Source: Sphingomonadales bacterium | GTDB lineage: Bacteria; Pseudomonadota; Alphaproteobacteria; Sphingomonadales; Sphingomonadaceae | Reading direction: 5' to 3' | Assembly: GCA_027489295.1 (NCBI GenBank) | Contig: JAIYAA010000310.1 | Coordinates: 1-39,811, forward strand | DNA length: 39,811 bases | In this document: positions 1-39,811 of the stretch, in pieces | Position numbering within the stretch: position 1 is the stretch's first letter | Layout: each line of letters begins with the position of its first letter | The notes under the pieces: generated by a model | Databases searched by the model: none | Seen by the model: the letters and a program-made list of their open reading frames with translations, nothing else | Told to the model about the DNA's origin: nothing | Program-made: the position numbers and the translations under genes

Positions 1-204
1 CTGAGATTCGGCGGCTGCGGCATGCTTGCCGTCACGCGGTTCAAGCGAGCGGAGGGGCGGAACGGTTCCCGGAATTCGGCTTGGGTCGCAGGCACTTCGC
101 CGCTGCCGATACAAAAGCGTCGGCAAGACGCGACAAGCCGGGTTGCATCGCCCGTTTCGGCTCGCTAAGGGGAGCGCCTCCCGGGGAACCCGGGAACAGG
201 CGGC
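1..204. other. left host flank, no gene recognised
   Basis: Chromosomal sequence upstream of the tRNA. Open frames here are short and have no recognisable product, and no clear terminator or promoter could be assigned. The tRNA promoter must lie in this stretch, but no convincing -35/-10 pair stands out. Confidence 0.5.
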
Positions 205-280
205 GGGGCTGTAGCTCAGATGGGAGAGCGCTGCAATCGCACTGCAGAGGTCAGGGGTTCGATTCCCCTCAGCTCCACCA
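205..280 (+). tRNA. tRNA-Ala (anticodon CGC), prophage attachment target
   Basis: A 76-nt cloverleaf: acceptor stem GGGGCTG pairs with CAGCTCC (one G-U), D arm TAGCTC...GAGC, anticodon stem CTGCA/TGCAG around loop ATCGCAC giving anticodon CGC (reads GCG, Ala), T arm AGGGG-TTCGATT-CCCCT, and an encoded CCA end. The gene stays intact after integration because the phage supplies the 3' part. A short hairpin (TAGCT-N5-AGCTA, 288-302) followed by CCTTTT lies just downstream and may act as its terminator. Confidence 0.97.
232..280 (+). repeat. attL: attL core: 49-bp direct repeat shared with attR
   Basis: Identical to 39693-39741. It begins in the 5' anticodon stem (TGCAATCGC...) and ends at CCA. 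Tyrosine integrases that use tRNA genes typically cross over in the anticodon or T-loop region, which fits this start point. Confidence 0.95.
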
Positions 281-313
281 CCGCCTTCTAGCTGAAATAG
301 CTACCTTTTCCCA

Positions 314-1702
314 TCACCGACGGCAGCGCGCCGAGGCCAGTTCGGCCACGTTGGTATCGCGCTGGTATCGCAAGTGCGCGTCGGTGTGCTCTCCCACGGC
401 CGCCCAGAATGCCTCGGTCGAGGCGATGAACTCGCGGAGATACTCGGGGCGCAGGTGGGTGTAGTTCGCGCCGGTGCCCTCTTCGCTGTGGCCGGCGGCG
501 GCGTCGATCTGGGCGTCGGGCACGCCGTAGCGCTTGTGCCAGGTGTGAATTGTGTGGCGCAGGGTGTTGGGCGTGCCGATGCCGCGCAGCATCGGCCGAG
601 GCCGCGTCTCGCCCAGCTTGCGGCGCGGCGGAAGCCAGACCAGCTCGCCGGCCTGGTCGCGTACCTGCTCCGCGAACCCGAGATCCGGACGCGCCGCGTG
701 GGCGGCGAGCAGCGCCCCCTCGAAGGCGTTGCCGATGTCGCTCGTCGGCCGCTCGTAATAGTCGGGGCCGCCGGCCGCGCGCGTCTTTGTCGACGTGGGC
801 ACGCGATACCGGATGATCTTGCCGGTTGCGCCTTCCAGCCACGGCGCGAGCGTGGGGCAGACCGGCACGATCGGCCGACGCTTCCGCGTCTGCTCTTCGC
901 CAGGGCGGAGGAAGTGGATCATGCCGCGCCGGATCTGCGCTGCGTCCAGCTCCAGCGTCGCCTCGGCGCGGCCGTGGGTGCTCAGCATGATCACAGTGAA
1001 CAGGAAGACATGGTCGCGCTCGGGCGCGCCGCGGGCCGCATCGAGGATGGCCGCCACCTGTTCGGGGCTCCATTCCAGCTCTTTCGGCTTCTTGCGCCCC
1101 TTCACGTCCTTGATCCTGGGGGCGCTCGACAGCCGGTTGATCTCCGGTTTCATCGCCCAGTTGATCGGGCCGCGCATCGCGGCCAGGTCGCGGGAGATCG
1201 TCGGCGCGGAAACACCCTGGGCAGCGCGCCATGTGATGAAGGCGTCCACCAGCGGGTTCGACACGCTGGCGACGGTGAACGGTTCGGGCAGCAGTTGCTG
1301 CGCGCGCAGCTCCGCCCAGAAGGCTTCGAGGCGATCGACGCTGTCGAGATAGCGCTCGGGGCTTTCGAGGTGCGCCACATGCTCTTCCAGCCAGGCGGCG
1401 GTGAGATCGGCGAGCAGCACCTCATGGGGACCGCGCGGGCCAGCGGGCGCAATCGCCTCGGCCCGAGCCTTCCACGCGGTCCAGTGATCTATGAGGGCGA
1501 GTTTCGCTTCTTCCGGCGGATTTCCGCCGTCACCTCCGATACCCGTCGATGCGCGCCGAGTGACACGTCCATCGAGCCAACAGATGTTCCAGTCGTCGCG
1601 GTCGCGGCGATACCAGAGCCAGAAAGGCCCGAGCTCGAAGCGCTGAGCTTCGCCGGCCTTGGCCTTGCCGGAACCTGCACCGCTTCGCCCTCGACCTGCC
1701 AT
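314..1702 (-). CDS. int: tyrosine-recombinase phage integrase
   Basis: A 462-residue site-specific recombinase that catalyses integration and excision at the adjacent tRNA. The C-terminal catalytic domain shows Arg245 (in STHGRAEA), Arg382 (in NTLRHT), His405 (in AAGHSEEGT) and the nucleophile Tyr414 (in GANYTHL). The usual His of the HxxR box is replaced by Asn379. The N-terminal part would hold the arm-binding and core-binding domains. The gene ends 34 bp from the tRNA, the usual place for a P2-type integrase. Its 5' end overlaps the preceding small gene by 214 nt in another frame, so the start at 1702 is less certain than the rest. It is the last gene of the long early operon, an arrangement that would couple integrase level to early transcription. 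Confidence 0.95.
   Translation of the reverse strand: MAGRGRSGAGSGKAKAGEAQRFELGPFWLWYRRDRDDWNICWLDGRVTRRASTGIGGDGGNPPEEAKLALIDHWTAWKARAEAIAPAGPRGPHEVLLADLTAAWLEEHVAHLESPERYLDSVDRLEAFWAELRAQQLLPEPFTVASVSNPLVDAFITWRAAQGVSAPTISRDLAAMRGPINWAMKPEINRLSSAPRIKDVKGRKKPKELEWSPEQVAAILDAARGAPERDHVFLFTVIMLSTHGRAEATLELDAAQIRRGMIHFLRPGEEQTRKRRPIVPVCPTLAPWLEGATGKIIRYRVPTSTKTRAAGGPDYYERPTSDIGNAFEGALLAAHAARPDLGFAEQVRDQAGELVWLPPRRKLGETRPRPMLRGIGTPNTLRHTIHTWHKRYGVPDAQIDAAAGHSEEGTGANYTHLRPEYLREFIASTEAFWAAVGEHTDAHLRYQRDTNVAELASARCRR
352..373 (+). repeat. left arm-type site candidate for the integrase
   Basis: Two copies of TGGTATCGC, 11 bp apart (352-360 and 363-371), lie 71 nt from the core. The same 22 bp in the same orientation lies at 39592-39613 on the other side. 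On the minus strand this copy encodes the RYQRDTN stretch near the integrase C terminus, so a coding sequence doubles as a putative binding site. The role is inferred from symmetry around the core. Confidence 0.75.
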
Positions 1703-1860
1703 CCCGCCCTGAATTCCTCCGATTCGATCTCACACAGCACCGCGTAGACGCGCGGGTCCATCAACATCCGCGCATGCTCAGGCCCAAGGTGCAGGCGCTC
1801 GCCGTTACGCGCCGCGCGCCGCACCCGCTTGAGCAGGACACTGACGGGGAGGTCATCCAT
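1489..1860 (-). CDS. small hypothetical protein overlapping int
   Basis: 123 residues, no family recognised. The N-terminal half (MDDLPVSVLLKRVRRAARNG, then an HLGPEHARMLMDP segment) reads like a compact helical phage protein with normal codon use. The C-terminal part runs through the start of the integrase gene and becomes Ser/Ala-rich. I chose the start at 1860 because ATGGATGA overlaps the stop of the upstream methyltransferase, the same coupling seen along this operon. It may be translated as drawn, or its last 70 residues may be only tolerated overlap with int. Confidence 0.6.
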   Translation of the reverse strand: MDDLPVSVLLKRVRRAARNGERLHLGPEHARMLMDPRVYAVLCEIESEEFRAGWQVEGEAVQVPARPRPAKLSASSSGLSGSGIAATATTGTSVGSMDVSLGAHRRVSEVTAEIRRKKRNSPS

Positions 1861-2854
1861 GCCCGATCGTCTCCGATTCGGCGAATCGATCCACGTCGTT
1901 GCCCCAGCAATCCCAGCCCGGCCGGCGCTGGCGGGCGAACAGCTCGACATAGGGCCCGGCATAGAGCGCCTCGACATCGGCGATCATGCTGTCTGGCTTG
2001 CGGCTGTGCTCGCGCACCGGCGCTACTAGCAGGTTGCGGACGCTGCGCGACTGGACGCGCGGCTTCCCGATCGTGCCGACGAGATAGAACTCTGCCGCCG
2101 AGCGGAAGACGTAGCCGGTGCCGAAGGCCCAGCTGCGATCGGTTGAGGTGCGCTTCGCCCAGGCCCCGGCGCTCTTGAAGGTGAAGCCCCACGCGCGCAG
2201 CAGCTCGATCGCGCGGTCTAGCAGCGGCGCCGTCGCCCACATGATCAGCGCGCAATCGGGCGCGGCCAGCCGCGCCACGGGCAGGCGCGCCAGATCCGCG
2301 ATCGACATGCACGGATAGTGCGCCACCGGGTTCTTCGCTTCGCCCTTCGTCGAGAAGTTTGCAAAGCGCCACGGCGGATCCGCATAGATCACGCCGTAGC
2401 CACCGGGCCGCAGGTCGCCGAACGGCCATTCGGCCGAGGCGGACGCGGGGGGCGCGGCCACGGTCCGCGGCTCCGGCAGAGTCGGGGTGCCCAAATCGCC
2501 GCCGAACAGTTCCATGTTGCCGGTGGCCTGCAGCCGTCGGCGGGACATGGTGAGGCGAACATTGTGCGCGTGGTGGTCGCGATCGTAACCGAGGTGGCAC
2601 CGCTGGCACATGGCGCGCAGGTTCGCGTCCTCGCAATGCTCGGGCTGATGATCGAGGTGCGCGACGGTGAGCACCACCGTGGATCCGGTGACGCTGTGCG
2701 GAGCGCCGTTCACCTCCGGGCATTGGCCGACGTGGGGGTGGCCGCATTCGCCTTGGCACTCGCATCGATCGCCGGCACGTTCCTTGCGGATGCGCAGGCT
2801 GATCGCGGGCCAGTCCAGCGGGTAACGGACGCGGTTTTCAGCGCTGATCGGCAT
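1853..2854 (-). CDS. HNH-like zinc domain fused to MT-A70 adenine methyltransferase
   Basis: 333 residues. Residues 31-91 contain clustered Cys/His (C31, C33, C37, C45, then H66-x-D68-H69, N78, C83xxC86-H87), the pattern of an HNH nuclease fold. Residues 150-325 are an MT-A70 type N6-adenine DNA methyltransferase with the catalytic DPPW at 159-162 after GVIYA. Family knowledge: phage MT-A70 enzymes modify adenine and can protect phage DNA from host restriction. Combining the two in one chain is unusual. The HNH part could be a target-recognition or structural zinc module rather than an active nuclease. The start overlaps the upstream gene by 17 nt and the end overlaps the next start by 8. Confidence 0.88.
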   Translation of the reverse strand: MPISAENRVRYPLDWPAISLRIRKERAGDRCECQGECGHPHVGQCPEVNGAPHSVTGSTVVLTVAHLDHQPEHCEDANLRAMCQRCHLGYDRDHHAHNVRLTMSRRRLQATGNMELFGGDLGTPTLPEPRTVAAPPASASAEWPFGDLRPGGYGVIYADPPWRFANFSTKGEAKNPVAHYPCMSIADLARLPVARLAAPDCALIMWATAPLLDRAIELLRAWGFTFKSAGAWAKRTSTDRSWAFGTGYVFRSAAEFYLVGTIGKPRVQSRSVRNLLVAPVREHSRKPDSMIADVEALYAGPYVELFARQRRPGWDCWGNDVDRFAESETIGHG

Positions 2855-3059
2855 TGATCATCCATTCGATGCTGGTGCCCGGGCCCCAACGACGCGACTT
2901 CACCTTCCCCTGTCTTTCAAGGGCGATGAGACGTCGGCGGACCTGAGCAGTTGTGATGTCGCGTCGAGCCAGCTCGCTCGCTAGGATATTCCGTACGACA
3001 TAAGTGTGCTGGCTGTCGGAGCGCTTTGCGACAGCTGCGAGGATCTGTTCATCCGTCAT
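2838..3059 (-). CDS. small winged-helix-like protein
   Basis: 73 residues (begins MTDEQILAAVAKRSDSQHTY). The helical pattern with TTAQVRRRLIALERQGKVKSRRW looks like the recognition helix and wing of a winged-helix DNA-binding domain. No named family is recognised. Its start overlaps the methyltransferase stop as ATGA, so it is translationally coupled in the early operon. Confidence 0.72.
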   Translation of the reverse strand: MTDEQILAAVAKRSDSQHTYVVRNILASELARRDITTAQVRRRLIALERQGKVKSRRWGPGTSIEWMINADQR

Positions 3060-4753
3060 GCTGCGAGCCTCATTTCAGGGGCGGCGGGGGCATTCGCCGC
3101 GACCAGAGCGCGGGCGACGGGCGGGCAGACGCTATTGCCGATGGCGCTGATTTGCTGGGCGATCGGCAAGGGGCCGAACTTCATCTTGCCGCTCTTGGTC
3201 CGATACCAACACTCCGGATCGAGGATGTACGTCTCCGGGAAGCCTTGCGCGCGCGCCAGCTCGCGCGGCTTCAGCATCCGGAGTCCGATATCGACGATCA
3301 CATAGGTCCGTGCGTCGATCGTCACTGTGACGACAGCGAAGCGCGCCTTGGTGGTGATCGTGTCGAGCGGCCGATCTACCGGCTGGATCTGCGCAGCCTC
3401 GGCCTCAGCATTGGTGCCATAGTATTTGATCAGGAACGCGGCGACGCGCGTGGCGCGCTCAAGCTGCTCCGGCGGAAGGGCATCCGCCTCCACCATGACG
3501 GTCTCGACAATCCGCTGGTGCGCGCCCTTGCCGAGGATGGTGGAGAGTGGCTTGCGGGCGTCGCGCCCGATCGATCGGGTGTTCGCCTGCTCCAGGTGAG
3601 CAGCGACGACGGAATGGTGATTGCCGCCGGCCGTTGCCGTTTTCAGCGGCTTCTGCGGATCTGCGCGGCCTCCGGTGGTGTTGCTGGTGTAGAAGCTGGA
3701 CAGAAAGGCGCTGACAACGCCGAGCGGCACGGCCCCGGCTGGGCGGGCCGGTTCGCCGTTGGCGGTGATCGTCGGAAGCGGATCATTGGCCGCTGATCCG
3801 ATCGACCCTGTGCGAAATTTGGTGACGTGCGGCGCGAGCTGCACGTCGACCAGCGAGAATTCGCCACCATTTGCCGTGGTGATCGTCGGCAGCGGCTTTG
3901 ACACGGCATTGGTGCGGGGGCTGCTCTGGGTGTGGGTCACAGGCACAATGAACGGTTCGGCCGCATTGACGACGTACCGCATGACGCCGGCGGCAATCCG
4001 CCGCTTGGTCGCTTCTGCCAGATCCTTCTTGCGGGCGAAGATCGACGGGCACCGGATCGACCAGTCGATGCACTCGGCGGCGGTGCGATAGGGCAGTAAC
4101 CGGCCGCTGCGCACGCCGGGCGAGCCCGGCGCGCCATGGGTCGGCTTCGGCCAAACGATAGGCTGGCCGTCGCAGCGCATCACCATGTAGAGGCGATTGC
4201 GGGTGGTCGGCGCGCCGAAGTCGCAGGCCGGGATCATCTTCCAGGATACGCGATAGCCCAGCGCCCTGATGGCGCGCACGAACCGCTTGAACTCACGGCC
4301 TTCCTGTCCGTCTATCGGCCGGCCTTCGTCGTCCAGCGGCGCGGCGTATTGGAATTCCTCGACGTTCTCGAGGAAGCCGACGCTGGGGCGCACGTCCTTC
4401 AACCAGGCAACCACTTCCCAGCAGAGCGCTCGGATGTTGCGATCCTTGAGCGGCGCGCCCTTTGCCCGGCTGAATTCCTTGCAGTCCGGGGAAAACCAGG
4501 CGCCCGATACCGGCCGCATGCGTGTAGCATGCAGCGGCCAAAGCGACTTGATGTCCTGGCAGAAGTGTTCGGTCTCCGGGTGATTGGCCTTGTGGATCGC
4601 GATCGCGGTCTGGCTGTGGTTGACGGCGATATCGACCGGCCGACCGATGGCCTGCTCAATGCCGGTACTGGCGCCGCCGCCGCCCGCAAATCCGTCGATG
4701 AACAGGCCCGCCCAGGCAAGGCTAGCGGCGATGAATCCGGTCCTAGGGGTCAT
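3056..4753 (-). CDS. phage-type C5-cytosine DNA methyltransferase
   Basis: 565 residues. Motif I FAGGGG (22-27), motif IV with catalytic Cys91 in FSPDCKEFS, motif VI ENV (129-131), motif VIII-like TTRNRLY, and C-terminal motif X around GNSVCPP. The catalytic loop reads SPDC rather than the cellular PPC, a form I associate with phage enzymes. Between the catalytic motifs and motif X lies a long variable region with about five degenerate copies of a PLPTIT-type segment, probably the target-recognition part. The start at 4753 is supported by an ATGA overlap with the preceding gene. No partner restriction enzyme is present, so protection of phage DNA is the likely role. Confidence 0.92.
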   Translation of the reverse strand: MTPRTGFIAASLAWAGLFIDGFAGGGGASTGIEQAIGRPVDIAVNHSQTAIAIHKANHPETEHFCQDIKSLWPLHATRMRPVSGAWFSPDCKEFSRAKGAPLKDRNIRALCWEVVAWLKDVRPSVGFLENVEEFQYAAPLDDEGRPIDGQEGREFKRFVRAIRALGYRVSWKMIPACDFGAPTTRNRLYMVMRCDGQPIVWPKPTHGAPGSPGVRSGRLLPYRTAAECIDWSIRCPSIFARKKDLAEATKRRIAAGVMRYVVNAAEPFIVPVTHTQSSPRTNAVSKPLPTITTANGGEFSLVDVQLAPHVTKFRTGSIGSAANDPLPTITANGEPARPAGAVPLGVVSAFLSSFYTSNTTGGRADPQKPLKTATAGGNHHSVVAAHLEQANTRSIGRDARKPLSTILGKGAHQRIVETVMVEADALPPEQLERATRVAAFLIKYYGTNAEAEAAQIQPVDRPLDTITTKARFAVVTVTIDARTYVIVDIGLRMLKPRELARAQGFPETYILDPECWYRTKSGKMKFGPLPIAQQISAIGNSVCPPVARALVAANAPAAPEMRLAA

Positions 4754-5052
4754 GCATCGGTCCTTTCGCCCAGCATGCGCGCCTGCAGCTCGTAAGCGCG
4801 TTGCGGAGACACGGTGGGGGTGGTGCTCGCCGATGCCTTCGCGGGGACCGGCAGGTTGAGGAAGGCGCCGGCCTGGCGGCATGCGGCAGCGTGATCGTGC
4901 CAGCGGCGCTGATGGTGTGCTTCGCCGATCGCGAGCCGGGTCTCGGCCGGCAGGCGCGCGGTGCAGCGCATGCACAGCAGGCCCAGGCGGCGGCGTGGGT
5001 TGCTGCAGCCGGTGACGTGGCAGACCGGCGCCTTCTGCGCGCGGCGCTTCAT
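4750..5052 (-). CDS. small zinc-finger-like hypothetical protein
   Basis: 100 residues. Two Cys pairs near the N terminus (CHVTGC and CMRC) suggest a zinc knuckle, followed by an His-rich HHQRRWHDHAAAC stretch. No family is recognised. Both ends show ATGA overlaps with neighbours, which fixes the start at 5052 and supports it as a real gene of the early operon. Confidence 0.75.
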   Translation of the reverse strand: MKRRAQKAPVCHVTGCSNPRRRLGLLCMRCTARLPAETRLAIGEAHHQRRWHDHAAACRQAGAFLNLPVPAKASASTTPTVSPQRAYELQARMLGERTDA

Positions 5053-5222
5053 GCTGTCCGGCTCCGGCGCTGACTGCGCAGGCCCATCTTCGTGGCGCGC
5101 ATGCGGATGGTGTCGAGCGAGCGGTGCGGCAGCAGCGCGGCGACTGCCTTGTAGCCGCCCACGGGATAGGTGGTGCGCATGATCGCCAGTTCGGCGGGTT
5201 GCCACCGTGCGAAGTGTTTCAT
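5049..5222 (-). CDS. tiny SANT/Myb-like HTH protein
   Basis: 57 residues. The pattern W-x3-E-LAIMRTTYPVGGYKAV-AALLPHRSLDTIRMRATKMGL matches the short SANT/Myb-like domain common in phage genes (a YP.GG step, then LPHRS, then IR..A..LGL), so it is probably a small DNA-binding protein. Its start is fixed by ATGA overlap with the preceding 43-residue gene. Confidence 0.75.
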   Translation of the reverse strand: MKHFARWQPAELAIMRTTYPVGGYKAVAALLPHRSLDTIRMRATKMGLRSQRRSRTA

Positions 5223-5350
5223 CGGCGGCGCTCCCCAAGGATCGTACCGATCGCGATCAGGAACAGCGTGAACATCACGCCGATCGTCACGATTGCCTTG
5301 CCGGCGGTGCGGGCGTGGGCGCCTGCGCGGCACGCATCGATGCGGATCAT
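5219..5350 (-). CDS. 43-residue single-span membrane protein
   Basis: Begins MIRIDACRAGAH and contains one hydrophobic segment (residues 19-37, around VTIGVMFTLFLIAIGTIL) after a basic N terminus, followed by ERRR. Function unknown. It is supported by ATGA overlaps at both ends within a chain of coupled genes, so it is unlikely to be a chance frame despite its size. Confidence 0.65.
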   Translation of the reverse strand: MIRIDACRAGAHARTAGKAIVTIGVMFTLFLIAIGTILGERRR

Positions 5351-5493
5351 GGGCGGGCCTCCATCTCGACGGTGGCGTTGGTGCAGGGGCTCTCAGGCGC
5401 CGGCTGCTTGACGACGATGGCGAGAAAGGTTGCCAGCAGGACCAGCAGGGCGACTTCGCGCACGACGGTGCGGAACAGGTTGACCGCCTGCAT
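5347..5493 (-). CDS. 48-residue single-span membrane protein
   Basis: Begins MQAVNLFRTVVREVA. Residues 14-28 form a hydrophobic helix (LLVLLATFLAIVV), then a polar tail rich in Pro and Glu with one Cys. Function unknown. The start touches the stop of the GapR-like gene (TGATG) and the end overlaps the next start (ATGA). Confidence 0.65.
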   Translation of the reverse strand: MQAVNLFRTVVREVALLVLLATFLAIVVKQPAPESPCTNATVEMEARP

Positions 5494-5861
5494 CAGAGGA
5501 TCCCCAGCGCTGTTTTGTACGTGTCGAGGATCGCTTCGGCTTCCTGGCGGACGTTCGGGTCGAGCCTGCGAAGCGCGATGATCGCCCGCACGCCCTTGGT
5601 GTCGAACCCCACGGCCTTTGCCTCGGCATAGGCATCCTTGATGTCGCCGAGGATGCCGGTTTTCTCTTCCTCCATCCGCTCGATCCGCTCGACGATCTGC
5701 GCGAGCTGCTGGGCGGATGCCTCGGGGTTGGCCTTGATCGGGTCGGCGGGCTTGGTGGCCTTCTTACCCTTGGCCTTGCCGGCGGTGGGGATGAACGGGG
5801 TGGGCACATGGCGCAGCGAGCCGTCGCCCGCGCGCTCCTGGCGCATGGTCATGGTGGTCAC
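5493..5861 (-). CDS. GapR-family (DUF2312) nucleoid-associated protein
   Basis: 122 residues. The C-terminal 70 residues match the GapR/DUF2312 pattern: IVERIERMEEEKTGILGDIK, then DAYAEAKAVGFDTKGVRAII, then LRRLDPNVRQEAEAILDTY. GapR in Caulobacter clamps overtwisted DNA ahead of moving polymerases and aids topoisomerases. A phage copy could assist phage replication or act on the host chromosome. About 45 extra N-terminal residues rich in Lys/Pro/Thr precede the domain. The start is GTG at 5861, chosen because GTGA overlaps the preceding stop. An internal ATG at residue 4 or 6 is possible. Confidence 0.9.
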   Translation of the reverse strand: MTTMTMRQERAGDGSLRHVPTPFIPTAGKAKGKKATKPADPIKANPEASAQQLAQIVERIERMEEEKTGILGDIKDAYAEAKAVGFDTKGVRAIIALRRLDPNVRQEAEAILDTYKTALGIL

Positions 5862-6001
5862 TGGAAGTTCCTCAGGATCTGGATGATGATCAGGCCGACG
5901 CCCAGGCCGCCCCAGGCATTGAAGAGCAGACGGGCGAGCGGGTGCGCGGCGGGCTGGCAGGTCTTGCAGTTGCAGCCGAAGATGCGTTGCAGCCGGTTCA
6001 T
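5858..6001 (-). CDS. 47-residue Cys-rich membrane protein
   Basis: Begins MNRLQRIFGCNCKTCQ, a Cys cluster CNCKTC, followed by a hydrophobic segment WGGLGVGLIIIQIL near the C terminus. Function unknown. The start at 6001 overlaps the stop of the HTH gene by ATGA and the end overlaps the GapR-like start. It is one of three tiny membrane proteins in this block. Confidence 0.65.
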   Translation of the reverse strand: MNRLQRIFGCNCKTCQPAAHPLARLLFNAWGGLGVGLIIIQILRNFQ

Positions 6002-6420
6002 TGGGCTGCTCCGCTCTGGCAGCGGGTGCAGGTGCCGCGCTCCAGCGTGCAGATGCCGGCGGTGCCGGTGCACGGAAAATAGGCCGAACAGCCGCACGAA
6101 AGGCAAATGGTCGGGTGGCGGTCCACCGGATCGTTCGCGAGCTGGTTGTAGATGGCGACGTCGACGGGGATGAAGACGGCTATTGCCTGCAGCAATTCAA
6201 GATGCCGAGCGCTAATACCAGGGCGCTCCAACTGCTCGATCAGTTCGACGGTGGCGCGGAAGTCATTCCACCGCCCTTGGCGCGCCAGGCGGTTCAGCCG
6301 TGCCGCCAATTCGTAGCGGGTGAGCCCGGCCGCCTTGCGGCGCAGCTCCAGATAGCGGGCGGCCGTCATGCGCGGCGGCGGGGTGCGCGTGCCGGGGACG
6401 TGCGTGTTGGGCAGCAGCAT
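5998..6420 (-). CDS. HTH protein with C-terminal zinc-like Cys cluster
   Basis: 140 residues. Residues about 18-95 resemble a helix-turn-helix domain (AARYLELRRKAAGLTRYELAARL), although the spacing to the recognition helix is longer than in standard XRE domains. The C-terminal third carries CLSCGCSAYFPC and further Cys in CTLERGTCTRC, probably zinc-bound. It lies 3 nt after the primase-helicase stop, so it may be a replication accessory or a regulator. No precise family is assigned. Confidence 0.75.
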   Translation of the reverse strand: MLLPNTHVPGTRTPPPRMTAARYLELRRKAAGLTRYELAARLNRLARQGRWNDFRATVELIEQLERPGISARHLELLQAIAVFIPVDVAIYNQLANDPVDRHPTICLSCGCSAYFPCTGTAGICTLERGTCTRCQSGAAQ

Positions 6421-6423
6421 CGA

Positions 6424-9138
6424 TTATGCTCCTTTGCTCTCGGGGAAATCGGGATTGCGGAAGACCCAGCAGGCGACGGTCTTCCCGGTGACGGAATTGA
6501 TCGGCTTCACCGCGATGAAGCGGCGGCTCTTCGAGGTCTTGAGCAGCTTCTGCAGCTCGAGCATCGTGCAGAGCGGGCGCAGGCCGCTGGTGGTGCAGCG
6601 CGATTCGTACTGCACCAGGCTGATGGCGATCTGATCGGCCTTGCGGCTGTGGTTGATCGGGTTCGGCGGGTTGGTGACGCTCGCGTCCTGGGCGACGAAA
6701 TGGTCGTACCGCTCCCAGAACTGCACGACATACGGGTGATCCGCGTCGGTGAGCTGGTGGCGCTCGACCAGCATGGCGAGGATCAGCGCATGCGCATCGG
6801 CGACGTCGCGGTCGCTGATGTTGGTGATGACGACGCGCATCGCGTCCAGCATCGCGGCGAGCTGGGCGTGGTTGTGTGCAAAGCGATAGTTGCCGCAGCC
6901 GGGATAGTCCCGCATCGCCGGTTCGTGGCGGGCATAGGCCGCGAAATATGCGGCGAGGATCTGCTCTTCGCGCCGGGTGACATGCACCGGGAAGCCCGAG
7001 ACGTCCTTGATGTCCGCGGCCTTGAGCTTGCCCGCAGCGGCCTTGCCCTCGGGGGAGAACCGGCCCTTGTCGAAGTGGACGCCCATGATGCGCTCGGTGA
7101 GCGCCTCTGATCCTTGCACGCGGGCGTTCTGCGCGATCACCAGCGCCGCGCGGAACGGCGGCTCGTAGGTTTCCATGCCGGCATTGGCGACGGCGCGGGT
7201 GCGGACGGGGCGGCCGTTATAGGCGGTTTTCAGTTCGTCCCATTCGAAGCGCCGGGCATGCGCCGTCTCCTGCGTGCGGTCGCCCTCGATCATGGCCACC
7301 GGCAGGTTCGCGACCTGGCCGAGCGTGCGGGCGATGCCGGCGATCGTGCCCTTGGTCGGATCGAAGCCCTCGTATCCGGGGCGGCCGAGCAGCTTCCACA
7401 GGAACTCCAGCAGCGTCGTCTTGCCGCTGCCCGGTTCGCCGGTCATTTCGAGGAAGCCCAGGCTCTCCTGGTGGCGGCGCACCTGCTCCGCGAACAAGCT
7501 CAACACCCAATAGGCCAGCACCACCAGCCCCTTGGGGCCATAGGCCACCGAAAGCGGCTTCACCCATGTGAGATCGAGGCGATCGGGATCATACTCGATC
7601 CGCAGCATCCGCTCATTGGAGCGCAGCTTCACCGACTGTTTGCCGAGGCGGAAATAGTCCTCCTCGTTCACATCGTAGGTGCGGCCCTTGTGCACGGCGA
7701 TATCGCCGAACACCCACGCTTCGTGTTCCTTGGAATAGCCGACGAACTGCAGGGCCTCGACCATGCGGATCTGCGCCCATTGCGCCTGCATCAGCTTGTC
7801 CAGCTGGTACTGGTTGCCGGTCCACTGCGCGCCGGGGGCAATGCTGGCGAGCCGCTTCTTGAAGTCGCCGGCACCCGAGCAGGCGGAGCCGGAAAATGTG
7901 GCTTTCACGCCCGCACGGTCGGAGGGGAAGTCGACGCGGAGGAGGTAGGAGCCTTCTTCGACGATCGGGTCCCGCTGATAATAGAGGGTCCGGAAGGTGC
8001 AGTTCGCCACCTCTTCGATCTCGACGGCGCGCTCGGCCGCCTTGTTCCACTGCTCTTCGAAGGTCAGCTCCTTGAAGTCCTCGAACTCCGGATCCTGGCT
8101 TTCCAGCAGCGACTGGTGCTCGCCCTGGATGCGTTCCAGCGAGAAATTGGCCCAGAGCTGCTTGCCGCCGAAGGTGATCGGGAACGACACGAGCCGCTTG
8201 CGCTCGTAGATCAGCAGCGCTTTCGCGGTGGCCGAGCTGGCGATCGTGATCTCGCCGTTCCAGCGATATTCATCGAGGTCCGCCGGCTGCAGCTTGTCGC
8301 GCTGCGCCAGGTCGTTCCAATCGAGCTTCTCGCCCTCGCCATCGGGGCGTACCTGGGCGGCGCCGCAGGCCCAACCTTCGGCGCGGGCCTGCTCGGCGAA
8401 TTTGCGGGTGAAGCGCACGCCGGCCGCGCCGACGTCAAAGGCCCAGATCAGCTTGGGCGTAGCGATGTTGAGATCGCCGCAGGTCTTGCGCAGTTCGGCG
8501 AGGAAGTGCTCGGGATAGACGTTGCACGACATCGCGCCGACGGCGTGCACCTTGCCGGTCTGGACGAGCGCGATCGCGTCGAAGATGCCCTCGGCGATCC
8601 AGATTTCGCCGGCACGCGCATAGTCCAGCATCGTGCGCTTCGGGTACAGCCAGCAATGGCCGCGCCAGGTGCTGCCATAGTTGAACCGCGCCTTCTTCTT
8701 CCCGAAGCGGCTGGGCTGGTCGATCAGCCGTTCCCAATAGCTGTTGCCGGGAAGCGGGAAGCGGACGGTGGCTGTGGTGAGCCCAAGCTTCTGGTCGCTG
8801 TACCATTCCTGCCGGTAGCTGCCGCGCAGCCCGGCCAGGTCGAAACCGCGGGCGTGCAGCAGATAGGCGTCGGCCGCCGCGTTCGGATCCTCGGGGGTGG
8901 CCTTGTGCCGGTTCGACCAGTTCTCAAACAGCTCGGGATAGAGATCCTTGACGTGGCTATCCCTGCCGCAGCGGTTCTGTCGTCCGCATTTCACAACCCA
9001 CGGGTTGTCGGCGCGAACGAATGCTTCCTTCTTGCTGCAGTGCTCGCACCGGCCTTCCTGCAGCCACGCGCCCTTTTCCTTGAAGCCATAGTCACGCTTC
9101 AGGTTGGCCAGGACTTCCTTGAGCAGATCGTCGCGCAT
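6424..9138 (-). CDS. primase-helicase replication protein
   Basis: 904 residues. The N terminus has a primase-type zinc finger (C33EHC then CGRQNRC, residues 30-60). A Toprim-like region follows (IAEGIFDAIAL near residue 183, then WAFDVGAAG, then DWNDL), and an ATPase domain carries a Walker A motif GEPGSGKTTL at 567-576 with MIEGD downstream. This zinc finger, Toprim and helicase order is typical of large phage or P4-alpha-like primase-helicases. It replaces the rolling-circle initiator gpA that P2 uses, so replication of this phage probably starts from an origin opened by this protein. The right-end repeat array at 38936-38998 is a candidate target. Confidence 0.88.
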   Translation of the reverse strand: MRDDLLKEVLANLKRDYGFKEKGAWLQEGRCEHCSKKEAFVRADNPWVVKCGRQNRCGRDSHVKDLYPELFENWSNRHKATPEDPNAAADAYLLHARGFDLAGLRGSYRQEWYSDQKLGLTTATVRFPLPGNSYWERLIDQPSRFGKKKARFNYGSTWRGHCWLYPKRTMLDYARAGEIWIAEGIFDAIALVQTGKVHAVGAMSCNVYPEHFLAELRKTCGDLNIATPKLIWAFDVGAAGVRFTRKFAEQARAEGWACGAAQVRPDGEGEKLDWNDLAQRDKLQPADLDEYRWNGEITIASSATAKALLIYERKRLVSFPITFGGKQLWANFSLERIQGEHQSLLESQDPEFEDFKELTFEEQWNKAAERAVEIEEVANCTFRTLYYQRDPIVEEGSYLLRVDFPSDRAGVKATFSGSACSGAGDFKKRLASIAPGAQWTGNQYQLDKLMQAQWAQIRMVEALQFVGYSKEHEAWVFGDIAVHKGRTYDVNEEDYFRLGKQSVKLRSNERMLRIEYDPDRLDLTWVKPLSVAYGPKGLVVLAYWVLSLFAEQVRRHQESLGFLEMTGEPGSGKTTLLEFLWKLLGRPGYEGFDPTKGTIAGIARTLGQVANLPVAMIEGDRTQETAHARRFEWDELKTAYNGRPVRTRAVANAGMETYEPPFRAALVIAQNARVQGSEALTERIMGVHFDKGRFSPEGKAAAGKLKAADIKDVSGFPVHVTRREEQILAAYFAAYARHEPAMRDYPGCGNYRFAHNHAQLAAMLDAMRVVITNISDRDVADAHALILAMLVERHQLTDADHPYVVQFWERYDHFVAQDASVTNPPNPINHSRKADQIAISLVQYESRCTTSGLRPLCTMLELQKLLKTSKSRRFIAVKPINSVTGKTVACWVFRNPDFPESKGA

Positions 9139-9244
9139 CGGGTGGTTTGGTCTTTCGCAGGCAAGCGGAGGGCGTTCCCGGAAGCGGGGTGCTCCGGGCG
9201 GGTACGATTGGGGTGCGGTTCAGCCGGCGCGGTGCCGGCGGGGA

Positions 9245-9547
9245 TCAGGCGGTGACGGGGAACATGTCGATGGTGCCGTCATTCGCGGGCGGCGGTGGCG
9301 GCGGCGCGTCGTCGTTGGCCGGCTCCCGCCACCTGCCGATCGGCAGATGCAGGTGAGGGTTGGGCACCAGGCCGCGCACCACCAGGCGCACCGCGACGAT
9401 CTGGGCGACGAAGGCGCAGCCGCATTCATCGTTGTCGCAGAGCATGCGCGCTTCGCGCACGGTGGGCGTGATCTGCTCGCTGGTGCGGCAGCTCACCTTC
9501 GCCCCGCATTCCGGGCAAACGAACAGGCGTCGTCTTGTGGTGCTCAT
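9245..9547 (-). CDS. ogr: Ogr/Delta-type zinc-finger activator of late genes
   Basis: 100 residues. The N-terminal 55 match the Ogr/Delta pattern: FVCPECG (C11, C14), R-x-S, then LCDNDECGCAFVAQ (C37, C42). P2 Ogr binds dyad sites upstream of late promoters and contacts the RNA polymerase alpha subunit. The C-terminal extension is Pro-rich and longer than in P2 Ogr (about 72 residues). Three 22-bp palindromes at the heads of the late units (19459, 23794, 34367) are its likely targets. The start at 9547 overlaps the CII-like stop by ATGA. A 106-nt gap with a GCCGGC stem-loop separates it from the primase gene. Confidence 0.88.
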   Translation of the reverse strand: MSTTRRRLFVCPECGAKVSCRTSEQITPTVREARMLCDNDECGCAFVAQIVAVRLVVRGLVPNPHLHLPIGRWREPANDDAPPPPPPANDGTIDMFPVTA

Positions 9548-10035
9548 TGGGTTCCCCCCGCGATCTGCCGCGGCCCCGCGCCGCGGCGAAAGATGGCGCC
9601 CAGGCGGCGCGCGATCGTTTTGGTGGCCTGTTCCAGCTCGGCCGTTTCCGTCATGGCGCGCATCACGTCCGCGCGGGTGGCCGATGGCCGGGCAGCGACG
9701 AGCGTATGCTCGACAGCCTCCCCGAATTCCTTGGCCGTCTCCGACAGCTCCTCGACAAGCGCGAGGCTGCACGGATCGACAACGATCGCACGGCACTCGG
9801 TCGCAGCCTGATAGACCGCGAGGAAGGGCAGCAGCTCACCGCCAGCGTCAAGAAACGCCATGTCGAGCGCGAACGCCTGTGCCAGCGTGGGGGTGGTGCC
9901 TACATCCGGATCCGCCCAGTTGTAGAAGGTCCGCTCGCCCACCTGGGCAACGGCGGCGGCGCGCTTGGCGCCGATCTTCTCCGCGATGGTGAAGGCGGCA
10001 TGTGCCCAGGTCCCGGGGGTGCGTTGCTTCGTCAT
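9544..10035 (-). CDS. CII-like regulatory HTH protein
   Basis: 163 residues. The N-terminal segment AEKIGAKRAAAVAQVGERTF, followed by YNWADPDVG and a helical region starting TLAQAFALDMAFLDAGGE, resembles the alphaproteobacterial phage proteins that I group with P2/CP76-type CII regulators. It probably binds DNA in the switch or early region. It sits between small early genes and ogr and is coupled to both by overlaps (TGATG upstream, ATGA downstream). The specific role is inferred. Confidence 0.7.
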   Translation of the reverse strand: MTKQRTPGTWAHAAFTIAEKIGAKRAAAVAQVGERTFYNWADPDVGTTPTLAQAFALDMAFLDAGGELLPFLAVYQAATECRAIVVDPCSLALVEELSETAKEFGEAVEHTLVAARPSATRADVMRAMTETAELEQATKTIARRLGAIFRRGAGPRQIAGGTQ

Positions 10036-10349
10036 CAGAACGGCACCTCCTCACATTCGCGGCATTCCGGGCCGGCCTGGCCGGCAAGGTCATCCAGGCA
10101 GGTGGCGCATAGGTTGTTCTCGGCGGCGATCGGGCAGATGATCGCCTCGATCTGCACGATGCGATTGAGCATGTGCCCCTTGGCGATGCGGCGACTGCGG
10201 AGCAGCCGTAGGCTTTCGAAAAGCGTTCGCCGCTCCTCCAGCAGGAATGCCAGATCAGGTAGGCCACCACCGCCGGAGGGGGTGGAAACGGCGGTGGTGG
10301 CCTGCCCCACAGTGCGACCCGTGGGGTTATAGGGTGCGAGATCAGCCAC
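10035..10349 (-). CDS. small early protein with two Cys pairs
   Basis: 104 residues starting at GTG 10349, which overlaps the preceding stop as GTGGCTGA. A helical middle (LAFLLEERRTLFESLRLLRS) precedes CATC and CREC pairs near the C terminus, suggesting a zinc-binding knuckle. No family is recognised. The GTG start is preferred over further upstream starts because they would overlap the neighbour extensively. Confidence 0.72.
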   Translation of the reverse strand: MADLAPYNPTGRTVGQATTAVSTPSGGGGLPDLAFLLEERRTLFESLRLLRSRRIAKGHMLNRIVQIEAIICPIAAENNLCATCLDDLAGQAGPECRECEEVPF

Positions 10350-10545
10350 GGTGCGGCCTCGCGAAGCGCACCTGCAAAAGGCCGCGATCGTCTTTCTCGA
10401 GAACGATCTGCCAGCCTGAGGCATGGTCGATATTGGCGATGCCAACGGGCTCGCGCTGCAGCTCAGCGCCCCTGCTCTGCAGGTCGGTGAGCGCTGCGAC
10501 CAGGTGCCCAAGGGTGCGCACCGTGTGAGAGGCAACCTCAGTCAT
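10342..10545 (-). CDS. 67-residue early hypothetical protein
   Basis: Begins MTEVASHTVRTLGHLVAALT. Predicted mixed alpha/beta (GWQIVLEKDDRGLLQVRFA looks like two strands). Function unknown. ATGACTGA at its start overlaps the Cro-like stop by 8 nt, the basis for the start at 10545. Confidence 0.7.
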   Translation of the reverse strand: MTEVASHTVRTLGHLVAALTDLQSRGAELQREPVGIANIDHASGWQIVLEKDDRGLLQVRFARPHRG

Positions 10546-10867
10546 TGGCGGGCGCCTTCGGCAAAACTGGAGCCGGATTGCATGGGACATGTATCGTGCC
10601 GCTTGATACCTCAGCGTCATGATTCCTCGCGGCGGTGAAGACATCGGGACGAAGACGCTCGCGGGAGACACCGAGGCCAGCCTCGACCTTCGACGCGTAT
10701 CGGCTGGGGAGCAGAGATCCTTTGGCCATCAACTGCGAGATATTGCCCTGAGAGCAGCCGCAGAATTCAGCGAACTTGGTCTGTCCGCCTGCCAGCTTGA
10801 TCGCGTCCTCGAAGGCGCGCCGGGCATCTTGGTAGGCAGCTTCAGAAAGGTCATATCGCGAGATCAT
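10538..10867 (-). CDS. Cro-like regulator (YdaS-type HTH)
   Basis: 109 residues. AIKLAGGQTKFAEFCGCSQG followed by NISQLMAKG and then RERLRPDVF matches the YdaS/Cro-like HTH domain (a LAGGQT...LA...G.sq..IS.W pattern with terminal LRPD.F). It is the first gene of the leftward early operon, divergent from the repressor, the standard position of Cro. It would repress the repressor promoter or its own at the shared operators (10879-10912). No Shine-Dalgarno is seen before ATG 10867, and the candidate -10 is so close that the transcript may be leaderless. Confidence 0.85.
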   Translation of the reverse strand: MISRYDLSEAAYQDARRAFEDAIKLAGGQTKFAEFCGCSQGNISQLMAKGSLLPSRYASKVEAGLGVSRERLRPDVFTAARNHDAEVSSGTIHVPCNPAPVLPKAPAND

Positions 10868-10873
10868 GCATGA

Positions 10874-10902
10874 GACATATAAGCACTCTTATGCTCGGTC
10901 AA
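10874..10902 (-). promoter_or_regulatory. candidate leftward early promoter
   Basis: On the minus strand TTGACC (10902-10897), a 17-nt spacer, then TATGTC (10879-10874). TATATG at a 15-nt spacing is an alternative -10. Both operator copies overlap this promoter. The predicted start would fall almost at the Cro ATG. Confidence 0.5.
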
Positions 10903-10912
10903 GCAAACTTAT
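10879..10912. promoter_or_regulatory. two matching operators in the repressor/Cro switch
   Basis: ATAAGCACTCTTAT (10879-10892) and TCAAGCAAACTTAT (10899-10912) share the imperfect dyad AAGCA-N2-CTT. They are exactly 20 bp apart, so they lie on the same face of the helix. They lie between the divergent cro and repressor starts, so they are the likely sites for both proteins. A further perfect 10-bp palindrome CTTATATAAG (10908-10917) overlaps the second copy. Confidence 0.7.
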
Positions 10913-10927
10913 ATAAGGCGGCTAATT

Positions 10928-11443
10928 TTGCGTGATATCCCCCAATGGGTGAGCATCATCGGTGAGAGACTGGGCATCGCCATGCAGGCGAAAGGCGTCG
11001 ACCAAGCGGCGCTCGCTCAAGCCGTGGGGTGCACGCAGGCAGCGATCAGCATGATCCTAAGCGGCAAGACGCACCGATCGCGTCTGTTGCCTGACATTGC
11101 CGATTATCTGGGTGTTTCGCTCAGGTGGCTGAAGGGGCAGGACGTTCCCCAGGCTGACGAAGGCACGACCGCACCTGCCACTTCTGAAGAGCCAAAGCTG
11201 CGCATCATGATGATGCCTATGGTGGTTCCTAGTGAAGATGCGCTGACGGAGATGTTTGCAGCCCTTCTGTCGATCGAGCAGCCAGGCGAGTCGTTGGACG
11301 AACGTGCTCGATTCTTAGCTCAGTTGCTGCCAAGCGCGCTTGCGCAGCTGCAAGAGCGAATCCCTGTTGAAGACTTGGCCGTCGCGCATGCTCGCGCGCG
11401 AGCGTCTCGACTTGATGCCAAAGAGCGTCGCGCGCGGCAGTGA
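10928..11443 (+). CDS. lysogeny repressor (HTH, no self-cleavage domain)
   Basis: 171 residues from TTG 10928, with AAGGCGG 8 nt upstream as ribosome site. The N-terminal XRE helix-turn-helix is clear (QAALAQAVGCTQAAISMILS, then LPDIADYLGVSLRWLKG). The C-terminal half (about 80-171) is helical and lacks the Ser/Lys S24 peptidase motifs of lambda-type CI, so RecA-stimulated self-cleavage is not expected. P2 C also lacks it. It is divergent from the Cro-like gene and probably maintains lysogeny through the operators at 10879-10912. An antirepressor or another signal would be needed for SOS induction. An ATG start at 10982 would cut into the HTH and is unlikely. Confidence 0.85.
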   Translation: MRDIPQWVSIIGERLGIAMQAKGVDQAALAQAVGCTQAAISMILSGKTHRSRLLPDIADYLGVSLRWLKGQDVPQADEGTTAPATSEEPKLRIMMMPMVVPSEDALTEMFAALLSIEQPGESLDERARFLAQLLPSALAQLQERIPVEDLAVAHARARASRLDAKERRARQ

Positions 11444-11691
11444 GAACCGCACAGGTTACGTTGCATTCAAGACAACCAACTTCGCACCCCCGATCCCGCT
11501 GATCCAACTTCACTACTCAAAACCCCCGTTGTGCGCCTTACAATGTTCCCCTTGTGTTCCCATTAGGCGAATGTGAACGGTGTAGGAAATAGCAAAAATT
11601 CGCTGGTAAATGCAGCATTTGGAACCAGCGCCAGCATTTCAGTTGCGTACCGACGCCTAGGTCGGCATGGAGCGCGCATTCAGGGGGCTGG
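11444..11691. other. 248-bp regulatory gap between repressor and membrane protein
   Basis: No convincing gene. It contains a candidate LexA box (11545-11559) and the left arm of a 12-bp inverted repeat (11649-11660). Base composition is visibly lower in G+C than the surroundings. Confidence 0.6.
11545..11559 (+). promoter_or_regulatory. candidate alphaproteobacterial LexA box (GTTC-N7-GTTC)
   Basis: GTTCCCCTTGTGTTC fits the direct-repeat SOS motif known for alphaproteobacterial LexA. It lies 133 bp upstream of the membrane-protein start and is followed by CATTAGGC, similar to the CTATTAGGCC after the second box at 38672. An 8-base pattern is expected about once by chance in a window of this size, so location carries most of the weight. 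Confidence 0.55.
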
Positions 11692-11743
11692 ATGCAATAC
11701 GAAGCAAGTACCGCCGAATGGCGTAAGTCGACTAGGCGTCGGT
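11649..11743. repeat. 12-bp inverted repeat around the start of the membrane-protein gene
   Basis: ACCGACGCCTAG (11649-11660) and CTAGGCGTCGGT (11732-11743) are perfect inverted copies separated by 71 bp. They enclose the ribosome site and the ATG at 11692. In RNA they could pair and sequester the start, or they may be protein sites. Confidence 0.6.
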
Positions 11744-12222
11744 GGGGAATGTACCTTTGGGCAGGGGGGCTTGTGGCGCTGGTCGCTGCAGGCGGATTGA
11801 GCTTGCACGCAATGGGTCATGATCAGGCGCAGCGCCGGTCTGTTCCTGCGATGATCACCCTAAATCGCTCTGGCGAGCACTCGCTATCGGCACATGTTCT
11901 GTTCAACGCACGGTTGGTGGATGCGGACGTCTATGGTTCTATCGCTGGCAAGGTAGCGATCGTTGCCGAGTCTGTGGCGAGCCGAGATGATATTCGCCCA
12001 AACGATACCGTCCGCGTGGCGATCGAGGATCGCGCCGGGAAGTTCTATCACCTCACTTATAAAGCGGCTTCCCTCCTGCGAGTCGCTGCAGAAGACACGC
12101 CGCCTGCAGACGTGCTGCTACTCGCGCAGGAGCAGGCAATCGACGCGCCTAGGGCAGTCAGTGCGGCTCGCGCCTGGGCGGGGGCACAGCCAACTAGCTG
12201 GCTGGATCGTCTTGGCCTGTGA
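11692..12222 (+). CDS. membrane-anchored protein, possible lysogenic-conversion gene
   Basis: 176 residues. A basic N terminus (RKSTRRRW) is followed by one transmembrane helix (residues 20-40, MYLWAGGLVALVAAGGLSLH) and a soluble C-terminal part of about 130 residues. This predicts an inner-membrane anchor with a periplasmic domain. No family is recognised. It stands alone on the plus strand between the repressor and the last tail gene. That is where temperate phages often carry genes expressed in the lysogen, such as exclusion functions. Its base composition is less GC-rich than the structural genes, as for a moron. AGGGGG precedes ATG 11692. ATG 11749, after GGTGGGG, is an alternative start. 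Confidence 0.7.
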   Translation: MQYEASTAEWRKSTRRRWGMYLWAGGLVALVAAGGLSLHAMGHDQAQRRSVPAMITLNRSGEHSLSAHVLFNARLVDADVYGSIAGKVAIVAESVASRDDIRPNDTVRVAIEDRAGKFYHLTYKAASLLRVAAEDTPPADVLLLAQEQAIDAPRAVSAARAWAGAQPTSWLDRLGL

Positions 12223-12242
12223 CGCGCCGCGTCTAGGCGCGT
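12222..12242. terminator. hairpin between convergent genes
   Basis: ACGCGCC-N7-GGCGCGT forms a 7-bp stem over the stop codons of both converging genes. No T-run follows on either strand, so it is at most a weak or factor-assisted terminator. Confidence 0.35.
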
Positions 12243-13234
12243 AGCTCCAGCTTGATCGCCGTCGTGAAGCCGCCGCGATCATCCAGCTGGTGGTTCGCCT
12301 CTTCGACCAGCCATTGCTGCGCGTCGATGTCGGCCTTGAAGCCCTGGGCGGTCGTAGGCTGTTCGGGAGATATGTCGGCGCGGCCCAGCGCGAGGGTGAG
12401 GTTGAGGCTGCGCGGCGCGCGGCCCGCTCGCTTCGATTCGGCCGTCGCGGCGCGCTTCGCCTCCGCCTCTGTCGGGTAGACACGGGAAAGCTTGCGCTCG
12501 GGCCCGTCGCCGCTGCCCACCTCTACCTTCTTCTTCCGCGCACCTTTCCGATCATGCCATTCCGCCACGATCTTGCCGGCCACTTCGCGCTTCTCGACGC
12601 GGTAGCTGTGCCGATCGCCGTCGCGGCGGCGGATGGTGATGCCGGGCAGCGGCTTGCCGGTGGCGGTGATGCCGGCGCCGATCGGCGCGAAAATCAGGCA
12701 CCCCGCCTTGATCGTGGCGACCGCGTCAGATTCCTTCCCCAGGCGGCGCAGGAATGCGATGTCGCTCTCTCGCTCCTGTGACAGCGCCTTGACCGCCTTC
12801 GACGCCAGCGCGGGCGCGCAGCGCGCGTCCAGCTTGTTCCGTCCTGCGATCGTCTTGACCACGGCGCCTAGGGTCGTCGCATGCCAGCTCTGTTCGCGGC
12901 GGGTGGTGAGGCTGCTGGCGAAGTCCGCTGCGCTGGCCCTGATGATGACGGTGTCCGGTGGCCCGGAATGCTCCACCTCGTCCACCTTGAACCGGCCCTT
13001 GTCGACCAGGCCGATCGGCACCCCGGCGCCGGCCTTCCAGCCGAGCGCGACGGTGAGCACCGCGCCCTCGGGCGGCAGGACGAGCTTGCCGTCGCTATCG
13101 TCGAGCACGAGGTCGAGCTGGTCGGCATCGCCGCCGCGCTTTTCCGTGATGCGCAGGCTGATCAGGCGCGGCCGGATCCTCGGCGATAGATCCTTGCCGT
13201 CGAGCGTGATGCGGAAATCGGCCGTCGGCGTCAT
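12233..13234 (-). CDS. D: tail hub/late control protein D
   Basis: 333 residues. Matches P2 gpD: N-terminal RITLDGKDLSPRIRPRLISL, a middle region with SWHATTLGAVVKTIAGRNKL and QERESDIAFLRRLGKESDAV, and a C-terminal segment with HQLDDRGGFTTAIKLELRA. gpD forms the baseplate hub (gp27-like) below the tail tube. It is the last gene of the V-to-D operon, and its start overlaps the U stop by ATGA. Confidence 0.93.
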   Translation of the reverse strand: MTPTADFRITLDGKDLSPRIRPRLISLRITEKRGGDADQLDLVLDDSDGKLVLPPEGAVLTVALGWKAGAGVPIGLVDKGRFKVDEVEHSGPPDTVIIRASAADFASSLTTRREQSWHATTLGAVVKTIAGRNKLDARCAPALASKAVKALSQERESDIAFLRRLGKESDAVATIKAGCLIFAPIGAGITATGKPLPGITIRRRDGDRHSYRVEKREVAGKIVAEWHDRKGARKKKVEVGSGDGPERKLSRVYPTEAEAKRAATAESKRAGRAPRSLNLTLALGRADISPEQPTTAQGFKADIDAQQWLVEEANHQLDDRGGFTTAIKLELRA

Positions 13235-13620
13235 GCAGCGGCATCCGGTGATTCGAGCAGGTCGATGCCGAAGTCGATCTGGCGGGGCTCGCCACTAGGC
13301 AAAAAGTGCCGGTGCCGCTCGTCGATCGCGGTGATCACGAAATTGCCGAGCACGTTGCCCAGGCCATCGACCAGCGGCCAATCCTCGCCATCGGCCGCCA
13401 TCTCGATCAGCTTGTCGAGCGAGACGCGGCCGTCTGCCAGCTCGATATGTGCGCTGCCGGACAGGGTGATCGTCTCCAGCCCGGGCCCGGTGAACTGGAT
13501 GGCTTCCTTGGTCCCGACGCGGCCGTTGCTGGCGAAGTGCCAGGCCCGCTTCCGCTGCAGCTCGTCATAGGCCAGCGTGTCGATCGCGAAGACGAACATC
13601 CCCAGGCTGAGCAGCTTCAC
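13231..13620 (-). CDS. U: tail protein U
   Basis: 129 residues, P2 gpU family, the tail terminator-type protein. LAYDELQRKRAWHFASNGRV and then QFTGPGLETITLSG are characteristic. It is shorter than P2 gpU (about 159). It sits between the tape measure and D as in P2, with overlaps at both ends. Confidence 0.92.
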   Translation of the reverse strand: MKLLSLGMFVFAIDTLAYDELQRKRAWHFASNGRVGTKEAIQFTGPGLETITLSGSAHIELADGRVSLDKLIEMAADGEDWPLVDGLGNVLGNFVITAIDERHRHFLPSGEPRQIDFGIDLLESPDAAA

Positions 13621-16280
13621 AGATCCTCTCCATCCGGTCGATCGGCCATCGAGGCGCGGCGGCCCGCCGCGGCGCGGCTTCGGAGCAGCTCCTCAAATTT
13701 CTCAAGCACCAGGCGCGCCAGAGCGCGATCGTCCTGGCCGGGCTGCTGCTGGATCACGATCGCCCCCGCCGCGATCGTCAACGACACCACCTCGGCAGGC
13801 GCGGCGGCGGCGCGCGGCGCGGTGCGTGGCGCCACCGGCTGTGCGGCCGCTGATCCTGCCGCAAGGGCGGCCGTGCCCGCCGCCATCGCGCCGGCCAGCC
13901 GGCCCATGGTGCCGTCCTGCCCGCGCATGATTGAGCCTGCGAGCTGGCCCGTGATCCGATCCAGCCGTTCGGGCATGCGCAGCGGAATGGTTGCACCTGG
14001 CGGCGCAACGGGCATCGGCGCCCGGGTGCGCCCCATCGCGGCGGTGATGCTGCCGGCCAGGCGGTCTATCCGCTCGATCGGACGATCCTGATCGCGGGCG
14101 AGGCCCTGATCGAGGCCCTGCATCATGAAGCCGCCGAACGAGGCGAAGACGCGGGATGGCGAGTGGATGCCGAGCTTGCTCTTGAACCAGCTCGCCGCCG
14201 CCGTGGCAGCGTTTACGATCGTGTCCTTCAGATGCCCCAGCATGCCGGTGATGCCGGTAATGATGCCGCGCACGATATCACCGCCGGCCGTGATCATCCG
14301 TTGCCCCAGCGGGCCCTGCATCCAGGCGAGCAGCGCCATGAAACCCTGCACCAGCAGCCCCTGCGGTGTGAAGTTGAGCAGGATCCGCCCGACGAACTGG
14401 ATGGCGGACCAGGTCGCGGATTTGATGCCTTCCCACAGCCCCGCGAACCACGCGGAGATCGCGCCCCAATTCGCATAGATCGCATAGGCCGCCGCACCGA
14501 GCGCGACCACGCCCAGCACCACGCCCCCGACGATGCCGATCAGCGGCAGCATGCCCACTCCGAGCAGCGTGGCGGTGGCGGAGAGCGCCGCGAACGGCGC
14601 GACCAGACCGGCGATCAGGATGGCGCCGCCGCCCAGGACGAGGAACAGCGCAGCGAAGGCGGCCGCTCCCACGGCGAGCGAGCGCGCCAGGCCGGGATTG
14701 GCGGCGGTCCATTTGGTCACGCGATCGGTGAAGGCGTTCGCCCGCTCCAGCACTGCGTTGACGGTGGGCAGCAGCTTGGTGCCGAGGGTGATCCCCAACG
14801 CGGTGCCGCTCACCTGCAGCCGCTTGGTCTGCTCGGCCGAGTCCTTCATGCGCTCGGCGAAATCGCGGTCGGTGGTGCCGCCGGCCGCCAGCGCTTGCGC
14901 GCGGATGCGGCGATATTCCTCCATGTTGGCGATCAGCGGGCGCAGGCCCTGCTGCACCTGGGCATCCTCGAACAGGTTGCCCAGCTTGGACATGTCGCCC
15001 TTGAGCGTCTTGTTGGTCAGCTCGGCGATGGCTTCCAGCGGCGTCTTGCCTTCGGCGTAGAGCTTTTTCAGTGCCTTCGGCAGGTCAACGCCCATCTTCT
15101 GGAAGGCGCGCACGGTGGCCGGCGAGGTGATCTTCTGCAGGATGTTCGCCACATTGGTCGCGGCCGTAGCGGAATCGCCGGCACCCTTGCGCGCGATCTG
15201 CAGCGCCGCGGACAGATCCGCGACGGCGCCGACGCCCTTCTGCCCGAGCGCCTGATAGCCGGCGCTCAGCGTGGGGAAATACTGCGCCATATCCTTCATT
15301 TCGAAGGCGCCGGCCTTGCCCGCGGTAGCCATCACGTCGATCGCGCGGGCGGTCTGCTCGATCGGCACCTTCAGGTTGTCGAGGTTGGCGAAGCTGGCAG
15401 CGGCGAGATCCGCGATCTCCGCCTTGTATGCGGTCGCCGCGCGGCCGATCGGCGCGATCATCTGCACCGCCTTGCTGGGATCGAGGCCGAAGCCGCTCAG
15501 CACGTCGACGCCCTGCTGCAGGCTTTCAGGCAGCTGGTTGGCAGCGCGGGCGGCGGCAAGCAGCCCTTCGCCCATCTGCGCGGCCTTGGCGCGGGTGAGG
15601 TCCGCCTTCTGGGCGATGTCCGTCATGCCCGATTCGAACTGCTGCGCGGCGACGACGGCGCCGACCAGCGGCGTGCCGAGCGTGCGGCCGGTCTCGATCG
15701 CGGAGAAGCCGCCTGCCGCCAAGCCGGCGGCGGTGCCCTGCGCGGCGCCGAATCGTTCGCGCGCGGCGGACATGCGGCGCGCGCGATCACTACTATGCTG
15801 CAGCCGGCGGGTCTGCTCGGCCAGCTCATCATTGGTGCGGGCGATGGCCTGGCGGAGGTTGCGCTCGTGTTCGACCAGGCCGCCGGCGCCGAGACCGGCT
15901 TCGCGCATGCGGGTGCGCAGGCGCTGCAGCTCCGCGCTCTCGCTTTCGTGGCGGGATTTCAGTTCGGCCGCCGCGCGCTTTGCCGCTTCGAAGTCGCGGG
16001 CGAGCTTGCGGGTGGGGTTTTCCGCCGCCTGCATCTGGCGCGCGAGCTCGGCCACGCGGGTGCGGGCGGCGCCGAGCTGCTGCTCGGTATTGCGCAGGCC
16101 GGTTTTCAGCGTGCGGAAGGAGGCAAGGTCCGACTGCGCGCGGTTGAGGCCGGCGAGCTGGTCGCGGGTCTGCTGCAGGGCGCGCGAAGCGCGGCTGGAG
16201 CCGCCCGCGATATCGCGGAGCGGCCGGGACACCCTGTCGCCGGCTTCGAGCAGCATGCGGATGCGGAGGTTGCGATCCAT
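13617..16280 (-). CDS. T: tail tape measure protein T
   Basis: 887 residues. The N-terminal 170 are coiled-coil-rich (repeated Leu/Ala/Arg/Gln). A TP901/P2-type tape-measure domain follows (residues about 200-480, with a GLDPSKAVQMIAPIGRAATA segment), and then hydrophobic stretches at about 530-640 (ALFLVLGGGAILIAGLVAPF, IVGGVVLGVVALGAAAYAIY) that may cross the host membrane during injection. Near the C terminus SWFKSKLGIHSPSRVFASFG is typical of tape-measure ends. Length sets tail length, so the tail should be close to that of P2 (T about 815 residues). It starts 1 nt after the E' stop. Confidence 0.94.
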   Translation of the reverse strand: MDRNLRIRMLLEAGDRVSRPLRDIAGGSSRASRALQQTRDQLAGLNRAQSDLASFRTLKTGLRNTEQQLGAARTRVAELARQMQAAENPTRKLARDFEAAKRAAAELKSRHESESAELQRLRTRMREAGLGAGGLVEHERNLRQAIARTNDELAEQTRRLQHSSDRARRMSAARERFGAAQGTAAGLAAGGFSAIETGRTLGTPLVGAVVAAQQFESGMTDIAQKADLTRAKAAQMGEGLLAAARAANQLPESLQQGVDVLSGFGLDPSKAVQMIAPIGRAATAYKAEIADLAAASFANLDNLKVPIEQTARAIDVMATAGKAGAFEMKDMAQYFPTLSAGYQALGQKGVGAVADLSAALQIARKGAGDSATAATNVANILQKITSPATVRAFQKMGVDLPKALKKLYAEGKTPLEAIAELTNKTLKGDMSKLGNLFEDAQVQQGLRPLIANMEEYRRIRAQALAAGGTTDRDFAERMKDSAEQTKRLQVSGTALGITLGTKLLPTVNAVLERANAFTDRVTKWTAANPGLARSLAVGAAAFAALFLVLGGGAILIAGLVAPFAALSATATLLGVGMLPLIGIVGGVVLGVVALGAAAYAIYANWGAISAWFAGLWEGIKSATWSAIQFVGRILLNFTPQGLLVQGFMALLAWMQGPLGQRMITAGGDIVRGIITGITGMLGHLKDTIVNAATAAASWFKSKLGIHSPSRVFASFGGFMMQGLDQGLARDQDRPIERIDRLAGSITAAMGRTRAPMPVAPPGATIPLRMPERLDRITGQLAGSIMRGQDGTMGRLAGAMAAGTAALAAGSAAAQPVAPRTAPRAAAAPAEVVSLTIAAGAIVIQQQPGQDDRALARLVLEKFEELLRSRAAAGRRASMADRPDGEDL

Positions 16281-16281
16281 G

Positions 16282-16727
16282 TCAGTCCTCGATGCCGTTG
16301 AGGGCCTTCAGCCGCTCGATCGCGCGGGCGTGCCAGCCCATCAGCTCGGGCACGCTCATTTCGTCCATGACGGGCGGCGGCCAGTGAAAGACCGCCGCCA
16401 CGTCTGCCATCACATCGTCTACGAGCTTGGGGAGGCCGGCTTCGCCGCCTTCGGCAGCAAAAAATCGACCACCTCGGTGCCGAACTGCAGAAGGTCGCTG
16501 GGCGCCATGGCGTCGACAAATGCCTTGAGCAGCACCGGCGAGGTGATGCGGGGTGCGAGCGTCTGCAGCGACGCGACGTCGAGCTGCAGCAGGTTCTGGA
16601 GCGCCAGGCCGCGCAGCTCGCCCGAGCCGGGCTTGCGGACAGTGACGGTGGTGCCGGCGGGGATCTTCTCCTCGCCGCCGACGGTGATTGCTTCGTCCAG
16701 GGTGAAGCTGGTGGTAGTTGCGGACAT
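16282..16727 (-). CDS. E': tail assembly fusion E+E' made by -1 frameshift
   Basis: Reading E from 16727 and slipping -1 at the T6G heptamer (16464-16458) gives a 148-residue product ending ...ALNGIED. The E' part (begins after PKLVDD: VMADVAAVFHWPPPVMDEMS, then VPELMGWHARAIERLK) matches the P2 GpE family, including FHW. In P2 the fusion is a tape-measure chaperone needed for tail assembly. The stop at 16284-16282 is 1 nt before T. Confidence 0.9.
16419..16727 (-). CDS. E: tail protein E (unshifted product)
   Basis: 102 residues (MSATTTSFTLDEAITVGGEE...), P2 E-like tail assembly chaperone: GSGELRGLALQNLLQLDVASL, and VDFLLPKAA at the slip site. It ends at TAG 16419 when no frameshift occurs. 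Most ribosomes are expected to make this shorter form. It sits between FII and T as in P2. Confidence 0.9.
   Translation of the reverse strand: MSATTTSFTLDEAITVGGEEKIPAGTTVTVRKPGSGELRGLALQNLLQLDVASLQTLAPRITSPVLLKAFVDAMAPSDLLQFGTEVVDFLLPKAAKPASPSS
16458..16464 (-). other. T6G slippery heptamer for -1 frameshift
   Basis: On the coding strand the phase is GA-T TTT TTG, the X XXY YYZ arrangement. Slippage changes the frame from the E ending to E'. P2 uses the same T6G sequence in its E gene. Confidence 0.9.
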
Positions 16728-16769
16728 CGGAAAGCCTTTCGATCAGGGGCAACGGGGGCAGCGTGCGGG

Positions 16770-17276
16770 TCAGGACACCGCCGCGGTGATCTCGGCCATG
16801 CGGTCGACACCGCCGACGCGGTGCACGCCGCCGACGACGTCGATCTCGATCTCTTCGACCCCGTTCCACTCAAGCCGGTAGTAGGCGACTGCGACCTTGC
16901 ATTTGAACTCGCCGCCCTCGCCGACCTTCTGCTCGCCGAAATCGATTTCCTCATACCGGCCACGCACCGTGACCTCGATCGTGTCGACGGTGCCGGTGCC
17001 TTCGTCCTGATAGGCGCCGACGAAGCGCAGGAACGTTCCGGCAATGCCCGGCTTGCCGTACTGGCGCAGGATCGCACGGTCGGGGCCGGAGAGGGTGAAT
17101 TCCAACTCCATCGGCTCGCCGCCCTGGTCGAGCTTGACGGTGCCGTCCATGCCGGCGCCGCGATACTCCTCCAGCTTGCGCCCGAGCTTGGGCAGGGTGA
17201 CGGTGATCGCGAGGCCCAGATAGCTGGCGCCTTCGCTGAACAGGTTCATATTCTTGAGCTTGCGTGGGAGGGCCAT
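16770..17276 (-). CDS. FII: tail tube protein FII
   Basis: 168 residues, P2 gpFII family, the inner tube of the contractile tail. The N terminus MALPRKLKNMNLFSEGASYL and the middle GYREYRGAGMDG-like segment (here EEYRGAGMDGTVKLDQGGEP) are characteristic, and the length equals that of P2 (172). It follows the sheath gene after 38 nt. Confidence 0.95.
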   Translation of the reverse strand: MALPRKLKNMNLFSEGASYLGLAITVTLPKLGRKLEEYRGAGMDGTVKLDQGGEPMELEFTLSGPDRAILRQYGKPGIAGTFLRFVGAYQDEGTGTVDTIEVTVRGRYEEIDFGEQKVGEGGEFKCKVAVAYYRLEWNGVEEIEIDVVGGVHRVGGVDRMAEITAAVS

Positions 17277-17314
17277 GGTTCAGCCTTTCGATACGAGAGC
17301 GGGGAAGGGGGCGA

Positions 17315-18481
17315 TCAGGCGGCGACGGCGGCCGCGAAATCGGCGAAATAGCTGTCGGTGATCCGCTGATTCAGGCCGAGCGCTTCGAGCGGCGGCACCG
17401 GCGTATAGTCGTAGTCGATCGTCAGCTTGCCGGCGCTCAGCTGGTCGATCGGGTTGCGGGTGGCATCGAACCACGCCTTGCCGCCGAGGATCTGGCCGGC
17501 CAGCTGCATCTGGCGCAGCTCGCCGTTGATCGTCTCGACGATGTCCTTGGCCAGGCTGGGGCGCAGCGGCTTGTCGATCGCCCACATCATGCCGTTGCCG
17601 ATCGTGTCGAGCAGCACCTGCGCGGTGCGCGCTGCGCTCTCGAAGGCGAACAGCGAATCGTCCGAGCAGGTGCGCGAACCCCAGATCCGGAAGCCGCCGC
17701 CGGCACGCACCAGCGCGCAGACCTGCGACTCGTTCAGCAGGTTGGCCTCGCAGCTCGAGTCCTGAATATCGAACTGGATATCCTTGGTGAGGCCGATCAC
17801 ACCGTCGACGGGCACGTTGCTGATCGTCTTGTGCCAGCCCTGCTCCAGATCGATACGGGCGCGCAGGCCCAGCCCGCGGGCAACGCCGTAGCTCAGCACC
17901 GGATTGCCGGTGGTCGCGTCGGTCGCATAGAAATCGGGGTAGACGAGGATCAGCTCGCGCGCGGAGAAGTTGGCGCGATAGCCCTTGGCCGCGCTGACGT
18001 CCCCGCCGTTGGCGGCGGCATAGACCATTGCGCGCAGCTTCTTCGCCACGACGACGAGCGCCGCGGTGACGGCCTGGGTGTCGAGGCCGGGGCAACCGAG
18101 GATGCGCGGCTTCACGCCGAGCTGGGCCTCGGCCGCGAGCAGCGCCTGCATGCCGGTCTTGATGCCCTGGGCGGTGGTAGTGCCGATGACGTTGGCCGCC
18201 AGTTCGCCGGCGTTGGCCCCTTCGGCCACGCGGACGATCACGATCGGGCAGCGCACCTGATCGGCGATGGCGCGCAGCGCGTTGGGCAGCGTGCCGGTGG
18301 CGCCGGCATCGCCGATCGCCGCCTCCGGATCGGTGACCAGCACGGCCTTGTTGAGCGGGAAGGCGTCGGCCTTGGCGGCGGGGCCGGTGACCACCATGCC
18401 GATCACCGCCGTGGCAGCCGCGACCAGGATGCGCGTGCCGGAGTTGACTTCGGTGATGTTGATGCCGTGCTGAAATGCCAT
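17315..18481 (-). CDS. FI: tail sheath protein FI
   Basis: 388 residues, P2 gpFI family, contractile sheath. The N terminus HGINITEVNSGTRILVAAAT and the C-terminal region with ARTAQVLLDTIGNGMMWAID and IDYDYTPVPPLEALGLNQRI are diagnostic. P2 FI is about 396 residues. Unlike P2 it is not preceded by its own promoter box. It lies 10 nt after W, so it is transcribed from the box before V. Confidence 0.96.
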   Translation of the reverse strand: MAFQHGINITEVNSGTRILVAAATAVIGMVVTGPAAKADAFPLNKAVLVTDPEAAIGDAGATGTLPNALRAIADQVRCPIVIVRVAEGANAGELAANVIGTTTAQGIKTGMQALLAAEAQLGVKPRILGCPGLDTQAVTAALVVVAKKLRAMVYAAANGGDVSAAKGYRANFSARELILVYPDFYATDATTGNPVLSYGVARGLGLRARIDLEQGWHKTISNVPVDGVIGLTKDIQFDIQDSSCEANLLNESQVCALVRAGGGFRIWGSRTCSDDSLFAFESAARTAQVLLDTIGNGMMWAIDKPLRPSLAKDIVETINGELRQMQLAGQILGGKAWFDATRNPIDQLSAGKLTIDYDYTPVPPLEALGLNQRITDSYFADFAAAVAA

Positions 18482-18491
18482 GGGCGGTCTC

Positions 18492-18863
18492 CTAAGCGTA
18501 GACGGTGAGGCCGCCGCGCGAGGCGAGCGGCACGGTGAGGCGGTTGCGCAGCGTGGCGCGGGGGGAATCGGTGCGGGTGCCCTCGACGATCACGATGGCC
18601 TTGCCGGGCGCGGGCTGTTCCAGGCCGATGCGGGTGACCTTGATGCGCGGCTCCCAGCGCTTGAGCGCCAGCGCGGTCGCGGCGAAGATCCGGATGCGAC
18701 TGGCGGGATTGGCGGGCTGGTCGACCAGCTCGGGCAGCAGCGAGCCGAATTCGCGCAGGCAGGGCACCGAGCCGATCGGCGTGCTGAGCACGCGGCCGAC
18801 CGACTGCGCCAGGTGCGCATCGCCTTCGAGCGGCTTGCCGGTGGCGGCGTCCATGCCCCTCAT
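18492..18863 (-). CDS. W: baseplate protein W (gp25-like)
   Basis: 123 residues, gpW/gp25 lysozyme-like baseplate family that joins the wedge to the sheath. Segments HLAQSVGRVLSTPIGSVPCL and REFGS-LLPELVDQP are typical. The start overlaps the V stop by ATGA. In P2, W precedes J. Here it precedes FI. Confidence 0.93.
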   Translation of the reverse strand: MRGMDAATGKPLEGDAHLAQSVGRVLSTPIGSVPCLREFGSLLPELVDQPANPASRIRIFAATALALKRWEPRIKVTRIGLEQPAPGKAIVIVEGTRTDSPRATLRNRLTVPLASRGGLTVYA

Positions 18864-19411
18864 TGCGGCACCCCGGAGATGCCGCTGCCGGGCTGTACCT
18901 GCAGATGCTTGTGGCTCTTCAGGCTCTTGCCGCCACCCACGACGTCGTCATCGCTGGTGATCTTGCCGGTGGCGTTCAGCTTGCCGTTGAGCTGCACGTC
19001 GGCATTCAGGGTCAGGCCGCCGGGGGCGGTGATCTCGGCCGTCCCATTGCCGCCAAGCGCGACGGTGAGCCGGTGCGCCTGCCGGTCATAGGTGATCCGG
19101 GTTCCGTCGTCGAAGTCGATAAGGAATCGGGTGTCGCTGGCGGGGGCGGGGTGCGCGTCGCAGAAAATGCCGCCGAGGATCACCCCGGCCTGTACGTCCC
19201 CCTCGGGGCAGAGCAGCAGCACCTGCTCGCCGACGCTGGGCGGGGACCAGATCCGCACGGCGCCTGCGCGCGGCGCAACGAGGGGCAGATCGTCGGTCAG
19301 CAGGTCCCCCACGCGCACGCGGCCCGTGGCCTGGGCAAGATCGAGGCTTTCGATCGTGCCCAGGCGCATCAGGTTGCCGATCAGGCGGCGGGGATCGTTG
19401 AGGTCGCTCAC
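18860..19411 (-). CDS. V: baseplate spike protein V
   Basis: 183 residues from GTG 19411, P2 gpV family, the central membrane-piercing spike. RRLIGNLMRLGTIESLDLAQ and RVGDLLTDDLP form the N-terminal OB-like domain. A beta-helical region (LTLNADVQLNGKLNATGKIT) follows, and the tip sequence KSHKHLQVQPGSGISGVPQ keeps an H-x-H metal-binding pair. No Shine-Dalgarno is visible, and the start is about 58 nt from the centre of the Ogr-like palindrome. Confidence 0.93.
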   Translation of the reverse strand: MSDLNDPRRLIGNLMRLGTIESLDLAQATGRVRVGDLLTDDLPLVAPRAGAVRIWSPPSVGEQVLLLCPEGDVQAGVILGGIFCDAHPAPASDTRFLIDFDDGTRITYDRQAHRLTVALGGNGTAEITAPGGLTLNADVQLNGKLNATGKITSDDDVVGGGKSLKSHKHLQVQPGSGISGVPQ

Positions 19412-19458
19412 GGTGCAGGACTGTGCCGCTGCCCCGACGAACGCGCGCGGGTGTGGGT

Positions 19459-19480
19459 TTGTAAAAGCCCGGTTTTACAA
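19459..19480. promoter_or_regulatory. Ogr-type late activator site before V
   Basis: Perfect-arm palindrome TTGTAAAA-GCCCGG-TTTTACAA, identical to the one at 23794. It lies just upstream of V in a gap with no other function. P2 late promoters carry a TGT...ACA dyad near -55. Here the inner spacing is 14 nt, slightly more than I recall for P2 (12). Confidence 0.85.
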
Positions 19481-19487
19481 GGGCCGG

Positions 19488-19724
19488 CTATTTCGCTGCG
19501 GCGGGGGCATCCTCCGGCGCCGGGGGCGGATTGGTGATCGCACCGGACGCGATCTTCACCTCGACGCCTGCGGCGACGTCGTTGATCCGGGCCTCGGTAG
19601 CCGCTGCGTCATACTTGCCCTTCGCGGTCATCACCGCATTGACGTCGCGGGTGTGGGTAACGCCTGCATGGGCGAACGTGACGTTCACGGTCGCGCCGGT
19701 CTGACTGTTGATCGTCCATTTCAT
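19488..19724 (-). CDS. 78-residue protein downstream of the tail fibre
   Basis: Begins MKWTINSQTGATVNVTFAHA and ends with an Ala/Pro-rich tail. No family is recognised. It occupies the position of P2 G (fibre chaperone) but is far shorter, so a chaperone role is only a positional guess. I placed the start at 19724 because GGAGG lies at the right distance before it. An earlier in-frame ATG at 19739 lacks one. Confidence 0.7.
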   Translation of the reverse strand: MKWTINSQTGATVNVTFAHAGVTHTRDVNAVMTAKGKYDAAATEARINDVAAGVEVKIASGAITNPPPAPEDAPAAAK

Positions 19725-19740
19725 AGCTGCTTCCTCCATT

Positions 19741-22293
19741 TCAAACGCCCACGGCGCGCCAGTCGATCGCGTCGATCTGATTGATCGAGCTCGCGGCGGC
19801 GGTGTACTGGACCATCAGCGAGCAGCCGTCCGTCGAGCGGGAGACGCGCTGAATGGTGATGTCGAAGCGGTTGTTCGCGAAGCTGTTCACACCCGTCCCC
19901 GAGATGTTGACCGAGTCCGCATTGGTGAACGGGATCGGAAAGGTGACGAACTGCTGGCCCTCGCTGAACGGGCCGTTGATCGTGCCCCACTGCTCGATGA
20001 CGCCATTCGGCCGCCGCTCCCAATAGCCGTTGGCATTCGACCCGAAGCGGGCGCCATCGCTCTGCAGCACAAAGTCCGTCGCCTGGCGGCCGTCGAGCAG
20101 ATCGGCGTCAAGGCCGGAGCCTGCGCCATCGTTGGACGAGCGCCAGACGTCGCCGAGGGAGGCGTTCAGCGCGAAGTCGGAGCCATGTCGCCCATCGAGC
20201 AGATCGGCGTCGAGCCCGGAGCCGGCACCGTCGTTGCCAGAATGCCAGGCCAGAAATGATGCGTTTATGAGTACCGTGCCGTTTGCGGTGATCGTAATCC
20301 GCTCATTCGATGAAGTCTCATCCGTGATGGCGAAGTTGCCGCCATCCTTCTGCAAAACACGATAGTCCCTACCGCCATTTAGGTTCAGGAATCGCACCCC
20401 GGCATTCAGACCAGTCGACTGAACGGACACGAGGCCCGTGAACACGTCTCCGCCGCGATTGGCCGGCGAGTAGCCCAGTCGTGCGGCGATGTTCGTGTAG
20501 AAGCTGCTGTCCTGCCCATCGAGCAGATCGGCATCGAGCCCCGAGCCGGCGCCGTCATTGCCCGAATGCCACGCCCGCCCGCCTTGCACGCGCAGCTCGC
20601 CCGTTGCGCGGTAGATCAGGAAGGGGGTGTCGATCACACTGCCGGCATCGTCGAAGCGATTGATGAAATAGTCGCTGCCGGAGGCGCCCCCGCTCTCGGC
20701 GCTAGAGTTCATGCCGACGTCCCACCGGGGGCGCCCGCCGCGCTGATAGCGATGTAGAGAGAAGGCACCGGCCACAGTTTCGAAATAGAAGATGTTCCAG
20801 AGATTTCCGGCCAGCGAGATGTTGCCGGTGAACGTGTCGCCCGCGCGATTGGCGGGCGTGTAGCCAAGCCGGGCCGGGATGTTCACGAAGAAGCTGCTGT
20901 CCTGCCCATCGAGCAGATCGGCATCGAGCCCCGAGCCGGCGCCGTCGTTGCCCGAATGCCAGGCGCGCCCGCCTTGCACGCGCAATTCCCCCGTTGCGCG
21001 AACGATATAGAAGGGGCTGTCGATTGCGTTGCCGGCGTCGTCGAAGCGGTTGATGAAGAAGTCGCTGCCCGAATTGCCGCCCTGCTCGGCCGCATCGGTC
21101 ATCCCGATATCCCACCGGGCTCGCGCGTTGCGCTGGAAACGGTTGAACGCATACTTGCCCGGGCCGGGCTCGAGATAGAGAACCGCGGTGCCAGCATGGG
21201 TGATCGCCAGATTGCCGGTGAAGGTGTCACCCGCGCGATTGGCCGGCGAGTAGCCCAGGCGAGCAGGGATATTGACAAAGAAGCTGCTGTCCTGGCCGTC
21301 GAGCAGATCGGCATCGAGCCCGGAGCCGGCGCCATCGTTGCCCGCGTGCCAGACGCGGCCCCCCTGCACGCGCGCCTCCCCGGTGGCGCGATACAGCTGA
21401 AACGGCGTGTCGAGGAAGTTGCCGTTGTCGTCGAAGCGGTTGATGAAGAAGTCGCTCCCTGCATTCCCCCCGGTCTCGGGCAGATTGCCGATGCCGATAT
21501 CCCAACGGGTGCGACCAGTGCGGTGGAACCGGCAATAGCCGAGGTTGGACGCCCCCGCATCGACCAGAAGGATGCCGCCGTTGGTGATGCCGACATTGCC
21601 GGTGAACGTGTCGCCCGCACGGTTCGCAGGCGTGTAGCCGAGGCGCGCGGCGATATTGGCGTAATAGCTGCCATGCTGCCCATCGAGCAGATCCGCGTCG
21701 AGCCCGGAGCCGGCGCCGTCGTTGCTCGCGCGCCAGATATCGCTGCCCCAGGCGGACAGGCGGGCCGAAAGCGTGAAGCTCAGCCCCTTCGGCGTGACGG
21801 CGCGGCGATCGTCGGTGCCGGCATTGGCCTCGGCGTCGGTCGCCAGCTCGACCACGCCGAGCGCTTCCGTGGTGGCCGGCGGGTTGAGGAAGTCGGTGGC
21901 GCCGAAGGTGAGGCTGGTCGCGGCGATGTCGGCGAAGCGGACGTCGAGCGCGAGGAGCAGCATCGCCTGGGCCGATTTCTCGACCAGCGGCGCGGCCTGC
22001 GTGTAGGCCGCGAACATCGTGCCGTCCGCGAGGTACAGGGCGATCGAGCGCACCGTGTAGGCGGCGCTGCTCTCGTCCCGAACGGTGACGTGGATGGTGT
22101 CGGCCGCCACCGCATCGCCCGCGATTGTGGTGATCCGCTTGATCTCCGCCGGCATGCCGGTGCTGGCGGCGCTGAGGGTGAAGGAGGCGGCGGACACGCC
22201 GACCGAGGCGATGCGCACCGCATTGGTGCCATCCCGGGCGGCATTGACCAGCGCAGCGCGGCCGGCGTTGGTAACGGTGAGGGTGAACGGCAT
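19741..22293 (-). CDS. H: tail fibre protein H with repeated modules
   Basis: 850 residues. The N-terminal about 160 resemble the P2-type tail-fibre attachment domain (TNAGRAALVNAARDGTNAVR, then TIHVTVRDESSAAYTVRSIA). Six copies of NDGAGSGLDADLLDG follow. Three of them head nearly complete 130-residue modules containing LGY(T/S)PANRAGDTFTGN, RWDIG, FINRFDDAGN and RATGE-RVQGG-WHSGN. The last about 95 residues (YWERRPNGVIEQWGTINGPF...) look like a gp53/gpH-type receptor-binding tip. It binds the host surface. The repeats suggest length or specificity variation by recombination. Confidence 0.92.
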   Translation of the reverse strand: MPFTLTVTNAGRAALVNAARDGTNAVRIASVGVSAASFTLSAASTGMPAEIKRITTIAGDAVAADTIHVTVRDESSAAYTVRSIALYLADGTMFAAYTQAAPLVEKSAQAMLLLALDVRFADIAATSLTFGATDFLNPPATTEALGVVELATDAEANAGTDDRRAVTPKGLSFTLSARLSAWGSDIWRASNDGAGSGLDADLLDGQHGSYYANIAARLGYTPANRAGDTFTGNVGITNGGILLVDAGASNLGYCRFHRTGRTRWDIGIGNLPETGGNAGSDFFINRFDDNGNFLDTPFQLYRATGEARVQGGRVWHAGNDGAGSGLDADLLDGQDSSFFVNIPARLGYSPANRAGDTFTGNLAITHAGTAVLYLEPGPGKYAFNRFQRNARARWDIGMTDAAEQGGNSGSDFFINRFDDAGNAIDSPFYIVRATGELRVQGGRAWHSGNDGAGSGLDADLLDGQDSSFFVNIPARLGYTPANRAGDTFTGNISLAGNLWNIFYFETVAGAFSLHRYQRGGRPRWDVGMNSSAESGGASGSDYFINRFDDAGSVIDTPFLIYRATGELRVQGGRAWHSGNDGAGSGLDADLLDGQDSSFYTNIAARLGYSPANRGGDVFTGLVSVQSTGLNAGVRFLNLNGGRDYRVLQKDGGNFAITDETSSNERITITANGTVLINASFLAWHSGNDGAGSGLDADLLDGRHGSDFALNASLGDVWRSSNDGAGSGLDADLLDGRQATDFVLQSDGARFGSNANGYWERRPNGVIEQWGTINGPFSEGQQFVTFPIPFTNADSVNISGTGVNSFANNRFDITIQRVSRSTDGCSLMVQYTAAASSINQIDAIDWRAVGV
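20501..21720 (-). repeat. 390-bp repeats within the fibre gene
   Basis: The DNA encoding the LLDGQDSSF junction recurs at 20501, 20891 and 21281, exactly 390 bp (130 codons) apart, with a diverged fourth unit near 21665 and shorter copies near 20090 and 20190. Identity is highest around the LLDG and PANRAGDTFTGN codons. The units could recombine to add or drop modules. Confidence 0.85.
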
Positions 22294-22305
22294 CGCGGGC
22301 TCCGA

Positions 22306-22848
22306 TCAGGCGTCGAACTGAAGGCGGGTGAACAGGGCCGGGCGGGCAACGGCGATCAGGCCGGTCGCGGCGCCGAAGCGCAGCCCCTGGGTGAAGGTGA
22401 AGTGCGAGCGCACCGGCTTGGTGCGGCGGACTTCGTTGATCACCGCGTCGGCGAAGGCAGCGGTGGCCGGCGCGCCATCATTGCCGCTCAGCTCCACTGC
22501 CATGGTGAAGGTGTGGGGCGGCCCCGGCGGATCGAGCTGCCACCATTCGCGCAGCGCCACGGCCCCGCCGAACGATTCCACGACGGCGCGCACCGACGAT
22601 GCCGTCCCCTTGTGCCGCTGGATCTCGATCGCGCGGCGCACGCGGGCGCGCTTCACCTCTTCCGGCCAGTCACTCGACCAGGCATCGATGGATACCGCCC
22701 AGGCGAGGTAGGGGAGGAAGGAGAGCGGGCAGGTGTCCGGATCGACGAGGGAACGCAGCGGCACCGGCACCTCGCCCATGCGCGCCGTCGCCGCCTCGAT
22801 CGCGCGCTCCAGCTCGGTCACGCTCGGGGGCAGCAGGCTAACGGTCAT
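22306..22848 (-). CDS. I: baseplate/tail protein I
   Basis: 180 residues, P2 gpI family: LLPPSVTELERAIEAATARM, then LSFLPYLAWAVSIDAWSSDW, then RVRRAIEIQRHKGTASSVRA. It is a baseplate wedge component. P2 I is 176 residues. The start overlaps the J stop by ATGA. Confidence 0.95.
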   Translation of the reverse strand: MTVSLLPPSVTELERAIEAATARMGEVPVPLRSLVDPDTCPLSFLPYLAWAVSIDAWSSDWPEEVKRARVRRAIEIQRHKGTASSVRAVVESFGGAVALREWWQLDPPGPPHTFTMAVELSGNDGAPATAAFADAVINEVRRTKPVRSHFTFTQGLRFGAATGLIAVARPALFTRLQFDA

Positions 22849-23747
22849 TCGCCGGTGCCTGCATAGGTCAGCGCGATCGCGCTGCAGTAGGCGGCCTGGG
22901 TGCGATCGACGATGATATCGGCGGCAGGGGCGGTGAGGACGACATTCTGCACGCCCTCGACATGCAGGGCCGCGAAGATGCCCGAGCGGGTGATATCGAC
23001 GCCCAGGCGGTGCTGGCGCTCGCGATATTCCTGCACCCGGCGCTGCGCCTCGGCGAGCACGATCGAGCCATCCGGGCCGCTGAACGTCGTGAGCGACGCG
23101 GTGATCTGGTAGGGCAGGATGGTGGCCGACCGCACCGTCACCGCATCGGTCAGCGGGCGGACGGTCTCGGCGGATACCTGCGCGGCGACCTTGGCGAGCA
23201 GATCGGCCGAGGCGGTGCCATCGCCCAGGCGTGACAGCACGGTGACCGTCACCTGCCCCGGCGCCGGGCTGGTCGCGCTGGCGTCAAGCACATCGCCATC
23301 GGCCGAGCGGGCGTGGAAGATATAGGCTCCCTCCGGTCCCGCGACCGAAAAGCCTTCGGGGGCGAGGACCAGGCGGGCGCGCAGGGCCGCGTCATCCTCA
23401 TAGGTGGGCGGCACATTGTTGGCCGGGTCGCCGGGATCCAGATCGAGCCGGGTGACGGACATCAGCGCCGCCAGATGATCGAGATCAGTGCCCATGGCGA
23501 AGGCCGGCATCACCGCCTTTGCCGCGTCGTTCACCCGCCCGCGCAGCAGCAGCTCGCGATAGGCGCAGACGCGCAGCAGCATCACCGCCGGATCGGACTC
23601 GACCGTCGCATCGAAGCTGGGCAGCAGCGCCTGCAGGCTGGCGAGCATCTCGCCATAGATCTGCTCGAAGCTCAGCGGCTCGATCACGTTCGGCGCGGGC
23701 AGGCGCGAGAGATCGACCGCGGTGAAGGTGACGGAGGTGTCGGCCAT
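22845..23747 (-). CDS. J: baseplate assembly protein J
   Basis: 300 residues, P2 gpJ family, the wedge protein that contacts the fibre. FTAVDLSRLPAPNVIEPLSF and ELLLRGRVNDAAKAVMPAFA are diagnostic, and the length equals that of P2 (302). I start at 23747 (MADTSVTF). An in-frame ATG lies at 23756. It heads its own late unit, about 58 nt after the centre of an Ogr-type palindrome, whereas in P2 J follows W. Confidence 0.94.
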   Translation of the reverse strand: MADTSVTFTAVDLSRLPAPNVIEPLSFEQIYGEMLASLQALLPSFDATVESDPAVMLLRVCAYRELLLRGRVNDAAKAVMPAFAMGTDLDHLAALMSVTRLDLDPGDPANNVPPTYEDDAALRARLVLAPEGFSVAGPEGAYIFHARSADGDVLDASATSPAPGQVTVTVLSRLGDGTASADLLAKVAAQVSAETVRPLTDAVTVRSATILPYQITASLTTFSGPDGSIVLAEAQRRVQEYRERQHRLGVDITRSGIFAALHVEGVQNVVLTAPAADIIVDRTQAAYCSAIALTYAGTGE

Positions 23748-23793
23748 GGCGCCCATGTCGCGGGCGCATGGCGGCACGGGCCAGCGGCGGGAC

Positions 23794-23815
23794 TTGTAAA
23801 AGCCCGGTTTTACAA
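23794..23815. promoter_or_regulatory. Ogr-type late activator site before J
   Basis: TTGTAAAA-GCCCGG-TTTTACAA, identical over 22 bp to the site before V. It begins 2 nt from the end of gene S and lies upstream of J. Confidence 0.85.
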
Positions 23816-23817
23816 GG

Positions 23818-24480
23818 TCAGGGGTTCAGGTGCCGCAGCAATAGATCGAGCATCGCGCCGGCCTCTGCATCGGTGACGCCGAGCAGGCCGCGACGCGCGT
23901 AGCGCACCGGCTTCGCCTTGGCGGCCGGGCGGTCCATCAACCCATCCTGCGAGACGCTGGCGATCTCCGACACGCGGCCGGCGAAGCCGACCCATGCTTC
24001 GCGATCGGTGGCGCCAGCGCGCAGGTTCCGACCGTTGCGCAGCTTGCGGAACATCGCGGATCGCCGAATGCTGCCCTTGCGACGGAACTTGCCGGCGCCC
24101 TTGTTCTGCTCCTCGGGCTCGACAGGTAGCCAGCGGTCGACCTTGTCCCAGAAGAAGCTGCGGATGCCGCCCGCCTCGACGTCGTAGCCGGAGAGCAGAT
24201 TGCCTTCGTGGACCCAGCTTTTCATGAGGACCAGGCGCGGTTCCGGCGCGCCCTTCGGATAGAGGAACTTCACCGCGTAGTTGCCGGGGCGCGGCGGCAC
24301 CTTCTTCTTACGCGGCGCATAGGCGCTGCCGTCGGGGTTTCGCTGGCCGGCGATCCGTGCGGACTGCGAGCGCTGCAGATCCTTCACCATCACCCGCAGG
24401 AGGCGGCGGCGATCGGGCGGCGCGGTCGAGCGCAGAAGCGCGCCCGCGATCCGTTCCAGTTCGGCCAGGTCCTCGGTCAT
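23818..24480 (-). CDS. S: tail completion protein S
   Basis: 220 residues, phage virion morphogenesis (P2 gpS) family: LAELERIAGALLRSTAPPDR, then RRLLRVMVKDLQRSQSARIA, then RNPDGSAYAPRKKK. It is longer than P2 S (about 150) through a basic insert in the middle. It is needed for tail completion and joining. The start overlaps R by ATGA. Confidence 0.92.
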   Translation of the reverse strand: MTEDLAELERIAGALLRSTAPPDRRRLLRVMVKDLQRSQSARIAGQRNPDGSAYAPRKKKVPPRPGNYAVKFLYPKGAPEPRLVLMKSWVHEGNLLSGYDVEAGGIRSFFWDKVDRWLPVEPEEQNKGAGKFRRKGSIRRSAMFRKLRNGRNLRAGATDREAWVGFAGRVSEIASVSQDGLMDRPAAKAKPVRYARRGLLGVTDAEAGAMLDLLLRHLNP

Positions 24481-24971
24481 TCGAGGTGCTCGGCGACCAG
24501 GCGCGTCTCGTCCGCCGGCACGTCGTGCAGCAGCAGGTGCCACAGCGGCACGCACCCGATGCCGTCGAACGCGTCGACGAGGCGCGGTTCCTGCGGATGG
24601 CTGGCCGTGAAGCCGCCGGCCGCCTCCGGCTGAACGACGACGATCTCGGTCAGCTCGATCCAGATCGACACGTCCGCCGCGTCGGTGCTGAGGAGTTCGG
24701 ACTCGAAGCGGAAGGGCTCCTGCGGGCTGATCTGCAGCAGATCCGGCTGCGCTTCGGAGATCCAGGCGAGGACTGGCACCATCAGGCCGTCGATCGAGCC
24801 GGCATAGTCCTGCACGACGATGTTGAGGGTGTATCGATATTCGAACGCCAGCGAGCCGGGCCGCGCGGCGACGCGGCCCTTGTCGACGAACATGCTGAGC
24901 TTCGAGGCATCGTCGCGCAGCTGGGGCACATGGGTGAGCAGCACGCGGCGCAGGGCATCGGGTTTGTTCAT
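24477..24971 (-). CDS. R: tail completion protein R
   Basis: 164 residues, P2 gpR family: MNKPDALRRVLLTHVPQLRD at the N terminus and FEYRYTLNIVVQDYAGSIDG in the middle. It acts at the head-proximal tail end. It follows the large spike-like gene by 12 nt, which therefore interrupts the usual lysis-R-S order. Confidence 0.92.
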   Translation of the reverse strand: MNKPDALRRVLLTHVPQLRDDASKLSMFVDKGRVAARPGSLAFEYRYTLNIVVQDYAGSIDGLMVPVLAWISEAQPDLLQISPQEPFRFESELLSTDAADVSIWIELTEIVVVQPEAAGGFTASHPQEPRLVDAFDGIGCVPLWHLLLHDVPADETRLVAEHLE

Positions 24972-24983
24972 TCCATGTCCTCG

Positions 24984-27900
24984 CTACGCTGCCCGTTCGT
25001 AAGGGCCTGCCGCCCCCGTTCCATCGTTTCGTCGAGGCGTTCCGTCGAGATCGAACGGCGACACGGCCATTCCCGCCGGCATTCGGCCGAGCAGCGGGCT
25101 GTCGACCGCATCACCCGCAGCAATCGACTTCGGCCGATAGTCGCCGAGCTGCGAGACCGTAAAGCCGGTGCCGCCGGTTGGACTCTTGTAATACGTGGAA
25201 TAATCGATCGCGAGTAGCGAGTTCCGGCCGAGCTTTTCCTGCACGAAACCGTTCGTCGGTAGCGGGATGGCCAACTGCCCGTCCGCACTGGTCGCAACGA
25301 CATTGCCCGCATCGCCCACCGCGTTGCGCACGCGCCAGTTTCCGGTACGGATCGGGTTCTGCCCATGGGTGGTGCCGAACAGCGTACCCAGCGGCTTCCA
25401 GAGCGTCGTATCGCCGAGGTCGCCGGCCACCGCCACACGATTGGCCGCGCCGACATAGACGTAGTAGAGACGAGCCGATGTTGTGGCATTACCGTCGTTT
25501 ACGATTTCGTCCTTGAAGTAACGTGTGCCTGCCGTGAAAGCGGCAGTCGGCATGCTCTCGGACGCCGGGAACGTGTCCGTCTTGTTATTCAGGGACGGGA
25601 TGACGCAGCCGATTTTTTGGCAGTACTTGATGACCGCCGAAAGCGTCTGGTCATTATAGTCGATATTCCAGCGCGCGTTTGCGCCGCTCGCAGCATTGCC
25701 GGTGCCATACCCGCCATCCGATGCGACATGGTGCAGCAGGCCGTTGGTAATCGTGCCCGTCGTCGCGTCGCCGCCTAGGCGAATCGCTGGCTGATTCGGC
25801 CCCCCCGCCTGACGCACGAAGAAGTTGAGCATCGAGTAGCCGAGCGTCAGCGGCAGGATCGTATCCAGGTTCACGACTGCCGACGCATTGCCAGCGGCAT
25901 CGACGCGCGTGTTGATAAACATGTAGCCGTCGATGATCTCGCCTCCATCGGCCAGTGCGATCCGCTGCTGCGCGGCAAGGCCGATATTGGAGAGCGTGCA
26001 GCCGCCGAGGAACGGCATGACAACCCCGCCGAAATAGGAAGGCGCCGAGTATGCGCTGCCGATCGCGCGCACGAAGGTCTGATAGGTGGCGGTATACCCT
26101 GCCGAGTTGGACGACCAGAAAACGCTATGGGCTACCCGGAAATCGTTACGCCAGCCCATGCGGTAGATTGCCGGGACAGACGAGGAACTGCCCGTGTGCT
26201 CTACGATGTCGCAGTCGATGAAGTGGACGTGGCTGGTCTGCGCGGCCTTGGTGACCGCGACGCCACCACCGCCGCCATCCATGACGATGTTGTCGGATGC
26301 CGTTGAAATGCCGCTACTGTCGATCGTGATGTTGCGGAACACGACACGACCGCTGACCTGCTTGTTATTGCTCGCGATCGACGCGCCGTCTGCCATCGTG
26401 CCGCGCCAACGGCAAAGCTGCGAGGTGGCGCCGGACGCAGCGCGAATTTCCAGAGGCACCACGGCACCGCCAGCGATCGACGCGACGAACGCCGCCCCAC
26501 GGCTGGAATACGATCCCGCTGCGGCGCCCAAGGTCGAGCCCGCCACGTCGCGCAGCATGATCACGCCGCCATCGGTGTCGTTATGTGCCGTGCCGCCGGT
26601 GCGGGCGTTGTTGTAGGCCTGGATCGCGTAGGCGGCGGCACCCGGATAGCTGAAGCTCGCCGATGCGCCGGGGTCGGAGGCGGTCGTCTGCACCGTGCCG
26701 GTGGTCCACTGCGTCGATACGACATTACCTGATTCGGACGTGGTATAGGTACCGGTTCCCCCGGTGCCGGTGCCGAGCGCGGTGACCGTCCGCTTGGCCG
26801 TGCCGCAAAACAGCACCGTGCCGATACCGATCGCAGTGCCTGCCTGCGCAGTGACCGTCAAGGTCACCCCCGACGCACTGGCGGTTGCCGTCGTCGTCGC
26901 GGTGAAGTCCTGGTTCACCCATGCATAGACCGGGCTGTACTTCCCGGCTGCATCGCGGATAAACGGCAGCTCGGCTTCGACATTCGCGGTCGGGAAGGCG
27001 GTCCCGCTGACCCAAGATTCCCATACCGGGCCGCAGAACGGGTAGACGCGGACCCGCACGCCACCCACGCCGTCTGCCAACGACGCGGCGGAGGGATCGA
27101 GCAGATAGGCCGGCAGCGGCTTGCCGGGCAGGCGGCCAGACGCCGGGGTGTGCCGGGAACGCTGCATCGTCTGTGTCGAGACGGCAGGGCCATCCACGCC
27201 GCCCACGCGGCACCATGCCTCAACCGTGTCGAACTGGCGTCCGCTTCGCGCGAAATTCGACGTCCCGGTGACATCGATCGCGACGGTCGGCGTGCTGGTG
27301 CTCGAAACCTGGAACGGCAGCGCCGCGTATCGCACGACCGGCTGCGGATAGGGGAAGCCACCACTCAACGAATCGTTACGCGTGACGCTGCCGCCCGGAT
27401 AATCGATCGACGGACTGCTGCTGTAAAAGCCCGGCAGGAACGTCACCGATGCGACGATGTCAGGGCCGAAAATCTGGTTGTCGAGCGTGATGTAGAACGA
27501 ATTGGTGCCAGCAGGCAGCGGCGACGAGTCGTTCGGTGCCGCGCGGCGTAGGATGCCGGTGCCGACCGCGGTATCACGCCGCGTGACGGCGACCTTGTTG
27601 TCCCAGCCTGGGCGGTCGATGTTCACCACGACCTTGGTCGGGTCAATCGAGGTCGCGCTGGAGGTCGTGACCTTCAGGACCCATCCCATGGTATAGAGCG
27701 CAACTGCATCGCCTACGGTGACCGGCGCTTTTGTGACCGTGGAGATGTCGAGCAGGTTCGCCATGACTTGGACATCGGAGATGAGGCCGGTGCTGGGTGC
27801 TACGTCGTCATTGCTGATCGTGCCGGTGCTGGTGACGGTGTTGAGGCCGTTCGCGGTGACGGTTAGCGTGAAGGCCTCGTCCGGTTCGACGGCGGTGTCG

Positions 27901-28862
27901 CCCGCGACGAGGACGGTGATCGTCTTCGTCGTTTCGCCGGGCGCGAAGGTGCCGCTGCCGCTGGGGAAGGTGCCGCCGAAGTCGGCCGCGTTCGCAGCAT
28001 TGGTGCCGCTGCCGGTGACTGCCCAGGCGAAGGGATAGCTGGCCGTCGAGCCGTCGCGGTTGAGCGTCAGCGTCCAGGTGAAGGTGGCGCTGCCGGCATT
28101 GCCTTCGACCTGGGTGACAGCGCTCGACAGGCTGAGCGTCGGCGCCGAGCTGTCGTCGTTGCTGATCGTGCCGGTGCTGGTGACCGTGTTCAGGCCGTTC
28201 GCGGTGACGGTGAGCGTGAAGGTTTCGTCCGGCTCGAAGGCGGTATCGCCCGTGGCAAGCACCGTGATCGTCTTCGTCGTTTCGCCGGGCGCGAAGGTGC
28301 CGCTGCCGCTGGGCATGGTGCCGCCGAAGTCGGCCGCATTGGCCGGGTTGGCGCCGCTGCCGGTGATCACCCAGGTGAAAGGATAGCTGGCCGTCGAGCC
28401 GTCGCGGTTGAGCGTCAGCGTCCAGACCATTGCAGACGTGCCGCTGTTGCCCTCTGCCTTCACCACCGCGCTCGACAGGCTGAGCGAGGGGGAGGGCGTC
28501 GGCGTCGGGGAAGGCGTCACGCTCGGCGACGGCGAGGGCGACGGGGAGGGGGCGGGCACCGCGGCGAGCGCGGCCGCGTTCATGAGAGCGATCAGACCCG
28601 TCGCCGACGTGCCGTTCAGGAAGACGCGCCGGAAGCGGATGCCAATCGTCTGCCCCGTCGCGATCGAGATGGTGCGATCATTGCCGGCGGCGGTGCGCAG
28701 CTTCACGGCGCCGCCGGTGCCGCTGCACGCGATACTCGTCGCCTCCTGGGCGAGATCGATGGTGTCGCTGGGCGTGATCGACACAGCGTCGGTCGCCGGG
28801 GCGAGCGCCTGCAGGGCGGTGAGGATCTTGTCCTGCAGTTCGGCGGTGGCGGCTTTGCTCAT
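24984..28862 (-). CDS. chimeric spike-like protein: spike-base domain, Calx-beta repeats, beta-helix
   Basis: 1292 residues. Residues 1-95 resemble the small spike-base proteins of GTA/Mu-like elements (SITPSDTIDL, then GQTIGIRFRRVFLNGTSATG and LIAL). Residues 103-126 are a Pro/Ser/Thr linker. Two near-identical Calx-beta domains occupy 123-234 and 241-350 (SLSSAV.K.EGN, PFTWVITGSG, FEPDETFTLTV). The rest is Gly/Thr/Ser-rich with a right-handed beta-helix look, ending DLDGTPRRNDGTGAAGPYE, a terminus common in beta-helix surface proteins. No signal peptide is visible, so it is probably a virion protein (surface binding or depolymerase) rather than secreted. GGAGA precedes the ATG, 1 nt after Rz1. 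Virion attachment and enzymatic activity are inferences. Confidence 0.78.
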   Translation of the reverse strand: MSKAATAELQDKILTALQALAPATDAVSITPSDTIDLAQEATSIACSGTGGAVKLRTAAGNDRTISIATGQTIGIRFRRVFLNGTSATGLIALMNAAALAAVPAPSPSPSPSPSVTPSPTPTPSPSLSLSSAVVKAEGNSGTSAMVWTLTLNRDGSTASYPFTWVITGSGANPANAADFGGTMPSGSGTFAPGETTKTITVLATGDTAFEPDETFTLTVTANGLNTVTSTGTISNDDSSAPTLSLSSAVTQVEGNAGSATFTWTLTLNRDGSTASYPFAWAVTGSGTNAANAADFGGTFPSGSGTFAPGETTKTITVLVAGDTAVEPDEAFTLTVTANGLNTVTSTGTISNDDVAPSTGLISDVQVMANLLDISTVTKAPVTVGDAVALYTMGWVLKVTTSSATSIDPTKVVVNIDRPGWDNKVAVTRRDTAVGTGILRRAAPNDSSPLPAGTNSFYITLDNQIFGPDIVASVTFLPGFYSSSPSIDYPGGSVTRNDSLSGGFPYPQPVVRYAALPFQVSSTSTPTVAIDVTGTSNFARSGRQFDTVEAWCRVGGVDGPAVSTQTMQRSRHTPASGRLPGKPLPAYLLDPSAASLADGVGGVRVRVYPFCGPVWESWVSGTAFPTANVEAELPFIRDAAGKYSPVYAWVNQDFTATTTATASASGVTLTVTAQAGTAIGIGTVLFCGTAKRTVTALGTGTGGTGTYTTSESGNVVSTQWTTGTVQTTASDPGASASFSYPGAAAYAIQAYNNARTGGTAHNDTDGGVIMLRDVAGSTLGAAAGSYSSRGAAFVASIAGGAVVPLEIRAASGATSQLCRWRGTMADGASIASNNKQVSGRVVFRNITIDSSGISTASDNIVMDGGGGGVAVTKAAQTSHVHFIDCDIVEHTGSSSSVPAIYRMGWRNDFRVAHSVFWSSNSAGYTATYQTFVRAIGSAYSAPSYFGGVVMPFLGGCTLSNIGLAAQQRIALADGGEIIDGYMFINTRVDAAGNASAVVNLDTILPLTLGYSMLNFFVRQAGGPNQPAIRLGGDATTGTITNGLLHHVASDGGYGTGNAASGANARWNIDYNDQTLSAVIKYCQKIGCVIPSLNNKTDTFPASESMPTAAFTAGTRYFKDEIVNDGNATTSARLYYVYVGAANRVAVAGDLGDTTLWKPLGTLFGTTHGQNPIRTGNWRVRNAVGDAGNVVATSADGQLAIPLPTNGFVQEKLGRNSLLAIDYSTYYKSPTGGTGFTVSQLGDYRPKSIAAGDAVDSPLLGRMPAGMAVSPFDLDGTPRRNDGTGAAGPYERAA
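27811..28504 (-). repeat. 348-bp tandem repeat encoding two Calx-beta domains
   Basis: TTGCTGATCGTGCCGGTGCT begins at 27811 and again at 28159, 348 bp (116 codons) apart. The two units are nearly identical over most of their length. Such recent duplication allows gain or loss of a domain. Confidence 0.88.
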
Positions 28863-28863
28863 G

Positions 28864-29187
28864 TCAGCGGGTCTCCAGTTCGGGCGTGCAGGTTCCGGGG
28901 GCGATCCAGTCGACCAGGCGCCGGAAGCGGACGCGCTGGTCGCGATCGTGGATCACCAGTTCGCGCAGGGCAGCGCGCAGCGGCGGGGGGATGGTGGCGA
29001 CCTGATCGGTCGGGAAGGCGGCGGGCGGCGCGGGGCAGACGAGCAGATCGGCGGGCGGCGTATCCTTGACGGGCACGGCAACGACGTCCGCCGGTCGGTG
29101 CTCAATCCGGCGGCTGCAGCCCGCCAAGGCGGTTGAGAGCAGCAAACCAGTTGCCATCAACCCGATCGTCATCGCGGATCTGCGCAT
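28864..29187 (-). CDS. outer-membrane spanin lipoprotein (Rz1-like)
   Basis: 107 residues. Hydrophobic signal followed by lipobox LAGC (Cys24), then a Pro-rich stretch (ADVVAVPVKDTPPADLLVCP...). It overlaps Rz by 86 nt in another frame, the classical embedded spanin arrangement. With Rz it would fuse inner and outer membranes at lysis. The start at 29187 or 29172 cannot be separated. Confidence 0.82.
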   Translation of the reverse strand: MRRSAMTIGLMATGLLLSTALAGCSRRIEHRPADVVAVPVKDTPPADLLVCPAPPAAFPTDQVATIPPPLRAALRELVIHDRDQRVRFRRLVDWIAPGTCTPELETR

Positions 29188-29620
29188 CGGCTTTCTCCAT
29201 GGTGGTGCGGGCGGCGGCCCGATTTGCGGACTCGGCCTGGGCGGCGGCGCGGTCGCGGTTCGACTTAATTTCGCGCTCGGCCGCAGCGGCGCTGAGCACG
29301 CGGGTGGTCGCAGCAAGGGTGGCGGCGCGGAACGTCGCCAGATCCTGCACCGCTTCGCTGCAGACGGCGCCGCGCGGCATGGCGACCTTGTGCCGCTTGC
29401 CGGCGGTGTCGGTGCGCTCGATCGTCGTGGCATCGGGGCGCACGCCGGCATGGGCGCAGGTTTCGCGCGCCCAGCTCGCCCAGCTATCGCGATCGGCGCG
29501 GACGCGGCGATCGTCGACATAGAGCGCAGCGGCGGCGATACCGATGGCGATCAGGACCAGCCAGCTATTGCCGGCCCACGCGTGCAGCGCCCGACAGGCG
29601 CCGGTGATCAGCTTGATCAT
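29102..29620 (-). CDS. inner-membrane spanin (Rz-like)
   Basis: 172 residues. One N-terminal transmembrane helix (18-36, SWLVLIAIGIAAAALYV), then a mostly helical Ala/Arg/Glu-rich periplasmic part, as in i-spanins. The start overlaps the lysozyme stop by ATGA and the end overlaps Rz1. Confidence 0.82.
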   Translation of the reverse strand: MIKLITGACRALHAWAGNSWLVLIAIGIAAAALYVDDRRVRADRDSWASWARETCAHAGVRPDATTIERTDTAGKRHKVAMPRGAVCSEAVQDLATFRAATLAATTRVLSAAAAEREIKSNRDRAAAQAESANRAAARTTMEKADAQIRDDDRVDGNWFAALNRLGGLQPPD

Positions 29621-30099
29621 ACGGTTCCCTTTTCCATCATTGCCGCGAGCCGTTCGTCGCGGTCGCCGACCTGGCGCGCCCAGAGAGATGCGCGCATGCC
29701 GGCGGCGGCACCGACGAAGTCACCGCGCTCCATCTTCGCGAGCGTGTTCTTGAACCCGAGCAGGCGGTTGATGCCGAGGTTGAAGCACATGTTGAGCAGC
29801 ACGCGCTGGCGCACGTCGTTCAGGGTCCGCCACCAGGGCAGCTTGGCGTCGAGCTGGCGCTCGCATGCTGCGATGTCGTTGGCGAACAGCGCGCGCGACT
29901 GCTCGCGGGTGATGCCGTTCTTGAGGACGCTGGCCAGGGTGATGCCGAGCGACGCCGTTTCGGCCTTCGATATACCGACATCGTCGAGGTTGCGGCCAAT
30001 GCCGATCGTGCGCTTGCCGGCGGTGCAGCGATAGACCTTGAGCCGTTCGTCCTCGTCGCGGATCAGCTCTGCCGCGAGCGCGTTGCGATCGTAGGTCAC
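29617..30099 (-). CDS. T4-type lysozyme (GH24 endolysin)
   Basis: 160 residues from GTG 30099. ELIRDEDERLKVYRCTAGKR followed by TIGIGRNLDD aligns with the T4 lysozyme active-site region. The catalytic Glu is Glu16 and the Thr is Thr31, while T4 Asp20 corresponds to Cys25. A Cys at that place occurs in active relatives, so activity is still expected. It cuts peptidoglycan glycan strands. No signal peptide is seen, so the neighbouring holin should release it. GTGA overlap with the holin stop fixes the start. Confidence 0.92.
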   Translation of the reverse strand: MTYDRNALAAELIRDEDERLKVYRCTAGKRTIGIGRNLDDVGISKAETASLGITLASVLKNGITREQSRALFANDIAACERQLDAKLPWWRTLNDVRQRVLLNMCFNLGINRLLGFKNTLAKMERGDFVGAAAGMRASLWARQVGDRDERLAAMMEKGTV

Positions 30100-30440
30100 T
30101 GGTCGCCCCCCTTGCCGACGAAGCGGTCGCGCAGGGCCGCCGGGATGGTGCCGGCGACGTCGGCCGCCGCGGCGATGAAACGCGGCGTCGCCTCGAAGGC
30201 GATCATGCCGATCGTGAAGGCGATGCCCTGCAGCACGAAGGGATCGAGCGCCCACAGCGCCGCGATCGCGCGGCCCGCGAACCACGAAACGACGATGCCC
30301 ACCGCAAGCTGGGTGAAGCGCTCTCGCCACGTCAGCCCCTTGCGCCAGGCGAGCCCCACGGCCGCGCCGATCGCGCCGGGGGCGATGCCCGAGAGGAGCG
30401 CAAAAAACGCGTCGAGGATTGCCGCGATCTTCTGTTCCAT
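30096..30440 (-). CDS. holin with three predicted membrane spans
   Basis: 114 residues. Hydrophobic segments at about 8-30 (AFFALLSGIAPGAIGAAVGL), 43-65 (LAVGIVVSWFAGRAIAALWA) and 69-90 (VLQGIAFTIGMIAFEATPRF) suggest a class I holin directly upstream of the lysozyme. CTGGAG lies 6 nt before ATG 30440. A TTG at 30446 overlapping the X stop is the alternative start. Confidence 0.8.
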   Translation of the reverse strand: MEQKIAAILDAFFALLSGIAPGAIGAAVGLAWRKGLTWRERFTQLAVGIVVSWFAGRAIAALWALDPFVLQGIAFTIGMIAFEATPRFIAAAADVAGTIPAALRDRFVGKGGDQ

Positions 30441-30442
30441 GG

Positions 30443-30658
30443 TCAACTCCAGAGCTGGACCGTCTCGCGCACCGGCTGAGCCTGGGCGGCGATGGCGGGG
30501 AGGGTGACCGGCGTGCCGATCGGAAGGACGGCGCCGCGATCCGCGAGGCCGGGATTGGCGGTAAGCACGGCATCGAGCGCCTCGGGCCCGAGGCCGCGTT
30601 CACGCCAGAGCAGTTCGTCGAGCGTGTCCCCCTGACGTGCGGTGATCACGTCCGCCAT
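30443..30658 (-). CDS. X: tail protein X (LysM-like)
   Basis: 71 residues: DVITARQGDTLDELLWRERG, ANPGLADRGAVLPIGTPVTL, then P. This is the P2 gpX family with a LysM-type fold, needed for tail assembly. The length equals that of P2 X (67). TGATG joins it to L. Confidence 0.95.
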   Translation of the reverse strand: MADVITARQGDTLDELLWRERGLGPEALDAVLTANPGLADRGAVLPIGTPVTLPAIAAQAQPVRETVQLWS

Positions 30659-31131
30659 CACAGCAGCTCGACGTTGGTGCGGGTCTGGCCGAGGATCCGC
30701 CGCATGGCATGCAGCGCGTCGCGGCGCAGTTCGCCGACCGAGGCGTCGAGCTCGTCCACCTTGCGCTGGCCGGCGCCGGTGAGATCGACGTCGCGCTGCC
30801 GCTCGACCAGCAGCGCCTTCGTCCAGGCGCCCACGGCGAGCTGGTACAGAACGACATTGCGGGTGGCGCCGTCGAGCGGCGGTGAGGGGACGTCGGCGAA
30901 GCTGGCGGCGGTCTGCGCGGCGCGCCAGCCTTCGAGCTGGTCGTTCGCCCAGATCATCGCCTCGCGCACGGCATCGCGCAGGCGTTCGGCGGGAAGGTCC
31001 GTGGGGATGCGGCGGGCCTTGCGCAGATCGGCGGGATCGACGTTCGGGAACCAGCCATCGTTGACGATCGCGGCGCCGCTGGGGGCGGCGGGCGGCGGCG
31101 TCAGGATGGGGCCGCAAGCGAAGCCGTTCAT
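30658..31131 (-). CDS. L: head completion protein L
   Basis: 157 residues, P2 gpL family: DGWFPNVDPADLRKARRIPT, then VREAMIWANDQLEGWRAAQ, then YQLAVGAWTKALLVERQRDV. It plugs and stabilises the filled capsid. The start overlaps the small membrane-protein stop by ATGA. Confidence 0.94.
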   Translation of the reverse strand: MNGFACGPILTPPPAAPSGAAIVNDGWFPNVDPADLRKARRIPTDLPAERLRDAVREAMIWANDQLEGWRAAQTAASFADVPSPPLDGATRNVVLYQLAVGAWTKALLVERQRDVDLTGAGQRKVDELDASVGELRRDALHAMRRILGQTRTNVELL

Positions 31132-31316
31132 GCCAGCACCAGCCCGGCCAACGCGACGAGCGCAGCGACGAAACAGACGATTCCTTCAACCGCGAGGATT
31201 GCGTTGCAGACCCGTCCAGCGGTGGTGCTTGCGGTTACCGCATCATGGGTGGCCCAGCCGAAGAGCAGGGCGCCCAGCGCGACGTTGACAATCTCGAAGG
31301 CTAGGGCGGCAGACAT
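31128..31316 (-). CDS. 62-residue two-span membrane protein between M and L
   Basis: MSAALAFEIVNVALGALLFG, a short polar turn, then NAILAVEGIVCFVAALVALA: two hydrophobic helices with little else. P2 has no gene here. A second holin or antiholin, or a membrane-targeting factor, is possible, but the sequence does not decide. ATGA overlap with L supports that it is translated. Confidence 0.72.
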   Translation of the reverse strand: MSAALAFEIVNVALGALLFGWATHDAVTASTTAGRVCNAILAVEGIVCFVAALVALAGLVLA

Positions 31317-31440
31317 CGAACGCGGTTCCTTGGGTGGCGCCCCCGGCAAACGGGGGTGGGGACCGGGTCCGCGACGGCCCTCAGCCCGAAGGCCCTCCCG
31401 TCGCGCGCGATCCGCCCCCGAGCGCCGGGGGGCGAGCTGG
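31317..31440 (-). other. 124-bp gap with strong GC hairpins between M and the small membrane protein
   Basis: Two clear stems: CCCCCG-N5-CGGGGG (31340-31356) and CGCCCCC-N8-GGGGGCG (31413-31434). No T-run follows. They could be RNA processing or stability elements inside the head-gene transcript. Confidence 0.5.
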
Positions 31441-32304
31441 TCAGTCGCCCGAAGCGGGCGGGGTGGTGGTGGCGGCATCGGTCGCAGCGGCGTCGATCGC
31501 CTTCTCGATCTGCTTGATCCGACCCTTCACGCCGACGCGCTCGTCGAGCTGCTGGGCGCGACGGAGCGCGTCGAGCGCCTTGCCGAAGATGCGTGGCTGA
31601 TCCTCTGCCGGAACCACCGCTTCCGTGCCGAGCGCGATCTCCATGCCGATCGCCTTGAACAGCTTGGCGCGGATCTGGTCGTGCATATCCGCGTCCGCCG
31701 TCAGGCTTTCGGTGGCGTGCAGGATGCCAAGGTCGAAGCGCTGGCCGGCGGCCTGCGCCTTGAGGGCGGCGATTGCGATCTCTTCGGCGAACAGCGCGGC
31801 GGTGGTGCGCTGGTAGCGCGCCGGCATGGGCAGATCGTGGCGGAGCATGTATTCGGCCAGGTCGATCGCGCCGCGGTACTCGCCGACGTCGATCAGCCAG
31901 ACCATGATGGTGGGGATCACGCCATCCGCACGGGCGTTGCCGGTTTCGCGCGCGGCATGCACGCGCGCCATGACCCAATCGCGATAGGCGGGCAGCATCT
32001 CGCGCTTGGCCTCGATCTTCTTCTCGATCGACTGAATGCCCTTCAGGCGGCGCATGTCGTGCACCAGGCGCAGGTGGATCTGGGCGTCGGGCCCGTCGCC
32101 GAGCGCGGGGTCGACCGTGCCGGGATCATCGACGGCCGCCAGCGCCGCGTGCTGCAGGGCATGCAGGCGCGCGGGGCTGGCCGATACGATTTCGAGCACG
32201 GGTTCCTGCCCGCCCTCTCCCTGGGGCGCGGCAACGATCGCGGTGGCGTGATCTGGCTTGGCCGCTTGGGCGAAGCGTTCACGATGCTGGCGAGCTGGGC
32301 TCAT
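31441..32304 (-). CDS. M: terminase small (endonuclease) subunit M
   Basis: 287 residues, P2 gpM family: PDAQIHLRLVHDMRRLKGIQ followed by SIEKKIEAKREMLPAYRDWV, then MVWLIDVGEYRGAIDLAEYM. In P2 the product works with gpP in cutting cos DNA. The start is 32304 (MSPARQHRERF). P2 M is about 247 residues, and the extra length is a C-terminal Thr/Ala tail. Confidence 0.94.
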   Translation of the reverse strand: MSPARQHRERFAQAAKPDHATAIVAAPQGEGGQEPVLEIVSASPARLHALQHAALAAVDDPGTVDPALGDGPDAQIHLRLVHDMRRLKGIQSIEKKIEAKREMLPAYRDWVMARVHAARETGNARADGVIPTIMVWLIDVGEYRGAIDLAEYMLRHDLPMPARYQRTTAALFAEEIAIAALKAQAAGQRFDLGILHATESLTADADMHDQIRAKLFKAIGMEIALGTEAVVPAEDQPRIFGKALDALRRAQQLDERVGVKGRIKQIEKAIDAAATDAATTTPPASGD

Positions 32305-32356
32305 GATGCGTTCCGGTGCTGGTTCGGGAAAGGGCGGGCAGGCTTGGCGCAGGTCC

Positions 32357-33415
32357 TCAGACCTTCGGGCCAAGCTGGATGTTCTCGATCAGCGCTGCCT
32401 TGCCGTATTCCTCGACCATGAAGGCGTCGTTCACCGACTCGTAGTTGGCGATCTGGTCGTAACCGGATTCCTCGACGATGTTCCGTCGCGCCGAGGCCAC
32501 CTGCCAGTAGTAGGACAGGTTGTTGAGGCTGGTGATCAGGATGGCATTGGCGGGGAAGTTCGGCACCTGCATGGTCGGCTTGCCGGCGAGCTGACGGCTC
32601 GACATGATGATGTCGCGCGCCACGACTTCCGTCGCCGTGCTGCCCGCCTCGCTGACGATCTTGAAATACTTCTCGTGAACCAGATCGCTGCCGGTAATGA
32701 CGACAAGATCGGTAGCGCCGCGGAACTGCTCGTGCAGAAGGTTGTGGATTGCGTCGAACACAAGCGCGTCAAGGCTGGTGTAATCGGCGGCGCCGGTTTC
32801 CGAGACGTAGATCTTGTTGTTGTCCAGCCCGCCATGCTTCAGGACCCGCACCGGAGCATAGGTGCGCATCTTGTGGAGCCACCCGTAGTTCACATCCTGC
32901 AGCAGCGGGTAGACGGTGCGGTCGGTCTGCGCCTTGGCATCAACACCGTTGAAGCCGATGGTGATGATGTCCTGCGCCTTCTGGACGAGAACCGCGTCTC
33001 GGCAGAGCTGCTGAAATTCCGGACGATGCGCCCAGGCGTCGAGCAGGGCATACGGCCACGCATAGTCGTAATCGGTCTTCTTGCAGAGATACTGGTCGAT
33101 CGGATCGCTGCCGAAGGGGCTGGTCGGACGGCGACGGGCACCGGCCTGCGAGAGGTCTGTGCGGCCCGCCAGCGAGCGGGTGACACCCACGCCGACGCGG
33201 TCACCGATCTGCGGCACCACAGGGATGACGTTGATGCGCGAGAGGAAATCGCTGGTCGTCTGCAACTTCGCCTGCAGGCGCTGCTCGATCGCCGGGGCTA
33301 CGGCGAACCGCTTGATCTCGGTCGAGCCGCTCGCGAAGAAATGGCCATCGAGGCCGTTCAGTTTGGCGACCTGGCCGAGATAGGCATTGAACAGGACGCG
33401 GGTCTGATTCTGCAT
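32357..33415 (-). CDS. N: major capsid protein N
   Basis: 352 residues, P2 gpN family (HK97 fold): N-terminal MQNQTRVLFNAYLGQVAKLN, KKTDYDYAWPYALLDAWAHR, and C-terminal YYWQVASARRNIVEESGYDQ. P2 N is 357 residues. It is processed by gpO in P2. No size variation suggests unusual capsids. Confidence 0.96.
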   Translation of the reverse strand: MQNQTRVLFNAYLGQVAKLNGLDGHFFASGSTEIKRFAVAPAIEQRLQAKLQTTSDFLSRINVIPVVPQIGDRVGVGVTRSLAGRTDLSQAGARRRPTSPFGSDPIDQYLCKKTDYDYAWPYALLDAWAHRPEFQQLCRDAVLVQKAQDIITIGFNGVDAKAQTDRTVYPLLQDVNYGWLHKMRTYAPVRVLKHGGLDNNKIYVSETGAADYTSLDALVFDAIHNLLHEQFRGATDLVVITGSDLVHEKYFKIVSEAGSTATEVVARDIIMSSRQLAGKPTMQVPNFPANAILITSLNNLSYYWQVASARRNIVEESGYDQIANYESVNDAFMVEEYGKAALIENIQLGPKV

Positions 33416-33460
33416 TGGGGTGCTCCGGGGTGCGAGGAGGGGGCGCGGGCGAGGTGGCGA

Positions 33461-34276
33461 TCAGCAGTCGGTGAGGTGCTGGCTGGCACCGCCGGTGGAC
33501 GGCGGGCGGCTGAACCCGGCGGGCGTCGTTTCAAGCTGCCCCTTCACGCTCGACAGCTCGGTGCGCAGTTCGCTGATCGCGTCGTGCGCCGGCTTCACCG
33601 CTGCGGCGACCGCATCGCCCATCGCCTTGGTGAAGGCGGCGAAGTCCATGTTGTCGTTCGCGGGTGCGGGCGAGGGGGCCGGCGGGGGCGGCGGCGGCGT
33701 GCCGGGCTCCTCGGTGGTGCGCTTGAACATGTCGGCGAGCTTGGCGAAGCCAGCAACGATCGCATCGGTCACGCTGGCCGAGCCTTCGAATTCGATCTCC
33801 ACCGCCTCGGCCGAGGCGCTGAACAGCGTGCCGGGCGCCGAGCGCGCAAACTGCAGCTTCTGAGTGCCGATGCTGGCGGGGGTGTCGGTGAAGGCCAGTC
33901 CGACGAGGCCGATCTTGCCGGTGCCGGCATAGTCGGGCGTCAGCTCGACGGAAGGGTAAGGCTTCTGTTCGGCGGCCGACAGCTTGACGAGCTGGTCGTT
34001 GCCCTCGACCTGCACATAGAGCGCGCGGCGGGTTTCATCCTTGCCGGCGATCTTGAAGGTATCGTCCTGCGCCTTGACCGCGACGACGTCGCCGTAACCG
34101 TTGAACGGCGGCTCCGGGCTGTAGCCGGCGAGGTGCTCGATATTGATGCGCGGCGAATAGGTGTCGCGGTTGAAGGTCTCGACCACCTGGTCGATCATCT
34201 CGTCCGTGATCGTGCGGCCGTCGCTGATCGTCTGACCGGCGACAAAAGCGCGGAAATACTTGGAGAGTTTGGCCAT
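33461..34276 (-). CDS. O: capsid scaffold/protease O
   Basis: 271 residues, P2 gpO family: FNRDTYSPRINIEHLAGYSP with the protease His, then PSVELTPDYAGTGKIGLVGL and AFTDTPASIG. A Pro-rich linker (EPGTPPPPPPAPSPAPAND) separates the protease part from the C-terminal helical scaffold. It starts at 34276, with about 90 nt of leader after the shared Ogr-type palindrome. It is the first gene of the head-lysis-R-S unit. Confidence 0.95.
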   Translation of the reverse strand: MAKLSKYFRAFVAGQTISDGRTITDEMIDQVVETFNRDTYSPRINIEHLAGYSPEPPFNGYGDVVAVKAQDDTFKIAGKDETRRALYVQVEGNDQLVKLSAAEQKPYPSVELTPDYAGTGKIGLVGLAFTDTPASIGTQKLQFARSAPGTLFSASAEAVEIEFEGSASVTDAIVAGFAKLADMFKRTTEEPGTPPPPPPAPSPAPANDNMDFAAFTKAMGDAVAAAVKPAHDAISELRTELSSVKGQLETTPAGFSRPPSTGGASQHLTDC

Positions 34277-34366
34277 GGCGATGCTGGTCCCTTGATGATC
34301 GCGGCAGTGCGGCGTTTGACCAGGCGAACAGGGACCGGATCCCGGCATCTTCTCAAGCGAGGCGAC

Positions 34367-34388
34367 TTGTAAAAGCGGGGTTTTACAA
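34367..34388. promoter_or_regulatory. Ogr-type site shared by divergent P and O units
   Basis: TTGTAAAA-GCGGGG-TTTTACAA, the same arms as the two other sites with a different centre. It lies between the divergent starts at 34276 and 34438, so one symmetric site could activate both directions. A TAGGTT at 34423-34428 is a possible -10 for P. Confidence 0.85.
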
Positions 34389-34437
34389 GGTCGGCCGCTG
34401 AGTGGCGGGGCGCGGGCGTGGCTAGGTTCGCGGCGCC

Positions 34438-36669
34438 ATGCATCCCGCCGACGAACCCCTGCCAGCCTCCACGATGCCCATCCCGGTGGATGCGCGTCGC
34501 AAGGCGCGCAGCCTGTACTGGCGCTTCTGGACGGTCACCCAGATCGCCGAGGAGCTGGCGCTATCGCGCGCGACGGTGGAATCGTGGAAGCAGCGCGATC
34601 GGTGGGACGATGCCCCCGCGCTCACCAAGATCGAGGACGCGATCGAGGCCCGCATCGTCGGGCTGATCGACAAGGACAAGAAGACCCCCGGCGACTTCAA
34701 GGAAATCGACCTGCTGATGCGGGCCGTGACCGCCGCCGCGCGCGTCCGCCGCTATGAGGCCCCCGGCGGCCACGAAGGCGACCTGAACGAGAAGGTCGGC
34801 AATCGCAACGCGGGCGAGAAGAAGAAGGCAAAGACCAACCATTTCACCCGCGAGCAGGTGGAGGAGCTGGAGCGCATCTTCCACGAAGAGCTGTTCGGCT
34901 ATCAGCAGGATTGGTGGGACGCGCGCGACCAGCGCACCCGCATGATCCTGAAATCCCGCCAGATCGGCGCGACCTGGTATTTCGCGCGGGAGGCGCTGCT
35001 CGACGCGCTGCGCGGGCGCGGCAACATGATCTTCCTCAGCGCCTCGAAGAGCCAGGCGCATATTTTCCGCAACTACATCATCCAGTTCGCCGCGCGCGTG
35101 GGCGTGAAGCTGCAGGGCGACCCGATCGTGCTCAGCGCCGAGACGCTGCCCGAGGGCGAGGATCTGCCGCAGTTGATCTTCCTGGGCACCAACGCCCGCA
35201 CCGCCCAGGGCTATCACGGCAATTTCTATTTCGACGAGTTCTTCTGGACCTATGGCTTCGAGGAACTGAACAAGGTCGCCAGCGGCATGGCGATGCACAA
35301 GAAGTGGCGGAAAACCTACTTCTCCACGCCGTCGACCGTCGCGCACCAGGCCCACCCCTATTGGACCGGCGAGCGCCGCAACCGGCGGGTGAAGAAGGAG
35401 AACCGGATCTCGATCAATACCGGCCATGCGCGGCTGAAGGCCGGCGTGGTGTGCGAGGACAATATCTGGCGCCAGATCGTGACGATCGAGGACGCGGAGG
35501 CGCGCGGCTGCGACCTGTTCGACCTCGACGAGCTGCGCATCGAATATGCGCCCGACGAATTCGCGAACCTGCTGATGTGCCAGTTCGTCGACGACAGCCT
35601 CTCGGCGTTCAAGTTCAACGAGCTGCAGAAGGCGACCGTGGACGCCGATGTCGACTGGACCGACATCAACCTGCTGGCGGCGCGGCCTGCCGGCAATCGC
35701 GCGGTGTGGGCCGGCTATGATCCGCAGGAGAGCGAGAACGGCGACAATGCCGCGCTGGTGATCGCGCTCCCGCCCGAGGGGCCGGCGGGCAAGTTCCGGC
35801 TGCTGGAGAAATATCAGCTGCGCGGGCAGGATTTCCAGGCGCAGGCCGAATTCATCCTGGCCAGGCTGGCCCGGTACAACTGCACCTATCTGGGCATCGA
35901 CGCCATGGGCGTCGGCGCCGCGGTCTATCAGCTACTGCGCGACAAGGTGCGCGGCTGCACCAAGATCGAATATTCGCTCGAGACGAAATCGGCGATGGTG
36001 ATGAAGGCGCAGCACAGCTTCGCGCGCGGGCGCATCGAGTTCGATGCCGGGTGGATCGACGTGCAGTCGTCGTTCCTCTCGATCAAGAAGGCGCTGACCG
36101 GCTCCGGCCGCGCGCTCACCTTCAAGACCAGCCGCGGCGACGAAGACATCGGCCACGGCGATCTGGCCTGGGCGGTGATGCACATCCTGATCAACGAACC
36201 TCTGGACGGCAGCGCGCGGCCGAAGACGCGCATGGAGATTGTCGATGGCGAAGCGGAACCGGACGCGGGCGATGTCCCGGCAGGAAGCGGGAGCGGCCTC
36301 GTCTGGGGCGTTGGTGCCGGCGAGCGACGAGGCGGCGGCGCCGAGCCGCTCGGGTGGCCTGGCATTCAGCTTCGGCGATCCGGAGCCGGTGCTCAATCGG
36401 CGCGAGCTGCTCGACATGGCGGAGTGCTGGCACAATGGCCGGTGGTACGAGCCGCCGATGCCGCTCGACGGCCTGGCGCGCGCGTTCCGCGTCTCGCCGC
36501 ACCACAGCAGCGCCATCATGCTCAAGCGCAACCTGCTCGTCGCGTCGTTCGAGCCGTCGCCGCTGCTCGGCACCGCGGCGTTCGAAGCGATGGCGCAGGA
36601 CTTCCTCGTCTTCGGCAACGGCTATCTGGAGGAACGTCGCAACCTGCTGGGCGGCGTGCTGCGCTATGA
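34438..36669 (+). CDS. P: terminase large (ATPase) subunit P with C-terminal run-on
   Basis: 743 residues in frame. N-terminal HTH (VTQIAEELALSRATVESWKQ). The Walker A-like KSRQIGAT lies at 172-179, Walker B FYFDE at 263-267, and nuclease-type acids are Asp428 (GYDPQESENGDN), Asp488 (GIDAMGVG) and Asp575 (GHGDLAW). It packages DNA into the P2-type head. Family members end at about residue 600 (MEIV, near 36240). Here the frame stays open for a further 140 residues inside the portal gene, Arg/Ala/Gly-rich and probably without function. The start lies about 60 nt from the palindrome centre without a clear Shine-Dalgarno. Confidence 0.93.
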   Translation: MHPADEPLPASTMPIPVDARRKARSLYWRFWTVTQIAEELALSRATVESWKQRDRWDDAPALTKIEDAIEARIVGLIDKDKKTPGDFKEIDLLMRAVTAAARVRRYEAPGGHEGDLNEKVGNRNAGEKKKAKTNHFTREQVEELERIFHEELFGYQQDWWDARDQRTRMILKSRQIGATWYFAREALLDALRGRGNMIFLSASKSQAHIFRNYIIQFAARVGVKLQGDPIVLSAETLPEGEDLPQLIFLGTNARTAQGYHGNFYFDEFFWTYGFEELNKVASGMAMHKKWRKTYFSTPSTVAHQAHPYWTGERRNRRVKKENRISINTGHARLKAGVVCEDNIWRQIVTIEDAEARGCDLFDLDELRIEYAPDEFANLLMCQFVDDSLSAFKFNELQKATVDADVDWTDINLLAARPAGNRAVWAGYDPQESENGDNAALVIALPPEGPAGKFRLLEKYQLRGQDFQAQAEFILARLARYNCTYLGIDAMGVGAAVYQLLRDKVRGCTKIEYSLETKSAMVMKAQHSFARGRIEFDAGWIDVQSSFLSIKKALTGSGRALTFKTSRGDEDIGHGDLAWAVMHILINEPLDGSARPKTRMEIVDGEAEPDAGDVPAGSGSGLVWGVGAGERRGGGAEPLGWPGIQLRRSGAGAQSARAARHGGVLAQWPVVRAADAARRPGARVPRLAAPQQRHHAQAQPARRVVRAVAAARHRGVRSDGAGLPRLRQRLSGGTSQPAGRRAAL

Positions 36670-37324
36670 CCATGCCATCGCCAAATACACCCGGCGCGGG
36701 GTGGAGGAGGGGCGCTTCTTCTACGTGCCCGGCGACCGCGACGAGACCGAGTTCGTGCCGGGCAGCGTGGTGCAGGTGCGCCAGCCGGACGTGAACCAGG
36801 AGATCTATGGCGTGCCCGAATATCTCAGCGCGCTGCAGTCGGCGCTGCTGAACGAGGCGGCCACGCTGTTCCGCCGCCGCTATTATCTGAACGGCAGCCA
36901 TGCCGGTTACATCCTCTACGCCACCGGCGAGATCGACCAGAACGACACCGAAGCGCTGAAGGGCGCGCTCAAGGCGTCGCGCGGGCCCGGCAATTTCCGC
37001 AACCTGTTCGTGCACGCGCCGAACGGGAAGGAGGGGAGCCTCAAGATCCTGCCGATCGCGGAAGTGGGCGCGAAGGACGAGTTTCTCGGCATCAAGAACG
37101 CGACACGCGACGACGTGCTCGCCGCGCACCGCACCCCGCCGCAGGTGCTGGGGATCGTGCCGGCGCAGGGCTCCAGCGGCTTCGGCAATCCGCTCCAGGC
37201 CGTCGACATGTTCTTCGATCTGGAGATCGCCCCCCTGCAGGTGCGCCTGCTGCAGATCAACGAGCTGACGGGGCGCGAGGTGATCCGGTTCCGCGAGCGC
37301 AAGCCGATGGCATCGGCCGCCTGA
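36245..37324 (+). CDS. Q: portal protein Q
   Basis: 359 residues, P2 gpQ family: FGDPEPVLNRRELLDMAECW, YYEPPMPLDGLA-like segment (here WYEPPMPLDGLARAF), HHSSAIMLKRNLL, and C-terminal IVPAQGSSGFGNPLQAVDMF. It forms the dodecameric portal. I chose ATG 36245 with GGAG 7 nt before it. TTG 36239 is in frame. It overlaps the terminase frame by 425 nt. Confidence 0.95.
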   Translation: MAKRNRTRAMSRQEAGAASSGALVPASDEAAAPSRSGGLAFSFGDPEPVLNRRELLDMAECWHNGRWYEPPMPLDGLARAFRVSPHHSSAIMLKRNLLVASFEPSPLLGTAAFEAMAQDFLVFGNGYLEERRNLLGGVLRYDHAIAKYTRRGVEEGRFFYVPGDRDETEFVPGSVVQVRQPDVNQEIYGVPEYLSALQSALLNEAATLFRRRYYLNGSHAGYILYATGEIDQNDTEALKGALKASRGPGNFRNLFVHAPNGKEGSLKILPIAEVGAKDEFLGIKNATRDDVLAAHRTPPQVLGIVPAQGSSGFGNPLQAVDMFFDLEIAPLQVRLLQINELTGREVIRFRERKPMASAA

Positions 37325-37472
37325 TTTCGCGCAGGCGCTGCGTCGGCGCTTTCCTACAGATTCGGTGGCGTGCCACCGTCGAGCCCCCGAGATCCCGCCG
37401 GCCTGGTCGTGGCCGGCGGATACACCCGTGCCGCCGATCGGCGGTGCCAACCCCAGAGAGGCAAAGCCCCAG
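37325..37472 (+). other. 148-bp gap with GC palindromes between portal and dam
   Basis: Contains stem GCCGGCC-N7-GGCCGGC (near 37399-37419) and the palindrome CCGCCGATCGGCGG (near 37433-37446). No T-runs. They may limit read-through from the late unit or be processing sites. A cos site here cannot be excluded. Confidence 0.4.
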
Positions 37473-38276
37473 ATGTTGAGTGCCGTTACCCCCGTGTCTC
37501 CCGCCGCCGGCTATATCGGTGGCAAGCGCAACCTTGCGAGCCGGATCGTCCGCATCATCGAGCAGGTCGCCCACCAGCTCTATGCCGAGCCCTTTGTCGG
37601 CATGGGCGGGATCTTCCTGCGCCGCCGGATGCGCCCGAAGGCAGAGGTGATCAACGATGTGAGCGGCGACGTCGCGACCTTCTTCCGCGTGCTGCAGGAG
37701 CACTATCCGTACCTGCTCGACATGCTGCGCTTCCGGGTGGCGAGCCGGGCGGAATTCGAACGGCTGAAGGCGTTGCCGAGCGAGCGCCTGACGGACCTGC
37801 AGCGTGCTGCCCGGTTCCTCTATCTGCAGCGCTTGGCCTTCGGCGGAAAGGTGAAGGGGCGCATGTTCGGGGTAGACACTACACAGGGCGCTCGGTTCAA
37901 CGTCACCAAGTTGGAGCCGCTCCTCGCCGAGATCCATGATCGCCTCGCCGGGGTGGTGATCGAGCAGCTGAACTATGCTGCCTTCATCGACCGCTATGAT
38001 CGGCCTGGCGCGCTCTTCTACCTCGATCCGCCCTATTGGGGCTGCGAGACCGACTATGGCCAGGACGTGTTCGGCCGCGACGACTTCGAGCGGCTTGCCG
38101 CCCAGCTCGCCGGCATCAAGGGCAAGTGCCTGCTGTCGCTGAACGATACTCCCGGGGTCCGAGAGGTCTTCGGGGGGTTCGCCATGGTCGAGGTCGACAC
38201 GACGTACACTCTGGCGAAGGGGGCCGCTTCCAAGGCCGGCGAACTGCTGATCAGCAACTTCCCTCTGCCCACCTGA
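37473..38276 (+). CDS. D12-class adenine DNA methyltransferase (Dam-like)
   Basis: 267 residues. AdoMet motif YIGGKRNLA (14-22), FVGMGG (41-46), NDVSGDV (61-67) and the catalytic DPPYWG (185-190), the order seen in Dam/D12 N6-adenine methyltransferases. With the cytosine and MT-A70 enzymes it makes three DNA methyltransferases in one phage. It lies after the portal gene, so it is probably made late, before packaging. I start at 37473 (MLSAVTPVSPAAGYI), since longer forms would add unrelated sequence. Confidence 0.93.
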   Translation: MLSAVTPVSPAAGYIGGKRNLASRIVRIIEQVAHQLYAEPFVGMGGIFLRRRMRPKAEVINDVSGDVATFFRVLQEHYPYLLDMLRFRVASRAEFERLKALPSERLTDLQRAARFLYLQRLAFGGKVKGRMFGVDTTQGARFNVTKLEPLLAEIHDRLAGVVIEQLNYAAFIDRYDRPGALFYLDPPYWGCETDYGQDVFGRDDFERLAAQLAGIKGKCLLSLNDTPGVREVFGGFAMVEVDTTYTLAKGAASKAGELLISNFPLPT

Positions 38277-38304
38277 CCACCACCCCGACCGAGGGGAGAG
38301 ACAC

Positions 38305-38335
38305 GAGCCCGGGTGCACCGCATCCGGGCTCTTTT
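38305..38335 (+). terminator. Rho-independent terminator after dam
   Basis: GAGCCCGG-N11-CCGGGCTC (38305-38331), then TTTT. It closes the P-Q-dam unit before the opposing gene at 38340-38642. Confidence 0.85.
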
Positions 38336-38339
38336 CGTA

Positions 38340-38642
38340 TCAGCTGCGCAAACCGCGGATCAGCCTTTCCCATTGCTCCTCCGAGTTCGGGAAACGGTTT
38401 GGGGCGGTTGGATCTTGCGCACATGGCCGAGCCTTCGCGCTGGCCGGCCGACCGCCGCACTGCAGGCAATAGAGATGATCGCGCAGCATATGCAGCGACG
38501 TCGACCAGCGGTGGCAGCGATACCACCGCTCCAGGCGTCGTGCGTCGATGACGGCGCTGTGCCCGCAGCCACACTGCACCAGCACGTTGAACCCGCGCCG
38601 GGTGATGTCGCCAAGCGTCTCATAGCGATGGTTCGCGCTCAC
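38340..38642 (-). CDS. zinc-knuckle protein, candidate SOS-regulated gene
   Basis: 100 residues from GTG 38642. CGCGHSAVIDARRLERWYRC and later CLQCGGRPASAKARP form two Cys pairs, a small zinc-ribbon type seen in many sphingomonad proteins of unknown role. It may bind nucleic acid. Its start is 29 nt from a LexA box that lies between it and the divergent gene at 38698, so it may be induced by DNA damage. It converges with the dam unit. Confidence 0.75.
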   Translation of the reverse strand: MSANHRYETLGDITRRGFNVLVQCGCGHSAVIDARRLERWYRCHRWSTSLHMLRDHLYCLQCGGRPASAKARPCAQDPTAPNRFPNSEEQWERLIRGLRS

Positions 38643-38671
38643 GGCTTTGCCCCGGCGGCGGCTTGCGAATA

Positions 38672-38686
38672 GAACATAACTAGAAC
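38672..38686 (+). promoter_or_regulatory. candidate LexA box between divergent right-end genes
   Basis: GAACATAACTAGAAC, the reverse form of GTTC-N7-GTTC, embedded in two direct copies of TAGAACA 11 bp apart (38670 and 38681). It lies 11 nt before ATG 38698 and 29 nt before GTG 38642, so LexA bound here could repress either gene or both. Confidence 0.7.
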
Positions 38687-38697
38687 ACTATTAGGCC

Positions 38698-38934
38698 ATG
38701 CGTTCACGAGTCGACAACCCGCACGATCATTCCGCCGGCCGCTGCCGGATTTGCACCGCGAACGATCGCGAGGCGCTGATTGAGGATCTGGCGCGAGCGC
38801 TATGGGACAGCAGGCGCAGCGGCACGCTCGACGACGTCCCGCTCGACCAGGCCGCGGAGCATTGGCAACACGTGTTTCACGAGTTCGCGAGCAGCGCGAT
38901 AGACCTGCTCACCTCCCAGGAACCTCCGCTTTGA
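38698..38934 (+). CDS. 78-residue right-end protein under a LexA box, antirepressor candidate
   Basis: MRSRVDNPHDHSAGRCRICT, then a helical body with EALIEDLARALWDSRRSGTL and EHWQHVFHEFASSAIDLL. No family is recognised. Codon use is normal for this phage. Its position near the right end, next to a LexA box, is that of tum in coliphage 186, which encodes an SOS-induced antirepressor. No similarity to Tum is claimed. Because the phage repressor seems uncleavable, such a function would be needed for induction. The start ATG has no clear ribosome site. Confidence 0.7.
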   Translation: MRSRVDNPHDHSAGRCRICTANDREALIEDLARALWDSRRSGTLDDVPLDQAAEHWQHVFHEFASSAIDLLTSQEPPL

Positions 38935-38935
38935 T

Positions 38936-39000
38936 GTAACAATATTACGCGCAACAATCTTACGCAGCGTGTAATAAAGTTTCATGTAACATTGTTACGT
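38936..39000. repeat. array of 15-bp-spaced GTAACA-N-TGTTAC-like repeats
   Basis: 13-bp near-palindromes: GTAACAATATTAC (38936), GCAACAATCTTAC (38951), a weaker GTAATAAAGTTTC (38971) and GTAACATTGTTAC (38986). Spacings are 15, 20 and 15 bp. The last copy is a perfect palindrome around its central base. They may be iterons for the primase-helicase or a regulator. Confidence 0.72.
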
Positions 39001-39075
39001 CAGTGCGTCATTCTTGTTCGCGACCCAAAAAGAGCGCTTTTCCCCCCACCTCGCCCGCCCCCTTTTCGTGTCCCT

Positions 39076-39165
39076 TTTGATGCAGTAGATCGCCCCTGGG
39101 GCCTCCCCAGAGGGGAAAGGCCATTCGCGTGATGCGATTTGATGCAGCTAGGGCGCCCCAGGGGC
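39076..39165. repeat. duplicated TTTGATGCAG + GCCCCWGGGGC module, cos candidate
   Basis: TTTGATGCAG (39076-39085) followed by GCCCCTGGGGC (39092-39102), and again TTTGATGCAG (39138-39147) followed by GCCCCAGGGGC (39155-39165). The direct repeats are 62 bp apart. Repeats beside a GC dyad fit terminase binding and nicking sites. This is positional inference. Confidence 0.5.
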
Positions 39166-39224
39166 ATCGCTGCTCGCACAGCCAAAACTACTTTGTCGAC
39201 GCTGTCCCTACCCTACGGGGGGCG

Positions 39225-39420
39225 GGAAGGCATAATATCGGCAATAAGGCGTTCGATTGGCCGCTATCTACATGATTTCAAAACATAAAAATATCATGGC
39301 GGACCCATAATGTTTGTTAATATTGAGCCCCCAAACTCAGCCAATGCATTGAGAACAAACGATTATAATTTTCAGAAAGATTATATCACCCAACCATAAC
39401 GCTGTTATATCGAGGTCAGC
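39225..39420. other. A+T-rich block in a GC-rich phage
   Basis: A run of nearly 200 bp with many AT tracts (for example TTAATATT, TTATAATTTT, TTATATC) in an otherwise strongly GC-rich window. Candidate for duplex opening at a replication origin, or a bendable segment next to the attachment arm. Confidence 0.6.
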
Positions 39421-39591
39421 CGGATTGTTAGGTCGAAAACGGCAGAAAACCGCCGATGTTATGGAAGTTATATCCGTCCCGCGTGCTACTCTCCATCCGG
39501 CCTAAGGGCGACACGCTATCGGCCTTGCTCAAGCACGCCGGCAGCAGTAGCAAGCGAGGCCCCGCTCGATCTGAAATGTCGTTGCTGGTTC

Positions 39592-39613
39592 TGGTATCGC
39601 GCTGGTATCGCAA
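39592..39613 (+). repeat. right arm-type site candidate
   Basis: The same 22 bp as 352-373 (TGGTATCGC twice, 11 bp apart), here 79 nt from the core and not in a gene. In the circular phage both copies would flank the core in the same orientation. Confidence 0.75.
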
Positions 39614-39623
39614 ACAGCCTTAT

Positions 39624-39638
39624 GTTCTCGGCTTGTTC
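39624..39638 (+). promoter_or_regulatory. third GTTC-N7-GTTC motif, in the att arm
   Basis: GTTCTCGGCTTGTTC lies between the right arm repeat and the core. No gene start is close on the plus strand inside the prophage. It could be chance, or LexA could affect recombination here. Confidence 0.35.
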
Positions 39639-39692
39639 GCGGATTTTCTGAGAGGTAACTGGCGGAAATCAGCCATTCTGTTCATGGCAGAA

Positions 39693-39741
39693 TGCAATCG
39701 CACTGCAGAGGTCAGGGGTTCGATTCCCCTCAGCTCCACCA
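39693..39741 (+). repeat. attR: attR core: 49-bp copy of the tRNA 3' part
   Basis: Identical to 232-280. It lacks the tRNA 5' half, so it is a remnant and not a functional tRNA. Confidence 0.95.
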
Positions 39742-39773
39742 GCCGCCCTTTTATCCCATCCTCCGATCGATCG

Positions 39774-39811
39774 TCAGGCCGCCAGCGCCAGCCGTAGCTG
39801 CACGCGCAGGC
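39774..39811 (-). CDS. possible C-terminal end of a host gene (partial)
   Basis: On the minus strand the last bases read ...LRVQLRLALAA then TGA at 39776-39774. The window edge cuts it, so only about 12 codons are visible and no product can be named. The remaining right flank (39742-39773) shows nothing. Confidence 0.3.
   Translation of the reverse strand, partial: LRVQLRLALAA

Follow-up and report, generated by a model that had tools for sequence, protein, structure and literature searches.

Several kinds of small mobile-element gene under SOS control have been described. Coliphage 186 carries tum (p95, LexA) and the Gifsy phages carry dinI-antirepressor-irsA, and the locus described here resembles both in being a small LexA-repressed prophage operon for small proteins, located outside the immunity region. 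DinI and PsiB act on the host damage response in other systems; such SOS modulators are small mobile-element proteins expected in SOS, as is the protein at the centre of this analysis, the constant member of variable gene cassettes. The small LexA-controlled antirepressors of the Gifsy phages, encoded outside the immunity region, are described in PMC3121763 as acting across heteroimmune phages, and the same source describes one antirepressor, in a phage with a cleaved repressor, that is not under LexA. LexA sites of phages are described at antirepressor, co-repressor or lytic genes (PMC9437464), and the alphaproteobacterial LexA motif is stated in PMC8565304 as GTTC-N7-GTTC. Neighbourhoods centred on SRAP (DUF159), as presented in PMC3765255, are SOS-linked like the present locus and combine SRAP with ATP-dependent ligase and small proteins that bind Zn; according to that account, prophages carry SRAP as well. 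In a sphingomonad, the SOS genes reported in PMC6472365 as induced include SRAP operons.

The window, i.e. the whole stretch of 39,811 nucleotides that was analysed, contains a region at 38.3-38.9 kb that we judge, with moderate confidence, to be an SOS accessory cassette carried by sphingomonad mobile elements, repressed by LexA in two directions and acting on the host damage response. The protein family that defines the cassette, for which no description was found in the literature searched (nor for the cassette), is now tied to SOS by comparative evidence that is strong.

The prophage and the LexA-type box at its right end

A prophage occupies the window, bounded by identical att repeats of 49 bp, with the attL core at 232-280 (+), within tRNA-Ala, and the attR core at 39693-39741 (+). 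Its left end is formed by the integrase gene (314-1702, - strand; PHROG integrase 2.3e-20, with Phage_integrase at 2.4e-05, just under the Pfam cut-off), the early region and the repressor gene occupy approximately 5-11.4 kb, and the tail, head and terminase genes reach ∼36.7 kb. Beyond them are a gene for a 100-aa CxC/CxxC zinc-knuckle-like protein (38340-38642, - strand) and, divergent from it, a 78-aa gene (38698-38934, + strand) that ends 758 bp from attR. An exact LexA-type direct repeat, GAACATAACTAGAAC (38672-38686, + strand), lies between the two. The initial annotation had placed GAAC-N7-GAAC directly before the 78-aa gene and close to the divergent gene, and both placements are confirmed: the box ends 11 bp from the ATG at 38698 and is 29 bp from the GTG at 38642. 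It is thus a GTTC-N7-GTTC direct repeat in a promoter region, as in the alphaproteobacterial LexA regulon.

On match count alone the box is weak evidence, since 0.72 exact matches are expected per window by chance and 3 were found; at least 3 occur in 2 of 100 shuffled windows. A position weight matrix (PWM) trained on 5 recA and 19 module boxes gives it a score of 19.6, with a Markov-1 expectation of 0.01 per window, and ranks it second in the window. The window and its three closest relatives (L001, L002 and L018) agree at all 15 bases of the box and vary more in the stretch from the box to the zinc-knuckle start. A sigma-70 promoter scan of 38560-39010 found none; read by eye, a -35-like TTGCGA (38663-38668) and a -10-like ACTATT (38687-38692) flank the box. 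ARAGORN predicts a tRNA-Asp at 38654-38747 (- strand), over the box and the gene start, that is probably false, with no Rfam match there at E<=1.

The best-scoring LexA-like site of the window, also an exact GTTC-N7-GTTC, is at 11545-11559 (+ strand; PWM 24.9), and no score as high arose in 200 Markov resamples. It lies ∼100 bp 3′ of the repressor gene and 5′ of a 176-aa ORF (11692-12222, + strand) that has no family match in Pfam or PHROG and, by eye, an N-terminal hydrophobic stretch. The phage record G002 has a weaker site (34915, score 14.5) in a similar place 3′ of its repressor gene. The third exact repeat (39624-39638, - strand; PWM 18.5) is 54 bp before the attR core and, instead of a LexA box, could be a site for an excision factor or in an attP arm. 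In a by-eye comparison, G002 carries two GGTATCGC repeats and then TGTTC-N6-TGTTC beside a partial att core.

A sequence search with the 78-aa protein recovered seven proteins, the query included, and a profile search recovered 146 at E<=0.01, designated the CRICTAND family because their core reads CRICTAND; among the matches listed (120 of the 146), the genus, where named, is Sphingomonas or Novosphingobium. The predicted structure of the 78-aa protein consists of three helices at residues 17-22, 24-40 and 54-73 (pLDDT 82.4, pTM 0.66), with a poorly predicted N-terminus. The protein itself has no Pfam or PHROG match at E<=1. Among 116 family members, at most 4 match any one Pfam family (best E 0.0092), and PHROG matches are weak, the best (1.7e-4) being to phrog_1091, a family with no function that is matched by 7 of the 116; phrog_3096 (tail assembly chaperone) and phrog_686 (HTH) score E above 0.1. 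A fold search of the model against PDB and BFVD gave no significant match, and RyR repeats and lambda Gam, with E above 1, were set aside as fold identities. P0008 has no match at E<=0.01 in 50,697 records of isolated phages. At the DNA level, 38300-39740 matches 22 isolated-phage records, and the matches listed, 20 of the 22, cover only the att/tRNA end.

Conservation of the box and composition of the cassette

DNA of relatives was drawn from viral contigs, genome contigs and genomes, and a CRICTAND-family match was present in 5/298 genomes of a family and 8/396 genomes of an order. The 42 distinct loci compared exclude repeat fetches of one place and loci with identical proteins (repeats were judged by contig name or sequence, e.g. 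L022, L104, L112, L118, L085 and most of L023-L037 and L094-L114), the partial or degenerate matches L086, L089, L092, L093, L129 and L130, and the second tandem copies L126 and L127. No exact box was present in the stretch examined for L086, L089, L092 and L093. Loci >90% identical over the first 180 bases were merged (L007, L019, L021, L087 and L090), giving 37 clusters; L160 and L161 stand outside these.

An exact GTTC-N7-GTTC in either orientation was found within 1,100 bp upstream of the gene in 38 of 42 loci and 33 of 37 clusters. The same tetramer at other spacings (3-6 and 8-12) occurs in 0 to 3 of the 37 clusters, and the 1,100 bp downstream, used as a control, contain an exact box in 4 of 37. 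At a spacing of 7, the other tetramers score 28 (AACA), 18 (CCGC) or 12 and below, and the AACA score is taken to reflect the GTTC repeat itself, seen as TGTTC-N6-TGTTC. The four clusters with no exact box are L091, L115, L120 and L124, and L124 has one with a single mismatch 21 bp upstream. L017 and L020 each have an atypical exact box closest to the gene and a second box further upstream.

A single box of the same type is present at recA in 5/5 sphingomonad genomes, within a 3.8 kb stretch. In all eight other phage records scanned, the module box outscores every other LexA-like site; six of these records contributed a box to the matrix, and G001 and G002 did not; G001 and G011 were covered over 20.0 of 22.3 kb and 60.0 of 60.5 kb, respectively, and the lead in G002 is small (16.7 versus 16.0). 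It is the comparison that makes the site strong, because the box is conserved in relatives and is spacing-specific. The LexA control of the small genes proposed in the initial annotation is strongly supported by this comparison across relatives, and the 78-aa gene very probably sits behind a DNA-damage switch.

The usual layout is the box followed by a short run of small genes with the CRICTAND gene last, and on the other side of the box a divergent gene is often present. The search for partners (E<=1e-3) covered 2 kb upstream and 1.5 kb downstream, with queries taken from some of the same loci so that self-matches are included, and at least one recurrent partner gene was found in 34 of the 37 clusters. 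YozE-like genes are the partner in 16 clusters (9 on the same strand and 7 divergent), genes of a VRFEI type (80-100 aa) in 11, a 59-aa type in 6, zinc-knuckle genes in 6 (4 divergent and 2 on the same strand), HTH genes in 5, HIRAN genes in 3 (divergent), and SRAP and ligase genes in one each. The three partnerless clusters, L115, L120 and L124, are also among those with no exact box. The Pfam cut-off was passed by 4/4 HIRAN genes and the one SRAP gene scanned, and the YozE-like genes scanned score below it. Beside the window box, neither HIRAN nor SRAP was found.

Zinc-knuckle homologues adjoin a LexA box and the CRICTAND family in L001, L002, L018, L011, L019, L021 and L097. In L097 the order is integrase, box, zinc-knuckle gene and CRICTAND gene, i.e. 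the two genes of the window on one strand behind one box, and in L011, L019 and L021 the CRICTAND gene is followed by the zinc-knuckle gene. Partner genes also occur apart from the family: L159 has a zinc-knuckle gene in an SOS-box operon with no CRICTAND gene, and L145 has, likewise with no CRICTAND gene, a YozE-like gene beside a LexA box and a divergent HIRAN gene. From this comparison, the box heads a mix-and-match, often divergent, predicted cassette of YozE-like, HIRAN, SRAP, zinc-knuckle, HTH and other small genes.

Further arrangements were observed in single records. L111, a viral contig, carries genes for an ATP-dependent DNA ligase and a HIRAN protein upstream of the cassette. Genome G033 has six whole or partial CRICTAND matches on six contigs (L083, L087 and L090-L093), some of them degenerate; several are accompanied by a VRFEI-type gene and a box, and several hundred bases are common between copies. 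L122 and L121 contain two tandem CRICTAND-type domains, either fused or as an adjacent pair, 3′ of a LexA box and YozE-like genes and, in L121, an HTH gene.

The family extends to plasmids. Two of the three plasmid records matched were examined (the third is H23), namely Sphingobium yanoikuyae pKN1, typed non-mobilizable, and Novosphingobium resinovorum pHR1a, typed conjugative. Both have an exact box upstream, and no annotated phage genes were found within 4-5 kb on either side in a plasmid gene table that is incomplete. On pHR1a, a divergent YozE-like gene and a gene annotated as SRAP are also close by.

Phage repressor, S24 regulators and alternative functions

The phage repressor (10928-11443, + strand; Pfam HTH_3 7.8e-08, PHROG transcriptional repressor 2.4e-13) has no S24 (PF00717) match at E<=1. 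Its predicted structure, a low-confidence model (pLDDT 68.7, 3 sequences), consists of the HTH and an all-helical C-terminus, and no hidden peptidase domain was seen in it. The earlier description of a repressor that has an HTH and lacks an S24 peptidase therefore holds as far as tested, by Pfam and this model. The window thus combines, as in Tum-type induction, a LexA-type operator on a small gene with a repressor lacking a self-cleavage domain, but this is not true for the CRICTAND family as a whole. Of the 15 viral records that contain the module, 7 have an S24-peptidase gene, and six of the eight without one are <31 kb and possibly fragments. HTH_3 is matched within the frame of five of the seven S24 genes (one of these matches is under the cut-off), and the N-terminal parts of the six compared by eye differ. 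No correlation between partner type and repressor type was seen by eye.

Compared with G002, the window has a CRICTAND gene that is 86% identical and a zinc-knuckle gene that is 93% identical; the head, tail and other late-side genes compared are at 67-90%, but identity falls to 36-38% for the repressor, 29-34% for the Cro-like gene and 49% for the CII-like gene. As the module and late genes have been kept and the repressor, Cro-like and CII-like genes have diverged, the module, judged from this pair, travels with the late block. Within the repressor, 24 of 51 positions are identical in the C-terminal part versus 23 of 64 in the HTH part. The small proteins have no similarity to Tum of phage 186 (BLASTP E 0.14 and 14), and a relation to it was rejected on this basis. 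The step taken in the initial annotation from an uncleavable repressor to an antirepressor is thus not supported: co-occurrence with S24 genes, occurrence on plasmids and the missing co-divergence speak against an antirepressor as the family function, which was rejected on these grounds, and with no Tum likeness either, the Tum interpretation finds no support as the general function of the 78-aa gene.

A link to another regulator is suggested by P0103, a database protein in which an HTH is fused to a CRICTAND domain. The HTH was recognised by its likeness to S24-type genes, Pfam giving no match. Each of five genomes contains a single longer gene matched by this half of P0103, with open frames of 214-333 aa. 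The four of these genes that were fetched (L132, L133, L138 and L139) all encode an S24 domain, in scans that omitted the HTH part or covered it incompletely, and each has an exact LexA box a short distance 5′ of its probable start. They are possibly a second SOS-linked regulator in sphingomonads, and this host S24 regulator is probably itself in the SOS regulon. The HTH genes of the cassette resemble the N-terminal part of the host S24 regulator, without the peptidase, a lead that does not amount to proof that operators are shared. The three HTHs found in operons share 35-43% identity with P0103.

One box lies between divergent small genes in the window, and the same type of box precedes the same family on viral contigs, plasmids and genomes, with exchangeable partners that include DNA-damage families (HIRAN and SRAP) in part of the clusters. 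Because relatives on other phages and on plasmids have the same switch, the cassette appears to belong to a mobile kit for responding to DNA damage, and not to serve as this phage's own induction trigger. In a lysogen, LexA would keep the cassette off, as expected from established SOS biology. After damage, RecA-driven cleavage of LexA would switch it on both ways regardless of the phage repressor, and the small helical CRICTAND protein and its partners would then act on the host damage response, whether at damaged DNA, on RecA or LexA, or on the second S24 regulator. That the CRICTAND protein acts there, and not on the phage repressor, is the least certain step and is weakly inferred. A bolder form, in which mobile elements retune host SOS from inside, independently of their own repressors, through a two-way LexA cassette whose CRICTAND protein teams or fuses with an HTH like that of the S24 regulator, is tentative and somewhat doubtful.

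Other functions would be compatible with parts of this evidence. The CRICTAND domain could be a partner for an S24-type HTH in a transcription regulator that acts on operators of the second SOS regulator of the host and keeps up or changes part of the response after LexA has been cleaved. The P0103 fusion, the HTH gene in the operon of 5/37 clusters and the LexA boxes on all four matching S24 genes fetched point this way, but 32 of the 37 clusters, the window included, have no such HTH gene nearby by the partner search and the operon HTHs are only 35-43% identical to P0103, making this role unlikely. Less probable again is an antirepressor of the Tum or GfoA type, where the CRICTAND or the zinc-knuckle protein, made upon LexA cleavage, would bind the non-S24 repressor and induce the prophage. 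It would fit with the strongly indicated SOS control (33/37 clusters), the repressor with no detectable S24 domain, the better-kept C-terminal part of that repressor (24/51 versus 23/64) and the Gifsy precedent of LexA-controlled antirepressors working across heteroimmune phages (PMC3121763). Against it, the module also occurs on plasmids and alongside an S24 gene in 7 of 15 viral records, a single protein family accompanies S24 genes whose N-terminal parts, where compared, differ by eye, similarity to Tum is lacking, and, as indirect evidence, the comparison of the window with G002 shows no joint divergence of module and repressor.

The small predicted three-helix protein, its position at the end of the prophage and the SOS-type operator would also suit a host-takeover or cell-cycle inhibitor made in SOS to clear the way for lytic growth, likened to Fil or Dhr as annotated in phage 186 or, by analogy, to division inhibitors of the SidA type, which are SOS-made. 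Plasmids, on which the genes also occur, would gain little from stopping their host, and some clusters include the damage-response partners HIRAN and SRAP, so a role of this kind is very unlikely. Finally, the box could be a chance match and the genes lie outside the SOS regulon; with 0.72 matches expected per window a single site would allow this, but the spacing-specific occurrence in 33 of 37 clusters and a box that does not vary between the window and L001, L002 and L018 leave it hardly any probability. An accessory cassette directed at the host damage response is the reading retained here.

Comparison with described SOS-controlled systems

The cassette differs from the 186 tum and Gifsy operons in being two-way, in its other partner genes and in its occurrence both with and without S24 genes and also on plasmids. 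In the case of 186 the difference extends to the proteins, those of the window having no sequence similarity to Tum (the comparison covered Tum only). The induction of sphingomonad prophages with non-S24 repressors becomes directly testable, because the window contains two more LexA-like sites, one of them just 3′ of the repressor gene.

In SRAP-centred neighbourhoods SRAP is the central gene, whereas the present cassette has the CRICTAND protein as its constant member and seldom includes SRAP; the word YozE is absent from the main text of PMC3765255 on those neighbourhoods. RyR-repeat-like proteins and small helical actinophage proteins show likeness in fold only, a helical hairpin, with a Foldseek probability of up to 1.00 (BFVD). 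Compared with DinI and PsiB, the 78-aa protein is predicted to be all-helical and has no sequence match to a described family in Pfam or PHROG at E<=1. Were the cassette to modulate the host SOS response, phages and plasmids of sphingomonads would both be carrying a counterpart of DinI and PsiB.
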